Shown here piece by piece: positions 1 through 62,572 of a stretch of 62,572 nucleotides of DNA. Position 1 is the stretch's first letter. Each line of letters begins with the position of its first letter. The translations under genes were made by a program, and so were the position numbers. The notes beneath the pieces are model-generated. The model had not been told where the DNA came from. It was given only the letters and a program-made list of their open reading frames with translations, and did no database searches. Origin of the DNA: Planctomycetota bacterium (GTDB taxonomy: Bacteria > Planctomycetota > Planctomycetia > Planctomycetales > Planctomycetaceae). Location of the stretch: the NCBI GenBank assembly GCA_016872645.1, contig VGZH01000025.1:1-62572 (forward strand), in the 5' to 3' direction.

Positions 1-1198
1 GAGGAGAGGGAGAAGGGAGCAGTTGCCTGAGCCCCCACTGCGCCGCTTCTCGCACGAGTGGTTCGGAATCCTGCGCGGCTCGCTGCAATACCGGCACGGC
101 CTGCGGGTCGCCCGAATTTGCGAGCGCGATCGCCGCGTTGCGCAGCAGTGCCGCCCGGCCGGTACGATGCAGCGGTGTGCCCGCGAATGCGGCTTCGAAA
201 CCGCCCTGGTCGAGCGACAGCAGCCAGTTCAAGCCGGTGGGATTCCATTCTTCTCGCGGCGCGAACGCTGGTTCGTGCGACTCGGGGGCTTTGCGGTTCC
301 ACGGGCAGACATCCTGACAAATGTCGCAGCCGAAGACCCAGTCTCCCATCTGCGACCGCAGCTCCAGCGCAATTGGCTGATCGCGCTGCTCAATCGTCAG
401 ATACGAGATGCACTTCCGCGCGTCGAGTACATATGGCTCGACGAAAGCGTCCGTCGGACAGGCATCGAGGCAGCGCGTGCAGGTACCGCAATGCGAGGTG
501 TGATGCGGCTCATCCGGGGTCAGTTCAACATCCGTCAGCAACGCAGCGAGAAAGAAGAAGCTGCCAATCCGCTTATTGATGAGCATCGTGTTCTTGCCGA
601 ACCAGCCGAGGCCAGCGAGTTTCGCGAAGTCCCGTTCCAGCAACGGAGCTGTGTCCACGCAGCCACGAGTCCGGCAGCCCGGATGCTGATCGTGCAGGAA
701 GTCCCCCAGCGACTTCAGTCGCTCGCGCAGCAGTTCGTGATAGTCCCGCGATCCAAGAGCGTAACTGGCGACACGCCCGTCCGGTCCCCTCTCTCTTTGA
801 GAGAGGGCTGGAGTGAGGGACTCATGCCGAGGTTGAGCTTCGCTCGAAAAGAAACCACTCGGCCGAGCAATCGGTTCGGCAACAAAACTTGATCGTGGTG
901 CGGAACCGGCATCCGGGTTCTCTCGCGACGGGGAAGGGCACAACTCGCGGCGCTCGAACGAGTGATAATTCATCGCCAGCATCACGACGCTGCGTACCGG
1001 CGGCAGTACTCCGGACGGATGTTCGTAGGCTGCCCGGCGGCGTGGTAAATAGTGCATCTCGCCTGCGAAACCTTGGTCTAGCCAGCGTTTCAGCCAGTCG
1101 AACCCGTCAGGCCGGACGGCGGCAGTGATCCCGCACAGGTCGAAACCGAGCTGTTTGGCTCGCTCTTTCAACTCGGATTCCAGCGATGGTGCGGACAC
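1..1198 (-). CDS. queG: Epoxyqueuosine reductase QueG (3' end outside window)
   Basis: Cytoplasmic iron-sulfur, cobalamin-dependent enzyme that reduces epoxyqueuosine to queuosine in tRNA, the last step of queuosine synthesis. The protein shows a first 4Fe-4S cluster motif (HCGTCTRCLDACP), a second (GCDICQDVCPW, first Cys near residue 291) and a C-terminal HEAT-like stretch, which is the family order. The GTG at 1198 is chosen because it directly precedes SAPSLESELKERAKQLGF, the usual N-terminus. No stop occurs before the window edge, so the C-terminus is missing. Residues about 85-141 are a low-complexity insert absent from ordinary QueG; it contains LTPALSQRERG, the translation of a dispersed palindrome, and the frame stays open. 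Divergent from the PSD1 gene at 1343. Family assignment is firm; whether the enzyme works with the insert is unknown. Confidence 0.92.
   Translation of the reverse strand, partial: MSAPSLESELKERAKQLGFDLCGITAAVRPDGFDWLKRWLDQGFAGEMHYLPRRRAAYEHPSGVLPPVRSVVMLAMNYHSFERRELCPSPSRENPDAGSAPRSSFVAEPIARPSGFFSSEAQPRHESLTPALSQRERGPDGRVASYALGSRDYHELLRERLKSLGDFLHDQHPGCRTRGCVDTAPLLERDFAKLAGLGWFGKNTMLINKRIGSFFFLAALLTDVELTPDEPHHTSHCGTCTRCLDACPTDAFVEPYVLDARKCISYLTIEQRDQPIALELRSQMGDWVFGCDICQDVCPWNRKAPESHEPAFAPREEWNPTGLNWLLSLDQGGFEAAFAGTPLHRTGRAALLRNAAIALANSGDPQAVPVLQRAAQDSEPLVREAAQWGLRQLLPSPSP
787..807. repeat. Palindrome inside queG (REP-like)
   Basis: Perfect inverted repeat with 9-bp arms (CCCTCTCTC / GAGAGAGGG) around TTT. 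It forms the core of a low-complexity in-frame insert in queG. The translated form LTPALSQRERG is a peptide often seen where this repeat family lands in coding DNA. Confidence 0.8.
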
Positions 1199-1342
1199 GG
1201 GATAGCTCGGAGATTTGGACGGTCAGGGAACTCAGTCGTTGCCTGAGTTTTCCGGGCGATGGTAGCATGTCAGCCTTCTGCGACCACCAGTTTTGAACCC
1301 ACCCAATCTTCCTGCCGCGAATCGCCTCTTCGGGAGTTGTCC

Positions 1343-4300
1343 ATGAAATCCTGTTGGCTCAAGTTGCTCGTGCTGTTGCCGCTGGCCTGGTGGTTGGCCT
1401 GCTGCGGGATGAGCGCTGTTTCGCCAACGTTCGATCTCAGCCTGCCGACCGCCAGTGCCGCTGACCAGCCAGTGGCGGATAGCGGCTCGATCGACTTCGA
1501 GAAACAGATTAAGCCGATCTTCGCCAAACACTGCGTCGACTGTCACAAAGCGGACAAGAACGAATCTGGCTACCGCCTGGATCTCGGCGGCCTGGCGATC
1601 AAAGGTGGCGACCGGGGTGCAGCCATCGTCCCCGGCAAGAGTGACGAGAGTCTGCTGTTTCAGGCTTTGGTCGGCAAAGGGGACGTCACCGCGATGCCGT
1701 ACGAGAAGTCACGTCTCCCGGCTGCGGATATCGAACTTATCAAAAATTGGATTGACGGTGGAGCGAAGGTGCCGGCATCTGATTCGGCGAGCACTGTTGT
1801 CAAAAGTGATCACTGGTCGTTCCAGCCGATTCGACGGCCGTTGATCAAGGGTCAGGGGTCAGGGGTCAGGGGTCAACAGAATCCGATCGACGTTTTTGTT
1901 CGCGCGCGGCTCGAACGTGAGAAACTCGCTCCGTCGCCGGAAGCGGATCGTTCGACGCTGATCCGCCGGTTGAATCTCGATCTTCTCGGAGTCTTGCCTT
2001 CACCGGACGAAGTGCGTGAGTTCGTGAGCGATCCCGAACCTGACGCCTACGAGCGGCTTGTCGATCGGCTGTTGGCATCGCCGGCTTACGGCGAGCGACA
2101 TGGACGGCATTGGCTCGACATTGCACGGTACGCGGACTCGAACGGCTTCACGATTGATTCGGCTCGGCAAGTTTGGAAGTACCGCGAGTGGGTCATCAAC
2201 GCGATTAATGCCGATCGGCCGTTTGATCAATTCACCGTTGAGCAACTTGCCGGCGACCTGCTGCCGAACGCGACGACCGAGCAACTTGTCGCGACCGGAT
2301 TTCATCGCAACACGCTGGTCAACGAAGAGGGAGGCACCGATCAGGAACAGTTCCGCGTTGAGGCAGTCGTCGATCGGGTCAGCACGACCGGAGCGGCGTG
2401 GTTGGGGCTGACGATTGGTTGTGCTCAATGTCACTCGCACAAGTACGACCCGATCTCGCAGCGTGACTTCTACAAAGTCTTCGCCGTCTTCAATCAATGC
2501 GACGAGCCCAGCGTGCTGGTCCCGTCTGCCGAGCAACTCGCCGCACAGAAACGGCTCGATGCCGAAGTCGCCGAGGCCGAGAAGCCGCTGAAAGAACTCG
2601 ATACCGAGTTACTGAAGGGGCTGCCTGAGTGGGAACGGTCCGTTGCCTCGCAGTCGGAAGGAGGCTGGACGATTCTCGATCCAGCCGTCTGGAAGACCGA
2701 CAAAGGGGCGACGTTGACGAAGATTGAAGATTCCCGATTGCTCGTCGATTTCAGCACACCAGCCAACGATGTCTACACGATTACCTTCGACCCGCCGGAC
2801 GACATACCGATCACCGCGATCCGCCTCGAAGCGCTGAACCACCCCAGTCTGCCAATGATGGGCCCCGGCCGAGCCGATGGGAACTTTGTGCTCAGCGAAT
2901 TTGAAGTGTTCGTTTCGCCAGACTCTCAACCCTCAACTCTCAACGCTCAACTCATCACAAAAGCTATCGCCGATCACTCGCAGGAAGGTTATCCGGTCTC
3001 CGACACGATCGACGGCAAACCGACGACCGGTTGGGCGATCAACGTGAAGCCGAACTCCGGCGAAATGCTCAACGTTCCGCGCGAAGCGGTCTTCTTTCCC
3101 AAAGAGCCGATCGTCGCGAAGCCGGGCACGAAGCTGATCGTGAAGATGCACCAGTTGCATTCGGTGCCGAACTATCTCGTCGGCTGTTTCCGCATCTCGG
3201 TCAGCGGAGCATCTGCCGACGTGCTGTCGGTCCCGGCAAGCATCAAGAAGATCGTCGCGACGCCGGCGGACAAACGGTCGAAACAGCAGATTGAACAACT
3301 TCAAACCGCGTTCAAGAACACGGACCCGCGCCGCAAGCCGCTGACCGACAAGCTGGACGGTTTGAAGAAGCAACTCGACGCGCTGAACAAGTCGATCCCG
3401 ACGACGCTCGTTTTCAAGCCGAAGGCTGAGCCGCGTCCGACACACATCATGATCCGCGGCGACTTCCTGCGCAAAGGGGCTGCCGTCGAACCCGGAGTTC
3501 CAGATGTGCTGCCGGCGATTCAGGTCTCGAAAGACCTCGATGCCAAGAAACGAGCGACCTCCGCACGACTCGACTTTGCCAAGTGGCTTTGCTCGCCTGA
3601 CAACCCGCTGACCGCGCGAGTCACCGTCAACCGCGCCTGGCAAGCGTTCTTCGGAACGGGACTCGTCCCGACCGAAAACGACTTCGGCACGCAAGGCGAT
3701 CCGCCGACGCACCCGGAGTTGCTGGACTGGCTGGCGAGTGAATTGATGGCGGATTGGTCGCTCAAACGCCTTCACCGACAAGTTGTCACCAGTGCGACGT
3801 ACCGCCAAGCATCGCACGTCCGGCCTGAACTGCGTGAACGTGATCCGGCGAACAAGTTGCTGGCTCGGCAAGCGCGCCTGCGGCTGGAAGCGGAACTCGT
3901 TCGAGACGTCTGCTTGTCGGCGAGCGGCTTGCTGACACGGCATCTCGGCGGGCCGGGCGTCAATCCGCCTCAGCCGGAAGGGATCTACATTGTCACGCAG
4001 CAGAAGAAGCCGTGGGCCGAGAGCAACGGTCCCGACCGCTTCCGCCGCGGAATGTACACCTACTTTTGGCGGAGCAGTCCGTACCCGATGCTGCCGACGT
4101 TCGATGCTCCCGACGCCAACGGCACCTGCACTCGTCGCAACCGCTCGAACACGCCGCTGCAAGCACTGACCCTCGCCAACGATCGTTCCTTCCACGAGTT
4201 CGCCGTTGGACTCGCTGATCGAATCATGTCGTTCGGCCCGCTGCCGCCAACTCCGACACCATCGGTCGCCGACAGTGACGACGCACGGCTCTGGCAAGCT

Positions 4301-4480
4301 GTCGAACTGTGCTACTCGCGCGTGCCGACCGATTTAGAATTGCGAAAGTTGCGAGAATTCTTGAACGCTCAACGCACGGCTTTCGCCACCGATCCGAAAG
4401 ACAAAGACCCGGCGAAATCCGCCTGGGTGGCTGTCGCCCGCGTGCTGCTGAATTTGGATGAATTCATCACCCGCGAATAA
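1343..4480 (+). CDS. PSD1 / DUF1549-DUF1553 haem-motif protein (copy 1)
   Basis: Large exported planctomycete protein of 1045 aa, function not established; the family is proposed to act in polysaccharide or cell-surface metabolism with a DUF1501 partner. The ATG at 1343 is chosen over one at 1259 because it starts a signal peptide (MKSCWLKLLVLLPLAWW). Order: cytochrome c-like PSCyt1 with C64-x-x-C-H, DUF1549 containing IGCAQCHSHKYDPIS near residue 358 (a second CxxCH), a carbohydrate-binding-like middle region, and DUF1553 from about 740 to the end. Two in-frame repeat-derived inserts are visible: GQGSGVRGQ, from a heptamer tandem at 1850-1875, and QPSTLNAQL near 2926-2955. The DUF1501 gene follows 23 bp downstream, so the two are probably co-transcribed. 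Confidence 0.93.
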   Translation: MKSCWLKLLVLLPLAWWLACCGMSAVSPTFDLSLPTASAADQPVADSGSIDFEKQIKPIFAKHCVDCHKADKNESGYRLDLGGLAIKGGDRGAAIVPGKSDESLLFQALVGKGDVTAMPYEKSRLPAADIELIKNWIDGGAKVPASDSASTVVKSDHWSFQPIRRPLIKGQGSGVRGQQNPIDVFVRARLEREKLAPSPEADRSTLIRRLNLDLLGVLPSPDEVREFVSDPEPDAYERLVDRLLASPAYGERHGRHWLDIARYADSNGFTIDSARQVWKYREWVINAINADRPFDQFTVEQLAGDLLPNATTEQLVATGFHRNTLVNEEGGTDQEQFRVEAVVDRVSTTGAAWLGLTIGCAQCHSHKYDPISQRDFYKVFAVFNQCDEPSVLVPSAEQLAAQKRLDAEVAEAEKPLKELDTELLKGLPEWERSVASQSEGGWTILDPAVWKTDKGATLTKIEDSRLLVDFSTPANDVYTITFDPPDDIPITAIRLEALNHPSLPMMGPGRADGNFVLSEFEVFVSPDSQPSTLNAQLITKAIADHSQEGYPVSDTIDGKPTTGWAINVKPNSGEMLNVPREAVFFPKEPIVAKPGTKLIVKMHQLHSVPNYLVGCFRISVSGASADVLSVPASIKKIVATPADKRSKQQIEQLQTAFKNTDPRRKPLTDKLDGLKKQLDALNKSIPTTLVFKPKAEPRPTHIMIRGDFLRKGAAVEPGVPDVLPAIQVSKDLDAKKRATSARLDFAKWLCSPDNPLTARVTVNRAWQAFFGTGLVPTENDFGTQGDPPTHPELLDWLASELMADWSLKRLHRQVVTSATYRQASHVRPELRERDPANKLLARQARLRLEAELVRDVCLSASGLLTRHLGGPGVNPPQPEGIYIVTQQKKPWAESNGPDRFRRGMYTYFWRSSPYPMLPTFDAPDANGTCTRRNRSNTPLQALTLANDRSFHEFAVGLADRIMSFGPLPPTPTPSVADSDDARLWQAVELCYSRVPTDLELRKLREFLNAQRTAFATDPKDKDPAKSAWVAVARVLLNLDEFITRE
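1850..1875. repeat. Heptamer tandem repeat inside PSD1 copy 1
   Basis: About 3.7 units of a 7-bp tandem (GGTCAGG) run in frame through the linker between the PSCyt1 and DUF1549 domains and encode QGSGVRGQ. A near-identical tandem lies inside PSD1 copy 3 at 20855-20882. Confidence 0.85.
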
Positions 4481-4503
4481 TCTCATTGAACGAGACCTGT
4501 CTG

Positions 4504-5976
4504 ATGAACCTCGAACAACATCATCTTCGCGAAATCACTCGCCGGCACTTCCTCGCCAACACCGGAGTCGGACTCGGTTCAATTGGATTGGCGTCATTGC
4601 TGGCCAAAGACAGTCTGCTCGCGGCACCGGCAACGAGTTCGTCTGGAGACTCGGCTCGTGTGACGAATCCGATGGCTCCGCGCGATGGACATTTTCCGGC
4701 GAAAGCCAAACAGGTCATCCACTTGTTCATGGCAGGTGGGCCGAGCCAGCTTGAGCTGTTCACTCCGAAGCCGAAGCTGATCGAAATGAGTGGGCAGGTG
4801 ATCCCCGAATCGTTCGTGGCCGGCAAGCGATTCGCGTTTCTCAAGAAGGATGCGACGCTGTTGGGGTCGGTGCGAAAGTTCCGGCAGTGGGGCGAGTGCG
4901 GAGCGACGATCAGTGAATGCATGCCGCATCTCGGTTCGATCGCGGATGACGTGACGTTCATTCGCAGCATGAAGACCGAAGTCTTCAATCACGGCCCGGC
5001 GAAGCTCTACATGAACACCGGCTTTGAACGCTTCAGTGGCCGTCCGGCGATGGGAGCTTGGGTGACGTACGGCATCGGCAGCGAGGCCGGCAGTCTGCCC
5101 GGTTTCGTTGTGATGCACAGCGGCCCGCGTGGTCCGCGCGGCGGCACGCCTCTCTGGGCCAGCGGTTTCTTGCCCACGACTTATCAAGGTGTTCCGCTGC
5201 TCAACGGAGCCGAGCCGATCTTGAATCTGTCGAACCCGGCGGGAGTCAGCGATGAACGGCAAGGGGATTTTGTTTCGACCGTAAAAGACCTCAATGCCGA
5301 ACGACTGAAACTGGTCGGCGACCCGGAGATTGCGACCCGCATCGCGGCCTACGAAATGGCGTATCGAATGCAGACGAGCGCTCCCGAACTGATCAACTTC
5401 CGGGACGAGACCAAAGAGACGCTCGAAATGTACGGTCTCAAGGATCCCTCGAAGCCGAGCTACGCGCGGAACTGTTTGCTCGCGCGGCGACTGATCGAAC
5501 GCGGGGTTCGGTTTGTGCAGCTTTACCACACCGACTGGGACCATCACGGCAACCCCGGGACTGATCTCGGCAAGGCGCTCGACGATCGTTGCGCTGAGAC
5601 TGATCAGGCGTCTGCCGCATTGGTCAAAGACCTCAAGCAGCGCGGACTGCTTAATGACACGCTGGTCCTTTGGGGTGGCGAGTTCGGCCGCACTCCACAA
5701 GGGGAGCCGCGCGATAAACTCCCCGGACGCGATCATCACCTCGAAGCCTTCACGATGTGGATGGCGGGTGCCGGCGTGAAACCGGGAATCTCGATCGGCC
5801 AGACCGACGAGATCGGCTACTACATCACCGAGGACCAGGTCCACGTTCACGACCTGCAGGCGACAATCCTGCATCTGCTCGGCCTGGACCACAAACGTCT
5901 GACGTTCCGCTTCCAAGGCCGCGATTACCGACTGACCGACGTCGGCGGCAATGTCGTGCAGAAGGTGCTGGCGTGA
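4504..5976 (+). CDS. DUF1501 family Tat-exported protein (copy 1)
   Basis: DUF1501 proteins adopt a sulfatase/alkaline-phosphatase-like fold; their substrate is not established. This one has 490 aa. A twin-arginine signal is visible at the N-terminus (EITRRHFLANTGVGLGS), so export in folded form is expected. Family motifs include HLFMAGGPSQLELF near the start, GGEFGRTP, and a conserved GRDHHLEAF late in the protein. The ATG at 4504 is preferred to an upstream TTG at 4486 because it places the RR motif at the usual distance. It follows the PSD1 gene closely, the standard pairing in Planctomycetes. An antisense reading frame spans most of the gene but shows no family features. Confidence 0.93.
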   Translation: MNLEQHHLREITRRHFLANTGVGLGSIGLASLLAKDSLLAAPATSSSGDSARVTNPMAPRDGHFPAKAKQVIHLFMAGGPSQLELFTPKPKLIEMSGQVIPESFVAGKRFAFLKKDATLLGSVRKFRQWGECGATISECMPHLGSIADDVTFIRSMKTEVFNHGPAKLYMNTGFERFSGRPAMGAWVTYGIGSEAGSLPGFVVMHSGPRGPRGGTPLWASGFLPTTYQGVPLLNGAEPILNLSNPAGVSDERQGDFVSTVKDLNAERLKLVGDPEIATRIAAYEMAYRMQTSAPELINFRDETKETLEMYGLKDPSKPSYARNCLLARRLIERGVRFVQLYHTDWDHHGNPGTDLGKALDDRCAETDQASAALVKDLKQRGLLNDTLVLWGGEFGRTPQGEPRDKLPGRDHHLEAFTMWMAGAGVKPGISIGQTDEIGYYITEDQVHVHDLQATILHLLGLDHKRLTFRFQGRDYRLTDVGGNVVQKVLA

Positions 5977-6075
5977 TGATCGGGCCGTGGCCCGAGCCCG
6001 CATGGTTCGAATGATATTTTCAGAAAATGTGGAGTCCTCTGACCGACGAAGGGTCAGGCTACAGGTTTGCAAAGA

Positions 6076-6972
6076 TCACCGTCCGAGCAGGTGCCGCAAC
6101 GCGCCCTCCAGCGTCGGGCAACGGAATTGATAGCCGGTGTCTTGCAGCCGATTCGGCACGACGCGCGTGCTGGCCAATAGCAATTCTTCGCCCATCTCTC
6201 CCATGAGCAACTTCACCATGAACGCTGGCAGTGGCGCGATCGTGGGACGGCCGAGGACTCGGCCGAGCGTTTTAGTGAAGTCGCGATTTGTCGCCGGCTC
6301 AGGCGAGACCGCATTCACCGGGCCGGAGAGATCTTCGTGAGTGATCGCATGATGAATCGCACCGATGACATCGTCGATCGCGATCCAGCTCCAAAACTGG
6401 CGGCCGGTGCCGACGACTCCGCCGGCGCACAGCTTGAATGGCAGCAGCATCTTTTCGAGTGCTCCACCGCGCGGAGTCAGCACGACTCCGATTCGCAAGT
6501 TGACCACGCGAATGCCGGCCGCGCGAGCCGGTTCCGTGGCTCGTTCCCAATCACGACAGACGTTGCAGAGGAAACTCAGGCCGGGTGGGCTTGTCTCGGT
6601 CATCACCGATTCGCCTCGCTCGCCGTAGAAGCCGATGGCCGACGCACCGACCAACACACGCGGCTTGCGAGACAGTTTGGCGAGAGCCTCGCTGAGCACA
6701 CGCGTCCCTTCAACCCGACTGTCGCGGATGCGGGCTTTCTTCGCGTCGTTCCAGCGGCCGGTCGCGATGTTTTCTCCGGCGAGATGTACGACGGCGTCGA
6801 GTCCTTCAAGCTTCGATGCGTCGATTGTGCCGGCTTGTGGATTCCACTCGACTTCGTCGGTGCCAGAAGCGGTACCGCGCACGAGTCGCACGACATGATG
6901 TCCGCCGGTTGTCAGAAAAGAGACGACGGCCGAGCCAATCAGACCAGTTGATCCCGTCACGAGAATATTCAT
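6076..6972 (-). CDS. TIGR01777 family NAD(P)-dependent epimerase
   Basis: Extended short-chain dehydrogenase/reductase of 298 aa, like E. coli YfcH; the physiological substrate is not known. The Rossmann dinucleotide motif is GSTGLIG at residues 7-13. The family signatures AGENIATGRW and SAIGFYGERGE are present, as is the C-terminal DUF1731-like segment (LPAFMVKLLMGEMGEELLLAS). It starts 21 bp after the SRPBCC gene on the same strand; the two domains are fused in one polypeptide in some bacteria, which supports a joint role. The 3' end faces the DUF1501 gene across about 100 bp containing a short hairpin (6036-6060). Confidence 0.93.
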   Translation of the reverse strand: MNILVTGSTGLIGSAVVSFLTTGGHHVVRLVRGTASGTDEVEWNPQAGTIDASKLEGLDAVVHLAGENIATGRWNDAKKARIRDSRVEGTRVLSEALAKLSRKPRVLVGASAIGFYGERGESVMTETSPPGLSFLCNVCRDWERATEPARAAGIRVVNLRIGVVLTPRGGALEKMLLPFKLCAGGVVGTGRQFWSWIAIDDVIGAIHHAITHEDLSGPVNAVSPEPATNRDFTKTLGRVLGRPTIAPLPAFMVKLLMGEMGEELLLASTRVVPNRLQDTGYQFRCPTLEGALRHLLGR

Positions 6973-6993
6973 AGCTGTCTTTCCATGGAGAAT

Positions 6994-7488
6994 TCACGCT
7001 GCGTGATGAGCGACCAAGTCGGCGGTGGTAACTCGATGCCGATAGGCAAACGTCCGGTTCAGCGACTTTCGCATTGATCGACCGAGCAGGAAGCGTTCGA
7101 ACGCTTCCTGCGGGACATCGTACTGGATGTGATCTTCCAGCCAACTCGCCTCGTCGCTGTTCTCGGTGGTAGTGATACGATGTGTGCGTTCCCGCCTTTC
7201 AAAGGGTCCAACGATCTGGTGATCTCGAAAGCCAATCACATCAGCCAATGCGTCATGGTCAGCCACCCAGCGTTGCCGCAAGGGGCCGATCGGGATGACG
7301 AATTCCGCCTGCTCGCCTCCCGAGAGCGACCGCGCCACCCGGCGAAGCTCGACCTGTTCCCACGGCGGCAACAGCCGCTCAAAGGCTCCCGGCCGAGCTT
7401 GCCAGGCGAACAATTCGTCCGCCGCTGCGGGCATCAAACTGCGTTGGGCAATCTCCGTCATGGACTCCCTAACCGCAAGATCCTTCAT
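6994..7488 (-). CDS. SRPBCC (START-like) ligand-binding protein
   Basis: Small 164-aa protein of the cyclase/dehydrase SRPBCC superfamily, which forms a hydrophobic ligand pocket. The N-terminal pattern AAADELFAWQARPGAFERLLPPW and the C-terminal RTFAYRHR region are typical of the version that accompanies TIGR01777 epimerases. The ATG at 7488 gives an N-terminus slightly longer than usual; an internal ATG ten codons in (MTEIAQRSL) is the other candidate. No catalytic residue can be named. Probably co-transcribed with the epimerase gene; ligand unknown. Confidence 0.88.
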   Translation of the reverse strand: MKDLAVRESMTEIAQRSLMPAAADELFAWQARPGAFERLLPPWEQVELRRVARSLSGGEQAEFVIPIGPLRQRWVADHDALADVIGFRDHQIVGPFERRERTHRITTTENSDEASWLEDHIQYDVPQEAFERFLLGRSMRKSLNRTFAYRHRVTTADLVAHHAA

Positions 7489-7652
7489 GAATTCACCGAG
7501 TCAGGCGGGTCGTATCGGCAGTTTGGCGGAACTCGACCGGCACAGTCGGTTCTTCCCGCAGGTCTCGGCTTGCCGGTGCCGATTTCTACCGATAGCATCG
7601 GTCCCCCTTGATGTTTCCGGGCGTATGTTTCCGGGACCACGGAGCCTGAATC

Positions 7653-9167
7653 ATGCTGCGAGTTCTCAGCCATTCCCGACGATTGTGTACCGGCCTGACG
7701 CGGCGAGACCTGTTGCAAGCGGGGGGGTTGGGTGTTGCGGGTCTGAGTCTCGACGCGCTCCTTTCGAACGAGGCGGCTCAGGCGGCCAACGGCCTGCGAG
7801 TGCAAGGCGAACTCAGCAACTCGTTCGGCAAAGCGAAACGCTGCATTGTTCTGTTCTTGTACGGTTCCCCGAGTCAGCTCGAAACGTTCGACATGAAGCC
7901 GAACGCTCCGGTCGAGATTCGCGGCACGATGCAGCCGATCCCGTCGTCGCTCCCCGGCTGCGACGTTTGCGAGTATCTGCCACACATGGCCAAGATCATG
8001 GATCGGACGACCGTCGTCCGGTCGCTGACGCATCCGCATCCGATCCACGGCGTCGCGTATGCCATGACCGGAGCAGGAGCACTCGACGTCAACGCGGAGC
8101 TCGAACCGAACGACCCGCGACATCATCCGTACTTTGGTTCGGTGGTCGAGTACTTCGATCGTCAGCGTCGCGGCGGCAAGCTCGGAGACTTTGTGCAAAA
8201 CGCCGCGTTGCCCTTCCCGTTCAGCAGTCAGCGAGTCGATCAACCGTTCCGAGCCGGCCCGTACGGCGCATTTCTCGGAGCCGCATACAACCCGACTTGG
8301 ACTGAATTCATCGGTCAGGGAACCAAGACAATCACGAAGGCTCGGCCCGGTTTCTCGTGGACGGGGCTCGAACCGTATCTCGGCTGCACGCCGGATTCGT
8401 ATTTCCGTATGGCCGCGACGGATGCCCCGAAAGACATGACCGTTGATCGGCTGAGCCGCCGCAAATCACTGTTGCAACAGTTCGAGGATCAGCGCCGCGA
8501 TCTCGACCGCACGCTGGCTGGCACGTCGCATAGCAAGATGCAGGAGATGGCGTTCAACCTCATCAGCTCGACGAAGGTCGCTGACGCGCTCGACGTGCGG
8601 AAGGAATCTCCGGCGACTCGTGAGTTGTACGGCCACACGCTCTTTGGTCAGTCGTGCCTCGCTGCGCGACGGATGCTCGAAGCTGGCACGCGACTGGTCT
8701 CAGTCTTCTGGGATGAGTTCGGACTCGCCGGCGATGCGTGGGACACACACTACGAACACTTCCCGCGCATGATCGACCAACTGCTCCCCGGTTTGGACCG
8801 AGCGTATGCCGGATTGATTCTCGATCTGGAGCAGCGCGGAATGCTCGACGACACGCTGGTCGTTTGCATCAGCGAGCATGGCCGCACGCCGAAGATCAAC
8901 AAGGCTCAAGACGGTGGCCGAGATCACTGGTCGCAGGCGTACTGTGCTCAGTTCGCCGGCGGAGGCATCGCGAGGGGCCGAGTGCTTGGAGCGACGGACG
9001 CGCACGCCGCCGAAGTCACCGACCATCCGCTCTCACCGAAGGATATGCTGGCGACGATGTACCACCTGCTGGGGATCGACCCGCACGCCACGCTGCCCGA
9101 CAAAGTCGGCCGTCCGCAACCGATGCTCCCCGAAGGAAGCCACGTTGTCACCGAAATGCTGGCATAG
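7653..9167 (+). CDS. DUF1501 family Tat-exported protein (copy 2, unpaired)
   Basis: Second DUF1501 protein, 504 aa, with an RR signal (CTGLTRRDLLQAGGLGVAG) at the N-terminus. Family motifs are present: VLFLYGSPSQLETFDMKPNA, YLPHMA, VVRSLTHPHPIHG, CISEHGRTPKIN and GRDHWSQAY. The C-terminus (HPLSPKDMLATMYHLLGI) matches the subfamily in which the late His-Asp pair is followed by a propeller-like tail. Unlike copies 1 and 3, no PSD1 gene is adjacent: the upstream gene runs the other way and the downstream gene is convergent. Its partner may be encoded elsewhere, perhaps the unpaired PSD1 at 18325. Function is not established. Confidence 0.92.
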   Translation: MLRVLSHSRRLCTGLTRRDLLQAGGLGVAGLSLDALLSNEAAQAANGLRVQGELSNSFGKAKRCIVLFLYGSPSQLETFDMKPNAPVEIRGTMQPIPSSLPGCDVCEYLPHMAKIMDRTTVVRSLTHPHPIHGVAYAMTGAGALDVNAELEPNDPRHHPYFGSVVEYFDRQRRGGKLGDFVQNAALPFPFSSQRVDQPFRAGPYGAFLGAAYNPTWTEFIGQGTKTITKARPGFSWTGLEPYLGCTPDSYFRMAATDAPKDMTVDRLSRRKSLLQQFEDQRRDLDRTLAGTSHSKMQEMAFNLISSTKVADALDVRKESPATRELYGHTLFGQSCLAARRMLEAGTRLVSVFWDEFGLAGDAWDTHYEHFPRMIDQLLPGLDRAYAGLILDLEQRGMLDDTLVVCISEHGRTPKINKAQDGGRDHWSQAYCAQFAGGGIARGRVLGATDAHAAEVTDHPLSPKDMLATMYHLLGIDPHATLPDKVGRPQPMLPEGSHVVTEMLA

Positions 9168-9224
9168 TTGCAGTTCGTAGGCTGGGTACTCCTGCCCGTC
9201 CCTGATCGAGCAAGGATACTCGAC

Positions 9225-10823
9225 CTACTTTTCTTGCTTCGGCGGAGGCACCGGCATTCGCACCACAAGGTCATCGCCTTGCGGTTGGTCGTCAAAGCTG
9301 CGGCCTTCTTCATCCTTCCCGTTCTGGCCGACGCTGTAAAAGCGGTAGCCGTCGGCTATCCGTTCGTACTTCAATGGTTGGCCGTTGAAGAGGTCATTCG
9401 GAACCTTCGCGATGTATTTGGGCGCGAGTTCTTCCAGCGATTCGGGGTACGAGTCATGCTCGTTGCGCCACGCCGCCAGCGTGAAGGCCAAATCGAGGCA
9501 TTGCATTCGCATTATGACTCGGCCTTCGGTGGAAAGGACGTTCGTCACCGCCGGCAGCAGCAGAGAGATCAGCACGTCGGACATCGTTTGCGTGATCGCC
9601 GGCTTGCCTCCCAGCAGAGCCAACAGAGTTCCAGGCCCGCGGTTCTTTGCGACGATCTGCTTCAAATCCTGTTCGAACTTTTTGATTGCCGCGCTGCGTT
9701 CGAGGTAATCCGGCTTGCGGCTGACTTCGGCGATGCGGTCGTACCACTTGTTGGCGGATTTAAGCAGTTGATCCCAATCGACCATTTGAAAGATCGCTCC
9801 CTCGGCCAGCTTTTCGATGAGCGAATTGTTGTCGCCGCCGTCCGCGATTTCTTTGAGTCCCATCTGTCCACGAGCCATGCGGTGTGCGACATCGAGGAAC
9901 ATCGACCGCTCGCCCGCGTCGAGCCGATCAGCAACGAGCGCTCGCGGCGGCAGGCGGTCGAGTTGCTTGCGATACATCGCGAGCAACTTCGCCGACGGTT
10001 TTGTCTCCGACAGCAATCGCAGCTCGCCGTTGATCGACATCGATTCGATCGCCACGCCAACGAGGTACTCAATGAGCGTCGGCCCTTGTCCGACCAATCG
10101 GCCGAGCCGGTGGATTGTCATCAGGTCTCGCCAGGCATCGACTTGGCTTCCCTCAGCGAGTTCCCACATCGCTCGCGCTGACAACGCACGAGCAAAATCG
10201 CGCGACTTCTGCACACCCGGAAGCAAAACCTCAATCAACGCGGCATCGGGTTCCGCGTCAGTTCCCACCAAGGGGGAGAAATACTTTGACCGTAAACTTG
10301 CCTGCTCAACCGTCCGCAACGGAGCTTCATTCGCGGCGAGCCACGCGGCAATCACGGGAAACTCTTCCTTCTTCCACGGCCGGTCACCAGCTCTGCCCTG
10401 CATGTCGTACGCCGCTTGGGGTTCCACCTTCAATTCTGGTTGCTCGCGAACCCATTTGCCAAGTTCTTGGTAGTACGGACCCTCGTCCGGCAGCGGCTCG
10501 ATGCCCAATCGACGGAAGAAGGCTGCCGGTTGCCCCTTCCCACCTTCGGGCCGTGGCCCCATCGCTTGGTACAGCAACACGCAGGCGTTGTTCTCCGGTG
10601 TCACGTCCTTGCTGAAGATTCGGTTGACCGCCTCCAAATAATCGACGGTACCGTCGGCTCGCAGAGGCTCGGTCGCCCAAGTCGTTTCCTTCGAGATCGT
10701 GATCTTTGGAGGAGGCACGACCGCCTTCGGTTTCGCGTCGTCCTTCTTGTCTTGGGCTGAGCACCAGCCAAAGAGCATCAGACTGCTGATCGTCAGCAGA
10801 CTCAAACAGCGTTGCCGAGACAT
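9225..10823 (-). CDS. Secreted protein with pseudopilin-like C-terminal segment, unknown function
   Basis: 532-aa protein not recognised as a named family. The ATG at 10823 starts a signal peptide (MSRQRCLSLLTISSLMLFGW) and is preferred to a TTG nine codons upstream. A Lys/Asp-rich linker follows, then a mostly helical region with no visible catalytic motif. The last 110 residues contain CLDLAFTLAAWRNEHDSYPE, then SLEELAPKYIAKVPNDLFNG and YRFYSVGQNGKDEEG. This pattern resembles the globular end of type II secretion pseudopilins, which recurs as a module in planctomycete exported proteins; the resemblance is by eye. Last gene of a minus-strand run with the DUF2330 gene. It probably acts in the cell envelope. 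Confidence 0.85.
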   Translation of the reverse strand: MSRQRCLSLLTISSLMLFGWCSAQDKKDDAKPKAVVPPPKITISKETTWATEPLRADGTVDYLEAVNRIFSKDVTPENNACVLLYQAMGPRPEGGKGQPAAFFRRLGIEPLPDEGPYYQELGKWVREQPELKVEPQAAYDMQGRAGDRPWKKEEFPVIAAWLAANEAPLRTVEQASLRSKYFSPLVGTDAEPDAALIEVLLPGVQKSRDFARALSARAMWELAEGSQVDAWRDLMTIHRLGRLVGQGPTLIEYLVGVAIESMSINGELRLLSETKPSAKLLAMYRKQLDRLPPRALVADRLDAGERSMFLDVAHRMARGQMGLKEIADGGDNNSLIEKLAEGAIFQMVDWDQLLKSANKWYDRIAEVSRKPDYLERSAAIKKFEQDLKQIVAKNRGPGTLLALLGGKPAITQTMSDVLISLLLPAVTNVLSTEGRVIMRMQCLDLAFTLAAWRNEHDSYPESLEELAPKYIAKVPNDLFNGQPLKYERIADGYRFYSVGQNGKDEEGRSFDDQPQGDDLVVRMPVPPPKQEK

Positions 10824-10944
10824 GGTGGAAGTCCTCAAGAGCTCATTCAATCGAGCCCGCGACGCACGGTCTGATCGAGAGTCGTTGTCCGTTCATGATC
10901 GGTGTCGCCGTCAAATTTATCTGCCAAGTTGAAGGAATCGCCGC

Positions 10945-12060
10945 TCAGGCTGAAGGTTTACGTTGCAGCATGTTCGCTCGCAACTTCCAGAGGACAATAC
11001 CAAGCGCAAGCGGAACCGCGATGACCAGCACGAGCGTGCCTTTCGCGCCCGGCCAATACTCGATCACGTCAATCGTATGGATGACCGGCGGCCGCTCTTT
11101 CGCGGATTGGTCGGGCGACGGGCGGAAATACACTTCGTCAGTGCCAGGGCGTGGGAATGAGCGATCCTCGAACTCGGTGAGATAGTTTGCGTCGGCGAGT
11201 GTGCTCGCGAAATCAGTTCCCTCGGAATTCACTTCGCCGACAAATGCCTTGACGGAATCACCAATGTTCTTCGCCCACGCCGTCGATGCAGGCCACGATC
11301 CAGACTCGCCGAGCGTTCCTTGGTAGCGCTGGTCAGCCAGCATAAAGACTCGCAACGTTCGCCCACCTTGCTGGGCTGGCTGTCGCGAGTCGGCCGGTTC
11401 CCGATACGGATAGATCGGCATCTCCGTCTGAAACGAGATGCGCACCGATTTGGCCTCAAAGGTCGGCTGCTGTCCTTTGGCAAGCTTAAACGCCGTGATG
11501 ATCCATTGATGCTCGACGTACCACTGCAGCCATTCGGTGAGCTCGGGCCGAGATTCATAGCCGTGCTTGCCGAGCCATTCCGCCAGCGCGGCTGCATCGT
11601 CGGCCCGCAGCACCGTGGCATCGAACCCTGCGACTTGCTTCCGGTCGAGAACTTCAACCGCGTTCGGTGTCGCTTTTGTCGTGGGAGCTATCGCCGACCG
11701 AAGGATCGACTCGAATCCCCAAACGGTTTTCGTGACGGTTTGATATTCTTGCCGCGCGGCCGTCATTCTCCCGAGAGATTCGAACACCCAATCCTGCGCT
11801 TCTCCCAAGTCCGGCTTGGTGGGTGTCGGCACCAGAAAACCAAAGTCTTCGGCATCGGTCTCAAAGCGAGCGCGGCGAATGAAGTGCTCGGTCTTGGACT
11901 TCGCATGCCAGATGATGAGCGCAGCCTCATCGCGAATATCGACATGCTGGCCCCGATGTGGTGCCACAGCACACCCCAGCAATCGAGTGTGTCCCTCCAA
12001 CATCGCGAGAAATGTGCCGACGACCAGAAGACTGCTGAGTAATACGCGTGACTTGTGCAT
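10945..12060 (-). CDS. DUF2330 domain exported membrane protein
   Basis: 371-aa protein of the DUF2330 family, function unknown. The ATG at 12060 opens a signal sequence (MHKSRVLLSSLLVVGTFLAM); reading further upstream adds an unrelated extension. The family core is clear: DEAALIIWHAKSKTEHFIRR followed by EDFGFLVPTPTKPDL. A single transmembrane helix near the C-terminus (GTLVLVIAVPLALGIVLWKL) and a basic tail suggest a large extracytoplasmic domain anchored from its C-terminus. It lies downstream of the DUF1501 gene (95 bp) and upstream of the 532-aa secreted protein on the same strand, so it may belong to one envelope-related transcript. Confidence 0.9.
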   Translation of the reverse strand: MHKSRVLLSSLLVVGTFLAMLEGHTRLLGCAVAPHRGQHVDIRDEAALIIWHAKSKTEHFIRRARFETDAEDFGFLVPTPTKPDLGEAQDWVFESLGRMTAARQEYQTVTKTVWGFESILRSAIAPTTKATPNAVEVLDRKQVAGFDATVLRADDAAALAEWLGKHGYESRPELTEWLQWYVEHQWIITAFKLAKGQQPTFEAKSVRISFQTEMPIYPYREPADSRQPAQQGGRTLRVFMLADQRYQGTLGESGSWPASTAWAKNIGDSVKAFVGEVNSEGTDFASTLADANYLTEFEDRSFPRPGTDEVYFRPSPDQSAKERPPVIHTIDVIEYWPGAKGTLVLVIAVPLALGIVLWKLRANMLQRKPSA

Positions 12061-12154
12061 ATAGACTTTTCTTTTTTGGACGAAACCGCTCGATGCTGTC
12101 GGTTCAGAATGCAGAGTCATTGGCAGCGGCCGATATTCCCCCTCGGCTGCAGCT

Positions 12155-13555
12155 CTAAGCCAAAACGTCAGTCACAACACGCCCGGCCACGTCCGTCAGC
12201 CGGTAATCGCGGCCGGCGTAGCGATAGGTCAGCTGCGTGTGATCGAGCCCCAGCACATGCAGGATCGTGGCGTGGAAGTCATTGACGTGGACGCCATTTT
12301 CGGCGACTCGGATGCCGTGCTCGTCGGTCGAACCGTAAACCGTGCCGCCCTTCGCCCCACCGCCGGCCAGCCACGACGAGAACGCCCACGAGTGATGCTC
12401 GCGCCCCTTGGCGTCGGCGAGGTTGTTGAACGGCGTCCGGCCGAACTCGGTTGTCCAGACGATCAGCGTGTCGTCAAGCAGCCCGCGTCGTTTGAGATCT
12501 TTGATCAATCCCGCGAGCGGCTGATCGACGTTTTTCGCCAGACGGACGTGATCCATCATGTCGCCGTGCGAATCCCAATTGCCCGATGAGCCGGTGTCGA
12601 TCAACTCAACGAAGCGGACTCCGCGTTCGATCAAACGTCGCGCGGCGAGACACTGCCACGCGAAGCCCTGCGTGCTGCCGCGAGGCAGGCCGTACAGAGC
12701 GTGCGTCTCGTCGGTCTCCTGCGACAAGTCGAACGCCTCGGGCGCAGCGATCTGCATTCCGAACGCCGTCTCGAATGATCGAATCCGAGCGGCTAGCGCG
12801 GGATCGTTGCCACGGTCGGTGAGATGCCGCCGATTCATTGCCGCCAGCGCGGCGAGTTCTTTTTGCTGCCGAGGCGAAGAGACGCGCGGCTTGATGTTTC
12901 GCATCGGTTCGGCACCGGGGACGACCAGCGTTCCTTGATGGCTCCCTGGCAGAAAGTCGCTCGCCCAGACTTGCCCGCCGGCATACGGCGAGAATGGAGC
13001 GATCACCACGAACGAAGGCAGATTGTTGTTTGGACTGCCGAGTCCGTAACTGACCCACGACCCAATGCTCGGCCGAGCTTGATTGAACGAGCCGGTGTGC
13101 ATCCCCAGCGTCGCGTTGTAGTGATTCGAGTGATCGCAGTGCATCGACCGAATCAACGCGATGTCATCAGCACACTCCGCGACGTGCGGGAACAGCGTGC
13201 TGACTTCGGTGCCGCTTTCGCCGTGCGGCCGAAACTCCCACTGCGGCCGCTTCAGGAACAGCTTTTCGTAGCCCGGCCGATTGCGCGTCTCCGGATGATC
13301 GAGCACCACCTGCTTGCCAACATCCCGATGCAGCGCCAGCTTCGGATCAAACGTATCTACGTGCGACACGCCGCCGCTCATGAAGCAGAAGATGACGTTT
13401 TTCGCGCTTGGCAGATGATGCGACCGCCTCGCGGCCAACGGGTCCGCCGAATCCTCTGCCAGCAACTGCGACACGATCCCCGGCCAGAGCAGCGAACCGG
13501 CCACAGCCGACTGAAGCACGCCTCGACGTGATGGATTGATGTGGGATCGGCGCAT
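12155..13555 (-). CDS. DUF1501 family exported protein (copy 3)
   Basis: 466-aa DUF1501 protein with a twin-arginine-like N-terminus (NPSRRGVLQSAVAGSLLWP). It carries FCFMSGGVSHVDTFDPK early, WTTEFGRTPFN in the middle and GREHHSWAF toward the end, then HATILHVLGLDHTQLTYRY, the same tail as copy 1. The start lies ten bp after the stop of the PSD1 gene on the same strand, so translation is probably coupled. Substrate and reaction are not established for the family. Confidence 0.93.
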   Translation of the reverse strand: MRRSHINPSRRGVLQSAVAGSLLWPGIVSQLLAEDSADPLAARRSHHLPSAKNVIFCFMSGGVSHVDTFDPKLALHRDVGKQVVLDHPETRNRPGYEKLFLKRPQWEFRPHGESGTEVSTLFPHVAECADDIALIRSMHCDHSNHYNATLGMHTGSFNQARPSIGSWVSYGLGSPNNNLPSFVVIAPFSPYAGGQVWASDFLPGSHQGTLVVPGAEPMRNIKPRVSSPRQQKELAALAAMNRRHLTDRGNDPALAARIRSFETAFGMQIAAPEAFDLSQETDETHALYGLPRGSTQGFAWQCLAARRLIERGVRFVELIDTGSSGNWDSHGDMMDHVRLAKNVDQPLAGLIKDLKRRGLLDDTLIVWTTEFGRTPFNNLADAKGREHHSWAFSSWLAGGGAKGGTVYGSTDEHGIRVAENGVHVNDFHATILHVLGLDHTQLTYRYAGRDYRLTDVAGRVVTDVLA

Positions 13556-13565
13556 GGTGGATGTC

Positions 13566-16547
13566 TCAATCGACGTACAAGAATTCGTTGCTGCTCAACA
13601 GGACACGGAGCCACGCGGCCCAGGCTTGGACCGGACGATCGGCTTCAGCGACGTCGGGCAAGTCGCGCTGGTAGTCGGAAAAAAACTGCTTCGCGACGTC
13701 ACGCTCATCCGGAGTGATCGCTCGGCTGAAGAGCAACGCAAAGACCCGCTCGAATCGTTGCTCTTCGGAAAGTGCTTGCAGCCGGCGAGCAAAGCTCTCG
13801 GACTTCGCGTGGACGAACGGGTCGTTGAGGAAGAACAACGCCTGCGTCGGAACGGTCGTCGTGAAGCGATCGGGTGTACTCGTCGCCGTGTCGGGTCCGT
13901 CAAACAAAGCGAACAGCGGATGCCGCTTGATCCGTTGCAGCATCAGGTACACGGTACGGCGGTCGTGCTCGTACACAGCCGCGAACGGATTGTGCTGCGT
14001 GAAGCCCCAGGTCTTCGCGTCGGGAAATGGATGCGGCCCGCCGGGCGAACGGTCGAGGTCGCCACTGACCGCGAGGATCGCGTCGCGCAGCTCTTCGGCT
14101 GTGAGACGACGGCGGAATTGTGGCAAAGAGACAGGGGGACCGGGAGACAGCGGAATTGAATCCGTCTGCGTGTCTCCATGTCGACTTGTCCCCAAGTTCG
14201 CATACGCTTCACTCGTCACCATCAACCGGTGCATGGCCTTCATCGACCAGCCGCTCTGCATGAATCGCACGGCGAGCCAATCGAGCAGTTCCGGGTGCGT
14301 CGGCGGTTCGCCGCGCGTGCCGAAGTCGTTGGAGGTCTTCACGAGACCGACTCCGAAGTGATGTTTCCACATCCGATTGACCATGACGCGCGCGGTCAGC
14401 GGGTTGTCGCGCGACGTCAGCCACTCGGCGAGTTGCATTCGCCCGCTGCCGGAATTTGGCGGCACGACTTGCCCGCCCAGCACGCTTAAAAACCGGCGCG
14501 GTGCGGCATCGCCGAGCGACTTCGGATCGCCGCGCAGATGAATTGTCGTGTCGTGCGGCTGCCCCTCGGCGACGGCGTAAGCGACCTCGACCTTCGGCGC
14601 AATTGCGAGCAGCTCGGTGCGCTGCCGGCTAAGTTCGGCGAGCTTCGGAGCAGCTTCGATCGGCTTTGCGAGCAACTCGGCAACGTTGCCGCTGATCAGA
14701 TCGAACCGCCAGCCAACTCCGTCACCACCCCCTTTGTGAGCGTCCGCCACTCGGCCGCTGACACGCACGATGCCGTCGATCGGGCTGAGCCAACCCAGAG
14801 CGACCGGTCCGTTCGACGCGGGGTGCAGATAGAACGTCTTCGGTGCGAGCGTGGACCAAACCTTGATTGGCTCGTTCGTCGAGTTCACCCAAGCCGACGC
14901 CCACGTCGTCCCCGCGTCTGCTGAACGCCAGAAGTGCATCCCGGTGTTGTTCTCGTAGTCCCGAATCGGCTCGAGCAGCAACGCCGGACCATCGCGTGCA
15001 TCGAAAAGAGACCACGTCGCGCGGTTGCCGTACTTATCGGAGTGAGGATTCCCGGCGAGGAAATCGTCCACGAGATCGCGAGTGACATTCCAGCGTTGCC
15101 CCGTGCCGCCGACGTCGGAGATCTCAAGGTCGATCAACGTGCTGTCCGCACCGTTGTTGGCTCGCGGCAGGATCGTCAGTTGCAGCATCTCGCCACGTTT
15201 GATCTCGATGTGGTTCAACCTCTCGCCGACCATGTCTTGGCCGTCGCCGTCGTCGAATTCGCCTTGAGCCAGCGCGCGTGCATTCTTGGCGAAGGTCTGC
15301 TTCAACTGCTGCTGATTCGCTGCGACGGCGTCGTTGAGCAATTTCAATTCAGCGTCGAGCTTCGCCAGCCGCTCCTGATGCGGCTTGATCGAGCGTTCGA
15401 TCTCGGCGGGAGACATCAGCGGAACCATGTCGCGCGGAGCTTTGACCTTCTCGCAGCCGGGGAAAGGATACCGCGTGCTCTCGAAGATGCCGTACAGCCC
15501 GTAGTAATCCTGTACCGAGATCGGATCGTACTTGTGATCGTGACACCTCGCACAACCGATGCTCAGACCAAGCACGCTCTTGCCCAACACATCAACCGTG
15601 TCGTCGATCGTGAGAAAATGATCGGCATCGATATTAAATCCAAATCTCCGCGAGATGCTCAGATAGCCAGTGGCAGTGACCAGTTCGGCGTAACGCTCGG
15701 GAGTTGTGTCGTTTTGCGGCAGAAGATCTCCCGCGATCTGTTCGCGAAGGAACTCGTCGTACGGCTTGTCTAGGTTGAAGGCATTGATGACGTAGTTGCG
15801 ATATCGCCAAGCGTGCGGAGCTGGGAAGTCGGCGGTTTCACCAGCGGTGTCGGCGTAGCGTACGACGTCGAGCCAATGTCGCGCCCACTTCTCACCGTAT
15901 TGCGGCGACGCGAGCAACCGCTCGACGACACGCTCGAATGCGGCGGGCGATTCATCGGCGAGGAACTCGGCCACGTCGTCGGGTGACGGAGGCAGGCCGA
16001 GCAGGTCGAAGGTGACTCGACGAATCAGCGTTCGCTTGTCGGCGCGTTCGCCTGAATTCAAAAAGCGATCAATCGGATTCGCGGCAGCCACCGATTTCCG
16101 AGGAGGCATGACCTCCTTCGGAAGAATAAACGCCCAGTGCTGCTCGGATCGGAATGCGGCGACTTTCGCGGGCCACTTCGCGCCTGTTTTGATCCACGTC
16201 TCAAAGTCAGCGATAACCGATGGTGGTAACGGCTTGTCGGGAGGCATCGCCGACACCCCCTCTTCGCGACGAATGGCTTTGAGCAGCAGGCTCTCATTTG
16301 GCTGACTGGGAACGAGAGCGGGGCCGCTTTCGCCTCCTTTGGACAAGGCTTCAACGGAATCGACGCGAAGCTGTCCGCTCGTCTTTTGACCTCCGTGACA
16401 ACGGAAGCAGGTTTCGGCGAGCACCGGGCGAATCTTTTTCTCAAAAAAGGCTTCGGCCGTATCATCCGCACGGAGCAAGCTCAGGCCAACCGACACGTAG
16501 CACAAGCAAATTCCAGCAACCCAACAGCGGCGGACGAAACCGGTCAT
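13566..16547 (-). CDS. PSD1 / DUF1549-DUF1553 haem-motif protein (copy 2)
   Basis: 993-aa exported protein. The ATG at 16547 has a Shine-Dalgarno-like AGAGGA and starts a signal peptide (MTGFVRRCWVAGICLCYVSV); the frame continues upstream but adds only non-family sequence. It contains PSCyt1 with C47-x-x-C-H, DUF1549 with [15 protein letters not shown] near residue 331, and DUF1553 from about 700. Inside DUF1553 the usual motif before RRRLTAEELRDAILAVSG is replaced by SRHGDTQTDSIPLSPGPPVS, encoded by a repeat-rich stretch at 14118-14196. It heads the minus-strand run with DUF1501 copy 3 ten bp downstream. Role inferred only from the family. Confidence 0.93.
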   Translation of the reverse strand: MTGFVRRCWVAGICLCYVSVGLSLLRADDTAEAFFEKKIRPVLAETCFRCHGGQKTSGQLRVDSVEALSKGGESGPALVPSQPNESLLLKAIRREEGVSAMPPDKPLPPSVIADFETWIKTGAKWPAKVAAFRSEQHWAFILPKEVMPPRKSVAAANPIDRFLNSGERADKRTLIRRVTFDLLGLPPSPDDVAEFLADESPAAFERVVERLLASPQYGEKWARHWLDVVRYADTAGETADFPAPHAWRYRNYVINAFNLDKPYDEFLREQIAGDLLPQNDTTPERYAELVTATGYLSISRRFGFNIDADHFLTIDDTVDVLGKSVLGLSIGCARCHDHKYDPISVQDYYGLYGIFESTRYPFPGCEKVKAPRDMVPLMSPAEIERSIKPHQERLAKLDAELKLLNDAVAANQQQLKQTFAKNARALAQGEFDDGDGQDMVGERLNHIEIKRGEMLQLTILPRANNGADSTLIDLEISDVGGTGQRWNVTRDLVDDFLAGNPHSDKYGNRATWSLFDARDGPALLLEPIRDYENNTGMHFWRSADAGTTWASAWVNSTNEPIKVWSTLAPKTFYLHPASNGPVALGWLSPIDGIVRVSGRVADAHKGGGDGVGWRFDLISGNVAELLAKPIEAAPKLAELSRQRTELLAIAPKVEVAYAVAEGQPHDTTIHLRGDPKSLGDAAPRRFLSVLGGQVVPPNSGSGRMQLAEWLTSRDNPLTARVMVNRMWKHHFGVGLVKTSNDFGTRGEPPTHPELLDWLAVRFMQSGWSMKAMHRLMVTSEAYANLGTSRHGDTQTDSIPLSPGPPVSLPQFRRRLTAEELRDAILAVSGDLDRSPGGPHPFPDAKTWGFTQHNPFAAVYEHDRRTVYLMLQRIKRHPLFALFDGPDTATSTPDRFTTTVPTQALFFLNDPFVHAKSESFARRLQALSEEQRFERVFALLFSRAITPDERDVAKQFFSDYQRDLPDVAEADRPVQAWAAWLRVLLSSNEFLYVD
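14118..14196. repeat. Repeat-derived insert inside PSD1 copy 2
   Basis: GAGACAGGGGGACCGGGAGA and related GTCTCC-type units occupy a stretch that, in frame, encodes a Ser/Pro/Asp-rich peptide in DUF1553. The two paralogues in this window lack this peptide at the corresponding place. Confidence 0.6.
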
Positions 16548-16632
16548 GAAATCCTCTGGAGTGTGCCCGTGATGGCCGAGAGTGTAAAACGAGCGACCGA
16601 CAACCAGCCAGCCCTTGCCGGATCCATGACCC

Positions 16633-17262
16633 ATGACCCATGACCAACAACGAAATCGCCTGGGGATTTACGGCGGCTCATTCGACCCCGTGCATTTCGG
16701 ACACCTGTTGCTGGCCGAGACTTGCCGCGAAGCGTGCGAACTGAATCGTGTATTGTTCCTGCCGTGTGGACAGTCGCCTCATAAACCGCATGGAGCGATC
16801 GCGACCGGCCAGCAGCGCGCGGAGATGTTGGAATTTGCCATCGCCGGCGATCCGCGATTCGGAGTCTGCCGCATCGAACTTGAACGAGGCGGCCCGTCGT
16901 ACACGGTCGAGACGTTGCGGCAACTGCGCGAAGAGCAGCCTGATAGCGAACTCTTTTTCCTGATGGGTGCCGACTCCCTGGTCGACTTGCCTTTGTGGCG
17001 CGAGCCGCAAGCGATTCTGCAATTAGCGACGATCGTGGCTGTGAATCGCGGATATCGGCCGCCACCGGATTGGTCGTCGTTGGAAAGTCGATTGGGGCCA
17101 AGTGTCCGCGATCGCGTGCGGTTGATCACGATGCCGGCCGTCGATCTCTCGGCCACGGAGATTCGCGAGCGCGCACGCGCGGAACGCAGCTTGCGGTTTC
17201 AGGTGCCTCGCGCGGTCGAGGAGTACATTCGGCAAAACGGCCTGTACAGGAATGGCGAGTGA
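16633..17262 (+). CDS. nadD: Nicotinate-nucleotide adenylyltransferase NadD
   Basis: Cytoplasmic enzyme that joins ATP and nicotinate mononucleotide to form deamido-NAD in NAD synthesis. At 209 aa it is the usual length. The nucleotidyltransferase motif GIYGGSFDPVHFGHL is at the N-terminus, HKPHG follows, FFLMGADSLVDLPLW lies in the middle and SATEIR near the C-terminus corresponds to the second adenylate-binding motif. The ATG at 16633 gives a short lead (MTHDQQRN) before the motif. It is divergent from PSD1 copy 2 across 85 bp and its TGA sits two bases before the dus start codon, so the two are almost certainly co-transcribed. Confidence 0.96.
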   Translation: MTHDQQRNRLGIYGGSFDPVHFGHLLLAETCREACELNRVLFLPCGQSPHKPHGAIATGQQRAEMLEFAIAGDPRFGVCRIELERGGPSYTVETLRQLREEQPDSELFFLMGADSLVDLPLWREPQAILQLATIVAVNRGYRPPPDWSSLESRLGPSVRDRVRLITMPAVDLSATEIRERARAERSLRFQVPRAVEEYIRQNGLYRNGE

Positions 17263-17264
17263 CC

Positions 17265-18221
17265 ATGCAGCTTGGCCGCATTCGCATCGCTCATCCGTTC
17301 GCATTGGCTCCGATGGAGGAGCACACGAACCCGCCGTTTCGGTTGTTGGCGAGGCAGCTCGGAGCAGGCTTGCTCTGCACTGAGCGGATCGACTCGTCGG
17401 ACGTCGCGAAGCGGGATCGTCGAGCGTTGAAGTTGCTGGACGTGTCACCCGGTGAGTCCCCGTGTGCCGGGCAGATCAGCGGAGTCGATCCCGCCGAAAT
17501 GGCTGAAGCGGCTCGCGTTGTCGAAGAACGCGGCTTTGCGATCGTCGATCTGAACTTCGAGTGTCCGATCCGGCGGCTGATCCAGCGAGGTGAAGGAGGC
17601 GCGTTGCTGAGCGATCCCGCCGCGATTGGCCGAATCGTCGCGGCGGTCGTCCGTTGTGTCTCGATTCCCGTCACGCTCAAAATTCGGACAGGGCCGGATG
17701 AGTCGCACGAAACCTGCGCGGACGTTGCTCGCGCGGCGGAACAAGCTGGTGCGGCCGCCGTCGATCTGCACGCTCGCAGCGTGCGGCAAGCGTACGTCGG
17801 CGAGGCTGATTGGCCGGCGGTCGCGCGGTTGAAACTGGCGGTGTCGATTCCGGTGCTCGGCAGTGGCAGCGTGAGGTCGCCGAACGACGCTGTCCGGTTT
17901 TTAAGAGAGACCGGTGCCGATGGTGTCGCCATCGGCCGCGGGTGTCTCGGCAATCCGTGGATCTTCAAGCAGTCGCGTGAGCTGTTTCAAACGGGAGTCG
18001 CCAGTCGCGATCCGTCACCGACCGAACGGGGCCGTGCCTTGCTGCAACTGATCGAAGGGGAGTTCCGCTATTACGGGCCGACCGTCGCCATGCGGCGGCT
18101 GGCACGAACGAGTTGTTACTTTGCGAAGTTTGTCCCCGATTTTGATTCGTTCAAGCACTCGATCCACTCGATTCGCGACTTGGCCGTATTTCGGCGCTTG
18201 GTCGCGACCCACTTTCGATGA
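17265..18221 (+). CDS. dus: tRNA-dihydrouridine synthase (Dus family)
   Basis: FMN-dependent enzyme that reduces uridine in tRNA to dihydrouridine. 318 aa. The N-terminal FMN motif reads APMEEHTNPPFR in place of the common APMAGVTD form. The catalytic Cys is in LNFECPIRRLIQRGEGGALL, KIRTG supplies the conserved Lys, and VDLHARS plus GVAIGRGCLGNPWIFK complete the FMN and phosphate sites. The ATG at 17265 is chosen because the frame upstream is nadD in another phase. The variant first motif suggests a subfamily apart from DusA/B/C, so I give only dus. Follows nadD with a two-base gap. Confidence 0.93.
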   Translation: MQLGRIRIAHPFALAPMEEHTNPPFRLLARQLGAGLLCTERIDSSDVAKRDRRALKLLDVSPGESPCAGQISGVDPAEMAEAARVVEERGFAIVDLNFECPIRRLIQRGEGGALLSDPAAIGRIVAAVVRCVSIPVTLKIRTGPDESHETCADVARAAEQAGAAAVDLHARSVRQAYVGEADWPAVARLKLAVSIPVLGSGSVRSPNDAVRFLRETGADGVAIGRGCLGNPWIFKQSRELFQTGVASRDPSPTERGRALLQLIEGEFRYYGPTVAMRRLARTSCYFAKFVPDFDSFKHSIHSIRDLAVFRRLVATHFR

Positions 18222-18324
18222 CCGGCGCAGGGTCGTGTCTCCGGTTTCCTGCGCTGGTTCTGTTGCGTTAGATTGGTATTCGTGAAACTGGTTTTATTCG
18301 AGTGCTTTGCTTGAGGACTCCAAG

Positions 18325-21300
18325 ATGCCCCGCTTTGCCTGGTTCGTTGCCACGATTCTGGTTTGTTCGGCTGTCACGCTGATTCCGGCGGCCGATCAGC
18401 CTAAAGAACCGGTCGATCCGGCACATGCAAAACAGCGTGCTGCGGGTCTCGAACTTTTCAAGAAAGAGGTTCGGCAAATCCTCGTCGGTCGCTGCGTAAA
18501 GTGTCACGGCGGAGAGAAGACTGAGGGAAAGTTCGACCTCGCGACTCGCGAAGGGTTGCTGAAGGGTGGCGAGACGGGGATGGTCGTCGAGGCGGGCAAG
18601 TCGAAGACAAGTCTGCTGATGAAACTCATCAAGCAGGAAGAAGAGCCGCACATGCCGGCGGACGGCGCGAAGCTCTCGGAACTGCACATCGCGGCGATCG
18701 CGAAGTGGATTGATTTGGGTGCGCCGTACGACAAGTCACTGAAAGAAGAGGCTAAAGACCCGAAGGCCTGGATTCATCGGGAAGTGCCGCCGGAAGCTCG
18801 TGAGTTCTGGTCGTTTCAACCGCTGAAGGTCGTCGCGCCTCCGGTAGTCAGTGGCGAGGCCGCGAAATGGGTTCGTACACCGATCGACAACTTTATTGTG
18901 GCGAAGCTGAGCGAGAAGGGCTTGTCGCCGAATCCGCTCGTCGATCGACGAGCACTGATTCGCCGAGCGTACTTCGATCTGATTGGCCTGCCGCCGGAGC
19001 CGGCCGAGATCGAGTCGTTCGTCAACGATCCCGATCCGGGGGCATTCGAAAAGGTGCTCGACAAGCTGCTCGATTCGCCGCAGTACGGCGAGCGTTGGGG
19101 GCGGTACTGGCTGGATGTTGCTCGGTTCGCCGAGAGTCACGGTTTCGAGCAGGACTACGACCGGCCGTTCGCGTATTGGTATCGGGACTTCGTCATCAAA
19201 GCGCTCAATACCGACATGCCGTTCGACCAGTTCGTGAAGTGGCAACTTGCCGGCGATGAGTTCGAGCCGGGCAATCCGCTGGCGATGATGGCGACGGGGT
19301 TCCTCGGCGCAGGGGTGTTCCCGACGCAGATTACCGCGAACGAAGTCGAGCGAACTCGCTACGACGCACTCGACGACATGACGGCGACGACGGGCAGCGC
19401 GTTTCTCGGCCTGACGGTCGGATGTGCTCGCTGCCACGATCACAAATTCGATCCGATCCCGACGGCCGATTACTACCGGATGCTGTCATCATTCACGACG
19501 ACGGTTCGCAGCGAGATCGACCTCGATCTCGAACCGGCGAAGTACAAAAAGGAAAAGTCGGCGTTCGATGCCGAGCACGCTCCGCTCGTCACCGCACTGA
19601 ATGAGTTTGAAAAAACGAAACTGCCGTCGCGATTCGCCGAGTGGGAAAAGGCAAACGGGGCCGAGGTGCTCAAGTCTGGTGAGTCAGGGCAGTGGATGAT
19701 CCTCGACATCGCCGAGATGAAATCGTCCGGAGGTGCAACGCTCACGAAACAGGACGACGGGTCGATTCTCGCAACTGGCAAGAACCCGGACTTCGACACG
19801 TACACGCTGGTTGCAACCACCGACTTGATCGGGCTGACCGCGCTGCGACTGGAAGCGATGTCGCATCCGAGCATGGTCAAGAACGGGCCGGGACGCGCAG
19901 ACAATGCCAACTTTGATTTGACCGACGTGAAGGTGAAAGTTGCGAAGCTTGAGGCTCCAAGTCCGAAACCCGAAGGGGGCTCTGCGATGAACTCCCCTGT
20001 CAAACTTCTCAATCCGATTTCAACGTTCGATCAGAATGCGAGTCTGTCGGTAAAGCTGACGATTGACGGTGATCCGAAAACCGGCTGGGCCGTTGATCCG
20101 CAGTTCGGTAAGGATCATGCGGCTCGGTTTGAGTTCGAGGAGCCGATCGGTTTCGAAGGGGGTTCAAAGATCACGGTCACGCTGGCGTTCAACGGGAACA
20201 ACAAGCACAACCTCGGCCGCGTTCGACTGAGCGTCGCGACGGCAAAAGAACCAGTGCCCCTCGATGCCGCTGCAACCATCGGCGACATCATTGCCGCGCT
20301 CAAGAAGCCCGCCGAACAACGTTCGCCGCGCGAGGTCGAAAAACTGCTGACGTGGTATCGCGGACGCGACGACGAATGGAAGAAACTCAACGTGGTCGTC
20401 CAAGAGCATGTCGTGAAGGAACCAAAACCGAAGCTCGCGAAAGTCATGGTTTGCAGCGAAGGTGTCAAGCCGATCCGGCACCACACGCAAGGAGCCGACT
20501 TCTTCGAGCAGTCACACTTTCTGCATCGCGGAGACACGAACCAAAAGGTCGATGTGGCCTCGCAAGGCTTCTTGCAGGTGCTGATGTCGTCACCTGATCG
20601 GGAGAAGAAATGGATTGAAGCTGCGCCGGCGGGAGCCACGACATCGTTCCGTCGCAGGTCGCTGGCGAATTGGATCACTGATACGCAGCAAGGTCCCGGT
20701 CAACTGCTCGCGCGAGTCATCGCGAATCGCATTTGGCAGCATCATTTTCACATCGGGATCGTCGGCACACCGAACGATTTTGGAGCGATGGGGCAACGAC
20801 CGACGCATCCGCAGTTGCTCGATTGGCTGGCGGCGACTTTGATGGCCAAGGCAGAGGTCAGGGGTCAGGGGTCAGGGGTCAGTGAGCTTGGGCCAAACAA
20901 CGGCGCTGGCTGGCGTCTCAAGCCGATGCACAGGTTGATCATGCTCAGCGCAGTATACCAGCAAGGTTCGGTATTCGATGCGGCGAAGTCGAAGCTCGAT
21001 CCGCAGAATCAATTTCATTGGCGACGCTCGCCCCGTCGACTGGAGGCGGAGGTCATCCGTGATTCGATGCTCGCAGTCAGTGGCGAGTTGGATCGCACAC
21101 AATTTGGCCCTGGAACGCTCGATGATGGGCACAAGCGGCGGAGCATCTATTTTATGGTCAAGCGGAGCCGGCTGGTGCCGATGATGCAGCTCTTCGATTC
21201 TCCAGAGCCACTGGTCAGCGTCGGCGAGCGCCCCAGCACGACGATCGCTCCGCAAGCGCTGCACTTCTTGAATAACCCGCATGTGCGAGCTTGGGCGACC

Positions 21301-21540
21301 TCGTTCGGTCAGCGCATGGCGGTGATCGGCGAGAAGTCGGTCCCCGATGCGATCCGGCAGGGCTACCTGGCCACGACGGGCCGCCAGCCGTCCGATGCCG
21401 AGTTAGACGAAACGAAGGCGTTTCTGGAGGCACAGACGGAAAGTTATCAAGCTGCCGGTCAGGCAAAACCGCGTGAGTTGGCCTTTGCCGACTTCGCACA
21501 GGTGCTGATGAGCTTGAACGAATGCGTGTATGTGGAGTGA
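18325..21540 (+). CDS. PSD1 / DUF1549-DUF1553 haem-motif protein (copy 3, unpaired)
   Basis: 1071-aa exported protein. The ATG at 18325 lies after TTGAGGA and begins a signal peptide ([20 protein letters not shown]). PSCyt1 carries C57-x-x-C-H, DUF1549 carries [14 protein letters not shown] near residue 367, and DUF1553 runs from about 775. Inside DUF1553 the segment [12 protein letters not shown] is followed by about 16 extra residues ([18 protein letters not shown]) before the conserved [11 protein letters not shown], a tandem-repeat insert missing from the two paralogues here. No DUF1501 gene follows; the next gene is an FHA-cyclase 141 bp away. Function not established. Confidence 0.93.
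20855..20882. repeat. Heptamer tandem repeat inside PSD1 copy 3
   Basis: Four units of the same GGTCAGG heptamer found in PSD1 copy 1, here in the DUF1553 domain. 28 bp, in frame, encoding VRGQGSGVS. Confidence 0.85.
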
Positions 21541-21681
21541 TCTGGAGCTGGTCACGGGAACTACGATAGAGGCTCGAACCGTGACTTCGACGGATGACTA
21601 AAAGTTGCAGAGGAAGATCCCTCGCAGAGGGATGGCGCGCAGTTCGAGCGAAGACAGAATCGCTCTTGAGGAATAAATGGC

Positions 21682-23619
21682 ATGGCGGAATTGAACCGAG
21701 GCATCACGGAATTGATCGTGCAAGGCCCGGCCGGCCAGATACTTCGACAGCGATTGGTCGAAGGGCAAGTGGTGCGGTTGGGACGTGCTCCGGCCAGTGG
21801 CTGGGCAGTTGAGTGGGACCGTTTAATCTCGCGCGAGCACGCCGATCTGTGCTTGCAGGACGGACAACTCTTAGTCACCTGTTTGCCGACCGCCGCGAAC
21901 CCAATCAAGTTGCGAGGGGAGCTTCTACGCGAAGTCTTGGTGGATGGTTTAGAAGTTTTTGAGATCGGCCAATCAAAATTTTACATCTCGGTCGAATACA
22001 TGCCGAAGGCGAATGTCGTCACTCAAACCATGCAGGGGGATCACGAGCCGGTCATTCGAATGCCGCAGCCGACCCCACGCGGGGAATTCCAGGCGGATCC
22101 CGAACCACCCCTGTCCAAATTCGACACGCAGGATACAGAAGACGTTGTCGAAGAGCATTCCTATCACGACAACGATCTCAGTCAGGTTTCGTTTGGCGAC
22201 ACGGGACGGCAAATGGAAGTCCTGTCGACCTTGCCGAAATTGATCTCCGAATCGAAGTCCCATATCGATTTAGCGCACATGCTGTGCGGGATGTTGTTGG
22301 AAGCGATTCCACCGGCAGTCGCTGTTGCCGTCGCGATTTTCGAGGAATCTGACGTCCTCGAAATGCGGCGTCATGACGATCCCAATGCGGAAATCCCCAA
22401 TCCGAAGGTGATGCGAGTTCAGACTCGCGACAAATTCGAAGCTCGCTTCATGCCCAGCCGAAGGTTGCTGCGCAAGTCGCTGCGTCGTGGTGAAAGCGTG
22501 ATGCACATCGTCGGCGAGGCGGGTGGCAGTCAGTTCACGATGAGCAGTGCGCTGGGCTGGGCGTTTTGTTCGCCGATCACCGCCGAGTCCTGTGTCGGCT
22601 GGTGCTTGTACGTGTCGGGGATGGGGGGCCGCGATGGCAATGACTTTGTCACCAAAGACTCACTCAAAGGGGATTTGCGATTCACGCAACTGGTCGCGCA
22701 GCTGATTGGCTCAATCCACACGGTCCGCACGCTGCAGGAACAGACAACGCAGTTGTCTGCGTTCTTTTCGCCGAAAGTGATCGCGAATCTCACCAAGAAG
22801 GGTGGTGCTACCGACATCCTGGTCCCGTCCGAACGAGAGATCACCGTGCTGTTCTGTGACGTGCGCGGGTTCTCGCGAAAGTCCGAGGAGTTGAAGGACG
22901 ACTTGCACAAGCTACTCGAATGCGTGAAGGCCGCGCTGTCGGCGATGACGGGTGGCATTCTGGCGTTCGACGGTTCGATCGCCGATTTCCAAGGAGACGC
23001 CGCGCTCGGTTTCTGGGGCTGGCCGGCCGCATTGCTCGATGGCCCGATGTCCGCCTGCCATGCGGCGCTGGCGATCATGGACGTCTTCAACCTGCCCCCC
23101 GAGGAGCGTGGGTTGCTCGAGGGATTCTCGTGCGGCGTGGGGATCGCTCACGGCCGAGCCATTGCCGGGCAGATTGGCACTTCGCAGCAAGCCAAGATTG
23201 GCGTGTTTGGGCCGGTGGTGAATCAAGGCTCGCGCATCGAAGGAATGACGCGGCAGTTCGGAGTCGGCGTGTGTATCGACGATACCACCGCGCGATTCGT
23301 GCGCCGTTTGATGCCGCCGGAACAAGGCCGCTGCCGCCGCTTGGCGCGAGTGCGTCCCAAAGGGATGAACACGCCGTTGCTCATCCACGAATTGCTCCCG
23401 CCGGAGGTCGAAGGCGACAAAGTCTCAGAGACAGTGCGGTTGAATTACGAGGCCGCGCTGGAAGCGATCATCTCAGGCCGCTGGAACGAAGGGATCGAAC
23501 GACTCAACGCGGTTCCCGACGACGATGGCCCGAAGAAGTTTTTGCTCACCCACATGGCCAAGCACGATAACACGCCACCGGCTGATTGGGACGGTGCGTT
23601 CGGATTAGACTCGAAGTGA
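21682..23619 (+). CDS. FHA - GAF-like - class III nucleotidyl cyclase
   Basis: 645-aa cytoplasmic signalling protein. An FHA domain (about residues 25-100, VVRLGRAPASGW then DRLISREHADL) should bind phosphothreonine. A GAF-like sensor covers about 175-345. A class III adenylate/guanylate cyclase domain follows, with LFCDVRGFS (metal-binding D393), the second metal Asp (D439 in DFQGDAALGFWG) and the transition-state pair N514 and R518 (VNQGSRIEG). The position that is Lys in adenylate cyclases is Asp435, so the base preference is uncertain. GAGGAATAA precedes the ATG. A kinase gene that could supply the phospho-signal lies about 1.4 kb downstream, across the oppositely oriented dihydroorotase gene. 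Confidence 0.92.
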   Translation: MAELNRGITELIVQGPAGQILRQRLVEGQVVRLGRAPASGWAVEWDRLISREHADLCLQDGQLLVTCLPTAANPIKLRGELLREVLVDGLEVFEIGQSKFYISVEYMPKANVVTQTMQGDHEPVIRMPQPTPRGEFQADPEPPLSKFDTQDTEDVVEEHSYHDNDLSQVSFGDTGRQMEVLSTLPKLISESKSHIDLAHMLCGMLLEAIPPAVAVAVAIFEESDVLEMRRHDDPNAEIPNPKVMRVQTRDKFEARFMPSRRLLRKSLRRGESVMHIVGEAGGSQFTMSSALGWAFCSPITAESCVGWCLYVSGMGGRDGNDFVTKDSLKGDLRFTQLVAQLIGSIHTVRTLQEQTTQLSAFFSPKVIANLTKKGGATDILVPSEREITVLFCDVRGFSRKSEELKDDLHKLLECVKAALSAMTGGILAFDGSIADFQGDAALGFWGWPAALLDGPMSACHAALAIMDVFNLPPEERGLLEGFSCGVGIAHGRAIAGQIGTSQQAKIGVFGPVVNQGSRIEGMTRQFGVGVCIDDTTARFVRRLMPPEQGRCRRLARVRPKGMNTPLLIHELLPPEVEGDKVSETVRLNYEAALEAIISGRWNEGIERLNAVPDDDGPKKFLLTHMAKHDNTPPADWDGAFGLDSK

Positions 23620-23695
23620 TCCTGACGTCGCTCGGAGAAGAAACGGGTGCAGAAGAAATTGGTCAGGTCTCAAGAATCACTCAAGGACTTTTGGC

Positions 23696-24931
23696 TTAAC
23701 CACGCGTCGCTTGCCACTCTCCGCGCAGCAGGATCGCTTCCACCGAGCCGGGGAACGTTACTCCCTCGAACGGGGACCAGCCGCATTTGGTGAAGAGGTC
23801 TTCGCGTCGAATCGCTTGCGGACGCGCGAGGTTCAGCACCGTCAGTGAGGCCGTATAGTTTGGCTCGATACGGCCGAAGCGGAGCGGGGCACAGTACGGG
23901 TTTACGAACTCGCCAGGCTTGGCAGAACAGAATGTCGCGACTTGCTCTGGCGAAAAGCCTTGCTTGAGGATCAGCCAGGTCACAAACGCGCCGTACGTGT
24001 CAAGGTGCGGTTGCCCCGAAACGCCACAAGCGTTTTCTTCGAGCGTGTGCGGCGCGTGATCGGTCGCGAGGTAGTCCAGCGTTCCTTCGCGCAGCGCGGC
24101 CAGCATGGCCAGACGGTCGTGAACGGCTCGCAGCGGGGGGTTCATTTGCATCAAGCCGCGGTTCGCGTCGGTGATGTCGGACTCGTCGAAGTACAAATGA
24201 TGCGGAGTGACTTCCGCGGTGACTCGCAGGCCGCGAGCCTTCGCCGCTCGGATCAGCGGCAGGCCGGCTTCGACGGAGTAGTGGCACAGCTTTCCAGTGA
24301 GGTCGTATTTCTCGATCATCTTGAGCGCGAACGACGTGGCGGAAACTTCGCACTCTGGCGGCCGACGCTGCTCGTGTGTTGGCGCGGATTGGTGCTGGTC
24401 CATCAGCTCCGGATCTTCGCAGTGGAAGCTGACGGCTTGACCGCGATACGCCGCCAGCGTCTGGTCGAGGTCACTGAGTTTTCGGAAGTACAACTCACCG
24501 ACGCTCGGCCCCATGTAGACCTTGTACGGCACCAGAGAGGTCAACGGCCGCGTCCCTGGTCCGATGCCGGCATATAGCGTGATGTGAATCGGGACGTTGC
24601 GTCGCCGCACGACCTCTTGTTTGGCGGCATAAGAGGGATCGTCAATGGGTGGGATATGATTGTTGGGCATGTCGGCGACATGCACGACTCCGCCGTGGAC
24701 GGCCGCTTGTGCGGCTGTCGTGAAATCTTCCTTGTAGCATTCGCGTCCGCTGACGTCGTCGCGAGCGTGGATGTGAATGTCGCCGAACCCGGCAAAGATC
24801 AAGCAATCGTCGGAGAATGTCTGATCGGCGACACCCAGATGTGGGCCGACTTCGACGATGCGATCCCCTTCGATTCGGACCTGTCCGGAGATAATCTTTT
24901 CGGGGCTGACAAGTCGGCCGGCAATCAACAT
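23696..24931 (-). CDS. pyrC: Dihydroorotase (class I, PyrC-like amidohydrolase)
   Basis: 411-aa zinc amidohydrolase expected to cyclise carbamoyl-aspartate to dihydroorotate in pyrimidine synthesis. Visible motifs: metal-binding DIHIHARDD, the MPNN signature, VSFHCEDPELMDQH, VTPHHLYFDE and DYLATDHAPHT with the catalytic Asp. The ATG at 24931 is used because MLIAGRLVSPEKII is the normal start; a longer frame to 25267 runs across the divergent kinase promoter and adds unrelated sequence. IHARDD rather than the common HVHLREPG leaves some room for a related hydantoinase or allantoinase. Divergent from the kinase gene, with 132 bp between starts. Confidence 0.87.
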   Translation of the reverse strand: MLIAGRLVSPEKIISGQVRIEGDRIVEVGPHLGVADQTFSDDCLIFAGFGDIHIHARDDVSGRECYKEDFTTAAQAAVHGGVVHVADMPNNHIPPIDDPSYAAKQEVVRRRNVPIHITLYAGIGPGTRPLTSLVPYKVYMGPSVGELYFRKLSDLDQTLAAYRGQAVSFHCEDPELMDQHQSAPTHEQRRPPECEVSATSFALKMIEKYDLTGKLCHYSVEAGLPLIRAAKARGLRVTAEVTPHHLYFDESDITDANRGLMQMNPPLRAVHDRLAMLAALREGTLDYLATDHAPHTLEENACGVSGQPHLDTYGAFVTWLILKQGFSPEQVATFCSAKPGEFVNPYCAPLRFGRIEPNYTASLTVLNLARPQAIRREDLFTKCGWSPFEGVTFPGSVEAILLRGEWQATRG

Positions 24932-25063
24932 GGTGGTCTTTCGTGGCAAGGGAACTCTGCTGCAAACCGCTCGTTGCCTCGGAGGGACGGTGAGAATACG
25001 CTCCAATGCGAAAGACTCAAGTGGTCTCGCACTTCTGGCGACCCAGTATTCGGCGATCACGTC

Positions 25064-27004
25064 ATGGACATCAAGCAAATCGGCCCTTGGGAAATCGGCA
25101 AGAAGCTGGGCGCCGGCGGCATGGGGACGGTCTATTTTGGAACTCACACAGAGACCGGCAAACAAGCAGCCGTGAAGGTGCTGCCCGCTTCGCTGGCTCG
25201 CGAGGCGGGCTTCGTCGAACGCTTCAAACGCGAGATTGTGTCGATGGAGCAGCTCAAGAGTCCGCACATCGTCGAGTTCTACGAGAGCGGCAACGACGGA
25301 GACCTGTACTACTACGCCATGGAGTATGTCGATGGCGAGACCCTGACTTCGCGGTTGAAACGCGACAAGCGCATGCCCTGGTTAGAGGTCATCGACGCTT
25401 GTTTGCAAATCTGTCGAGCACTCAAGGCGGCACACAATTCCGGCATCATCCACCGCGACCTCAAGCCGTCGAACTTAATGATCGCCAATGATGGTTCAGT
25501 CAAGCTGACGGATTTCGGAGTTGCTCAGGTTTTCGCGTCACAGAAGCTGACCGTCACCGGCGGCATCGTCGGTACCGCCGAGTACATGTCTCCTGAACAG
25601 GCGAAAGGGCAACGCGCGACGAAAAAGAGCGACCTGTATTCGTTGGGTGCGGTCATGTACGTGATGCTCACTGGCCGGCCGCCGTTCAGTGGCAAGTCGT
25701 CGCTCGACGTGATGCACAAGCACCAGTTTGGAGTGTTTGATCGGCCTGGCCTGTATGCCACGGACATGCCTCGGCAGTTGGAAGAGATTGTTTGCAAGCT
25801 GCTGGAGAAAGACCCCGACAACCGCTTTCCGGATGCATACGTCTTGTCGCTGCGGCTGGCCGAGGTCCAGAAGCGATACGCTTGGCAGAACTCGCAGAAA
25901 TCCGCCGAAGAAGCGGCAGCGTCCGGTTCGCTTGTGCCGTCCATGGCCAGCCTCGGCGATGCCACCGAGGCTGGCGGTCGTGCTCGAATCGACGAGGATC
26001 TGCCGCTCGCGCCGACGGTCCTGATTCCGAATGCGCCGGGCCAGAATGTTCCGCTCGAGGCGACCATTCCGACGCCGGCTGCTCCCGTCGCATCCGCTCA
26101 TTCGCCCGCACTGGCACCCACGATGACCTCGTCGGTGTCGCAGCGCGCGGCCAACGATTCCGACGCAACGCGGCATTTGGCCGCACCCAGCCAAGGCCCC
26201 GGCACAATCATGCGCAACTTGATGCGCAAAGCCCTTTCCGAACAGCAAGACGGCGGAGCCATCGGTCGGGCATTGGACAAGACTTGGGTGCAGGTCGCGG
26301 CACTCCTGCTGTTGATTGCCGGCGGCGTGTGGTGGTTTCGGACGCGCGATCTGACGGCGGAGGAATATCTTTCGAAAGCCACAGTGATCGCCAACAAAGA
26401 GGGCGCCACTCTTGTCGAGATCGGCCAAGCGCGTGAGTATCTCGACGAGGCGTTGAAGCAAGATCGGACGCGCGAGAGAGACGTCGACGCTTTGAAGGAT
26501 CGCTTTAACGTTTTGGAAATGCGCAACAATCTGAAACGAAGCCGCAACAAAAACGAAGTGGCGAAGGCGTCCGAGCCCAAGCGTCTTTTGAAATTGGCAC
26601 TTCAGTATTCGATGGTAGGAGATTACGCGCAGGCCATCCGCAAGCTTCGAGCCCTGATCGCGTTGACCCGAAACCAGCCAGAGTTCCGGGACATCTACAC
26701 AACGGCCAACGAAATGCTGAACGCACTGCTCGACGAGCGCACCGAGCGAGCTTCCTCGAATTGGTTGCCGGCGGCGCTCAGTCGTGCGGACAAACTCCGC
26801 GAGCAAGGACAATCAGACGACGCCATCGCCATTTGGCAAGCGATTGTCGAACTCTACGAAGACGATCCGGATACCGCCCAACAAGTCACGCAGGCTCGAA
26901 CCAATCTGCAACAGGTGTCGGTGACTCCTGCGGCCAAACCAGTCACAACGGACAAAGCGATCAGGTCCGAGACTGACTCTTCACTGAAAGCCAAATTTCC
27001 ATGA
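25064..27004 (+). CDS. Membrane-anchored Ser/Thr protein kinase (PknB type)
   Basis: 646-aa Hanks-type kinase. The catalytic domain has the glycine loop G16AGGMG, ATP-binding K38 in [14 protein letters not shown] from residue 130, D150 in DFGVA, and [11 protein letters not shown] Pro/Ala-rich linker of about 130 residues follows, then one transmembrane helix at about 409-425 ([17 protein letters not shown]) and a C-terminal region of about 220 residues with TPR-like helices. PASTA repeats are absent. The ATG at 25064 directly precedes the kinase fold. The stop overlaps the apt start by four bases, so translation is coupled. Substrates unknown; the FHA protein upstream is one candidate. Confidence 0.94.
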
Positions 27005-27534
27005 ATGACATTGACCTGAAGCGATACATCCGCAGCATTCCCGATTTTCCCAAGCCTGGGATCATGTTTCGGGACATCACCACGCTGCTGGCTGAACCGG
27101 TGGCGTTTCGCGAAGTGATCGACCGCTTCACCGCACACTTTCTTGACTGCGGTGTGACCGCCATCGTCGCGGCCGAGGCTCGCGGGTTCATCTTCGCGGC
27201 TCCGCTGGCGCTGCAACTGAATGCCAAGTTTGTTCCGGTTCGCAAACCGGGCAAGTTGCCCTTCGAAACGCAGGCATTTTCCTACGAACTCGAATACGGC
27301 AGCGACACGCTGCATATGCACGTCGATGCGCTCACCGAGGGTGATCGCGTGTTGATCGTCGATGACCTGCTGGCCACCGGTGGCACGATGCTCGCCTGCG
27401 TCAACCTGGTCGAGCAACTTCAAGCCACGATCGCCGGCTGCGCGTTCGTCATCGAACTCGACTTCCTCAACGGCCGCGAAAAGCTCAGCCGCTACGACGT
27501 CTTCAGCCTAGTCCGCTACGCGGACGAGTTGTGA
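27001..27534 (+). CDS. apt: Adenine phosphoribosyltransferase
   Basis: 177-aa cytoplasmic purine-salvage enzyme that converts adenine and PRPP to AMP. The N-terminus [20 protein letters not shown] is diagnostic, [12 protein letters not shown] lies in the middle, and the PRPP loop is [14 protein letters not shown]. Its ATG overlaps the kinase TGA in ATGA. The 3' end overlaps that of the convergent MFS gene by 19 bp. Confidence 0.97.
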
Positions 27535-28715
27535 GACGTTCTTGGGAGCAGTGCGCACAGCACGCTCGATGCCATGACAGCAATGGCGAACATCACGAAG
27601 GCTAGCTCGTACGATTTCGTGCGACCGCAGAGATCCATCAGTCCGGCGACGATCGCACCACCGAGCCCCCAGCTCACCCCCATCGTGATCGAGCTGGCCA
27701 CGCGCTGGCTCTCCGGAAACAACTGCTGCCCGTAGCTGATGAAGACCGGCTGAGCGATCCCCAAAAATAATCCTGTCGCCAACGCCGCCGTCGAGAGCGC
27801 GAGGCCTGTCAGGCTGGGCATTGCCAACAGGCAAGGGACGCAGAACAAAGGAATCAGCCATAGCACCAGCCGCTCTCGCTCTGGCCGTACGGCAATCGCG
27901 GCCAGCAAGTTCCCCAGCCCAAAGCCCGCCAGAAATGCCGACTGCACCCAGCCAATCTCCGCTTTGTTGAACTCCAGCGACGTCAGCCAGTACGCGAACG
28001 TGATTGGTAATCCCGCCGCTGCGATGACTCGCACTGTCCCCGCCGCCAGCAGCAACGACATCACTCCGGGGCGTTGCGAGAACACGCTCCACGTGCTGAC
28101 TGTCACCGCTGAGTGCGTTCGCTTCACCGAGTGGGCCGGGCGGTAGACGACTCGCAGCGCGAACATCAGCAACAACCCAATCGCGATGCCGTACGTCAAA
28201 GCACTCAGATTGAATCGAGTCACCACCCAACCGCTGCTCGGCGGTCCAACCGACTGACCGAGGAAGCCGCCCATCGCGAAGATTGAGACCGCTCGGCTGC
28301 GAGCGTTCGGCCAGCAGTTACCCGAGAGCGTCGCTCCTTCGGGATGAAACGAAGAAATACCCATGCCGGCGACTGTCAGTAGTCCGGCCAGCATGATCGG
28401 GTGCTCGAACAGACCAAGACATCCCAGGCAAACGCAACTGGCGGCCGGCCCCAGCCAGACCAGCCAACGACTGGCCGCTCGGTCGCCGATCATCGCGAAG
28501 CCGAGCTGACTGAATGACCCCGCGATCGTCCAGATGAACAGCATCCAGAACGTCGGCAGATGGTGATGCTGCTCCAACATTGGCCAAAGTGGACTGACTT
28601 GGCTGGCAACCGTGTCCACGACAAAGTGCAAGGCCGTCAATACGATCAACGAAGCAGTCGCCCGTCGAAACTGTGCGTCCTCCTCCGAACGAATTGTTGC
28701 GTCGAGTGAAGTCAC
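27516..28715 (-). CDS. MFS transporter, fosmidomycin-resistance-like
   Basis: 399-aa inner-membrane protein with about 12 predicted transmembrane segments. The pattern [20 protein letters not shown], then [20 protein letters not shown], resembles the Fsr branch of the major facilitator superfamily. [16 protein letters not shown] (the FHPEGA motif) supports that branch. The start is a GTG at 28715; no better in-frame ATG lies nearby. The substrate cannot be read from sequence; efflux of a small polar compound is the family-based guess. It lies between apt (convergent) and a palindromic element that separates it from leuA. Confidence 0.9.
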
Positions 28716-28736
28716 GATCTCGATCTTATGAACGTG

Positions 28737-28834
28737 GCCGCCTCGGTCCCGCGAGGCGGTGCCACTCAGAAAAGATTTGATTAACGCCTCGATCGGCGAT
28801 GCGCCTTTGCACCGCCTCGCGGGAGCGAGGTGGC
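28737..28834. repeat. Palindromic element between MFS gene and leuA
   Basis: Two 25-bp arms (28737-28761 and 28810-28834) are inverted copies matching at 23 of 25 positions, with core CTCCCGCGAGGCGGTG in the reverse sense. The inner 48 bp contains a smaller CGCC...GGCG palindrome. It fills almost all of the 127-bp gap. MITE or REP-like; it could also end transcription of leuA. Confidence 0.8.
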
Positions 28835-28842
28835 TAGGTTTG

Positions 28843-30438
28843 TCAGTCGTGTTGCGCGAGTACGCGCTTCGTCGGCTGTTTGTCGGACATCGCTCGGTTC
28901 AGGGCTTTGAGGTACGCTTCGGCGCTGGCTTGAATGATGTCGGTGCTGATCCCTTTGCCGTGGTACGCCTTGTCGTTGACGAGAATCTCGACGAACGCTT
29001 CCCCCTGAGCGTCCTCTCCACCGCTGACGCTGCGGACTTGGAAGTTTCGCAGCGTTCCCGACACGCCGGTGATCCGCTTCATCGCCAGAAAGATCGCATC
29101 GAGCGGTCCGTCTCCAGTCGCGGCGTCTCGCTTGGAAGTCGGCTCGCCTTCGCATTGCAGTTCGACGGTTGCCGTTGGGATCGTGCCGGCACCGGCGAAG
29201 GTCTGCACGCTGACCAGCTTCCAGCGATCACTTGCGTCGTTTGTGTCGCCGAGATGGCTTTCGATCAACGCAATGATGTCCGCGTCGTACACGTCCTTCT
29301 TCTTGTCGCACAGCGTGATAAATTCCTGAAAGACACGCTCGAAGACATCGTTCTCCAGTGTGAAGCCCAGCGAGTTCACACGATCACGGAAAGCGTGCCG
29401 TCCGCTGTGTTTGCCCAAGACCAAATTCGAGCCAACGTAGCCGACGTCATCCGGCCGCATGATCTCGTAGGTCGCTCGATTCTGGAGCATCCCGTGCTGA
29501 TGAATCCCGGCCTCGTGGGCGAATGCGTTCTGACCGACGATCGCTTTGTTGCGTTGCACGGTCATGCCCGTGATGCGGCTGACCAAACGGCTGATCGGAA
29601 ACAGTTTTGGCGTGTTGATGTTGGTCCGCACGCCATAGAAGTCTCCGCGAGTTTTAATCGCCATCACGATCTCTTCGAGTGCCGCATTACCGGCTCGTTC
29701 GCCCAGGCCGTTGATCGTGCATTCGACTTGCCTTGCTCCTGCTTCGACGCCCGCCAAACTGTTCGCAACCGCCAGGCCAAGATCGTTGTGGCAATGCGTG
29801 CTGATGACCGCCTTGTTGATGTTCGTCACGTTGGCCTTGAGGTACTCGATGCACTTTTTGAAGTGCGCCGGCGTCGCGTAGCCGACGGTGTCCGGGATGT
29901 TGACCGTGGTGGCCCCGGCGTCGATCGCCTTCTCGACCACTTGGCACAGGAAGTCGAGTTCCGTGCGAGCGGCGTCCTCCGGCGAGAACTCCAAGTTCGG
30001 CGTCGTGATGTCCGACCGCGAGCACATCAGGTCGCGCGTGTACTTCACCATCTCGACCGTAGACTTCAGGATTTGGTCCTCGGCCATCTTGAGTTTGAAC
30101 TCGCGATGGATCGGACTGGTCGCCAGGAAGACATGGATGCGGCACTTCTCCGCTTCTTTGAGCGCCTCCCACGCACGGTCGATATCCTCTTTGCGGCAGC
30201 GAGCCAACCCGCAGATGACCGTGCGGTTGCCGAACTCGCGAGCGATCGTCCGCACCGCCTCGAAGTCGTCCGGTGACGCGATCGGAAAACCCGCCTCGAT
30301 GACGTCCACTCCAAGTTCGACGAGCGCCTTAGCGATTTCCAGCTTCTCCGCCGAATTCATGCTGCAGCCGGGAGACTGCTCGCCGTCGCGCAAGGTGGTG
30401 TCGAAGACTGTGATCGTGTCAGGCTGAGTGGCAGACAT
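28843..30438 (-). CDS. leuA: 2-isopropylmalate synthase
   Basis: 531-aa enzyme that condenses acetyl-CoA with 2-oxoisovalerate, the committed step of leucine synthesis. [11 protein letters not shown] near the N-terminus holds the catalytic Arg-Asp, STHCHNDLG the metal-binding His pair, and [10 protein letters not shown] and [13 protein letters not shown] complete the TIM barrel. The C-terminal 130 residues form the LeuA regulatory domain, so leucine feedback inhibition is expected. GAGGAACC precedes the ATG. The leader upstream contains a promoter, a leucine-rich leader peptide and an attenuator hairpin, giving a second, transcriptional layer of leucine control. A palindromic repeat sits between attenuator and start codon. 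Confidence 0.97.
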
Positions 30439-30453
30439 GATGGTTCCTCAAAT

Positions 30454-30512
30454 TAACCCGAAGCGTCAGCGAGGGCGTTTCCTCGCAAAGCCCTCGCTGA
30501 CGCTTCGGGTTA
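30454..30512. repeat. Palindromic element of the NPKRQRG type
   Basis: Perfect 23-bp arms (30454-30476 and 30490-30512) around a 13-nt loop; core ACCCGAAGCGTCAGCGAGGG. When translated, this family gives NPKRQRG, a string common in planctomycete annotations. It lies 16 nt upstream of the leuA start codon and downstream of the attenuator, so it would fold in the leuA leader RNA. Confidence 0.9.
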
Positions 30513-30540
30513 GTGAGCGCGAGTGAGGGGTGTAGACAAA

Positions 30541-30576
30541 ATAAAAAACCCTGAGCCTCCAGCGGAGGCTCAGGGT
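30541..30576 (-). terminator. Rho-independent terminator of the leuA attenuator
   Basis: Perfect 12-bp stem (CCCTGAGCCTCC / GGAGGCTCAGGG) with a 3-nt loop, followed on the minus strand by TTTTTTATTTT. It lies between the leader peptide stop and leuA, so it would stop transcription before leuA unless its 5' half pairs elsewhere. That alternative pairing exists: positions 30562-30570 can pair with 30611-30619 in nine base pairs. Confidence 0.9.
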
Positions 30577-30610
30577 GTATTCGCACGGTCAAAAGCGACA
30601 ACGACACCAA

Positions 30611-30632
30611 AGCCCCCGCGTCAACGCAGGAG
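30611..30632 (-). promoter_or_regulatory. leuA attenuator strands 1 and 2
   Basis: On the RNA, CUCCUGCG (30632-30625, inside the leader peptide Leu codons) can pair with CGCGGGGG (30620-30613), eight pairs including two G-U, around a UUGA loop. The second strand can instead pair with the 5' half of the terminator. This gives the 1:2, 2:3 and 3:4 arrangement of classical attenuators. Confidence 0.8.
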
Positions 30633-30668
30633 AAGGCTAAGGGCCAAAAGTCGCAAAGAAGATCGCAT
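30621..30668 (-). CDS. Leucine-rich leader peptide of leuA (leuL-type)
   Basis: A 15-codon frame, MRSSLRLLALSLLLR, with seven Leu codons (TTG, CTT, TTG, CTT, CTT, CTC, CTG). It is preceded by AGGAA five bases before the ATG. The stop codon sits inside the loop of the protector hairpin, and the terminator hairpin begins 45 nt further on. By analogy with the enterobacterial leu leader, a ribosome short of Leu-tRNA would stall here, expose strand 2 for pairing with the terminator half, and allow leuA transcription. A ribosome that finishes the peptide would let the terminator form. I did not compare it with a database. Confidence 0.85.
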   Translation of the reverse strand: MRSSLRLLALSLLLR

Positions 30669-30695
30669 GACAGTTCCTATCAGAAAGCGGGCAGC

Positions 30696-30725
30696 AATCT
30701 ATCCAGCGAGATTCGGCGAGGTCAA
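30696..30725 (-). promoter_or_regulatory. Candidate sigma-70 promoter for the leuA leader
   Basis: On the minus strand TTGACC (30725-30720) and TAGATT (30701-30696) are separated by 18 bp. They match the -35 consensus at five of six and the -10 consensus at four of six positions. Transcription would begin about 20 nt before the leader peptide ATG, a fitting geometry for an attenuated leader. Confidence 0.55.
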
Positions 30726-30789
30726 GTGGCAAGCAAGAGAAGATTCGGCCGAAGCTGTGAAACGAGAAGAAGTCACGAAATCTCCAGCC

Positions 30790-31080
30790 TCAACGCAACC
30801 ACTTGAGAACGAACCACACAAGCACGAGACCAACGATCCACACGAGACAGCCAAACCGAGCTCGAGGATCCAACCACAAGATTCGTCGCCAGTGTCGGTC
30901 ACACCAGCAGCCACTGTACGGAATCGGCCCGGGGAAGTGCTGAGTATGGCCTGGTTGACCACAGATTTCGCAGAAGCCGCAATAACCACGCGGATAGCCG
31001 AGCGATTCAAACGCTGCGGGATTCGTCTCCCACTTGTCACAGTAGCAACCGCGCTTGCGGGCTTGCTTGGTCAGGGACAT
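30790..31080 (-). CDS. Small Cys-rich protein with C-terminal membrane anchor
   Basis: 96-aa protein of unknown function. Cysteines are grouped as CYC near residue 12, CGFCEIC in the middle and CWCDRH later, with further His residues, a pattern suited to binding zinc or another metal. The last 20 residues form one hydrophobic helix (CLVWIVGLVLVWFVLKWL), so the Cys-rich part probably faces the cytoplasm. It lies 23 bp downstream of the lipoprotein gene on the same strand and may share its transcript. A competing plus-strand frame here has no recognisable features, while this frame has a convincing Cys/Trp/His layout. Confidence 0.7.
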   Translation of the reverse strand: MSLTKQARKRGCYCDKWETNPAAFESLGYPRGYCGFCEICGQPGHTQHFPGPIPYSGCWCDRHWRRILWLDPRARFGCLVWIVGLVLVWFVLKWLR

Positions 31081-31103
31081 TGCATCTGCCAGTTCAAAAG
31101 CCG

Positions 31104-31352
31104 CTACTGCCCGGCTTCGTCATCCACGCCAGCTCGCAGCTTCTCGCGTTCGAGCTTGTACTCTTCGAGGGCCTTGACCTGATTGCTCAGCTTGAATTCC
31201 GGACCGGCCGGGTAGTACTGGACGTCGTCCTTCAGGTAGTACGGGGACGGGAGCGTTTGCCCGCCAACGGTGGTTTGACAGCCGGTCGCGGCCAGCATCA
31301 AGGGGCACAGCAACGCCATCGTCACGCTCGCCGAGATTCCGTTCCACCGCAT
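31104..31352 (-). CDS. Small lipoprotein
   Basis: 82-aa protein with a lipoprotein signal ending in LAATGC, after which QTTVGGQTLPSPYYLKDDVQ starts the mature part. The C-terminal half is charged and likely helical (QVKALEEYKLEREKLRAG). A GAGAGG box precedes the ATG. Function unknown. The Cys-rich membrane protein follows on the same strand. Lipid attachment would place it at the outer face of the inner membrane or at the outer membrane. Confidence 0.8.
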   Translation of the reverse strand: MRWNGISASVTMALLCPLMLAATGCQTTVGGQTLPSPYYLKDDVQYYPAGPEFKLSNQVKALEEYKLEREKLRAGVDDEAGQ

Positions 31353-31505
31353 GATTCGAGCCTCTCACCAAGTCCATCTGATCTGACACACACCTTTCGT
31401 TATCGGCCGCTACGACCGGAATCTTTGGAAAAGTTTGCCATGTTTCGCAGAGTGAGCCGCCGGCATCCAGCAAGAACTGCCGAATGACAATCGATGATGG
31501 GTTCG

Positions 31506-34500
31506 CTACTCGATTGCATTGTCGCGAGGCATGCTCTCGGTGGCCTCTTTCGTCCGCTGGTTTTTCACGTGGTACTGCAGGACTTGGCTGCGATAGGTGC
31601 GCAGCGGGCGGACGAGGCGGCGTTCGAGAAGTTGCTTGCGGGCGGCCCACTCGGCAGTGGGCATGATCCCCTCGGCCGCCAGTGAGTCGAGCGTTGTAAA
31701 CGAGTTTTCGGCGGCGGCGATGCTGCGCTCAATGTCGTTGAGCGCGACGCGCGAGGAGGTCGGGCGGAATTCGCCGCGAGCACTCCAACGGGCGAGCAGC
31801 ATTTGCAGCAGAGCGTTGAGGTGATCGAATTGCTCGGCCTTGTTGGCGAATGCGCTCGGGGTTGAGTTCGCGAATTGCAGCGCGTCAGCCACGTTGCGAA
31901 TCGAGCGATCGGCGGCGGTGGAAAAGTAGATCGCGGCGAGTCGGTGCCTGAGCTCGGCAGCGGGATCCCGGCCAGAACAACGGGAGGCCAATTCGAGAAC
32001 CTCTTGGTGCAGGAACGGCGTAATGAGCGGATCGAATGGTGACTCGAAGCGGCGAAGGCGATCGAGGTCGGCTTCGGTCAGCGAGGCTTGCTTCGCCAGT
32101 TCACCGATCGTGCGGAAGTAGCGCAGGCGGCGATCGTCATCGGGGTGCAGGCCGGACTCGGTCTTCGTGTGGCTGACTTGCTGAATCATCGCGCGGGTCG
32201 ATCCGGTCATGTGCTCTTTGACTTGTTTGCGGTAGGCCCAAAACTCGTCCTGATGCCGGCGGATGATCGCTCGCGAGAGTTCCCATTCGCTGAGCCGAGC
32301 CGCGACGTCGGCGTTCTGCCCCTCGTCTCCGCACCAAGCCAGAAGGAAGCGACTATGCTTCGCCAGTTCGGTCTGCACTTGTTGCTGCTTGTTCTCCCAA
32401 CGCATCACTTCGTTCGGCAGACGGAAGGGCCACGTCGAGCGCGCAGCGACATTCACGACGCCTCCGGGTTGACTCACGAGTTGTTCGATCGCTTCCGAAT
32501 TGAGCATCGATAATCGCAACGGAGCGCACCAGTCCCAACCGGCTGAGGCCAGTAACTTTCGAACGTGTAGACGCTGCCAGCGTTCAAGGAACCCTGCGCG
32601 AGCGAATCCACGTTCGCTCTGAGTGCCGAGAAACAACAATTCCCCCGGTGCGATCTCGACCGCCGCGACCTCGCGAAATGCCGCCGACATCGTCGCCGCC
32701 AAACCACGAATCGCACGGGGGCCGAGATCGATGTGCTGCAACCGGATCGCAAACAGGCCATCCTCGTTGAGGCATCGAGCGGCCGTTCGCAGCGACTCAA
32801 CGGTGAATGCGTTGGCCGACTGGGGCAACGACGGCTGGTCGGCCGAGGCGACGATGACATCGAATTGTTCGCCGATCGTGCGAGTCGCCAGAGCCGGGTC
32901 ACAGACTCGCGTTTCCAGCCGATGATCACTGATCATCGAGGCGTTCTCGCCGTCCGACGTCAACGTTCGGCACATCTCGTTAATGCCGCGATCTGCTTCG
33001 ATGCAGACGATCCGTTGCACGGGAAATGCGGTCGTCGCAGCAAGCGGTTCTCCACAACGCAAACCGAGCAGCAAGACGCTTTGCGGCCGCTCATGAGTCA
33101 CCAGCGGCAACACGATCGGCAACAAGTCCGGCAAGTAGCGTGGAGCTAAACTCACATTCGTGGCCAGTGTTCCTTTCGGAATTCCGTTTTCTCGTAGCAA
33201 AAATCGCGAGCCGGCAAACATCCAGGCGGTCAGCGTTCCGCGATCCCCTTCGATGACGCTCGCCGCGCGGCCTTCGTCCAAAACGGGAAGTTGTTCCCAG
33301 GGTGTCGGCCCTCGCGAAGCGACAAAGACTCCCGAATCGAACAACACCTTCGCTGCCACCGCAGGCTGATAGCGCACCCAAGTCGGAGCCGACAGACTGA
33401 AGAGTACCAACCCCGCGACAACGCAGCGTCGAAGCGTAGGTTGGGCACTCTTGCCCGACCCCGGACGGGCAAGAATGCCGATCCTGCGAAGTCCATCCGC
33501 TACTACGAGCAGCAACATCGTTGCTGCGATGAGCGACGAGTTCCAGACGCCAATTGACGGCATCAGCCACATCGCCAACGTTGCGGAACCAATCCCCGTC
33601 GTGACCCTCACGACGAAGCCACGTCGGCCAATCAAGGCTCCGCAGCTCAGAGCGATTGGCCCCAGCACAAGCGTTGCCATTGCCAGCCTCAATGACTGCA
33701 ACAACCAGACGTGCGAGATCGTCGAGGTCTCCCACAATGCCAGACGAACACCGAGCGGGAGCACGGCAAGACTCAGCCATGTCCAGCACGACAGGCCCAA
33801 TCCACTGACCAACAAACTACGCTGCCGGCCGTCATCGGACAGCCATCGACCGACCACGATTCCCACAACGAGCACGGCCGATTCCCACGTCATCAACGCG
33901 AACGAATCGGGCACGAGCTGTCGACAGAGCCGCTGTCCAACTACCCAGAGCATCCCCACGGAGATCAGTGCGACGATGTGGGACGCGTTTCCAAAGTAAC
34001 CGGTCAGATTCGCGGTTGGCGAAGGAGGCACGTTGGAAACGGGCTCCACGTTGCGAGACCAACTGACGATTGCGGTCACGAAGGCGATCAATCCGCAAAC
34101 GGACGCAACCAATCCACAGCCATCTGGACCGATGAATGTCGACAGGCCTGCGCCACCGACGGCGGCCGACACTGCGAATGAAATTCCAAACAATGTTTCG
34201 CGTTTTGACGAACTCAATCCCAGGGCACACAGCAGTGGAACTCCCAATGCCGCGAGAGCGACCAACGTCAAACAAATACATTGGCGGACCGTGGAGGTGG
34301 AGAGATCCATGCCCGAGGCCTCGATCAGACTCCATGCGATTGCGAGGAGGCCCGGCAACAAGACCAGCCATGCCGAGAGCGAAAACAATCGGATGGCCTG
34401 GGACAATAATCCGAGTCGCCATCGGGTGGGCAGCACCGCATTCGCGACAACAGCCAGGAGCAACGTCACCGATAATGCCGTCTGAGCGGGCAACGACGTA

Positions 34501-34598
34501 CCGGCACTGAGCCAAAACCGGCAAACGGCACTGACCAGCGCGAGTCCACTCACGCCACCGATGATTCCATTCCACCAACGCGAATTCTGCATGGGCAT
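31506..34598 (-). CDS. Polytopic membrane protein with spermidine-synthase-like domain
   Basis: 1030 aa. The first ~420 residues hold about 12 hydrophobic helices. A Rossmann-like region follows, with [15 protein letters not shown] in place of the usual SAM-binding GGGDGG and [15 protein letters not shown] as the acidic strand end. This is the membrane-bound spermidine-synthase-like layout seen in many bacteria, but the degenerate glycine motif makes aminopropyl transfer doubtful. The last ~300 residues are helical and unassigned. Around residues 373-385 a peptide ([12 protein letters not shown]) is encoded by an inserted palindrome. Two ATGs, at 34598 and 34592, are equally plausible starts. 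Divergent from xylA. Confidence 0.87.
33444..33479. repeat. Palindrome inside the spermidine-synthase-like gene
   Basis: Arms GGCACTCTTGCCCG (33444-33457) and CGGGCAAGAATGCC (33466-33479), one mismatch, 8-nt loop. Same family as the element at 48365-48434 and the partial copy near 9177-9215. Read in frame it gives [15 protein letters not shown]. Confidence 0.8.
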
Positions 34599-34782
34599 CC
34601 TTGCCTCGTTATGCGGCCTAAAGGCTAGACTGACTGGGGCTTGTACCGCATCTTCAAATCAGGCGACAAGTCGATTCTTGGCGAACGGATCGACGCCCGT
34701 TACCCTGCCGAACCGCGCGGCGGCCGGTCGTGGCCGATCTCGCGAAGTTCTTCAAGAATCTCGCAACTCAGCAGAGCAACTC

Positions 34783-36105
<1,323 letters not shown>

Positions 36106-36114
36106 CGAACTCAG

Positions 36115-36152
36115 AGCGCGAAACGCGGAATGAAAACGTTTCACTTCGCGCT
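36115..36152. repeat. Hairpin after xylA
   Basis: AGCGCGAA and TTCGCGCT arms enclose a second inverted pair (TGAAA / TTTCA). No U-run follows, so it may be a repeat or an mRNA-end stabiliser rather than an intrinsic terminator. Confidence 0.55.
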
Positions 36153-36221
36153 CCCCACCATTGAATACCACTAAAAACTGATGGGCCGGCGCTGCGCTGG
36201 TCCCACCCTGCGAAATCCATC

Positions 36222-37100
36222 ATGCCCGAAAACATTCTCAAGCTCGGAATTCCCGCCGGCAGCCTGCAAGAGGCGACCGCCGCGCTGTTTCAGCGTGCGG
36301 GGTACAACATTAAGTTCCAGTCGCGGAGCTACTACCCGACGATCGACGATCCCGAAATCGAGTGCATGTTGATCCGCGCTCAGGAAATGGCGCGGTACGT
36401 CGAAGAGGGGGTACTCGACGCGGGCATCACCGGGTTCGACTGGATTCAAGAGACGAATGCCGACGTCACTGAAATCTGCGAGTTGATGTTTTCCAAAGTC
36501 AGCCGCAACCCGGTGCGCTGGGTGCTGTGCGTACCGAACGACTCGCCGGTGAAGACGGTCAAAGACCTGCAAGGGAAACGGATCGCGACGGAAGTGGTCA
36601 GCCTGACGACCCGCTACCTCGCCAGGCACGGAGTCACCGCGAAGGTCGAATTCAGTTGGGGCGCGACCGAAGTCAAGCCGCCGAAGTTGGCCGACGCGAT
36701 CGTCGAAGTCACCGAGACCGGCAGTTCGCTGCGAGCCAATAACCTCCGAATCGTCGAAGAACTGTTGCAGAGCACGACGCGGTTCATTGCGAACAAAACC
36801 GCTGCCGCCGATCCTTGGAAACGAACCAAGATCGACAACATCGCGCTGATGGTTCAAGGCTGCCTGAACGCCGAGGGGAAAGTCGGCTTGATGATGAACG
36901 TCCGACGGACGGACCTTCAAAAGGTGCTCGATCAACTCCCCGCGCTGCAAATGCCGACGGTCTCGTCGTTGTCCGATCCCGATTGGGTAGACGTCAACAC
37001 GATCGTCGATGAGTCGCTGGTCCGCACGATCATTCCGGCTTTGAAGACGGCCGGCGCACGAGGCATCGTCGAATACGGCATCAACAAAATCATCGACTGA
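36222..37100 (+). CDS. hisG: ATP phosphoribosyltransferase, long form
   Basis: 292-aa enzyme that starts histidine synthesis by joining ATP and PRPP. N-terminus [20 protein letters not shown], then [12 protein letters not shown]; the PRPP-binding loop lies near [15 protein letters not shown]-terminal domain of about 75 residues, from [19 protein letters not shown] to the end, is the ACT-like regulatory domain of the long form, so histidine feedback and independence from HisZ are expected. The other his genes are not in this window. The amino-acid kinase gene follows after 86 bp that contain a palindromic element. Confidence 0.96.
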
Positions 37101-37109
37101 CTCTTGGAA

Positions 37110-37176
37110 TGCGGTGTGTCAGCGCCGCTTGGGATTCTTTGGCCCCACCGATCCAAAGCGGTGCTGACACACCGCA
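37110..37176. repeat. Palindromic element upstream of the amino-acid kinase (copy A)
   Basis: Arms at 37110-37132 and 37153-37176, core GCGGTGTGTCAGC / GCTGACACACCGC, 20-nt loop. It ends ten bases before the ATG of the next gene. A second copy lies just before the LolD-type gene (51309-51375). Confidence 0.85.
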
Positions 37177-37186
37177 CTGCCGAGAC

Positions 37187-37804
37187 ATGAGCATCACCGT
37201 CCTGAAACTTGGCGGCAGTCTGCTCGATCTCAGCGATCTGCCGGATCGCTTGCGAGCGGTAATCGCGAGGCTCGAAAACGACCGGCCATTGCTGATATGC
37301 GGGGGGGGTAAGGTGGTGGACGTCGTGCGTCGCTGGCACGAGACGCACGCGCTCGACGACGAGCAATCACACTGGCTGGCGATGGATTCGATCCGGCTGA
37401 ATCAACGGCTGTTGCTAACACTGATGCCGGAACTGGAACTGGCCTCGAACCGCGCCGCCGCTGAATCGGCATGGTTGCGTGGCCGAGTTCCGCTGCTCGA
37501 TTTGATGGCTTTTGTCAGCATTGAGGAATCGTACTGCGAGCAAGTCGCGGCACTGCCTCACACCTGGAACGTGACCAGCGATTCGCTTGCCGCTTGGGTC
37601 GCCATCCGCTGGCCTGCAAGTCGGTTCGTGTTGCTGAAGTCGGTTGAATTGCCAAACAAAGATGCCCGCTGGACGTTGCAGACTGCCGCCGATGCGGGTT
37701 TCGTGGACCGCTATTTCCCCAAGCTAACACCGAGTTTGCCGCCGACGTTTTGGTGTGACCTGCGCTGCAACACGGACGCGGGGATACAACCACTCGCGGA
37801 CTGA
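37187..37804 (+). CDS. Amino-acid kinase family protein, possibly MfnE-like
   Basis: 205 aa. LKLGGSLLD near the start and CGGGKVVDVVRRWHETHAL are the phosphate-binding loops of the aspartate/glutamate/uridylate kinase fold; WLAMDSIRLNQ and VTSDSLAAWVA follow. Length and the AMD-like helix resemble the small kinase found with tetrahydromethanopterin genes in methylotrophs and Planctomycetes (MfnE type, phosphorylating an aminomethylfuran). That is an inference from pattern; no other pathway gene is in the window. The ATG at 37187 is used because the upstream extension (MRCVSAAWDSLAPPIQSGAD) is translated palindrome. Confidence 0.8.
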   Translation: MSITVLKLGGSLLDLSDLPDRLRAVIARLENDRPLLICGGGKVVDVVRRWHETHALDDEQSHWLAMDSIRLNQRLLLTLMPELELASNRAAAESAWLRGRVPLLDLMAFVSIEESYCEQVAALPHTWNVTSDSLAAWVAIRWPASRFVLLKSVELPNKDARWTLQTAADAGFVDRYFPKLTPSLPPTFWCDLRCNTDAGIQPLAD

Positions 37805-37834
37805 CGATGGCATCCATCTTACAAAGTGCGGTGG

Positions 37835-37972
37835 TCAGTCCTTTTTCGGAGCGGACAGTTGCGGGCGATCGGGGCAGGGGAGTTGGAACGGGAGTTTGGC
37901 CCCGCGCCAGGAGCCTTTGGCGTTGTGCCTGAGTTCGGCATAGATCTTCGCGAGTTCGACGCTGTGTTGCAT
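37835..37972 (-). CDS. Possible 45-aa small protein
   Basis: Short frame MQHSVELAKIYAEL...GSWRGAKLPFQ...PCPDRPQLS not recognised. The composition looks protein-like, but no Shine-Dalgarno box is obvious. It could be the surviving end of a decayed gene. It lies in a 270-bp gap between convergent genes. An AT-rich inverted repeat sits just upstream. Confidence 0.35.
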   Translation of the reverse strand: MQHSVELAKIYAELRHNAKGSWRGAKLPFQLPCPDRPQLSAPKKD

Positions 37973-37986
37973 GAGACGACGTCAAG

Positions 37987-38020
37987 TTAATTGGTGTTGC
38001 CTTGAGTAGCACCTAATTAA
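37987..38020. repeat. AT-rich inverted repeat
   Basis: TTAATTGGTG and its near-inverse CACCTAATTAA (one extra base) enclose about 13 nt. Base composition is unlike the surroundings. It could be an operator for the small frame or the edge of a lost element. Confidence 0.4.
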
Positions 38021-38075
38021 CAAGGTGAGACAAGCGCCATTGTCGCGGAGCGGTATCTGATAAGAACTCTTGCGA

Positions 38076-41000
38076 TCAGTCTTCAATCGCCAGCTTGATT
38101 TCATCCGAGTTGGCTTTGAGTTCCGGGGCGTACATGGCAGACGCTTTCGTTGGCAGAGCGCTGAATTTGCCGGGGATTTCGGCTCGCAGGCGGTACGAGA
38201 GGCTGTGTTGGCCGCGGGCTAAGGTTCGGACGAAGAATGCGACTCGCTCGTCGCGGAATTCGACGTAGGCCCCCATTTCGTTGCCGTTGTAGCCGCTGCG
38301 GACTTCAACTGGCTCGAAGCCGCTGGCTTTCGGGTCTTCGAATAGCAGGTACTCGTAGTCGTTCTTGCTGTCGATCTCCAATTCAACTTCGACCAAGTCG
38401 CCGCTCTTGAGTTTGTTGAGGTTCGCCAGTTCGGCTCGCTCGTATTTCTCGACCTTCTGGCTGACCACCTGGCCGCGCGAGCCGGCCACGTTCACCTTCT
38501 TTTCGACCGGCGTGAGCTTGTAGTACTTGCGGTTCACCTTCACTTCGAGACCCGCCTTCGCGATGTGGTCTTCGAGCGTGAAGTTGGTCAAGTAGGCGTT
38601 GAAGTAGAGGGGATTTTCGATTTTGGATTGGGCGAGTCCCTTCTTCCGCAATTCGATGACATGCTCTCCCGCTGTCAGTCCCTCTCCTTCGATCACGAAC
38701 TTGTTGTTGAAGCCGAACAGCGTCTGCGGGGTGATCTCGACGGTTTGTTTCAGTTCGCCGTCGATAAGGACTTCGACTTGCAGGTTCGGTTTGTCTTCGC
38801 CGCTGGCTTTGAGGTATTCGGCCATCGCTTCGATGCAGATGGCGCTGTCGCGGGTGCTGTTCCAGTAGGTCGCGTGCTTGCGGTTATTGAGCAGGTATTT
38901 CACGAGGCGCGATGCTCGTTCGTCTTTCGCGTCAACGCGACTGAGCAGCTTGAGGTAGTAGGCGTTGGCTTCGATGTCACTGCCGTACCAGTACCACCAA
39001 TAGTTGTTTTCCGGCAGCTTGAGGTACGCGGTTTGGTTCTCGTCGTCTTGCACGAGGAACTGCTCGATGTTCTTGAGGATCATCGTCAGCTTGTCGGCTT
39101 GCTTCTGCTTGTGCAGAGCGAGACCGAACAACGCCTTGGCATAGACCGGCAGTTGGACTCGGTCGCGGTAGAGGAACTCCAGCATGTCGGCGTTCGCGTG
39201 GTCGGCATCGACCAGGACCATATAGACGAAGGCGTCGAGCGCGTCGGCGCGATCCTTCCACGGATTTACCGGATCCGTCTTCTTCTCGCCGGTGAGCATG
39301 TCCTTGCCGGAGTTCTTGAGCCAGCGGACTTGTTCGGCTTGATAGCGTTTGAGCCATTCGATGCCCCGTTCCATGACCCCGGGGACGATCGCGACGTCGT
39401 TCTCGCGAGCGATCTGCAAGCCGTGAACGACGACCGCGGTTGTGTGCGGCCACGAGTGTTCGCCCCAGCCGGAGAACCAGCCCCAACCGCCGTCGCTGCA
39501 TTGCATCTCGGTCAGCCGTTCGAGGCCGCTCTTCACCATCGCGGCGACTTCGGCTTCGTCGAAGACCGGGTTGCGATCGAAACGCTTCCAACCCTTCGCC
39601 CGTTCGACATCGTCGCCAATTTCCTGGGCGTTCAAGTTCGTCCGCTTGTCTTTGATCGCCTTCAGGTCGAGCCCCATGTTCCGCAGGATGCGTTGCGTCA
39701 CGACGGTCGGCAGGAAGCGGTTGAGCGTTTGCTCGGTGCAGCCATACGGGTAATCGACGAGATACGGCAGCGCATCAACCATCGCTCCGGACAGCGTCGG
39801 CGAGTACCGCACTTCGAGTCGCGTCTGATTCGCTCGGCGTTCTTTCGGGACATTGATTGTGACATTACCGGAGTTCTTGTCGGGACGGATGACTCCCGAC
39901 CAGCTCTCAGTCTTGAGCATCCCGTGGATGAAGACCGGGAATTTCATTTCCATCGCGTCGGATTCTTCGTCGGTCAGAGCGGACATGCGGACGACCGCTT
40001 CGCCTTCATCGATGACGGCGACTCGCCAATCGACACGCTGCTCACCACCAGCTTTGACTCGGATTCGTTTCGCGAGACGCAACAGGTTGGGATCTCGCTT
40101 TTCGCCGGTGTTTCCGGCCGATTTCGCACCCAATGGTTCAGATGCGTTGATCGGCAGCATCAATCGTCGATCGATCTCCAGCACGGCTTCGACGTCCTTG
40201 TCGATTTTCAGATAGTTGTGAACGTTCGCCGACAGCACGACTTCGTCTTTCTGGACGAAGAACCGCGGCGCTTGCAGGCGCACGAGCAGATTCTTTTTCG
40301 TGGTGATCTCGGCTTCCCCTTGTCCGACTCGCGTGCCGAGACCCATCGCCCAGCATTTCACTTTCCAGCCGGTGAGTTGTTCGGGCATCGTCAGCGCGAC
40401 TTCGGCGACGCCCTCTTTGTTCGTCGTGACCGAGGCAGCCCAGAACGCGGTATCGGCGAAGTTGCTGCGAACGGTCGGTTGCACGGAGTTCGGCAACGGG
40501 CCTTCCGCCTCGAACCCATCGCCCGGTTTGCGGTCAGCTTTGTCGGCTGGCGCATCCGACATTGCCGCAGACTCTGCAGCCTCCATCGGTGCTCCGCGGC
40601 CAAATCCACCAGGAGCCGCGCTCTTTGCAACCCCCCTTCGCAACATCACGCCATTGCGGTTGCGGCCGAACGCTCCGCCTTCCAGTTGGTTTGCGAACAT
40701 TTCTTCGACCACCGCGCCGCCGAAGACGCCGAGATCCGCCATGCCGAGTTCATTGTTCTTCAACAGTTGATATGTGTGATGTGCGAGGCTCGATTCCGTT
40801 TGCGGGTGATGATGCCGTCGCCATTTCCAGAAGAACTCTTTGATCTCCGGCACGTTCGAGCCGCCGGAGATGTACTCGACCGACTTGTCGTAGATGCTCA
40901 GCACGGTCGAACCGACAAACGGTTGGCCGGCCGCATCGGTCAGCTTCACTTGTACCTTCGCGGGAGCACCCGGCTTGTATTCGTCTTGGCTCGGCTGCAC

Positions 41001-44000
41001 CGCGACGTTGAGCACTCGCTTCTCCGGCGGGACAACAATCTCGCGAACCTCTTGATGCACGCGAGCGTCAGCAACAGTGACCGCCTCGACGAAGAAGTTC
41101 GGCATGTCGCGCTGCACGACGGCGATCTCTTCGACGTGGCTCTTGCCGTCGAGCCGAATCAGTTTCGGCGGCAGGTACACGCCGTTGGTCGGCCGCAGGA
41201 AAAGCAACACCGCTCCCCCCGCTTTGTTCGTGTTGACCATCAGCCGGACTTTCTCGCCCGCGTTGTATTCGCGCTTTTCGGTGACGAGTTCGAGATCGTT
41301 GAACCGGAACTCTTTGCCGTCGAATCCATCGCCACGTACGACGAAGAGGTAGCCACCTTCGATGACGCGGGCCTTGCGATCTTCGTCTTTGCCTTCAGCG
41401 ATCGGGCGATTGCCCCAGACTTTGTAGCTCAGCCGATACTGCCCGGCCTTCGCCGCCTTCATCTGCTGGCGAGCGTAGCCCTCTTCGTTCGTGTCGAGTT
41501 TCCAGGTTTGCACAGCTTTTTCGATCGGCTCACCCTTCTCGTTGTAGGTGATGGCGTACAGAGTCAGTTCACCATTGCCTTGGACCGGTTTTTGATCAAC
41601 TGTCTGAGCACGGAATTCGGCGAGGATGTCGTCGCCGGCTCGGTAGTGGCCGCGATTGACCCACGCGAAGACCCGGAACGGTTCGCGAGCGACCAGCACG
41701 TTGCCCGTGCCGATGATCGTGCGGCGTGACTGATCAACGACCTCGGCCGTGATCGAGTACGAGTGATCGGTGTCCCCATGCACGGCCTTCGCGAGCGACG
41801 TGTCGATCTCGACAGCGACCGTGCCGTCCTCGCCGATCTCAGTTTCGCGCTCGACGACCACTTCTGGTTGCTCACCACCCCGACCCCACCAGATCGGATA
41901 CGGCCGAGCACATCCCCAGCGACGCCAGCCGGGATACCAGTCGTAATCGCCGCAGAACCACCAGTAGCCTCGGCCGTAGAACCAATCCCACGACGCGGCG
42001 GGATACCAAGTGCTGTTGTGGCTGGTGCGGAGGACTTTGTATTTGACCTTCGCCTGCGTGACGGCTCCGCCGAAGTAGTAGTTGGCTTTGATCGTTGCCG
42101 TGATCTTGTCGCCGAGCGCGACCGGCTCGCGCGGCGAATCGACTTTCACCTCGAACTCCGGCTTCTTGTACTCCTCGACGCGGAATGAGCCGCCGCCGTA
42201 ACCGTTTGATTGGAGATGCCATACGCCGAGCGGCGCGTCTTTTGGCAATTCGTACTCACCGGCCAGACCACCGAACGCATCGGCGTCCATCGACCGAGAG
42301 AACGCAACCTCCCCTTTGGGATTTCGCAACTCGACCGTGAAGCCCTTCGCGTTGGCGAACGTATTCGTGTCGGGCTGATCGTACTTGGCGTCGCCAATCC
42401 ACAGCTTGAACTGCACTTTTTGAGACGGCCGATAGACCGGACGATCGGTGATCGTGAAGGCCTTGCGAGCGTGGTAATCCGGGTCGTGCCGGTTCTGAAA
42501 CCAAACGTGTGAGAAGCCGTGATACGCCAGCCGGCCTTTATCCGTGCGAGCGATCGCGACCCACTGAAACTCCTGTGGCTGCTGGTTCGCACCGAGCATC
42601 AATTGGCCATCGGGATTCGTGAACTCGGCGAAGTTGCGGGTGATGATTTTCCACTGCGGTTTGCCCGGAACGACTTGCTCCTGCTTCCAACCGAACAGCT
42701 CGACGTTGGCCTTCGCGATCGGCTGTCCCGACACGGCATCGGCGACGAAGTAGAACGACTTCGCTTCGAGGTGCTTCTTGACGATGACTGTGTCGGCGAC
42801 CCACAGAATGATGCGGCTGACGTTGCCGTCGGCCATTTTTGATTCGACCAGATATGCTCCCGGCTTTTGCAATGGCGTCGTGACGGTGACGCGGTCATCG
42901 ACGTGATTCGGTCGCGGAGTTAGCTTCAGCGTCCACTCGGCTGCTTTCGCTCCGACGTACTGCTGTTGATTTTCGTGGACGATCCGATGCCCGATGTCGT
43001 GCAGATTCATCTGCTGTCCGTCGAGCTGCGCCGGACTGCTCTTGAGATATTTTTGGACGTCGTCGAGCAGCTTCGCGACGTTCAGCTCATGAGCCGTCAA
43101 CGTGACCGAGTTGCCATTGCGAAATCGAAAATCAACGGTCGCTCCCTTGCCGGACGGCTGCGTTGGCGACGGCTCGAAGCGGCCCCAGTTTTTGACGATC
43201 TGATCGACAGCGACCTGTCGATGCGGACCGTGTCCGGTTTCGTTTCCCGGCCCGTATTCGGCGATGGCCGCTTTCCAGGAATCGACCGCTTTGGGGTATT
43301 GCCGCCGGTTCTCGTAGAAGTGAGCGATCAACTCGCGAGCTTGCTGGCCTTCTGGGCTCTTGCCGCCGGCGATAATCGTCTGCCAGATGCGGAACGGATT
43401 GAATTCATCCGGCAGCTTGAAGCGTTTCACGCCAGTCGCAAGGTTCGCGATGGTCTCGTCCTCGCCCAGCGTGTGGACCGCGAACGATCCAGTCTTCGCG
43501 TCCCCTTTCGCGCTGTCGTCTGAGAACTTCGACCACCAGCCGAAGTGAGCCATCGTCTCGACCCCAAACTGGCTTTGCAGAAACACCGCGTGAGTCAGCA
43601 ACACTTCGTGCTTGCGAGTCGCATTTAGCTCGACCGTCTGAGTCAGCATCCAGCGCCAGCGTTCGCCGTCAGACTTCGCGTCGGCATAGCTCTTCGGCAC
43701 CGAGTAAAAAATCGGACTCCCCTCGGCATCGACCGGAGCCCCATGCGCCGACTGCGGTCCACCCCATCCGCGTCGCCAGCCCCAGTGCCAATACCCGTCG
43801 TCGTAATCGGGCAGCGTCGCGAGGTCCGTCAACACTTGCAGCTTCCATGGTTCAGAATGTCCCATGCCGTTGAGCAGCGTCTGGGCAAACTCAAAATAAA
43901 ACTGCGCGGCATCAATCTTGTTGTCATCCTTCAGAGCCAGCGGCATCGCCTGGGTGAGCAACTGTAACGCTCGCACGCGATCTCGCTCGGCCGCATGAAC

Positions 44001-44405
44001 GTGTTTGCCGTCGCCGCCCCGATGTGGCCCGCGCTGAAACTTGCCGGCGATGATCACGCCGTTGTGATCGACTTGTAGGTACGAATTCGCCACCGCTTGC
44101 AGCAGCCGCCAATTGTCTTTGTGGACTTCGATCACCTGTTCGCGAAATTCGTCGATCTCGTTGACGCGGCCGAGTTGTTGTAGGCATTGAATTGCCTGAT
44201 TGAGCGTCTCCGGCATCTGCTGTGCGGGGGACTTCGGTTCGAGGCCGAGCTTGCGGAACTCCTCGAAGGCTTCCTTGAAGTTGCCCGCGGCCATTTTTTT
44301 CTGAGCGTCACTGAAGCTCGGCGGCTTGGCTTCCTGGCCCACGGCCCAGAGACCAGCAATCGTCAACACCAGACAGCTACCCAACATCCAGACAGACCGT
44401 TGCAT
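38076..44405 (-). CDS. Bacterial alpha-2-macroglobulin family protein with thioester
   Basis: 2109-aa exported protein. GGAGAA precedes the ATG at 44405, which starts a signal peptide (MQRSVWMLGSCLVLTIAGLW); the frame further upstream adds only 17 non-family residues. An N-terminal ~450-residue helical part is followed by MG-type beta domains (FTITDRPVYRPSQKVQFKLW is the MG2 signature), the bait/A2M region (FADTAFWAASVTTN) and the thioester motif YPYGCTEQTLNRF with Cys at about 1556, then an alpha-toroid and a receptor-binding-like end. It is expected to trap proteases or damage-causing proteins in the periplasm. Residues about 798-842 are unusually rich in Trp and Tyr. The HEAT/TPR gene lies 70 bp upstream on the same strand; no pbpC is adjacent. 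Confidence 0.93.
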   Translation of the reverse strand: MQRSVWMLGSCLVLTIAGLWAVGQEAKPPSFSDAQKKMAAGNFKEAFEEFRKLGLEPKSPAQQMPETLNQAIQCLQQLGRVNEIDEFREQVIEVHKDNWRLLQAVANSYLQVDHNGVIIAGKFQRGPHRGGDGKHVHAAERDRVRALQLLTQAMPLALKDDNKIDAAQFYFEFAQTLLNGMGHSEPWKLQVLTDLATLPDYDDGYWHWGWRRGWGGPQSAHGAPVDAEGSPIFYSVPKSYADAKSDGERWRWMLTQTVELNATRKHEVLLTHAVFLQSQFGVETMAHFGWWSKFSDDSAKGDAKTGSFAVHTLGEDETIANLATGVKRFKLPDEFNPFRIWQTIIAGGKSPEGQQARELIAHFYENRRQYPKAVDSWKAAIAEYGPGNETGHGPHRQVAVDQIVKNWGRFEPSPTQPSGKGATVDFRFRNGNSVTLTAHELNVAKLLDDVQKYLKSSPAQLDGQQMNLHDIGHRIVHENQQQYVGAKAAEWTLKLTPRPNHVDDRVTVTTPLQKPGAYLVESKMADGNVSRIILWVADTVIVKKHLEAKSFYFVADAVSGQPIAKANVELFGWKQEQVVPGKPQWKIITRNFAEFTNPDGQLMLGANQQPQEFQWVAIARTDKGRLAYHGFSHVWFQNRHDPDYHARKAFTITDRPVYRPSQKVQFKLWIGDAKYDQPDTNTFANAKGFTVELRNPKGEVAFSRSMDADAFGGLAGEYELPKDAPLGVWHLQSNGYGGGSFRVEEYKKPEFEVKVDSPREPVALGDKITATIKANYYFGGAVTQAKVKYKVLRTSHNSTWYPAASWDWFYGRGYWWFCGDYDWYPGWRRWGCARPYPIWWGRGGEQPEVVVERETEIGEDGTVAVEIDTSLAKAVHGDTDHSYSITAEVVDQSRRTIIGTGNVLVAREPFRVFAWVNRGHYRAGDDILAEFRAQTVDQKPVQGNGELTLYAITYNEKGEPIEKAVQTWKLDTNEEGYARQQMKAAKAGQYRLSYKVWGNRPIAEGKDEDRKARVIEGGYLFVVRGDGFDGKEFRFNDLELVTEKREYNAGEKVRLMVNTNKAGGAVLLFLRPTNGVYLPPKLIRLDGKSHVEEIAVVQRDMPNFFVEAVTVADARVHQEVREIVVPPEKRVLNVAVQPSQDEYKPGAPAKVQVKLTDAAGQPFVGSTVLSIYDKSVEYISGGSNVPEIKEFFWKWRRHHHPQTESSLAHHTYQLLKNNELGMADLGVFGGAVVEEMFANQLEGGAFGRNRNGVMLRRGVAKSAAPGGFGRGAPMEAAESAAMSDAPADKADRKPGDGFEAEGPLPNSVQPTVRSNFADTAFWAASVTTNKEGVAEVALTMPEQLTGWKVKCWAMGLGTRVGQGEAEITTKKNLLVRLQAPRFFVQKDEVVLSANVHNYLKIDKDVEAVLEIDRRLMLPINASEPLGAKSAGNTGEKRDPNLLRLAKRIRVKAGGEQRVDWRVAVIDEGEAVVRMSALTDEESDAMEMKFPVFIHGMLKTESWSGVIRPDKNSGNVTINVPKERRANQTRLEVRYSPTLSGAMVDALPYLVDYPYGCTEQTLNRFLPTVVTQRILRNMGLDLKAIKDKRTNLNAQEIGDDVERAKGWKRFDRNPVFDEAEVAAMVKSGLERLTEMQCSDGGWGWFSGWGEHSWPHTTAVVVHGLQIARENDVAIVPGVMERGIEWLKRYQAEQVRWLKNSGKDMLTGEKKTDPVNPWKDRADALDAFVYMVLVDADHANADMLEFLYRDRVQLPVYAKALFGLALHKQKQADKLTMILKNIEQFLVQDDENQTAYLKLPENNYWWYWYGSDIEANAYYLKLLSRVDAKDERASRLVKYLLNNRKHATYWNSTRDSAICIEAMAEYLKASGEDKPNLQVEVLIDGELKQTVEITPQTLFGFNNKFVIEGEGLTAGEHVIELRKKGLAQSKIENPLYFNAYLTNFTLEDHIAKAGLEVKVNRKYYKLTPVEKKVNVAGSRGQVVSQKVEKYERAELANLNKLKSGDLVEVELEIDSKNDYEYLLFEDPKASGFEPVEVRSGYNGNEMGAYVEFRDERVAFFVRTLARGQHSLSYRLRAEIPGKFSALPTKASAMYAPELKANSDEIKLAIED

Positions 44406-44475
44406 AATGAATTCTCCGCCCTGCTCCGCGAAATGTAGGGTCGTTTGACAGATCAATCCGCGAGAAAGTTCCGAC

Positions 44476-47214
44476 TCAATCGGCCTTTGCTTTCAGCCCG
44501 GAGAGTTCCTGGAATTCCGGCTGGTCGTGCAGCGAGGCGAGGTCCGGGTCTTTCTTCATCCAGTCCTGATCGTTGAAGCCGAGTTTCTTCGATTCGCGCA
44601 AGTCATCCAGAGCCTTGCGGCGAAAGGATTCGAGCTTTTTGTCCCGTTCAGGGAGCTTGTCGTCTTTTACAAGCTTCTCGACGGCTCGACCGTAGACGCA
44701 GGCGACGTTGTAGAGGAACAATCCGTCGTTTGGAAATTTGGACCGTACGTCTTCGACCAGTTTGATCCCTTCGTCGAATTTTCCTTCGACCGCCAAACAG
44801 ATTCCCACGCCTGTGATTGCTTGATGGTTGAGGTCGTCGAGAGCGAGCGCTTTTTCGAAATCCTTTTTGGCTTCGGGATATTTGTCGAGTCGGATTTGCA
44901 CGTTGGCTCGGCCAGAGTACGCCTCTGGGAGATCCGGATCGGTCTTAACCGCCTGATCGAAGAGTTCCATTGCTCCCTTGTGTTCATTTTGCTGCTCCAG
45001 CGCGCGAGCTTGATAAACGTACTGCATCGCCGGCGAGCGCTGGTAAATGTTCTGCAACGCCTGTCGAGCCTGCATCTGGCGAGTTTGATCTGGCGACGAA
45101 CGAGCCTTGCGAATTGCGACTCGAGCCTCGGCCGTGGCGACTTGGCCGAGTGCGTTGGCCGTATAGATAATCGTGTTGGGCTGCGTCGTTTTCTCGAACG
45201 CCTGGATGAGCAATTTGACGGCGGCGGGTGAGCCGTCGTTCTGCAGCCACAGACAGACGGTGCTGACGACGTTGGCATCCTGCGAATCCAAAGCCGGTTC
45301 GGCCAGTTTCAAAAATGCCGGCGACTTGAGCTGACCGAGAATGCCCAGCACCGCCGTTTGCTCGTTCGGCCGCAGCGTGGCGTACTGTTCGACCAAGGTG
45401 TTGGCCACGGTCTGATCGCCAATCTGCGCGAGCGTGTTGATGAGGCCAGTGCGGTCACCGGCGTTGTTCTTCAGGTGCTTCAAGAGCAATGGGATCGAGG
45501 TTTGGTCCTTCGTCTTGGTCAGGAACGCCAGCATTGCTGGAGTCGGCGGCGTGGACTCCATGAACTTGAGCGTGAATTGCAATGCGATTTCCTCAGTGGC
45601 TGCGTCGGGCTGGTTGGCGAGTTCGTTGTACGCCGTGTCCCGGATGGCAATGTCTCGCGACTGCAGCGCGTCTTTGAGCACCTCGATCAACTTCGGGTGC
45701 CCCACTCGAACGAGGGCTTGCAGGCCGTCGATCCCCAAGCCTCCCTGCGGATCTCGTACGTATTTGTAAATTGTCTCTGACCAGATCGGCCGCGGGTTCT
45801 GAGCGAGGACTTTGACGATCGTCTTGCGTGACTCGGCCCCTTCCCGTTCGAGCAGTCTCAGCAGCGCGTCGTGCGCAGCGGCGTATCGCGAGCCGGCCAG
45901 GCTTTCGACCGCCATCGACGCCAACGGTTCGGTGTTTTTGCGGGCGTAGCCGAGCACTTTTTCGATCGCTTCCGGTTCGCCGAAATGACGGAGCGCAAGC
46001 AAAGCCGCCTTCTGCAACGCCGGGTCTTCGTCGTCGGCCAGCTGCAGAAGCAACGGCAGGTTTTCGTTCGCGAGTCGCCCGCCTCCGGCCGCCACAGCCG
46101 CCGCTCGGGTCAGGGGATCGGCCGAACGAATGTCGTCGAGCAGTTCGTTGCGCGGCAACACTTCGTACGCGGTGCGCAGCGCGGCGACGACGGCATCGGA
46201 CGTTGTCTTGTGAACGATCGACGCATTGGCCATCGCGACGGGATTCATCGCCAACCCGTAGTTGTTCACCCCGTAGTTTCCTTGAGCCTGATTCGCTCCC
46301 GGCAATTCGGCCAGGCGAAACTCGGTGAACGACTGCGGCAACGACGGAATTTGCGAGTTCTGCAAGTCAGTACGCCCGAGGCTCTGGGCCATCCCGATGA
46401 ACTGATAACTCAGATTCATGTCGATCGCCGGAGCACCTTCAGCCCAACGAATGACGACGCGAGAAACTTTCTGCGTCGCGAGCCGCTCCAGCTCTTCGAC
46501 GAGCGCTCCATAGCTGATGAAGTTCAATTCACCGCCGATTGTCAGCAGTGCGAGGCAACTGCGCGGGCCCAGCCGCTTCGAGGAAACGTCCAACTTCGAC
46601 ATCGCCCAGGCGTTGACGTCGATCTCAATCGGCTTTTCGCCAGATGCGATGCTCAGTTTCAGTTTCGGAAGTCCAGGTCCGCGAGGCAGGCCGCTGAAGA
46701 TGATCCACGTTGTGGCGGTCTGACCGGGCGCGATCTTCATCGATGCTGTCGGCTTGATTTGATTCAGTGGATACCCCTGCTGGCCGATGTTGATCGCATA
46801 ATTCAGAATTTGTGCATCGAGCACTCCGTTTTTTAGCGAGTTGCCATCGGCATCGAGCGTGATCTGCGGAGCCTCGATGGTCTTTGCTTCAGCCGTCAAA
46901 TTGATGAGCGTCAGCTTGGCGACGAAGAGCCGATGCTCAACTGCTTGGCCATTGCGGACGCCAAAATTGAAACTCTGAACCACGGGGGTTTCGAGCATCG
47001 GCACGAGCTTGCGATCCTCCGGATTTTCCGGGAGCGTCTTCGGTGCGTTCTTCAGCACGCTCTTTAAATCGCGATCGAGTTGATCGACCTTCTCCTGCAA
47101 TCGCCGCAACAGTTCGGCGTTCGGCGTGTCGGCAGGTTTGTCTTGAGCGACCGCCGGAAGTGACAGCGCGACGAGGATGGCCAGCAGGCGACAAAAGAAT
47201 CGTGATCGGGGCAT
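44476..47214 (-). CDS. Exported HEAT-repeat and TPR protein
   Basis: 912 aa. The ATG at 47214 opens a signal peptide (MPRSRFFCRLLAILVALSLP); the frame beyond it runs into a repeat region. A beta-rich N-terminal third is followed by HEAT repeats from about residue 365 (LLLQLADDEDPALQKAALLA, then further 30-residue units). TPRs occupy about 745-880 (DLPEAYSGRANVQIRLDKYP). All are protein-protein binding modules; no enzymatic motif is seen. Placed just upstream of the A2M gene with 70 bp between, it probably acts with it as an envelope scaffold or adaptor. This is inference. Confidence 0.9.
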   Translation of the reverse strand: MPRSRFFCRLLAILVALSLPAVAQDKPADTPNAELLRRLQEKVDQLDRDLKSVLKNAPKTLPENPEDRKLVPMLETPVVQSFNFGVRNGQAVEHRLFVAKLTLINLTAEAKTIEAPQITLDADGNSLKNGVLDAQILNYAINIGQQGYPLNQIKPTASMKIAPGQTATTWIIFSGLPRGPGLPKLKLSIASGEKPIEIDVNAWAMSKLDVSSKRLGPRSCLALLTIGGELNFISYGALVEELERLATQKVSRVVIRWAEGAPAIDMNLSYQFIGMAQSLGRTDLQNSQIPSLPQSFTEFRLAELPGANQAQGNYGVNNYGLAMNPVAMANASIVHKTTSDAVVAALRTAYEVLPRNELLDDIRSADPLTRAAAVAAGGGRLANENLPLLLQLADDEDPALQKAALLALRHFGEPEAIEKVLGYARKNTEPLASMAVESLAGSRYAAAHDALLRLLEREGAESRKTIVKVLAQNPRPIWSETIYKYVRDPQGGLGIDGLQALVRVGHPKLIEVLKDALQSRDIAIRDTAYNELANQPDAATEEIALQFTLKFMESTPPTPAMLAFLTKTKDQTSIPLLLKHLKNNAGDRTGLINTLAQIGDQTVANTLVEQYATLRPNEQTAVLGILGQLKSPAFLKLAEPALDSQDANVVSTVCLWLQNDGSPAAVKLLIQAFEKTTQPNTIIYTANALGQVATAEARVAIRKARSSPDQTRQMQARQALQNIYQRSPAMQYVYQARALEQQNEHKGAMELFDQAVKTDPDLPEAYSGRANVQIRLDKYPEAKKDFEKALALDDLNHQAITGVGICLAVEGKFDEGIKLVEDVRSKFPNDGLFLYNVACVYGRAVEKLVKDDKLPERDKKLESFRRKALDDLRESKKLGFNDQDWMKKDPDLASLHDQPEFQELSGLKAKAD

Positions 47215-47238
47215 GATCAAACTCCCAACTTTGGAGTC

Positions 47239-47358
47239 CGGGGATTCATCCCCGGTCTCCCTCGCGGCGAAGCCGCTTTTATTCGATGTGACTTTTATCC
47301 ACTTTCGCAAACCAGCAGTTCCACGGCTAAGGAAAGCGGCGATGAATCCCCGCTTTCC
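47239..47358. repeat. Two hairpins between the HEAT/TPR gene and aldose epimerase gene
   Basis: CGGGGATTCATCCCCG (47239-47254) is a perfect 7-bp stem. GGAAAGCGG...CCGCTTTCC (47331-47358) is a 9-bp stem. They share the word GGGGATTCAT in opposite orientation, so the pair is probably the two ends of one dispersed element. Confidence 0.65.
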
Positions 47359-47362
47359 AAAT

Positions 47363-48328
47363 TCAGCACAACAGCGTGCCGGCTGTAATCTCAAACCACA
47401 AGTGAGATTGGGTACCAGGGGGCAAAACTCGCAAACCGGCATCCACACCGCGAGCGTGCAGGTTGATCGCGTCGGTCACGCAGGTGTACGGTTCCAGGCA
47501 GACACAGGGTCGGGCGGGTGGCGTGAAGACGACGTACTCGCGGAACTCGGAACCACAGCGCTGTCGAATTTGCAGGCCCGCCGCTTCGTCGTAAATCGAA
47601 CAGGATACCACGTTGTTTGAGTCATCCAGATCAGTCAGTACGTCGTCGAGCTTCAACACGTCGAGGTACTCCCCCTCGCGCAAGTCCTTTTCACGTGGGA
47701 CTTCGTGGCGTTCGCCAGTCGGCAGGCAGTCCCGCAACGCCCATTCTTGATTCGCGGGGACTTCGATCAAACAGCTGGTCAGTTGGCTGCTTGCGTCCAA
47801 CGGGACGCGAAAGTACGGATGTGTGCCGAACCCCCAAGGCAACGGGACCGAGTCCGGATTCTCGATGTGGATATCGCAGCGCAGCGAACTGCCTCGCAAT
47901 TCGTAGCAAACTTCGATCCGAAAATCGGCTGGCCAGAGAGGTCGCCGTTCTGGGGCATCGATCGACAACTGAAACTGTCCGACAGCGAATCGATCCCCTT
48001 GTTCAGTGACTCGCCAAGGCCGATCGAGGCAGAATCCGTGAATCGCGTGACCGTTCTTGTCATGCAACCCGATGTTAGCTGGGATGATGTATTCACGACT
48101 GTCCCACACGAAACGGCTGTCGCGGATCCGATTTGGAAACGGAAACAGAATCGGAATGCCATGCCCGCTCGGCCGCAGCGAACCGTCCGCGAAAGCCGGG
48201 TCAGCTTCCAGCACTCGGATCGTCCAGTCGCGTGCGCGTGCGTTGAACTCGAAACAGTTGAAGCCCAACTCTGGGGCAATTCGCGCGGTTGAGCCTGTTG
48301 CCCGGTCCGTTAGTGTGATGAGTGGCAT
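47363..48328 (-). CDS. Aldose 1-epimerase family protein
   Basis: 321-aa beta-sandwich sugar mutarotase (GalM/YeaD superfamily) that would interconvert alpha and beta anomers of hexoses or hexose phosphates. Motifs: FPFPNRIRDSRFVW, the catalytic-type GHAIHGFCLDRPWRV, GFGTHPYFRVPL and a late CLEPYTCVTDAINL. Sugar specificity cannot be read. The start is divergent from the lipase gene, with a palindromic element (48365-48434) between. Confidence 0.92.
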   Translation of the reverse strand: MPLITLTDRATGSTARIAPELGFNCFEFNARARDWTIRVLEADPAFADGSLRPSGHGIPILFPFPNRIRDSRFVWDSREYIIPANIGLHDKNGHAIHGFCLDRPWRVTEQGDRFAVGQFQLSIDAPERRPLWPADFRIEVCYELRGSSLRCDIHIENPDSVPLPWGFGTHPYFRVPLDASSQLTSCLIEVPANQEWALRDCLPTGERHEVPREKDLREGEYLDVLKLDDVLTDLDDSNNVVSCSIYDEAAGLQIRQRCGSEFREYVVFTPPARPCVCLEPYTCVTDAINLHARGVDAGLRVLPPGTQSHLWFEITAGTLLC

Positions 48329-48364
48329 GTTGGCTCCTGAAACGAATCGCGGTCATGGAAAGTC

Positions 48365-48434
48365 GGATGGGCACTCCAGCCCGCCCGGTTTTCTGGTTTT
48401 TATTCAAAGACAGGACCGGCAGGAGTGCCCATCC
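48365..48434. repeat. Palindromic element between epimerase and lipase genes
   Basis: Arms GGATGGGCACTCC (48365-48377) and GGAGTGCCCATCC (48422-48434) are perfect inverse copies around 44 bp. Same family as the element inside the spermidine-synthase-like gene. It lies in the divergent promoter region. Confidence 0.8.
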
Positions 48435-48538
48435 GCCGACTCGAATTCGCGCACTGGCTGCGATGAGGTATCGTTGAAACCGTATCGCCGGCTCGCCAAG
48501 CCGTGAAGCGGTTGGAATTATTTCTTCGCGAGGTGCTC

Positions 48539-49531
48539 ATGCCTCATCGTTGTTTCGCCGGCATCGTGTGGGTTATGCCAGCGATTTTTGTCGTAACTTT
48601 GCTCGCCGAAGAGGAATCCCCCAAGACTGACGAAGATCAAACTCCCGTTGCCGCCGCGCCGAACCTGCCGACGAAGACGCTGGGTGGACGCGAGTTTTGG
48701 GGGGATGTTGCTCATTTTTATGGCTGGCGAATTCAGCGAAATGTTCTCACGAAGCACTACCGGCTGATCGACGGCGACGACGTACGGCATGCTTGGGGCA
48801 CGCGCGAGCAATGCCAGGCGAAACTTGACGAAATTAAACGGGAGCGAAAACTCCCGAGAATGTCGGGCGAGGGAGTTCTGCTCGTCCACGGGATCATTCG
48901 CTCTTCGAAGTCGATGGCCGCGTATCGACCGCCGCTGGAAAGAGCCGGCTTCCAAGTTTTTCCGTTTGACTATCCGAGTACGCGCGTCGATCTCGACACC
49001 GCGGCCGAGTACCTGCATGAAGTGATCGAATCGCTTGACGGCATCGAACGGTTGCACATCGTCGCTCACAGCATGGGAGGTGTCGTCGCGCGAACGTACC
49101 GAGCCAGGCATCACGACGAGCGGCTGACTCGGCTGGTCCTCGTCGGCTCGCCGCAGAAAGGAGCCGAACTGGCGGACCTGATGCGCGGCAACGCCAATTT
49201 GGTTTTTAAAACGATTTTCGGCCCGGCGGGACAACAACTCGTCACGGATTCAGGCGGATTCCTCAAGAAGTTGCCGACACCAGACATCGATTTCGCCGTG
49301 ATTGCCGGCGGGCATCCCCCGAGCGGATTCAATCCGCTGATTCCTGGCGATGACGACGGGATCGTCAGTCTCGAAAGCACACGCTTACCCGGCGCGGCAG
49401 ATTTTCTGTTCGTCGAGGAGTTGCATCTGGCTCTGAACCGCAATGAAACAGTACACAAGGCAACGGTTCGATTCCTGCAAACGGGCAAGTTCCGCGAGGC
49501 AGGCGACCCGCAGCCAATTCCTCGCGAGTGA
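48539..49531 (+). CDS. Exported alpha/beta hydrolase, lipase-like
   Basis: 330-aa protein with a signal peptide (MPHRCFAGIVWVMPAIFVVT). The catalytic triad is visible: Ser in AHSMGG, Asp in the GDDDGIV loop, His in the C-terminal NETVHKA region. LLVHGIIRSSKSM is the oxyanion strand. Fold and size fit triacylglycerol lipase or PGAP1-like esterases; the substrate is unknown. The ATG at 48539 with GAGGTG upstream is preferred to a GTG at 48503. Confidence 0.9.
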   Translation: MPHRCFAGIVWVMPAIFVVTLLAEEESPKTDEDQTPVAAAPNLPTKTLGGREFWGDVAHFYGWRIQRNVLTKHYRLIDGDDVRHAWGTREQCQAKLDEIKRERKLPRMSGEGVLLVHGIIRSSKSMAAYRPPLERAGFQVFPFDYPSTRVDLDTAAEYLHEVIESLDGIERLHIVAHSMGGVVARTYRARHHDERLTRLVLVGSPQKGAELADLMRGNANLVFKTIFGPAGQQLVTDSGGFLKKLPTPDIDFAVIAGGHPPSGFNPLIPGDDDGIVSLESTRLPGAADFLFVEELHLALNRNETVHKATVRFLQTGKFREAGDPQPIPRE

Positions 49532-49558
49532 TCTGGACGTCCGCAATTCCTCGTTGAA

Positions 49559-49614
49559 CCGCAGGCACGCGCGTCTTTAGAGATCAGTCGATTTCCCAAC
49601 CCACGTGCCTGCGG
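49559..49614. repeat. Inverted repeat upstream of the Lol-type permease
   Basis: CCGCAGGCACG (49559-49569) and CGTGCCTGCGG (49604-49614), perfect 11-bp arms. Further dispersed-repeat-like sequence continues to about 49640. It occupies most of the 182-bp gap. Confidence 0.65.
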
Positions 49615-49713
49615 CGTGCGGCTGAACGAGCAAGTCTCAAGTCGCTCTTTTGCGAGTCAGGCACATGGCCTAGACTCCCGGCTCTCACTGTTTTCCCAGC
49701 CAAAGGATTGGCG

Positions 49714-51300
49714 ATGTACAAGCTGTTGTTGTGCGTGCGGTATCTGCGGACGCGATTCATTGCACTAGCCAGCATCATCAGCGTGATGCTCGGCGTGGCC
49801 ACGATGATCGTGGTCAACAGCGTGATGTCGGGCTTCGGCACGGAGATGCGGAGCCGGATTCACGGCATCCTCTCCGATGTCGTCGTCGAGACTAACAGCC
49901 TTGACGGCGTGCATGACACGAATCGCTGGATGACGATCATCCGCGAAGTGGGCGGCGACGACATCGAATCGTTGGCGGCGATGGTCGAGATCTACGGCAT
50001 GATGACCTACGACTACCGTGGGCAGCCGGTCATGAAAACCGTGCAGCTGATCGGTATCGAGCCACGCACGAAGTCTGACGTCAGCCCGATCGCGGGTCTG
50101 TTCGAAACCAGCCTCGACAGTTATCAGCAGATCAAAGAGCAGGGCCAAGTCGTTCGTGAACCGCTCCGTTCGGCGGATGAGCCAGTCGGCTGGGAATTGA
50201 CCGCCGACGCGGCCGAGGATCGCCGGCATCGTATCGAACTCGAGCAGAGATTCCTGGAACAGCGGGAGTGGGAACGGAAACGTTCGCAGCCCGAAGCGGA
50301 AGCCCTGGACCATGATCCCAGCACGCTGTTTGAGCCCATCAACGCGAAGACTTCGAAGGACGCCGAAACGGCATCGCCTCCAGACTTCTCAGAGGGCGAG
50401 GAACCGGCCATTGCCGTTGATCCCGCTGCTCCTCAACGAGCGCGGCTGTACGTCGGCGCGGGGCTGGTCGAATATGTTTACACCGACGAGGAAACCGGCA
50501 AAGCCAAAGTGATGCGCATCATCCGCCCCGGAGAGGATGTCATGATCAGCACGATTTCGGCGGGACGCCCCGAACCCGTCCGCTTTCATGCGACCGTCGT
50601 GGACATCTTCAAAAGCGGCATGAGCGAGTACGACGGCAACCTCGTCTTCTGCAATCTCGAGGAGCTGCAAAAAGTTCGCGGCATGATTGATCCGCAGACG
50701 AAAGACGGCGCGGTCACCTCAATTCAGATCAAACTGAAGAACTACGACCGAGCCGCAGAGATCGTCAAACGGCTGAGCACGGCACTGCCTCCCGGATTGT
50801 TTTCGGTTCGCACTTGGGAACAAAAACAAGGCCCGCTGCTGGCAGCCATCGAGATCGAGAAAGCGATCCTCAACGTGCTGCTGTTCTTGATCATCACCGT
50901 CGCCGGATTCGGCATCCTGGCGATTTTCTACATGATCGTTGTCGAGAAGACGCGCGACATTGGCATCCTCAAAGCCTTGGGGGCCACGTCCCGCGGCGTG
51001 ATGACGATCTTCCTGTCGTACGGTTTGGCGCTGGGCATCGTCGGCAGTGGAGTCGGCGTTGCGATCGGCCTGTTGTTTGTGACCTACATCGACAACATCG
51101 AAAAAGGACTGTCTAAGCTGACCGGCCGCAAGATCTTCGACGAGACGATCTACTACTTCCCCAAAATTCCGACGGATGTCAGTGCGACGATGGTGATCTG
51201 GGTGGCCTTGTCCGCAGTGATGATCGCCGTTCTGGCCAGTGTTCTCCCCGCTCGCCGAGCCGCCCGGCTGCATCCGGTCGAGGCGCTGAGGTACGAATAG
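49714..51300 (+). CDS. ABC transporter permease, LolC/LolE-MacB type
   Basis: 528 aa. One N-terminal transmembrane helix (FIALASIISVMLGVATMIVV), a large extracytoplasmic domain and three C-terminal helices (FtsX fold) ending LPARRAARLHPVEALRYE, a classic C-terminus. The family extracts lipoproteins or drives envelope processes. Residues about 150-250 are an acidic, charged insert (EQREWERKRSQPEAEALDHD), longer than in LolE. The ATG at 49714 with AAAGGA upstream is preferred to a TTG two codons before. The cognate ATPase gene follows after a palindromic element. Confidence 0.92.
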   Translation: MYKLLLCVRYLRTRFIALASIISVMLGVATMIVVNSVMSGFGTEMRSRIHGILSDVVVETNSLDGVHDTNRWMTIIREVGGDDIESLAAMVEIYGMMTYDYRGQPVMKTVQLIGIEPRTKSDVSPIAGLFETSLDSYQQIKEQGQVVREPLRSADEPVGWELTADAAEDRRHRIELEQRFLEQREWERKRSQPEAEALDHDPSTLFEPINAKTSKDAETASPPDFSEGEEPAIAVDPAAPQRARLYVGAGLVEYVYTDEETGKAKVMRIIRPGEDVMISTISAGRPEPVRFHATVVDIFKSGMSEYDGNLVFCNLEELQKVRGMIDPQTKDGAVTSIQIKLKNYDRAAEIVKRLSTALPPGLFSVRTWEQKQGPLLAAIEIEKAILNVLLFLIITVAGFGILAIFYMIVVEKTRDIGILKALGATSRGVMTIFLSYGLALGIVGSGVGVAIGLLFVTYIDNIEKGLSKLTGRKIFDETIYYFPKIPTDVSATMVIWVALSAVMIAVLASVLPARRAARLHPVEALRYE

Positions 51301-51308
51301 ACTGAGAG

Positions 51309-51375
51309 TGCGGTGTGTCAGCACCGCTTTGGACCAAACTTCCGATCAAATTCAAAGCGGTGCTGACACATCGCA
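51309..51375. repeat. Palindromic element upstream of the LolD-type ATPase (copy B)
   Basis: Arms at 51309-51332 and 51353-51375; core GCGGTGTGTCAGCACCGC. Matches copy A at 37110-37176 in sequence, spacing and position. It ends 17 bases before the next ATG. Confidence 0.85.
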
Positions 51376-51392
51376 GTCCAAGGTCTTCAGTC

Positions 51393-52157
51393 ATGACCGA
51401 ACTTCTGGCCCTCGAAACCACCCGACGGCTCATGCAGCCCACGCCGATCGCACCGATCCATCTCGCGAGTATCGCGCTCGAAAAATCGTATCGCAAAGGG
51501 GATCTTCAAATCCCGGTGCTGCACGGCGTCGAGATTAACATCCGTCGTGGCGAGTTCCTCTCGATTGTCGGCCAGTCCGGTTCCGGCAAGAGTACGCTGC
51601 TGCATGTGATGGGCTTGCTCGATTCGCCCAGCGTCGGCGAAGTGCTGCTCGACGGCGACCGCATCGACGACTTGCCTCAGAAGACTCGCGATGAGCTGCG
51701 GAACCGCGTCTTCGGATTTGTCTTTCAGTTCTACCACCTGCTGCCGGAACTGACGGTCTTGGAGAATGTCCTTGCCCCGTTGATGATCCGGCACTCGATG
51801 GTCAGCTACTGGAAACGTCGTCGCGAGTTCCGAGCCGCTGCCGAAGAGATCCTCGAAAAGGTCGGACTCACGCATCGGCTCAAGCACAAACCGAACGAAC
51901 TCTCCGGTGGTGAGATGCAGCGGGCCGCAATTGCTCGCGCGCTTGTCGCGAAGCCGGAAATCCTGCTCGCCGACGAGCCGACTGGAAACCTCGACGCCGG
52001 CACCGGCCAGGAGATCATGGGCCTGCTGCGAAACCTCAACGAGCAGGAAGGTCTGACGATCGTGATGGTCACGCACGACGAGAGCCTCGCCCGCTCCGCA
52101 CATCGTCTTGTTCGCCTGACCGAAGGTCGTCTGGAACTCCTCCACGACGCGGCATAG
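51393..52157 (+). CDS. ABC transporter ATP-binding protein, LolD type
   Basis: 254 aa. Walker A GQSGSGKST, Q-loop FVFQFYHLLPELT, signature LSGGEMQRAAIARAL, Walker B ILLADEPTGNLD and the switch His in VTHDE are intact. It would power the permease encoded just upstream. The ATG at 51393 is used because the frame before it is translated palindrome (MRCVSTALDQ), as for the kinase at 37187; a later ATG at 51432 would also leave a complete fold. The M20 peptidase follows ten bp later. Confidence 0.94.
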   Translation: MTELLALETTRRLMQPTPIAPIHLASIALEKSYRKGDLQIPVLHGVEINIRRGEFLSIVGQSGSGKSTLLHVMGLLDSPSVGEVLLDGDRIDDLPQKTRDELRNRVFGFVFQFYHLLPELTVLENVLAPLMIRHSMVSYWKRRREFRAAAEEILEKVGLTHRLKHKPNELSGGEMQRAAIARALVAKPEILLADEPTGNLDAGTGQEIMGLLRNLNEQEGLTIVMVTHDESLARSAHRLVRLTEGRLELLHDAA

Positions 52158-52167
52158 ATTCCGCCGC

Positions 52168-53340
52168 ATGTCGCACTTCAATCACACCGTCGCAATTCAA
52201 CGAGTCACAGACCTCATCGCCATTCCGGGCAAGAGCACTCAGGAAGGCCGAGTCGTCCAATTCCTGCGCGATGCTCTCAAACGCGCGGGGGTCCCCGACT
52301 CGCAAGTCGCGATCGACGACGCGAACAAACGCAGTTCTGCTGGCGGCGAAGTTGGCAACTTGATCGTCAAGCTCCCCGGCACAAAGCGTGGGCCGCGACG
52401 ATTGCTGATGGCTCACGTCGACACGGTCCCGCTGGCCGTTGGAGCGAAACCGGTGCGAGACGGCGACCTCATCAAGTCGGCTGATCCGAACACGGCGCTC
52501 GGCGGCGACGACCGATCTGGCGCAGCCGTGATTCTCAACGCGTTGCTGACGATTCTGAAACACAAGCTGCCACATCCGCCACTGACGTTCTTCTGGCCGG
52601 TGCAGGAAGAGATCGGACTGCTCGGAGCACGGCACGTTCAACCACGAGCACTCGGCAACCCAAAGCTCTGCTTCAATTGGGACGGTGGAGCCGCTCACGC
52701 CGTCGCGATCGGCGCGACCGGGGCCTACGACATTCACATCGACGTTTTCGGTACGCCCGCTCATGCTGGTGCCCATCCCGAGCAGGGTGCCAGCGCGATC
52801 GCGATGGCGAGCCTCGCGATCGCCGATCTCGCGACCAATGGTTGGCATGGGCTGATCGTCAAAGGTAAGCATCGCGGTACGAGTAACATCGGCATCATCA
52901 ACGGCGGTGACGCAACCAACGTCGTGACTTCCCGCGTACGACTGCGGGCTGAAGCCCGCAGTCACGACCCCAAGTTCCGCGTTAAGATCGTCAACGCCTT
53001 TCGAGAGTCTTTCACGAAAGCCGCCCTGCAAATCCGTACCGATGCCGGCCAACCGGGCCGAGTCGACTTCCAGGCCGAGCATAAATACGAATCGTTCCGG
53101 CTCGCGCCCACCGAACCGTCGGTCGTCACCGCCTGCAAAGCGATCCGTTCGATCGGGCTCGAACCCGAAACGCGTGTCAGCAACGGCGGCCTCGACGCCA
53201 ATTGGCTGACCGCACATGGTCTGCCGACGGTCACGCTCGGATGTGGACAATCGGGCATCCACACGACCGATGAAGTGCTGCATGTCCCCAGCTACCTGCA
53301 AGCCTGCGAGATTGCGCTGTGGTTGGCGACGACCATGTAG
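52168..53340 (+). CDS. M20 family metallopeptidase (PepT-like)
   Basis: 390-aa zinc aminopeptidase-like protein, probably cleaving short peptides in the cytoplasm. Zinc-site motifs: AHVDTVPL, GGDDRSGAAVIL, QEEIGLLGA, with the dimerisation insert around HAGAHPEQG and a late GCGQSGIHTTDE. RLRAEARSHD is a normal family motif, yet its DNA is a perfect palindrome (52944-52967). The TAG stop lies inside the arm of the element at 53337-53462, so the original end may have been altered. Confidence 0.9.
   Translation: MSHFNHTVAIQRVTDLIAIPGKSTQEGRVVQFLRDALKRAGVPDSQVAIDDANKRSSAGGEVGNLIVKLPGTKRGPRRLLMAHVDTVPLAVGAKPVRDGDLIKSADPNTALGGDDRSGAAVILNALLTILKHKLPHPPLTFFWPVQEEIGLLGARHVQPRALGNPKLCFNWDGGAAHAVAIGATGAYDIHIDVFGTPAHAGAHPEQGASAIAMASLAIADLATNGWHGLIVKGKHRGTSNIGIINGGDATNVVTSRVRLRAEARSHDPKFRVKIVNAFRESFTKAALQIRTDAGQPGRVDFQAEHKYESFRLAPTEPSVVTACKAIRSIGLEPETRVSNGGLDANWLTAHGLPTVTLGCGQSGIHTTDEVLHVPSYLQACEIALWLATTM
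52944..52967. repeat. Palindrome within the M20 peptidase gene
   Basis: GACTGCGGGCT / AGCCCGCAGTC arms, perfect, with a 2-nt centre. It resembles REP sequences common between genes in several phyla, here fully coding and over a conserved protein motif. Confidence 0.65.
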
Positions 53341-53462
53341 CCCTGTCACTCCGCGACAGGATTGCCGAAGGCCCAATTCGGGTAGATCAACGCAAACTCG
53401 TCGGACGCGCGGACGACATCCGTAAAGCGTTCGGGTTTCCTGTCGCGGAGTGACAGGGCTAC
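53337..53462. repeat. 126-bp element with perfect 25-bp terminal inverted repeats
   Basis: Arms 53337-53361 and 53438-53462 are exact inverse copies (core CCCTGTCACTCCGCGACAGG) around 76 bp. No transposase. It overlaps the peptidase stop and ends about 40 bp before argJ. Looks like a MITE or REP-type element. Confidence 0.9.
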
Positions 53463-53504
53463 ATTTTGCGGCGTTCTTCGATTGACCTGCTGTTGGAGTT
53501 CATC

Positions 53505-54713
53505 ATGTCTGAGTTTTCGTTGCCGCTCGGTTTTCAAACGTCTGGTGTCGCTTGCGGAGTTCGCGGCGATGTCGGGCGACTCGATTTAGCTCTGTTCGTT
53601 TCCGATCGTCCGGCCGCGACGGCGGGAGTCTTTACGACGAACCTTGTCTGCGGAGCACCGGTCAAGGTCTGTCGCGAACGAGTGCCGCGCGCGACCGGTC
53701 GGGCGGTTGTGATCAACTCTGGAAATGCGAACGCGGCAACCGGTGATCGAGGATTTTTGGATGCTCAGCGGATGACAGCGGCGGTTGCGAAGTCGTTGAA
53801 CTGCCGTGCGGACGATGTGCTCGTTTGTTCGACGGGAGTCATCGGTCGGTTCCTGCCGATGGAGAAACTCGAAGTGGGTATCCCGCAGGCAGCGGCGGCC
53901 CTCGCGAGCACTCCCGCCGCGTTTGATTTGGCCGCGCGCGCGATCATGACCACCGACACAGTGCCGAAGCAGGCGACTCGATCCGCCGAGTTGCGCGGGG
54001 CAATCGGCACCAAAACGGTCCGCATCAGCGGAGCCTGCAAGGGAGCGGCGATGATCGCTCCGAACATGGCGACGATGCTGTGTGCGATCATGACCGACGC
54101 CGATTTGACGCCGACTGAAGCCGACGCAGCACTGCGGGCTTCCGTCAATCAGAGCTTCAACTGCATCAGCGTTGAAGGGCACATGAGTACCAGTGACACC
54201 GTGCTGTTGCTGGCTAACGGAGCGGCCGGAACTGGGCCGCTCGACACCGACAGTCGTGCGAAGTTTCAGGCGATGCTCGATGAGGTCTGCACCGACTTAT
54301 CTACTGCGATCATTCGCGATGCCGAAGGGGCCACGCATTTCATCACGATCGACGTGATCGGCGCGCGGACACGCGATGATGCGTTTCGCATCGCCAAGAC
54401 CATTGCCGACAGTCCGCTCAACAAGACGGCAATCCACGGAGCCGATCCCAATTGGGGTCGCATCGTTTCGTCCGCTGGATACGCCGGCGTGCCCCTGCGG
54501 GAAGAAGACATCTCACTGCGCATCAACGGACTCGACGTTTATCGGGACGGAGCACCGCTGCCGTTCGATCCAAAGACGGTCAGCGATAGCATCCGCAACA
54601 ATCGCGACACGCACATCGAGATGACGCTGAAGCTCGGCACCGCACGGGTTCGTTATTGGTCCAGCGATCTCACCGCCGAGTACGTCCGGCTGAATGCGGA
54701 CTACACGACGTGA
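53505..54713 (+). CDS. argJ: Glutamate N-acetyltransferase / amino-acid acetyltransferase ArgJ
   Basis: 402-aa Ntn-type enzyme of arginine synthesis that moves acetyl from acetylornithine to glutamate. GRAVVINSGNANAATG, CSTGVIGRFLPM and KGAAMIAPNMATML are family motifs. Self-cleavage is expected before the Thr of VEGHMSTSDT, giving alpha and beta chains (the usual form is TND; here TSD). The C-terminal GADPNWGRI is intact. The ATG at 53505 (MSEFSLPLGFQTSGVA) is the normal start; the longer frame comes from the repeat upstream. No other arg gene is present. Confidence 0.96.
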   Translation: MSEFSLPLGFQTSGVACGVRGDVGRLDLALFVSDRPAATAGVFTTNLVCGAPVKVCRERVPRATGRAVVINSGNANAATGDRGFLDAQRMTAAVAKSLNCRADDVLVCSTGVIGRFLPMEKLEVGIPQAAAALASTPAAFDLAARAIMTTDTVPKQATRSAELRGAIGTKTVRISGACKGAAMIAPNMATMLCAIMTDADLTPTEADAALRASVNQSFNCISVEGHMSTSDTVLLLANGAAGTGPLDTDSRAKFQAMLDEVCTDLSTAIIRDAEGATHFITIDVIGARTRDDAFRIAKTIADSPLNKTAIHGADPNWGRIVSSAGYAGVPLREEDISLRINGLDVYRDGAPLPFDPKTVSDSIRNNRDTHIEMTLKLGTARVRYWSSDLTAEYVRLNADYTT

Positions 54714-54731
54714 GATCATCGCGCCATTAAT

Positions 54732-56114
54732 TCACGTGCGGCGTGGGTCGGTTGCTGAGATGATCTCGCTGATCCCGTGCTGATTGAAGCCCTTGTAGCC
54801 GTCATCCCGTTGCAAGATTTCCAAGTGCGAGCCGATCGCGCCGTTGTTCGAAAACTGCTGAGCTTGCTCGAAAGTAATCCGTTTTGCCGCCAGCAATCGT
54901 TCGATCCGTTCTGGCATCACCGGCCAAATCTCACCGCGCGTGAATGCTTGCCGGAGATACGGAAAATCAGTGAATGGCGGCATCGTCTCGATTCCAGCTG
55001 CAGCCAGTTGATCGCGCGACGCGGTGAAATCGAATTGGCATTCGAGGTGATGCAGCCCCGCCTGCAAGAAGGCCTCTCCATGCAATTCGCACCACAATCC
55101 GACGGTGCCGAGCTGGTCGCGTGGTGGCAGTGGCTCGTGGGAAAAGTCCTGCGAGACTTCCTCCGGTGACAAGTCGACGTCGGCGAAGATCGTCACGCCG
55201 GTCACTGGGTGCTCGATGACTTGCGCCCCCCAACCCGCCTCGCGACCGGCGTAAAATCGTTCGCGAAGCTGGAAGCCCAACTTCTCCAGGAAGGCAATCA
55301 GCCGAGTGAATTGCTCACGACTCGACCGATACGTGTGATGATCGTGATTCGCCCAGCCGAGTCCGAGAGCCGCTTGTCGGGCGTGCTGAGCGCGACCGGC
55401 GCTGTTGCGGCTCTGCCAATAATCTCGCTCCGCCGTGAAGAACAAATCGCAGGTACGGTCCCGACCGAGGTCTGCAATCGCCGCGTCGGCCAATTGACTG
55501 GCGAGAGCGAAGCCGTCGGCATCAATGTCGAAGTTGCGCCGCCGCTGACGAAAGGCATCCAAGTGCATTGCGATCGCGGCCAGCGGAACCGGTTTGTTGA
55601 GGTCCGGTTCAAAGGCGAGCGAACCGTGTCGCTCGATGGCCCAAACCTCGATGCCGTTCTCGGTGGCAACACGCGCTCGACGAACCGAGGCGAATTCCGC
55701 GCCCTGAATCGCCGCGCCTGCGAGTTTTTGTGCGGCGAGAAAATCGGCGACTGCTTCCACTTTGATGACCACCTGCCGACTCTTACCGACATGCGTGCGG
55801 ACTCGCGGAAACAATCCGAGAGGATGCGTCCAAGCTCGGGCATTCGGAAGAGAGGTGTCTGGCAGATAGCCGACATGGCTCAACTCTTCCAAAGACTTGT
55901 CCCCCGTCGGCAGGGCGAAGCGGTCGATCCAATCGAGCAGCCGCGTTCCCGTCTCGTCGAACATGCGACGACGCAGCCGCGCAAGAAACGGACTCCGCTG
56001 AACGGCATCGTCCAACACCGTCTGGACCCATTTGGCCGGCGCCGGCTGCGGGTTCCAAGTGTGAGCCGTCAGGGCGGAAATCCGTTCGTCATTCGTTTGT
56101 GATTCAACAGCCAT
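54732..56114 (-). CDS. Conserved protein of unknown function, VOC-like features
   Basis: 460 aa, family not recognised with certainty. GGGAG precedes the ATG at 56114; a TTG two codons earlier is less likely. WANHDHHTYRSSREQFTRLI, then EKLGFQLRERFY, has the shape of a vicinal-oxygen-chelate metal strand. ELHGEAFLQAGLHHLECQFD, about 60 residues later, offers further His/Glu ligands, so a mononuclear metalloenzyme is possible. The C-terminus (NNGAIGSHLEILQRDDGYKG) looks strongly constrained. The 3' end faces argJ; its upstream neighbour is the HTH-receiver gene, separated by a terminator. Confidence 0.85.
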   Translation of the reverse strand: MAVESQTNDERISALTAHTWNPQPAPAKWVQTVLDDAVQRSPFLARLRRRMFDETGTRLLDWIDRFALPTGDKSLEELSHVGYLPDTSLPNARAWTHPLGLFPRVRTHVGKSRQVVIKVEAVADFLAAQKLAGAAIQGAEFASVRRARVATENGIEVWAIERHGSLAFEPDLNKPVPLAAIAMHLDAFRQRRRNFDIDADGFALASQLADAAIADLGRDRTCDLFFTAERDYWQSRNSAGRAQHARQAALGLGWANHDHHTYRSSREQFTRLIAFLEKLGFQLRERFYAGREAGWGAQVIEHPVTGVTIFADVDLSPEEVSQDFSHEPLPPRDQLGTVGLWCELHGEAFLQAGLHHLECQFDFTASRDQLAAAGIETMPPFTDFPYLRQAFTRGEIWPVMPERIERLLAAKRITFEQAQQFSNNGAIGSHLEILQRDDGYKGFNQHGISEIISATDPRRT

Positions 56115-56231
56115 GAACAACTCCCTTCAGCTTGAGGCTGGAGGAAGTTTAGCGGTCGCGTTACGGCAGGGAACCGGAGGCGGATCAGATGGAGTCGGGA
56201 GACTTTCGCGTGTGCAAGCATTCGCGCAACA

Positions 56232-56260
56232 AAAAAACTCGGCCGTTTCCGGCCGAGTTC
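56232..56260 (-). terminator. Intrinsic terminator downstream of the HTH-receiver gene
   Basis: On the minus strand AACTCGGCCG-GAAA-CGGCCGAGTT is followed by a T-run (stem includes two A-U pairs). It would end the transcript from 56943 and separate it from the gene at 56114. Confidence 0.85.
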
Positions 56261-56370
56261 ATTCGCTTTCGCGCTGATCAGGCTACTTTGTCTGGGAACC
56301 GACTGCCGCGGAGCCTTCCTTGGTTCCAAACACTTAGCTCCGGCGGTGAGTTCCTCTGACATCTGCGAAG
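56261..56370 (-). ncRNA. Candidate structured 3' UTR or small RNA
   Basis: Between the HTH-receiver stop and the terminator, 110 nt can fold into a stem of about ten pairs (56331-56322 with 56300-56290, one bulge) and a CGC-GAAA-GCG hairpin, followed by the terminator. No coding signature is convincing. It does not match SRP RNA, c-di-GMP-I or other RNAs I know. It could be a processed small RNA or simply a structured trailer. Confidence 0.35.
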
Positions 56371-56943
56371 TTACACGAGTTGCTTCTTGCGACCCACGAG
56401 AGTCCGAACTCGTTCCGCCAACAGAGCCACATCGAATGGCTTGCGAAACGTTTCGTTGAAGATCGTGCGGTCAAAACCGCTGGCGTTGTCTTCATCGCTG
56501 AGCAGGCCAATCAAGACCGTCTCGGCGTACTCCGGGTTCTTCCGCAGGTTGCCAGCGATCATCAAGGCGTCGCTGCGGCCCATCGCGAAGTCAATGACGA
56601 CGCAATCAGGATGCAGGCTTTCCGCCTGGATGCCGGCCTCGAATCCGCTTTGAGCCGTTTCGAGCTTGAACTCATCTGAGCCCATCATCTCGTTGAGGCT
56701 GCCGCGGATCACGGGGTCGGTGCCGACAATCAAGACCTTGCCCATCGCTTCATCTTCCAGCTCTCCCAAAGGCATACCATGCTCTTTGAGGAAGCGAATC
56801 AGATGTTCGCGAGGAATGCGTCGGTCCTGGGAGCCGGGAATTCGGTAGCCGCGAAGGCGTCCCGAATCAAACCACTTGCTCACCGTGCGGGGTGCTACTT
56901 TGCAGATCTTTGCTACCTGACCAGTAGTGAAGATCGTCTTCAT
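56371..56943 (-). CDS. Transcription regulator: N-terminal excisionase-type HTH, C-terminal receiver
   Basis: 190 aa. Residues 1-65 form a MerR/excisionase-like winged helix (TTGQVAKICKVAPRTVSKWF, then SGRLRGYRIPGSQDRRIPRE). Residues about 67-185 form a response-regulator receiver with the phospho-acceptor Asp at 118 in VVIDFAMG and the conserved Lys in FRKPFD; one N-terminal acidic pocket residue appears to be missing. Usual regulators place the receiver first, so the order is inverted. The ATG at 56943 (MKTIFTTGQVAK) is chosen over an upstream codon. No sensor kinase gene is adjacent; targets unknown. Confidence 0.92.
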   Translation of the reverse strand: MKTIFTTGQVAKICKVAPRTVSKWFDSGRLRGYRIPGSQDRRIPREHLIRFLKEHGMPLGELEDEAMGKVLIVGTDPVIRGSLNEMMGSDEFKLETAQSGFEAGIQAESLHPDCVVIDFAMGRSDALMIAGNLRKNPEYAETVLIGLLSDEDNASGFDRTIFNETFRKPFDVALLAERVRTLVGRKKQLV

Positions 56944-57294
56944 CGCGGGCTCCAATCACATACTCTGTACCGAGTGGAATTCGATCTCTTCCACGCCGGC
57001 ACCCCCCGATGCAATGGCTTCTCTTGTTGTCTTCGGGACCTACTTGAGGACCATTGCCAGTTTGGGTTGGGGCTGTCTCAGGGTTTTGTTCCAATGGAGA
57101 TGGCTCCGCCACCGCCAGTACGACTGAACGCAGAATCCGATTCTGACTCCGTTCCGATCCTGCTGAAAACTCCCTTACGACATCCAGAGGGGTAAGCAGC
57201 TCGCGCCACCAGACCGTCATCGCCTACGGCTGGTCGCGAAGGTGTCATGAGGCCCGCGGATCGCGAACACAAAACACCAAGCGACTAGCCCCCC
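56944..57294. other. Upstream region of the HTH-receiver gene, no confident gene
   Basis: Probably the promoter and long leader of the HTH-receiver gene. An inverted repeat CAGAATC-C-GATTCTG (57131-57145) could be an operator. A minus-strand frame from 57220 (MTVWWRELLTPLDVVREFS) overlaps the regulator and lacks family features. I see no RNA gene. Confidence 0.5.
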
Positions 57295-57576
57295 TTATGT
57301 CGGCGTTTGTTTCAGGAACCGCAGGACAATCGCTTCCCGCGGTTCGGTGAATCGTTCCGTCGCCAACTGTCTGGACATCATTTTCGGCAAACCGAGGCGA
57401 TGTCCTTTAAGTCCTTTGATTTCTTCGATCAGCGAATCGCTGCGAGTGGTGCGTTCACTGGACGCCGCACTACACCACTTCCGCAATCCAACCAAAAATT
57501 TGGCAAGCTGCGTAAATCTGTTGGTATTAATACAGGTCTTACAATCAATGCCTTGGCAAGCCGGGAAGAACCGCAA
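57295..57576 (-). CDS. Possible 93-aa protein of unknown function
   Basis: Frame beginning MRFFPACQGIDCKTCINTNR with a C-x4-C-x2-C cluster and a basic helical remainder (LIEEIKGLKGHRLGLPKMMS). Not recognised. A plus-strand frame (57307-57615) covers the same DNA and cannot be excluded. No clear ribosome-binding site. Confidence 0.35.
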   Translation of the reverse strand: MRFFPACQGIDCKTCINTNRFTQLAKFLVGLRKWCSAASSERTTRSDSLIEEIKGLKGHRLGLPKMMSRQLATERFTEPREAIVLRFLKQTPT

Positions 57577-57790
57577 ATGTGCGGCGACTTTATGGCTTGT
57601 GAAATCGATGCCTGAAATTCAGGGCGGCAAATACAGCTCCATCAAGCGTCGTTCAATAGGATCGATGAGGCACTTGGGACGTATTCGTCCCATCGGTCTC
57701 ATTTGTCTCCTATGCCGAGTTCGTCGTTGACCGACTGACCACACACTGCCAGCCTACACCAAACAACGACGTCAGCCCGAAAGTCATCTC
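57577..57790. other. Intergenic region upstream of the GT39-like gene
   Basis: No gene, repeat or RNA is evident. It presumably carries the promoter for the glycosyltransferase gene. Confidence 0.4.
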
Positions 57791-59617
57791 GTGACCGCAA
57801 TTGCCGCCCAATCCGATCCCGCCTGTGATTCGTCGGAGAACCCCGTCTCGCGCTACGAGTTCTGGGCCATCGTCGCCATCACGTTCCTCGGAGCCGCCGT
57901 CCGTTTCGCGTTCCCTTCGGCAATGGCGATCGAACACTTCGACGAAGGAGTCTACGCCTCCAACCTCTTGTTCCCTGATCAAGGTAACGAATTCCCCCAC
58001 CGCCACCTCTATGCCCCATCGCTCGTCCCGGCCCTGATTGAGTGGTCGATCATTCTCTTCGGTGACAAGGGCATCGCCCCGATGTTGCCTTCACTACTCT
58101 TTGGCACGCTGACGATCCCGCTGATCTGGTGGGTCGCCCGCCAATGGTCCGGCCCGCTCGCCGGGATCGCCGCTGCGACACTGCTGAGTCTTAACGATTT
58201 TCATATTGCCTTCAGCCGCAGCGCGCTGACCGATGTCCTGCTCTGCTTCTGGCTGCTGCTCGCCGTATATTTTTTTGAGCGAGCGTTTCGCAACCTCTCC
58301 TGGGTGTTTGCCGTCGCTGCCGGAATCACGACCGGTTTCGCCTGGTGGACTAAGTACAACGGCTGGCTCCCCCTCGCCATCAGCCTCAGCGGCCTGCTGG
58401 CCTGGTCGCTCCTCGCCCGCCGAGACGAACGCCACGTCTTCCATCGCTTGGGACTGTGGTCCGTCGCCGCCACGACCGCGCTCGTCGTCTGGTCGCCGTA
58501 CTGGCTGAGCCTTCCCAACGGCTATGCGGAAGTCGCCCGAAATCACAGCCAGTATGTCGTGGGATTCGCGGGTTGGTGGAACGGGGCGACCCAACAAATT
58601 GATGCCTGGAAAGCGCTCCCCAGCGTTGTTGCGAGTTTTTTTTGCTGTTTTCTGGCGGTGCTGTCTGCTGGCTGCTTCCTGGCATTAAGTTGCGACGAAT
58701 CACGTTCCGAGAAGCTGCGATCTTCCGTGGATCCGAGACAGGTGAGCTTCGCCGCAATCTGCCTTAGCGGCTTCGGAGCCATCGGTATTTTGACTGGGCT
58801 GAATTCGGCACTTGTGCTGGCTTCACTCCTGCAACTGGCGGTCGCAAGTTGGATCACATTTCGAGAAGTGACGTCGGCGTCCAAGTCCACCGATCGATTC
58901 CTTTGCTTCCGCTTTGGACTTTCGGACCTCATGCTGGCGGCTTGGGTGGGCGGTTTGATTTTGACAACGCCACTTTATCGGCCTTACCCAAGACTCACGC
59001 TTCCCCTGGTCTTGGGCACCCACCTTATGTTCGGTCATTGGTTCGCTGCTTTGCGATTTGAAGGCCGAACCAATCCATCCTCGAAGCATATTGGTTACCA
59101 CGCTGTCGTGATCACAATGTTGCTGACAGTCATCGGCCCGTTGCTATCAGCTTGGCCAAAACACCCGCCGAAATTGATTCTTTCAGCTTGGCTATCTCGC
59201 AACGAACTCGCACAAATCTCCCAAAGAATGATCCGGGACGTCAACAGTTTGGTGGAGCAGCAGGCTCACCGCCCCAATGGGCCGACGCGGGCCGTGCTCT
59301 ACGTCTATGCCGAGCCGGGCCTCTTCTTTCATTTGCCGGCCGAGGGGTTGGCGGTGCAGCCGGCGGGGAATCTCAACTTCGTGGAGATCGAGGCGACTCA
59401 GAAGCTGCCGACGTTCTTGGTGACCGGCCCGCACGCTCGGCGCATTCAAGCGTTCGCGGACGAGTTTGCTAAACGGGCCGAGCAGTTCGAACTGATCGCC
59501 AGGTACCCGTATGACGCGAGCGACTTCGTCCGGCTGGACGACGTCAGCGCGACGCAGTTGCGCGCCCACCGCGAACCGTTGGAAGTTCGGCTCTATCGCG
59601 TCCGCGTTCCGAAGTGA
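57791..59617 (+). CDS. Membrane glycosyltransferase, GT39/ArnT-like
   Basis: 608-aa polytopic inner-membrane protein with about 11 predicted helices. The first extracytoplasmic loop contains HFDEGVYA, matching the acidic catalytic loop of dolichyl-phosphate-mannose and ArnT-type transferases, which pass a sugar from a polyprenyl carrier to protein or lipid. GITTGFAWWTKYNGW is typical of the family. The C-terminal ~150 residues form a soluble domain. The start is a GTG (MTAIAAQSDP). Acceptor unknown. A parS-like site follows nine bp after the stop. Confidence 0.88.
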   Translation: MTAIAAQSDPACDSSENPVSRYEFWAIVAITFLGAAVRFAFPSAMAIEHFDEGVYASNLLFPDQGNEFPHRHLYAPSLVPALIEWSIILFGDKGIAPMLPSLLFGTLTIPLIWWVARQWSGPLAGIAAATLLSLNDFHIAFSRSALTDVLLCFWLLLAVYFFERAFRNLSWVFAVAAGITTGFAWWTKYNGWLPLAISLSGLLAWSLLARRDERHVFHRLGLWSVAATTALVVWSPYWLSLPNGYAEVARNHSQYVVGFAGWWNGATQQIDAWKALPSVVASFFCCFLAVLSAGCFLALSCDESRSEKLRSSVDPRQVSFAAICLSGFGAIGILTGLNSALVLASLLQLAVASWITFREVTSASKSTDRFLCFRFGLSDLMLAAWVGGLILTTPLYRPYPRLTLPLVLGTHLMFGHWFAALRFEGRTNPSSKHIGYHAVVITMLLTVIGPLLSAWPKHPPKLILSAWLSRNELAQISQRMIRDVNSLVEQQAHRPNGPTRAVLYVYAEPGLFFHLPAEGLAVQPAGNLNFVEIEATQKLPTFLVTGPHARRIQAFADEFAKRAEQFELIARYPYDASDFVRLDDVSATQLRAHREPLEVRLYRVRVPK

Positions 59618-59625
59618 GCGGACAT

Positions 59626-59641
59626 CGTTCCACGTGGAACA
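59626..59641. promoter_or_regulatory. parS-like site 1
   Basis: CGTTCCACGTGGAACA matches the parS consensus TGTTNCACGTGNAACA at all defined positions except the first base. 137 bp upstream of the parB start. Confidence 0.85.
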
Positions 59642-59692
59642 CGTCTTGCCTCATTCACCCGAAGCCGGGTAACAATCCCGAACGGAATTGTT

Positions 59693-59761
59693 GGATGGCC
59701 GCCCTCGGCCGTCCGTTTTTTGAGCGAGATAACGATGTCGGACGGCCGAGGGCAGCCATCC
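59693..59761. repeat. Palindromic element upstream of parB
   Basis: 23-bp arms (59693-59715 and 59739-59761) with one mismatch; core GCCCTCGGCCGTCCG. 23-nt loop with a T-run. It ends 16 bp before the parB ATG, so it could also stop read-through from the glycosyltransferase gene. Confidence 0.85.
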
Positions 59762-59777
59762 TACGAAGGAACCAGCC

Positions 59778-60722
59778 ATGGACGGCATGGATGAACGAGT
59801 CCAAATTCGGCGACGACTGGGACGGGGGTTGAATGCGTTGCTCGGCGACGATCTCGCCGCGACCGACATGCCCGTTTCAACAAGCAGCGGCAAGCCAACC
59901 GATCCACAGGGCGAACTACGGCAGATGCCGGTCAACGCGATCGAGCGAAACCCGTATCAACCACGCACTGAGTTCGAATCGTCAACCCTCCGCGAACTCA
60001 GCGACAGCATCCAGCAACACGGCGTGCTCCAGCCGCTGCTGGTCCGAGCGTTGCCGAACGGCGGATGGCAGCTCATTGCCGGCGAGCGGCGTTTGATAGC
60101 CGCCAAGCAAGCTGGCTTGGCAACCGTCCCCTGCCGAGTCCTCCAACTCGAAGAACAACAAGTCTGCGAAGTCGCGTTGGAAGAAAACCTCAAGCGAAAA
60201 GACTTGAACGTCTTGGAAAAGGCCCAGGCATTCGCCAACTACCTCCAGCAGTTTGGCCGCACGATCGAGGAATTATCGAAGCAACTCAGCCTCGACCGCT
60301 CGACGGTGTCGAATCTGCTCCGCCTGCTCGACCTCGCCGAACCGGTCAAGGATTCGCTCCGGGCCGACAAAATCAGTGGTGGTCATGCTCGAGCGCTTCT
60401 GTCGTTGCCGGCCGACAAGCAAGAAATTCTTTGCCAACGGATCGAATCAGAATCCTTATCCGTTCGCGCGACGGAAGCCGCTGTGCGCGAGCTGCTCGCC
60501 GAATCGAAAACCGATCTCGCAACCGTCGCCTTCGATCCGCAACACAAGACGAAGCCCACCGCAACTCAGCATGTCTTGTCCTTGCAGGGACAACTTCGAG
60601 ATCTGCTGGGTGTCCCGGTCGAAATCAAGCTGCGCGGCAAAGAGTCCGGTCAGATCTTGATCACATTCGGCTCGAACGACGACTTCGAGCGCGTGCTTCG
60701 AGTTCTGCGACGAGCTGCCTGA
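59778..60722 (+). CDS. parB: Chromosome-partitioning protein ParB
   Basis: 314-aa CTP-dependent DNA clamp that loads at parS and spreads, organising the origin region. Motifs: RRLGRGLNALLGDD at the N-terminus (the usual ParA-contact end), NPYQPRTEF, GERRLIAAKQAG (CTP box 2), ENLKRKDLNVLEKAQAF, and the HTH that recognises parS in IEELSKQLSLDRSTVSNLLR. The C-terminal dimerisation region is present. GAAGGA precedes the ATG. parA, commonly adjacent, is not here. Two parS-like sites flank the gene. Confidence 0.97.
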   Translation: MDGMDERVQIRRRLGRGLNALLGDDLAATDMPVSTSSGKPTDPQGELRQMPVNAIERNPYQPRTEFESSTLRELSDSIQQHGVLQPLLVRALPNGGWQLIAGERRLIAAKQAGLATVPCRVLQLEEQQVCEVALEENLKRKDLNVLEKAQAFANYLQQFGRTIEELSKQLSLDRSTVSNLLRLLDLAEPVKDSLRADKISGGHARALLSLPADKQEILCQRIESESLSVRATEAAVRELLAESKTDLATVAFDPQHKTKPTATQHVLSLQGQLRDLLGVPVEIKLRGKESGQILITFGSNDDFERVLRVLRRAA

Positions 60723-60731
60723 CACGAGAGA

Positions 60732-60747
60732 TGTTCCACGTGAAACT
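60732..60747. promoter_or_regulatory. parS-like site 2
   Basis: TGTTCCACGTGAAACT matches TGTTNCACGTGAAACA at all but the last base. It starts ten bases after the parB stop. Confidence 0.88.
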
Positions 60748-60795
60748 GCTCGTTGACGGTCTCGCGCGACCCACCTAGACTCCGCCCCCCGTTCA

Positions 60796-60870
<75 letters not shown>

Positions 60871-60938
60871 TTGACCTTGTTGATGACCGTGCCATCTCGC
60901 CACTGTGGTCTCTGATGGCCTTTTTACGCGAATGATTG

Positions 60939-62354
60939 TCAGGACAGCCCAATCTTGGGTCGCCGGTCAGTCCAGGGTTGGATTTGCTCCCACGCTCGCG
61001 CCGCTTGCAGCACCAGCAAGTCCGCGAAGCGGTTGCCGATGATTTGCAGACCGACGGGCAGTCCCGAACGGGTCCATCCAGCAGGGACGCTTGCGGCCGG
61101 CTGACCTGTGAGATTGAACGGATAAGTGAACTGAGTCCATTGCAGCGGCCCCAACTTCTCGCCGTCGATCGGATCAGCATCATCTTGTCCAACCGCAAAC
61201 GGCGGCACTGGCAATGTCGGACAGAGAAGCAAATCGCAGTGCTCATAGAGACGCCTTGTTTGCTCCCAGAATTCATGCCGAGCCGCGAGCGCGTTCGCGA
61301 AATCGACGCCGCGCAGTTTCAGTCCCGCTTCGGCGACTCGCCGCAGGCCGGGGTCGAGCAACTCTGCCTGCGTCGGCAATTTCTTTTCGAGCGACGCTGC
61401 AGCGGTTCCGAAAAAGAAGACGCTCCATGCGTCGTACGGGTCACGCCAGTTGAGTTGCACTTGCTCGACGATCGCCCCCGCTTCGGTGAATTTCGCGGCC
61501 GCTCGCTGGCAGATCGCGGCGACTTCTGGATCAACACGGGCGTAACCTAGGTTCGGGCTATAGGCAACTCGCTTGTCGCGCAGGCCGCAATCTAGGTTGA
61601 CGGAATAACACTCACCGGTTGCCGGCAGCGACAACAGATCGCGCGGATCGGGACCGGCCATCACGTCGAGCGCGGTAGCCATGTCGGCCACCGTTCGCGT
61701 GATCGTGCCAATGTGCCGCAGCATCGCTCCACCACTGCCGGGCCAATTTGGAACTCGGCCGAAACTCGCCTTGAAGCCGAACACGCCACTGAACGACGCC
61801 GGGATGCGCAGTGATCCGCCGCCGTCAGTTCCCAATCCGATCGGCCCCAATCCGGCGGCGACCGCTGCCGAAGCTCCGCCGCTCGATCCACCGGGAGTCA
61901 GCTTGGCGTTCCATGGATTGCGAGTGATCCCAAAGACTCGATTGTCGGTGACTCCTTTCCAACCCTGCTCCGGCGTGTTCGTCCGGCCGATAACGATCAT
62001 CCCAGCCTTCCGCAGTCGTTCGACCGCCGGACAATCCTCCGACGTCACATTCGTTTCCGTCAGCTTCGAACCGAACGTTGTTCGCGAACCGGCGACAAAC
62101 AGGTTGTCCTTCACATGCAGCGGCACTCCGTGCAAAGGCCCCCAGTATTCGCCGCGCATCAGTGCTTCCTCGGCCTTCGTCGCCGAGCACATCGCCTCCT
62201 CGGCCTGCACAGTCACGAAGGCATTCAGTATCGGATTGAACCGCTCGATCCGTGCGAGCGTTGCGCGCATGACCTCGACCGGCGAGACCGTTCGTCTCCG
62301 CATCATCGCCGCCAGTTCGACGGCCGAGCCGAAAGCAAGTTCCTCGCGCGACAT
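60939..62354 (-). CDS. Amidase (amidase signature family)
   Basis: 471-aa Ser-cisSer-Lys hydrolase. The Lys is in PLHVKDN, the cis-Ser in PGGSSGGASAA, and the nucleophile in LGTDGGGSLRIPA. It resembles GatA but is more likely a stand-alone amidase: no gatB or gatC is nearby and the C-terminus differs. AGAGGG precedes the ATG at 62354 (MSREELAFGSAVELA); the longer frame to 62555 runs through the next gene. The VWA gene ends 19 bp upstream on the same strand. Confidence 0.9.
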   Translation of the reverse strand: MSREELAFGSAVELAAMMRRRTVSPVEVMRATLARIERFNPILNAFVTVQAEEAMCSATKAEEALMRGEYWGPLHGVPLHVKDNLFVAGSRTTFGSKLTETNVTSEDCPAVERLRKAGMIVIGRTNTPEQGWKGVTDNRVFGITRNPWNAKLTPGGSSGGASAAVAAGLGPIGLGTDGGGSLRIPASFSGVFGFKASFGRVPNWPGSGGAMLRHIGTITRTVADMATALDVMAGPDPRDLLSLPATGECYSVNLDCGLRDKRVAYSPNLGYARVDPEVAAICQRAAAKFTEAGAIVEQVQLNWRDPYDAWSVFFFGTAAASLEKKLPTQAELLDPGLRRVAEAGLKLRGVDFANALAARHEFWEQTRRLYEHCDLLLCPTLPVPPFAVGQDDADPIDGEKLGPLQWTQFTYPFNLTGQPAASVPAGWTRSGLPVGLQIIGNRFADLLVLQAARAWEQIQPWTDRRPKIGLS

Positions 62355-62373
62355 GATGCGGCCCTCTGAACAA

Positions 62374-62572
62374 CTAGCAGACGATCGACTTGCGGCGGTT
62401 GACGTAGTCCCACACAACGAAACGATCGAGGTCTCGGCCGGCGGTGAAGAAAACTCGGCCTTTGGTCGTCTCGGCGACACGATGCGCGAAGCGGATGTCT
62501 TCGTGCGACTGGTTCCAGGTCGATAACAGGAAGATGTTGATGACGATTCCCTCACGCTGGCAGAGCAACGCC
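62374..62572 (-). CDS. VWA-type protein, C-terminal fragment
   Basis: Only the last ~65 residues are in the window, ending WDYVNRRKSIVC. GIVINIFLLSTWNQSHEDIR, then VFFTAGRDLDRFVVWDYV, matches by recall the end of a planctomycete VWA-domain (CoxE-like) protein. The 5' end lies beyond the right edge. Probably co-transcribed with the amidase gene. Confidence 0.65.
   Translation of the reverse strand, partial: ALLCQREGIVINIFLLSTWNQSHEDIRFAHRVAETTKGRVFFTAGRDLDRFVVWDYVNRRKSIVC

Follow-up and report, generated by a model that had tools for sequence, protein, structure and literature searches.

The region upstream of leuA in the planctomycete DNA analysed here (the window, the whole stretch of 62,572 nucleotides) reads, from its sequence, as a classical leucine attenuator that is kept throughout the class Planctomycetia. 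A Leu-rich leader ORF, a promoter before it, an intrinsic terminator between it and leuA, and a pairing predicted to exclude that terminator are all present, and the element is in all likelihood a classical ribosome-mediated transcription attenuator.

The leuA leader in the window

The elements of the leader region and the gene downstream are the following:

30720 to 30725, minus strand: -35 box TTGACC, read from the sequence and conserved in relatives
30696 to 30701, minus strand: -10 box TAGATT, separated from the -35 box by an 18-nt spacer, read from the sequence
30674 to 30678, minus strand: Shine-Dalgarno AGGAA of the leader ORF, read from the sequence
30621 to 30668, minus strand: leader ORF MRSSLRLLALSLLLR, 15 codons with 7 Leu (start ATG at 30668, stop TGA at 30623-30621), read from the sequence; Leu-richness kept in relatives
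30625 to 30632, minus strand: strand 1 (CTCCTGCG), overlapping the last Leu codons, read from the sequence
30613 to 30620, minus strand: portion of strand 2 pairing with strand 1 (CGCGGGGG), read from the sequence
30604 to 30617, minus strand: portion of strand 2 pairing with strand 3 (GGGGGCTTTGGTGT, antiterminator), from pairing energy and arm-swap tests
30564 to 30578, minus strand: strand 3 (ACACCCTGAGCCTCC), the 5' arm of the terminator with its lead-in, from pairing energy and the arm-swap test
30543 to 30575, minus strand: intrinsic terminator, a perfect 12-bp stem with a GCT loop and T6, read from the sequence and from stem covariation
28843 to 30438, minus strand: leuA, 2-isopropylmalate synthase, 531 aa (stop included in the coordinates), from TIGR00973

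TIGR00973 identifies leuA (702.1 bits, above the 598.7 cut-off), and about 100 nt separate the terminator from its start. The first-pass annotation had named the TTGACC-18-TAGATT promoter boxes, the AGGAA box, the 15-codon leader with seven Leu codons and the perfect 12-bp terminator with a T-run, and all of them are read directly from the minus strand; the leader has no CTA among its Leu codons, and the terminator arms are CCCTGAGCCTCC (30575-30564) and GGAGGCTCAGGG (30560-30549), followed by T6. The 8-pair 1:2 stem described in the same annotation is likewise present around the leader stop codon (arms as listed for strands 1 and 2, loop TTGA); the strand 1 stretch folds at -14.7 (z -1.9). 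An alternative pairing of strand 2 with the first half of the terminator, strand 3, also exists, but the nine pairs proposed for it were too few: it comprises 13 pairs in two blocks of 8 and 5 (GGGGGCTT with GAGCCTCC, and GGTGT with ACACC), at -20.8 kcal/mol, a value matched or bettered by 1 of 100 shuffles (z -3.1). This 2:3 antiterminator, predicted to exclude the terminator, is one of the marks of a ribosome-mediated attenuator; the others found here are a Leu-codon-rich short ORF upstream of leuA, an intrinsic terminator between the two and a predicted promoter before the leader. On the two strands of the window together, a terminator-like hairpin lies near the end of 16 short ORFs; of these, only the leuA leader reaches 5 Leu in 12 codons (one other has 4).

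We infer from this arrangement that ribosomes stall, that the two structures act as a switch, that leucine is what the switch responds to, and that transcription is coupled to translation. RNA polymerase would start just upstream of the 15-codon leader. With ample charged tRNA-Leu, the ribosome would cross the seven Leu codons and reach the TGA, where it would either cover strand 2 or have dissociated, allowing 1:2 to re-form; the terminator would then be made by strands 3 and 4 and transcription would end near 30543. When Leu-tRNA is scarce, the ribosome would be expected to stall at CTT CTC CTG and cover strand 1, in which case strands 2 and 3 would pair, the terminator would not form and leuA would be transcribed.

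Between the terminator and leuA lies a palindrome with 23-base arms (TAACCCGAAGCGTCAGCGAGGGC, 30454-30512). The possibility that it forms a second regulatory hairpin was weighed and dismissed, since it is variant or absent in close relatives, and it therefore looks like a dispersed palindromic repeat; its core occurs once in the window within 2 mismatches.

Comparison of leuA leaders across relatives

LeuA-like matches were found in all 119 genomes searched, the window's own included (some are partial or paralogues), and 88 leuA upstream regions from the own genome and its relatives were examined, counts that take in about ten close congeners. Under a looser rule, a leader with a terminator was found in 75 of the 88 regions. 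The strict rule (a short ORF adjoining a scored terminator and carrying 5 or more Leu codons within 12) was applied to 85 regions, after removal of two that are truncated (L075, L133) and one with a run of N (L112), and was satisfied in 72 of them, from nine families: f1, the window's family (57/62), f2 (4/11), f3 (3/4), f4 (2/2), f5 (1/1), f6 (1/1), f7 (2/2), f8 (1/1) and f9 (1/1). Isosphaera pallida is one of the f2 members (the second replicon of genome G078 is 100% identical to NC_014957.1 over 3 kb). Of the 13 misses, eight contain a Leu-rich ORF but no U-tract terminator that was scored (L084, L120, L143, L145-L147, L150, L156), three have 4 Leu in 12 codons and a terminator (L117, L132, L136), and two have neither a Leu-rich ORF nor a terminator (L140, L155). 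Thirteen additional regions (nine f3, four f5) were scored with a slightly looser terminator score: six show 5 Leu in 12 codons and a terminator (L339, L343-L347); L337, L340 and L342 (GTG start) have a Leu-rich ORF, and L335 and L338 a stretch with 4 Leu in 12 codons, before a hairpin without a scored U-tract; no Leu-rich ORF was found before the hairpin in L336 and L341.

The enrichment is specific to leucine. When terminator-adjacent ORFs of the 85 regions were scanned for all 20 residues, Leu reached at least 4 in 12 codons in 75 of them, followed by Arg and Ser (9 each), with Ile at 0 of 85. In the consensus of 33 aligned leaders (CTnGGCCTnCTnCTnAGCCTn) the first and second bases of the Leu codons are held and the third is free. 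CTA, the rarest Leu codon in the leuA coding sequences, accounts for 83 of 509 Leu codons in 75 leaders against 3 of 936 in the coding sequences of 26 species; in the matched 26 species, the figures are 16/173 in leaders and 3/936 in leuA (Fisher p = 4e-11). The CTA enrichment and the free third bases indicate that the codon, not hydrophobicity, is what matters. Conservation of the Leu codons in related leuA leaders, proposed in the first-pass annotation as a check on its reading of a leucine attenuator, is thus borne out, and the comparison across relatives supports that reading.

The promoter is also conserved. A TTGAC followed 16-19 nt on by TANNNT is found upstream of 56 of the 75 leaders, against 0/73 and 0/75 in shifted and opposite-strand controls, and the -10 box lies a median of 33 nt ahead of the leader start codon; TAGATT is the commonest -10 (14/56, in a set that includes close congeners). 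Since the promoter is kept before the leaders, transcription very probably starts just upstream of them, as attenuation requires.

Covariation was analysed in an alignment of 33 of the 45 TAG-type leaders (omitted were nine from outside f1 and L098, L099 and L118). Compensatory changes, proposed as a check for all three stems, are clear in the 3:4 terminator stem: 97.6% of cells are paired, and double-sided changes occur at 5 of 9 pairs, in 20 cells, a cell count reached by 0 of 500 shuffles. The 2:3 columns are 90.2% paired, without an excess of covariation over shuffles (of 500, the observed pairing was reached by 100, the score by 148 and the number of double-change cells by 27), the helix being mostly invariant in the aligned leaders. 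The 2:3 pairing is supported instead by the match between arms: in 63 leaders (the 75 minus 12 near-duplicates), strand 2 pairs with its own terminator arm at -16.1 and with permuted arms at -13.6 (z -7.6, 0 of 100000 permutations), while a decoy stretch gave z -1.7. The own-arm match holds within f1 (z -5.9, n=47) and in the f1 TAG leaders (z -5.6, n=36), and is weaker in the 11 other f1 leaders (z -2.2, P 0.018); the remaining group of 16, labelled outside f1, contains one f1 sequence, L142. For the 1:2 stem the signal is modest (mean z across the 63 leaders -0.49 versus -0.24 in control stretches, Mann-Whitney P 0.063; P 0.012 for the arm swap, n=37). In 33 leaders (32 with TAG) the stop codon lies within strand 2, and in 15 (13 with TGA, the window included) strand 2 begins just after it; 27 of the 75 leaders fall outside both layout windows set for the analysis.

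Genus g60 of family f3 is probably Gemmata. Squalene epoxidase (PF08491), which we take to be a marker of the genus on the assumption that Gemmata makes sterols, was found in 5 of 6 g60 genomes and in 0 of 9 others tested, a soft marker because PF08491 also matches in the E. coli and Caulobacter controls. All six g60 regions carry a conserved hairpin (GGCCCCGGA..TCCGGGGCC) just before leuA, with weak U-tracts, and the ORFs upstream (for example MTVLPLLLDIRLLGPPRG) have at least 5 Leu in 12 codons in 4 of 6 and 4 Leu in the other two.

Beyond the class, the Leu leader has a scattered distribution: under the looser score, 8 of 40 regions (L167, L172, L178, L181, L202-L205) have an ORF next to a terminator with 5 or more Leu per 12 codons, and the 40 include a distant match, L206. 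The leaders of L202-L205, from another planctomycete lineage (f31), end in RGAPG in three of the four, and L205 seemingly has two leaders in tandem. At 5 of 6 leuA loci titled Gemmatimonadales or Gemmatimonadetes (L066-L069 and L071; not L065), a comparatively long, Leu-rich short ORF was also observed next to a terminator. Within the examined loci, a gene whose product resembles the four-helix bundle protein of 23S rRNA intervening sequences lies between the attenuator and leuA in L017 and L089 (one contig), the L089 terminator being more than 500 nt from leuA; the leader of L015 is likewise far upstream.

Leaders at cimA and DAHP synthase

A covariance model built solely from leuA leaders was run over 59 genomes, the own genome included, and gave a match at E up to 1 in 50 and none in 9; by a reading of coordinates, the best match is at leuA in most of the 50. 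By hand tally, the 36 matches elsewhere than leuA comprise 17 just upstream of cimA, 10 at a DAHP synthase gene and 9 at other places (seven of them inspected, the other two being G027:C846 and G085:C26). The model largely detects terminators, so its matches were taken only as a lead and the leaders were then read independently.

The citramalate synthase gene cimA of the own genome (L003; G000:C14, upstream of 40885; TIGR00977, 661.3 bits against a cut-off of 450) is preceded by the Ile-rich leader MRRPPTNPISIISAVAGIVIPASGLFRRH and a terminator. Among 48 cimA regions of the class (L003, L222-L228 and L242-L281, that is 1 + 7 + 40), 33 have a terminator-adjacent ORF in which Ile takes 4 or more of 12 codons; Arg, the next residue, does so in 10/48 and Leu in 6/48. 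The Ile codon ATT makes up 118 of 194 in these 33 leaders versus 174 of 930 in leuA coding sequences. At cimA the arm-swap signal (z -2.8, P 0.003, n=30) falls short of the one seen for leuA. Strand 2 of the cimA leaders often spans the TGA stop. Thirteen cimA regions from other classes were excluded from the 48 and screened separately; two of them (L231, L238) seemingly have an Ile-rich ORF beside a terminator.

At DAHP synthase (loci L282-L284, L286, L291, L293-L295, L302-L331), 13 of 29 regions in relatives have a terminator-adjacent ORF in which Phe, Tyr and Trp take 5 or more of 12 codons (for example WWRFYFGF and FYFWFSF), and the largest other residue class tested, Lys+Arg, reached 4/29. 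The 29 regions derive from the best 30 loci of the matches listed, one of which, L303, was omitted for having too little upstream sequence; NF006421 and TIGR01361 were above their cut-offs in the four proteins scanned, the rest being assigned by similarity. The aromatic rule was satisfied in 0 of 8 DAHP synthase loci of the window's genus.

In the own genome, loci of ilvD type (4), ilvB type (3, one below the family cut-off) and trpE type (2), and hisG (1), have no scored upstream terminator, and therefore no attenuator is claimed there; for the hisG in the window (36375-36857) none was scored within 1500 nt upstream. The own genome also encodes a leuA paralogue (L002, 47% identical), at which no attenuator was found.

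Alternative readings and relation to known systems

The hairpin might instead be an insulator or simply terminate an upstream transcript, and the Leu-rich ORF might be fortuitous or encode a small membrane or signal peptide, given that intergenic terminators are common and that Leu-rich peptides of 15-25 residues generally look like signal peptides. We consider this very unlikely, since the promoter directly precedes the leader in 56 of 75 cases and in none of the 73 and 75 controls, and a Leu-rich ORF is rare at other terminators: it was found in just 1 of the 16 terminator-near short ORFs of the window, the leuA leader, and at 2 among 29 other window terminators plus 33 named loci (named loci come largely from the genomes of the genome set and were kept out of the counts), one of these two (L015) reading as the own leuA leader of that species, located farther upstream. 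A role as a hydrophobic or signal peptide is opposed by the CTA enrichment and the free third bases, which favour the codon over hydrophobicity, and by the cimA leaders, which are rich in Ile (33/48) and seldom in Leu (6/48).

Translation of the leader could also act through Rho, mRNA decay or leuA translation, as suggested for the actinobacterial LEU element. The poor U-tracts at the hairpin in 5 of 11 f2 regions (L143, L145-L147, L150) agree with such a mechanism, as do most of the six probable Gemmata sequences, where the U-tract is poor and the hairpin close before the leuA start, but the window terminator has T6 and lies about 100 nt ahead of leuA, and a hairpin with a U-tract is present in 57 of 62 f1 regions; for these reasons we regard the mechanism as unlikely. 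The idea that a protein or a tRNA binds the element (a T-box or a riboswitch) and the Leu ORF is coincidental draws on the leu genes of Firmicutes, which are often under T-boxes. It appears extremely improbable here: Rfam gave no leader, T-box or riboswitch family at the gathering threshold in the whole window, and the 11 rows obtained at E up to 10 for 30430-30760 include none either.

Ribosome-mediated attenuation is the reading we prefer, and one of the closest known systems is the enterobacterial leu operon attenuator (leuL, Rfam Leu_leader), with which the planctomycete element shares a Leu-rich leader peptide, the 1:2, 2:3 and 3:4 strands, an intrinsic terminator, leuA downstream and rare CTA codons (here in relatives of the window genome). 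Unlike leuL, it matches no Rfam leader model, Leu_leader included, and the stop codon falls inside its strand 2 in 33 of 75 leaders, while in the window strand 2 starts just after the stop. The ilv-leu attenuator of Staphylococcus aureus (PMC5794164) similarly places a terminator after a short ORF rich in Ile and Leu, and likewise comes from neither Proteobacteria nor Actinobacteria; it differs in lying upstream of ilvD, in an antiterminator said to use the poly-U tail, and in being backed by mutants, whereas the planctomycete leader is known from sequence. The actinobacterial LEU element (PMC1262725) also has a run of Leu codons upstream of leuA, but is described as a pseudoknot whose base stem joins the Leu codons and the leuA Shine-Dalgarno, a stem not expected in the window, where the terminator and about 100 nt lie between leader and leuA. 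For the aromatic leaders a parallel is aroR, with its Phe-Tyr-Phe leader before the DAHP synthase gene aroF of Corynebacterium glutamicum (PMC11802643), in a different phylum and unlike many planctomycete leaders, which also carry Trp.

Short leader ORFs have been counted across many phyla including Planctomycetes (PMC4833913), and neither 'leucine' nor 'isopropylmalate' occurs in the main text of that paper. In agreement with the first-pass annotation, which knew of no planctomycete case, no planctomycete leucine attenuator was found in the accessible literature on leucine attenuation, leader peptides and leuA, where an earlier mention is possible; nor was a cimA attenuator found by title or abstract among the literature matches listed. 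Leader-peptide attenuation would thereby gain a phylum, and the recurrence of the arrangement at two related synthases, each with its fitting residue (Leu at leuA, Ile at cimA), would provide a built-in specificity control.

Attenuation needs a ribosome close behind RNA polymerase, so attenuators found throughout the class would be a genetic handle on coupling. Planctomycete coupling is disputed on cell-biological grounds: segregated transcription and translation are reported in Gemmata obscuriglobus (Gottshall et al. 2014, as cited in PMC6212462, PMC5287468 and PMC6554331), and PMC6554331 disputes that cell plan. If the attenuator is present in the probable Gemmata, transcription and translation would be coupled there at least at leuA. 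For the class Planctomycetia, we lean slightly towards the view that attenuation may be a general control of amino-acid synthesis (Leu at leuA, Ile at cimA, Phe/Tyr/Trp at DAHP synthase), with such coupling at leuA in probable Gemmata standing against the reported segregation.
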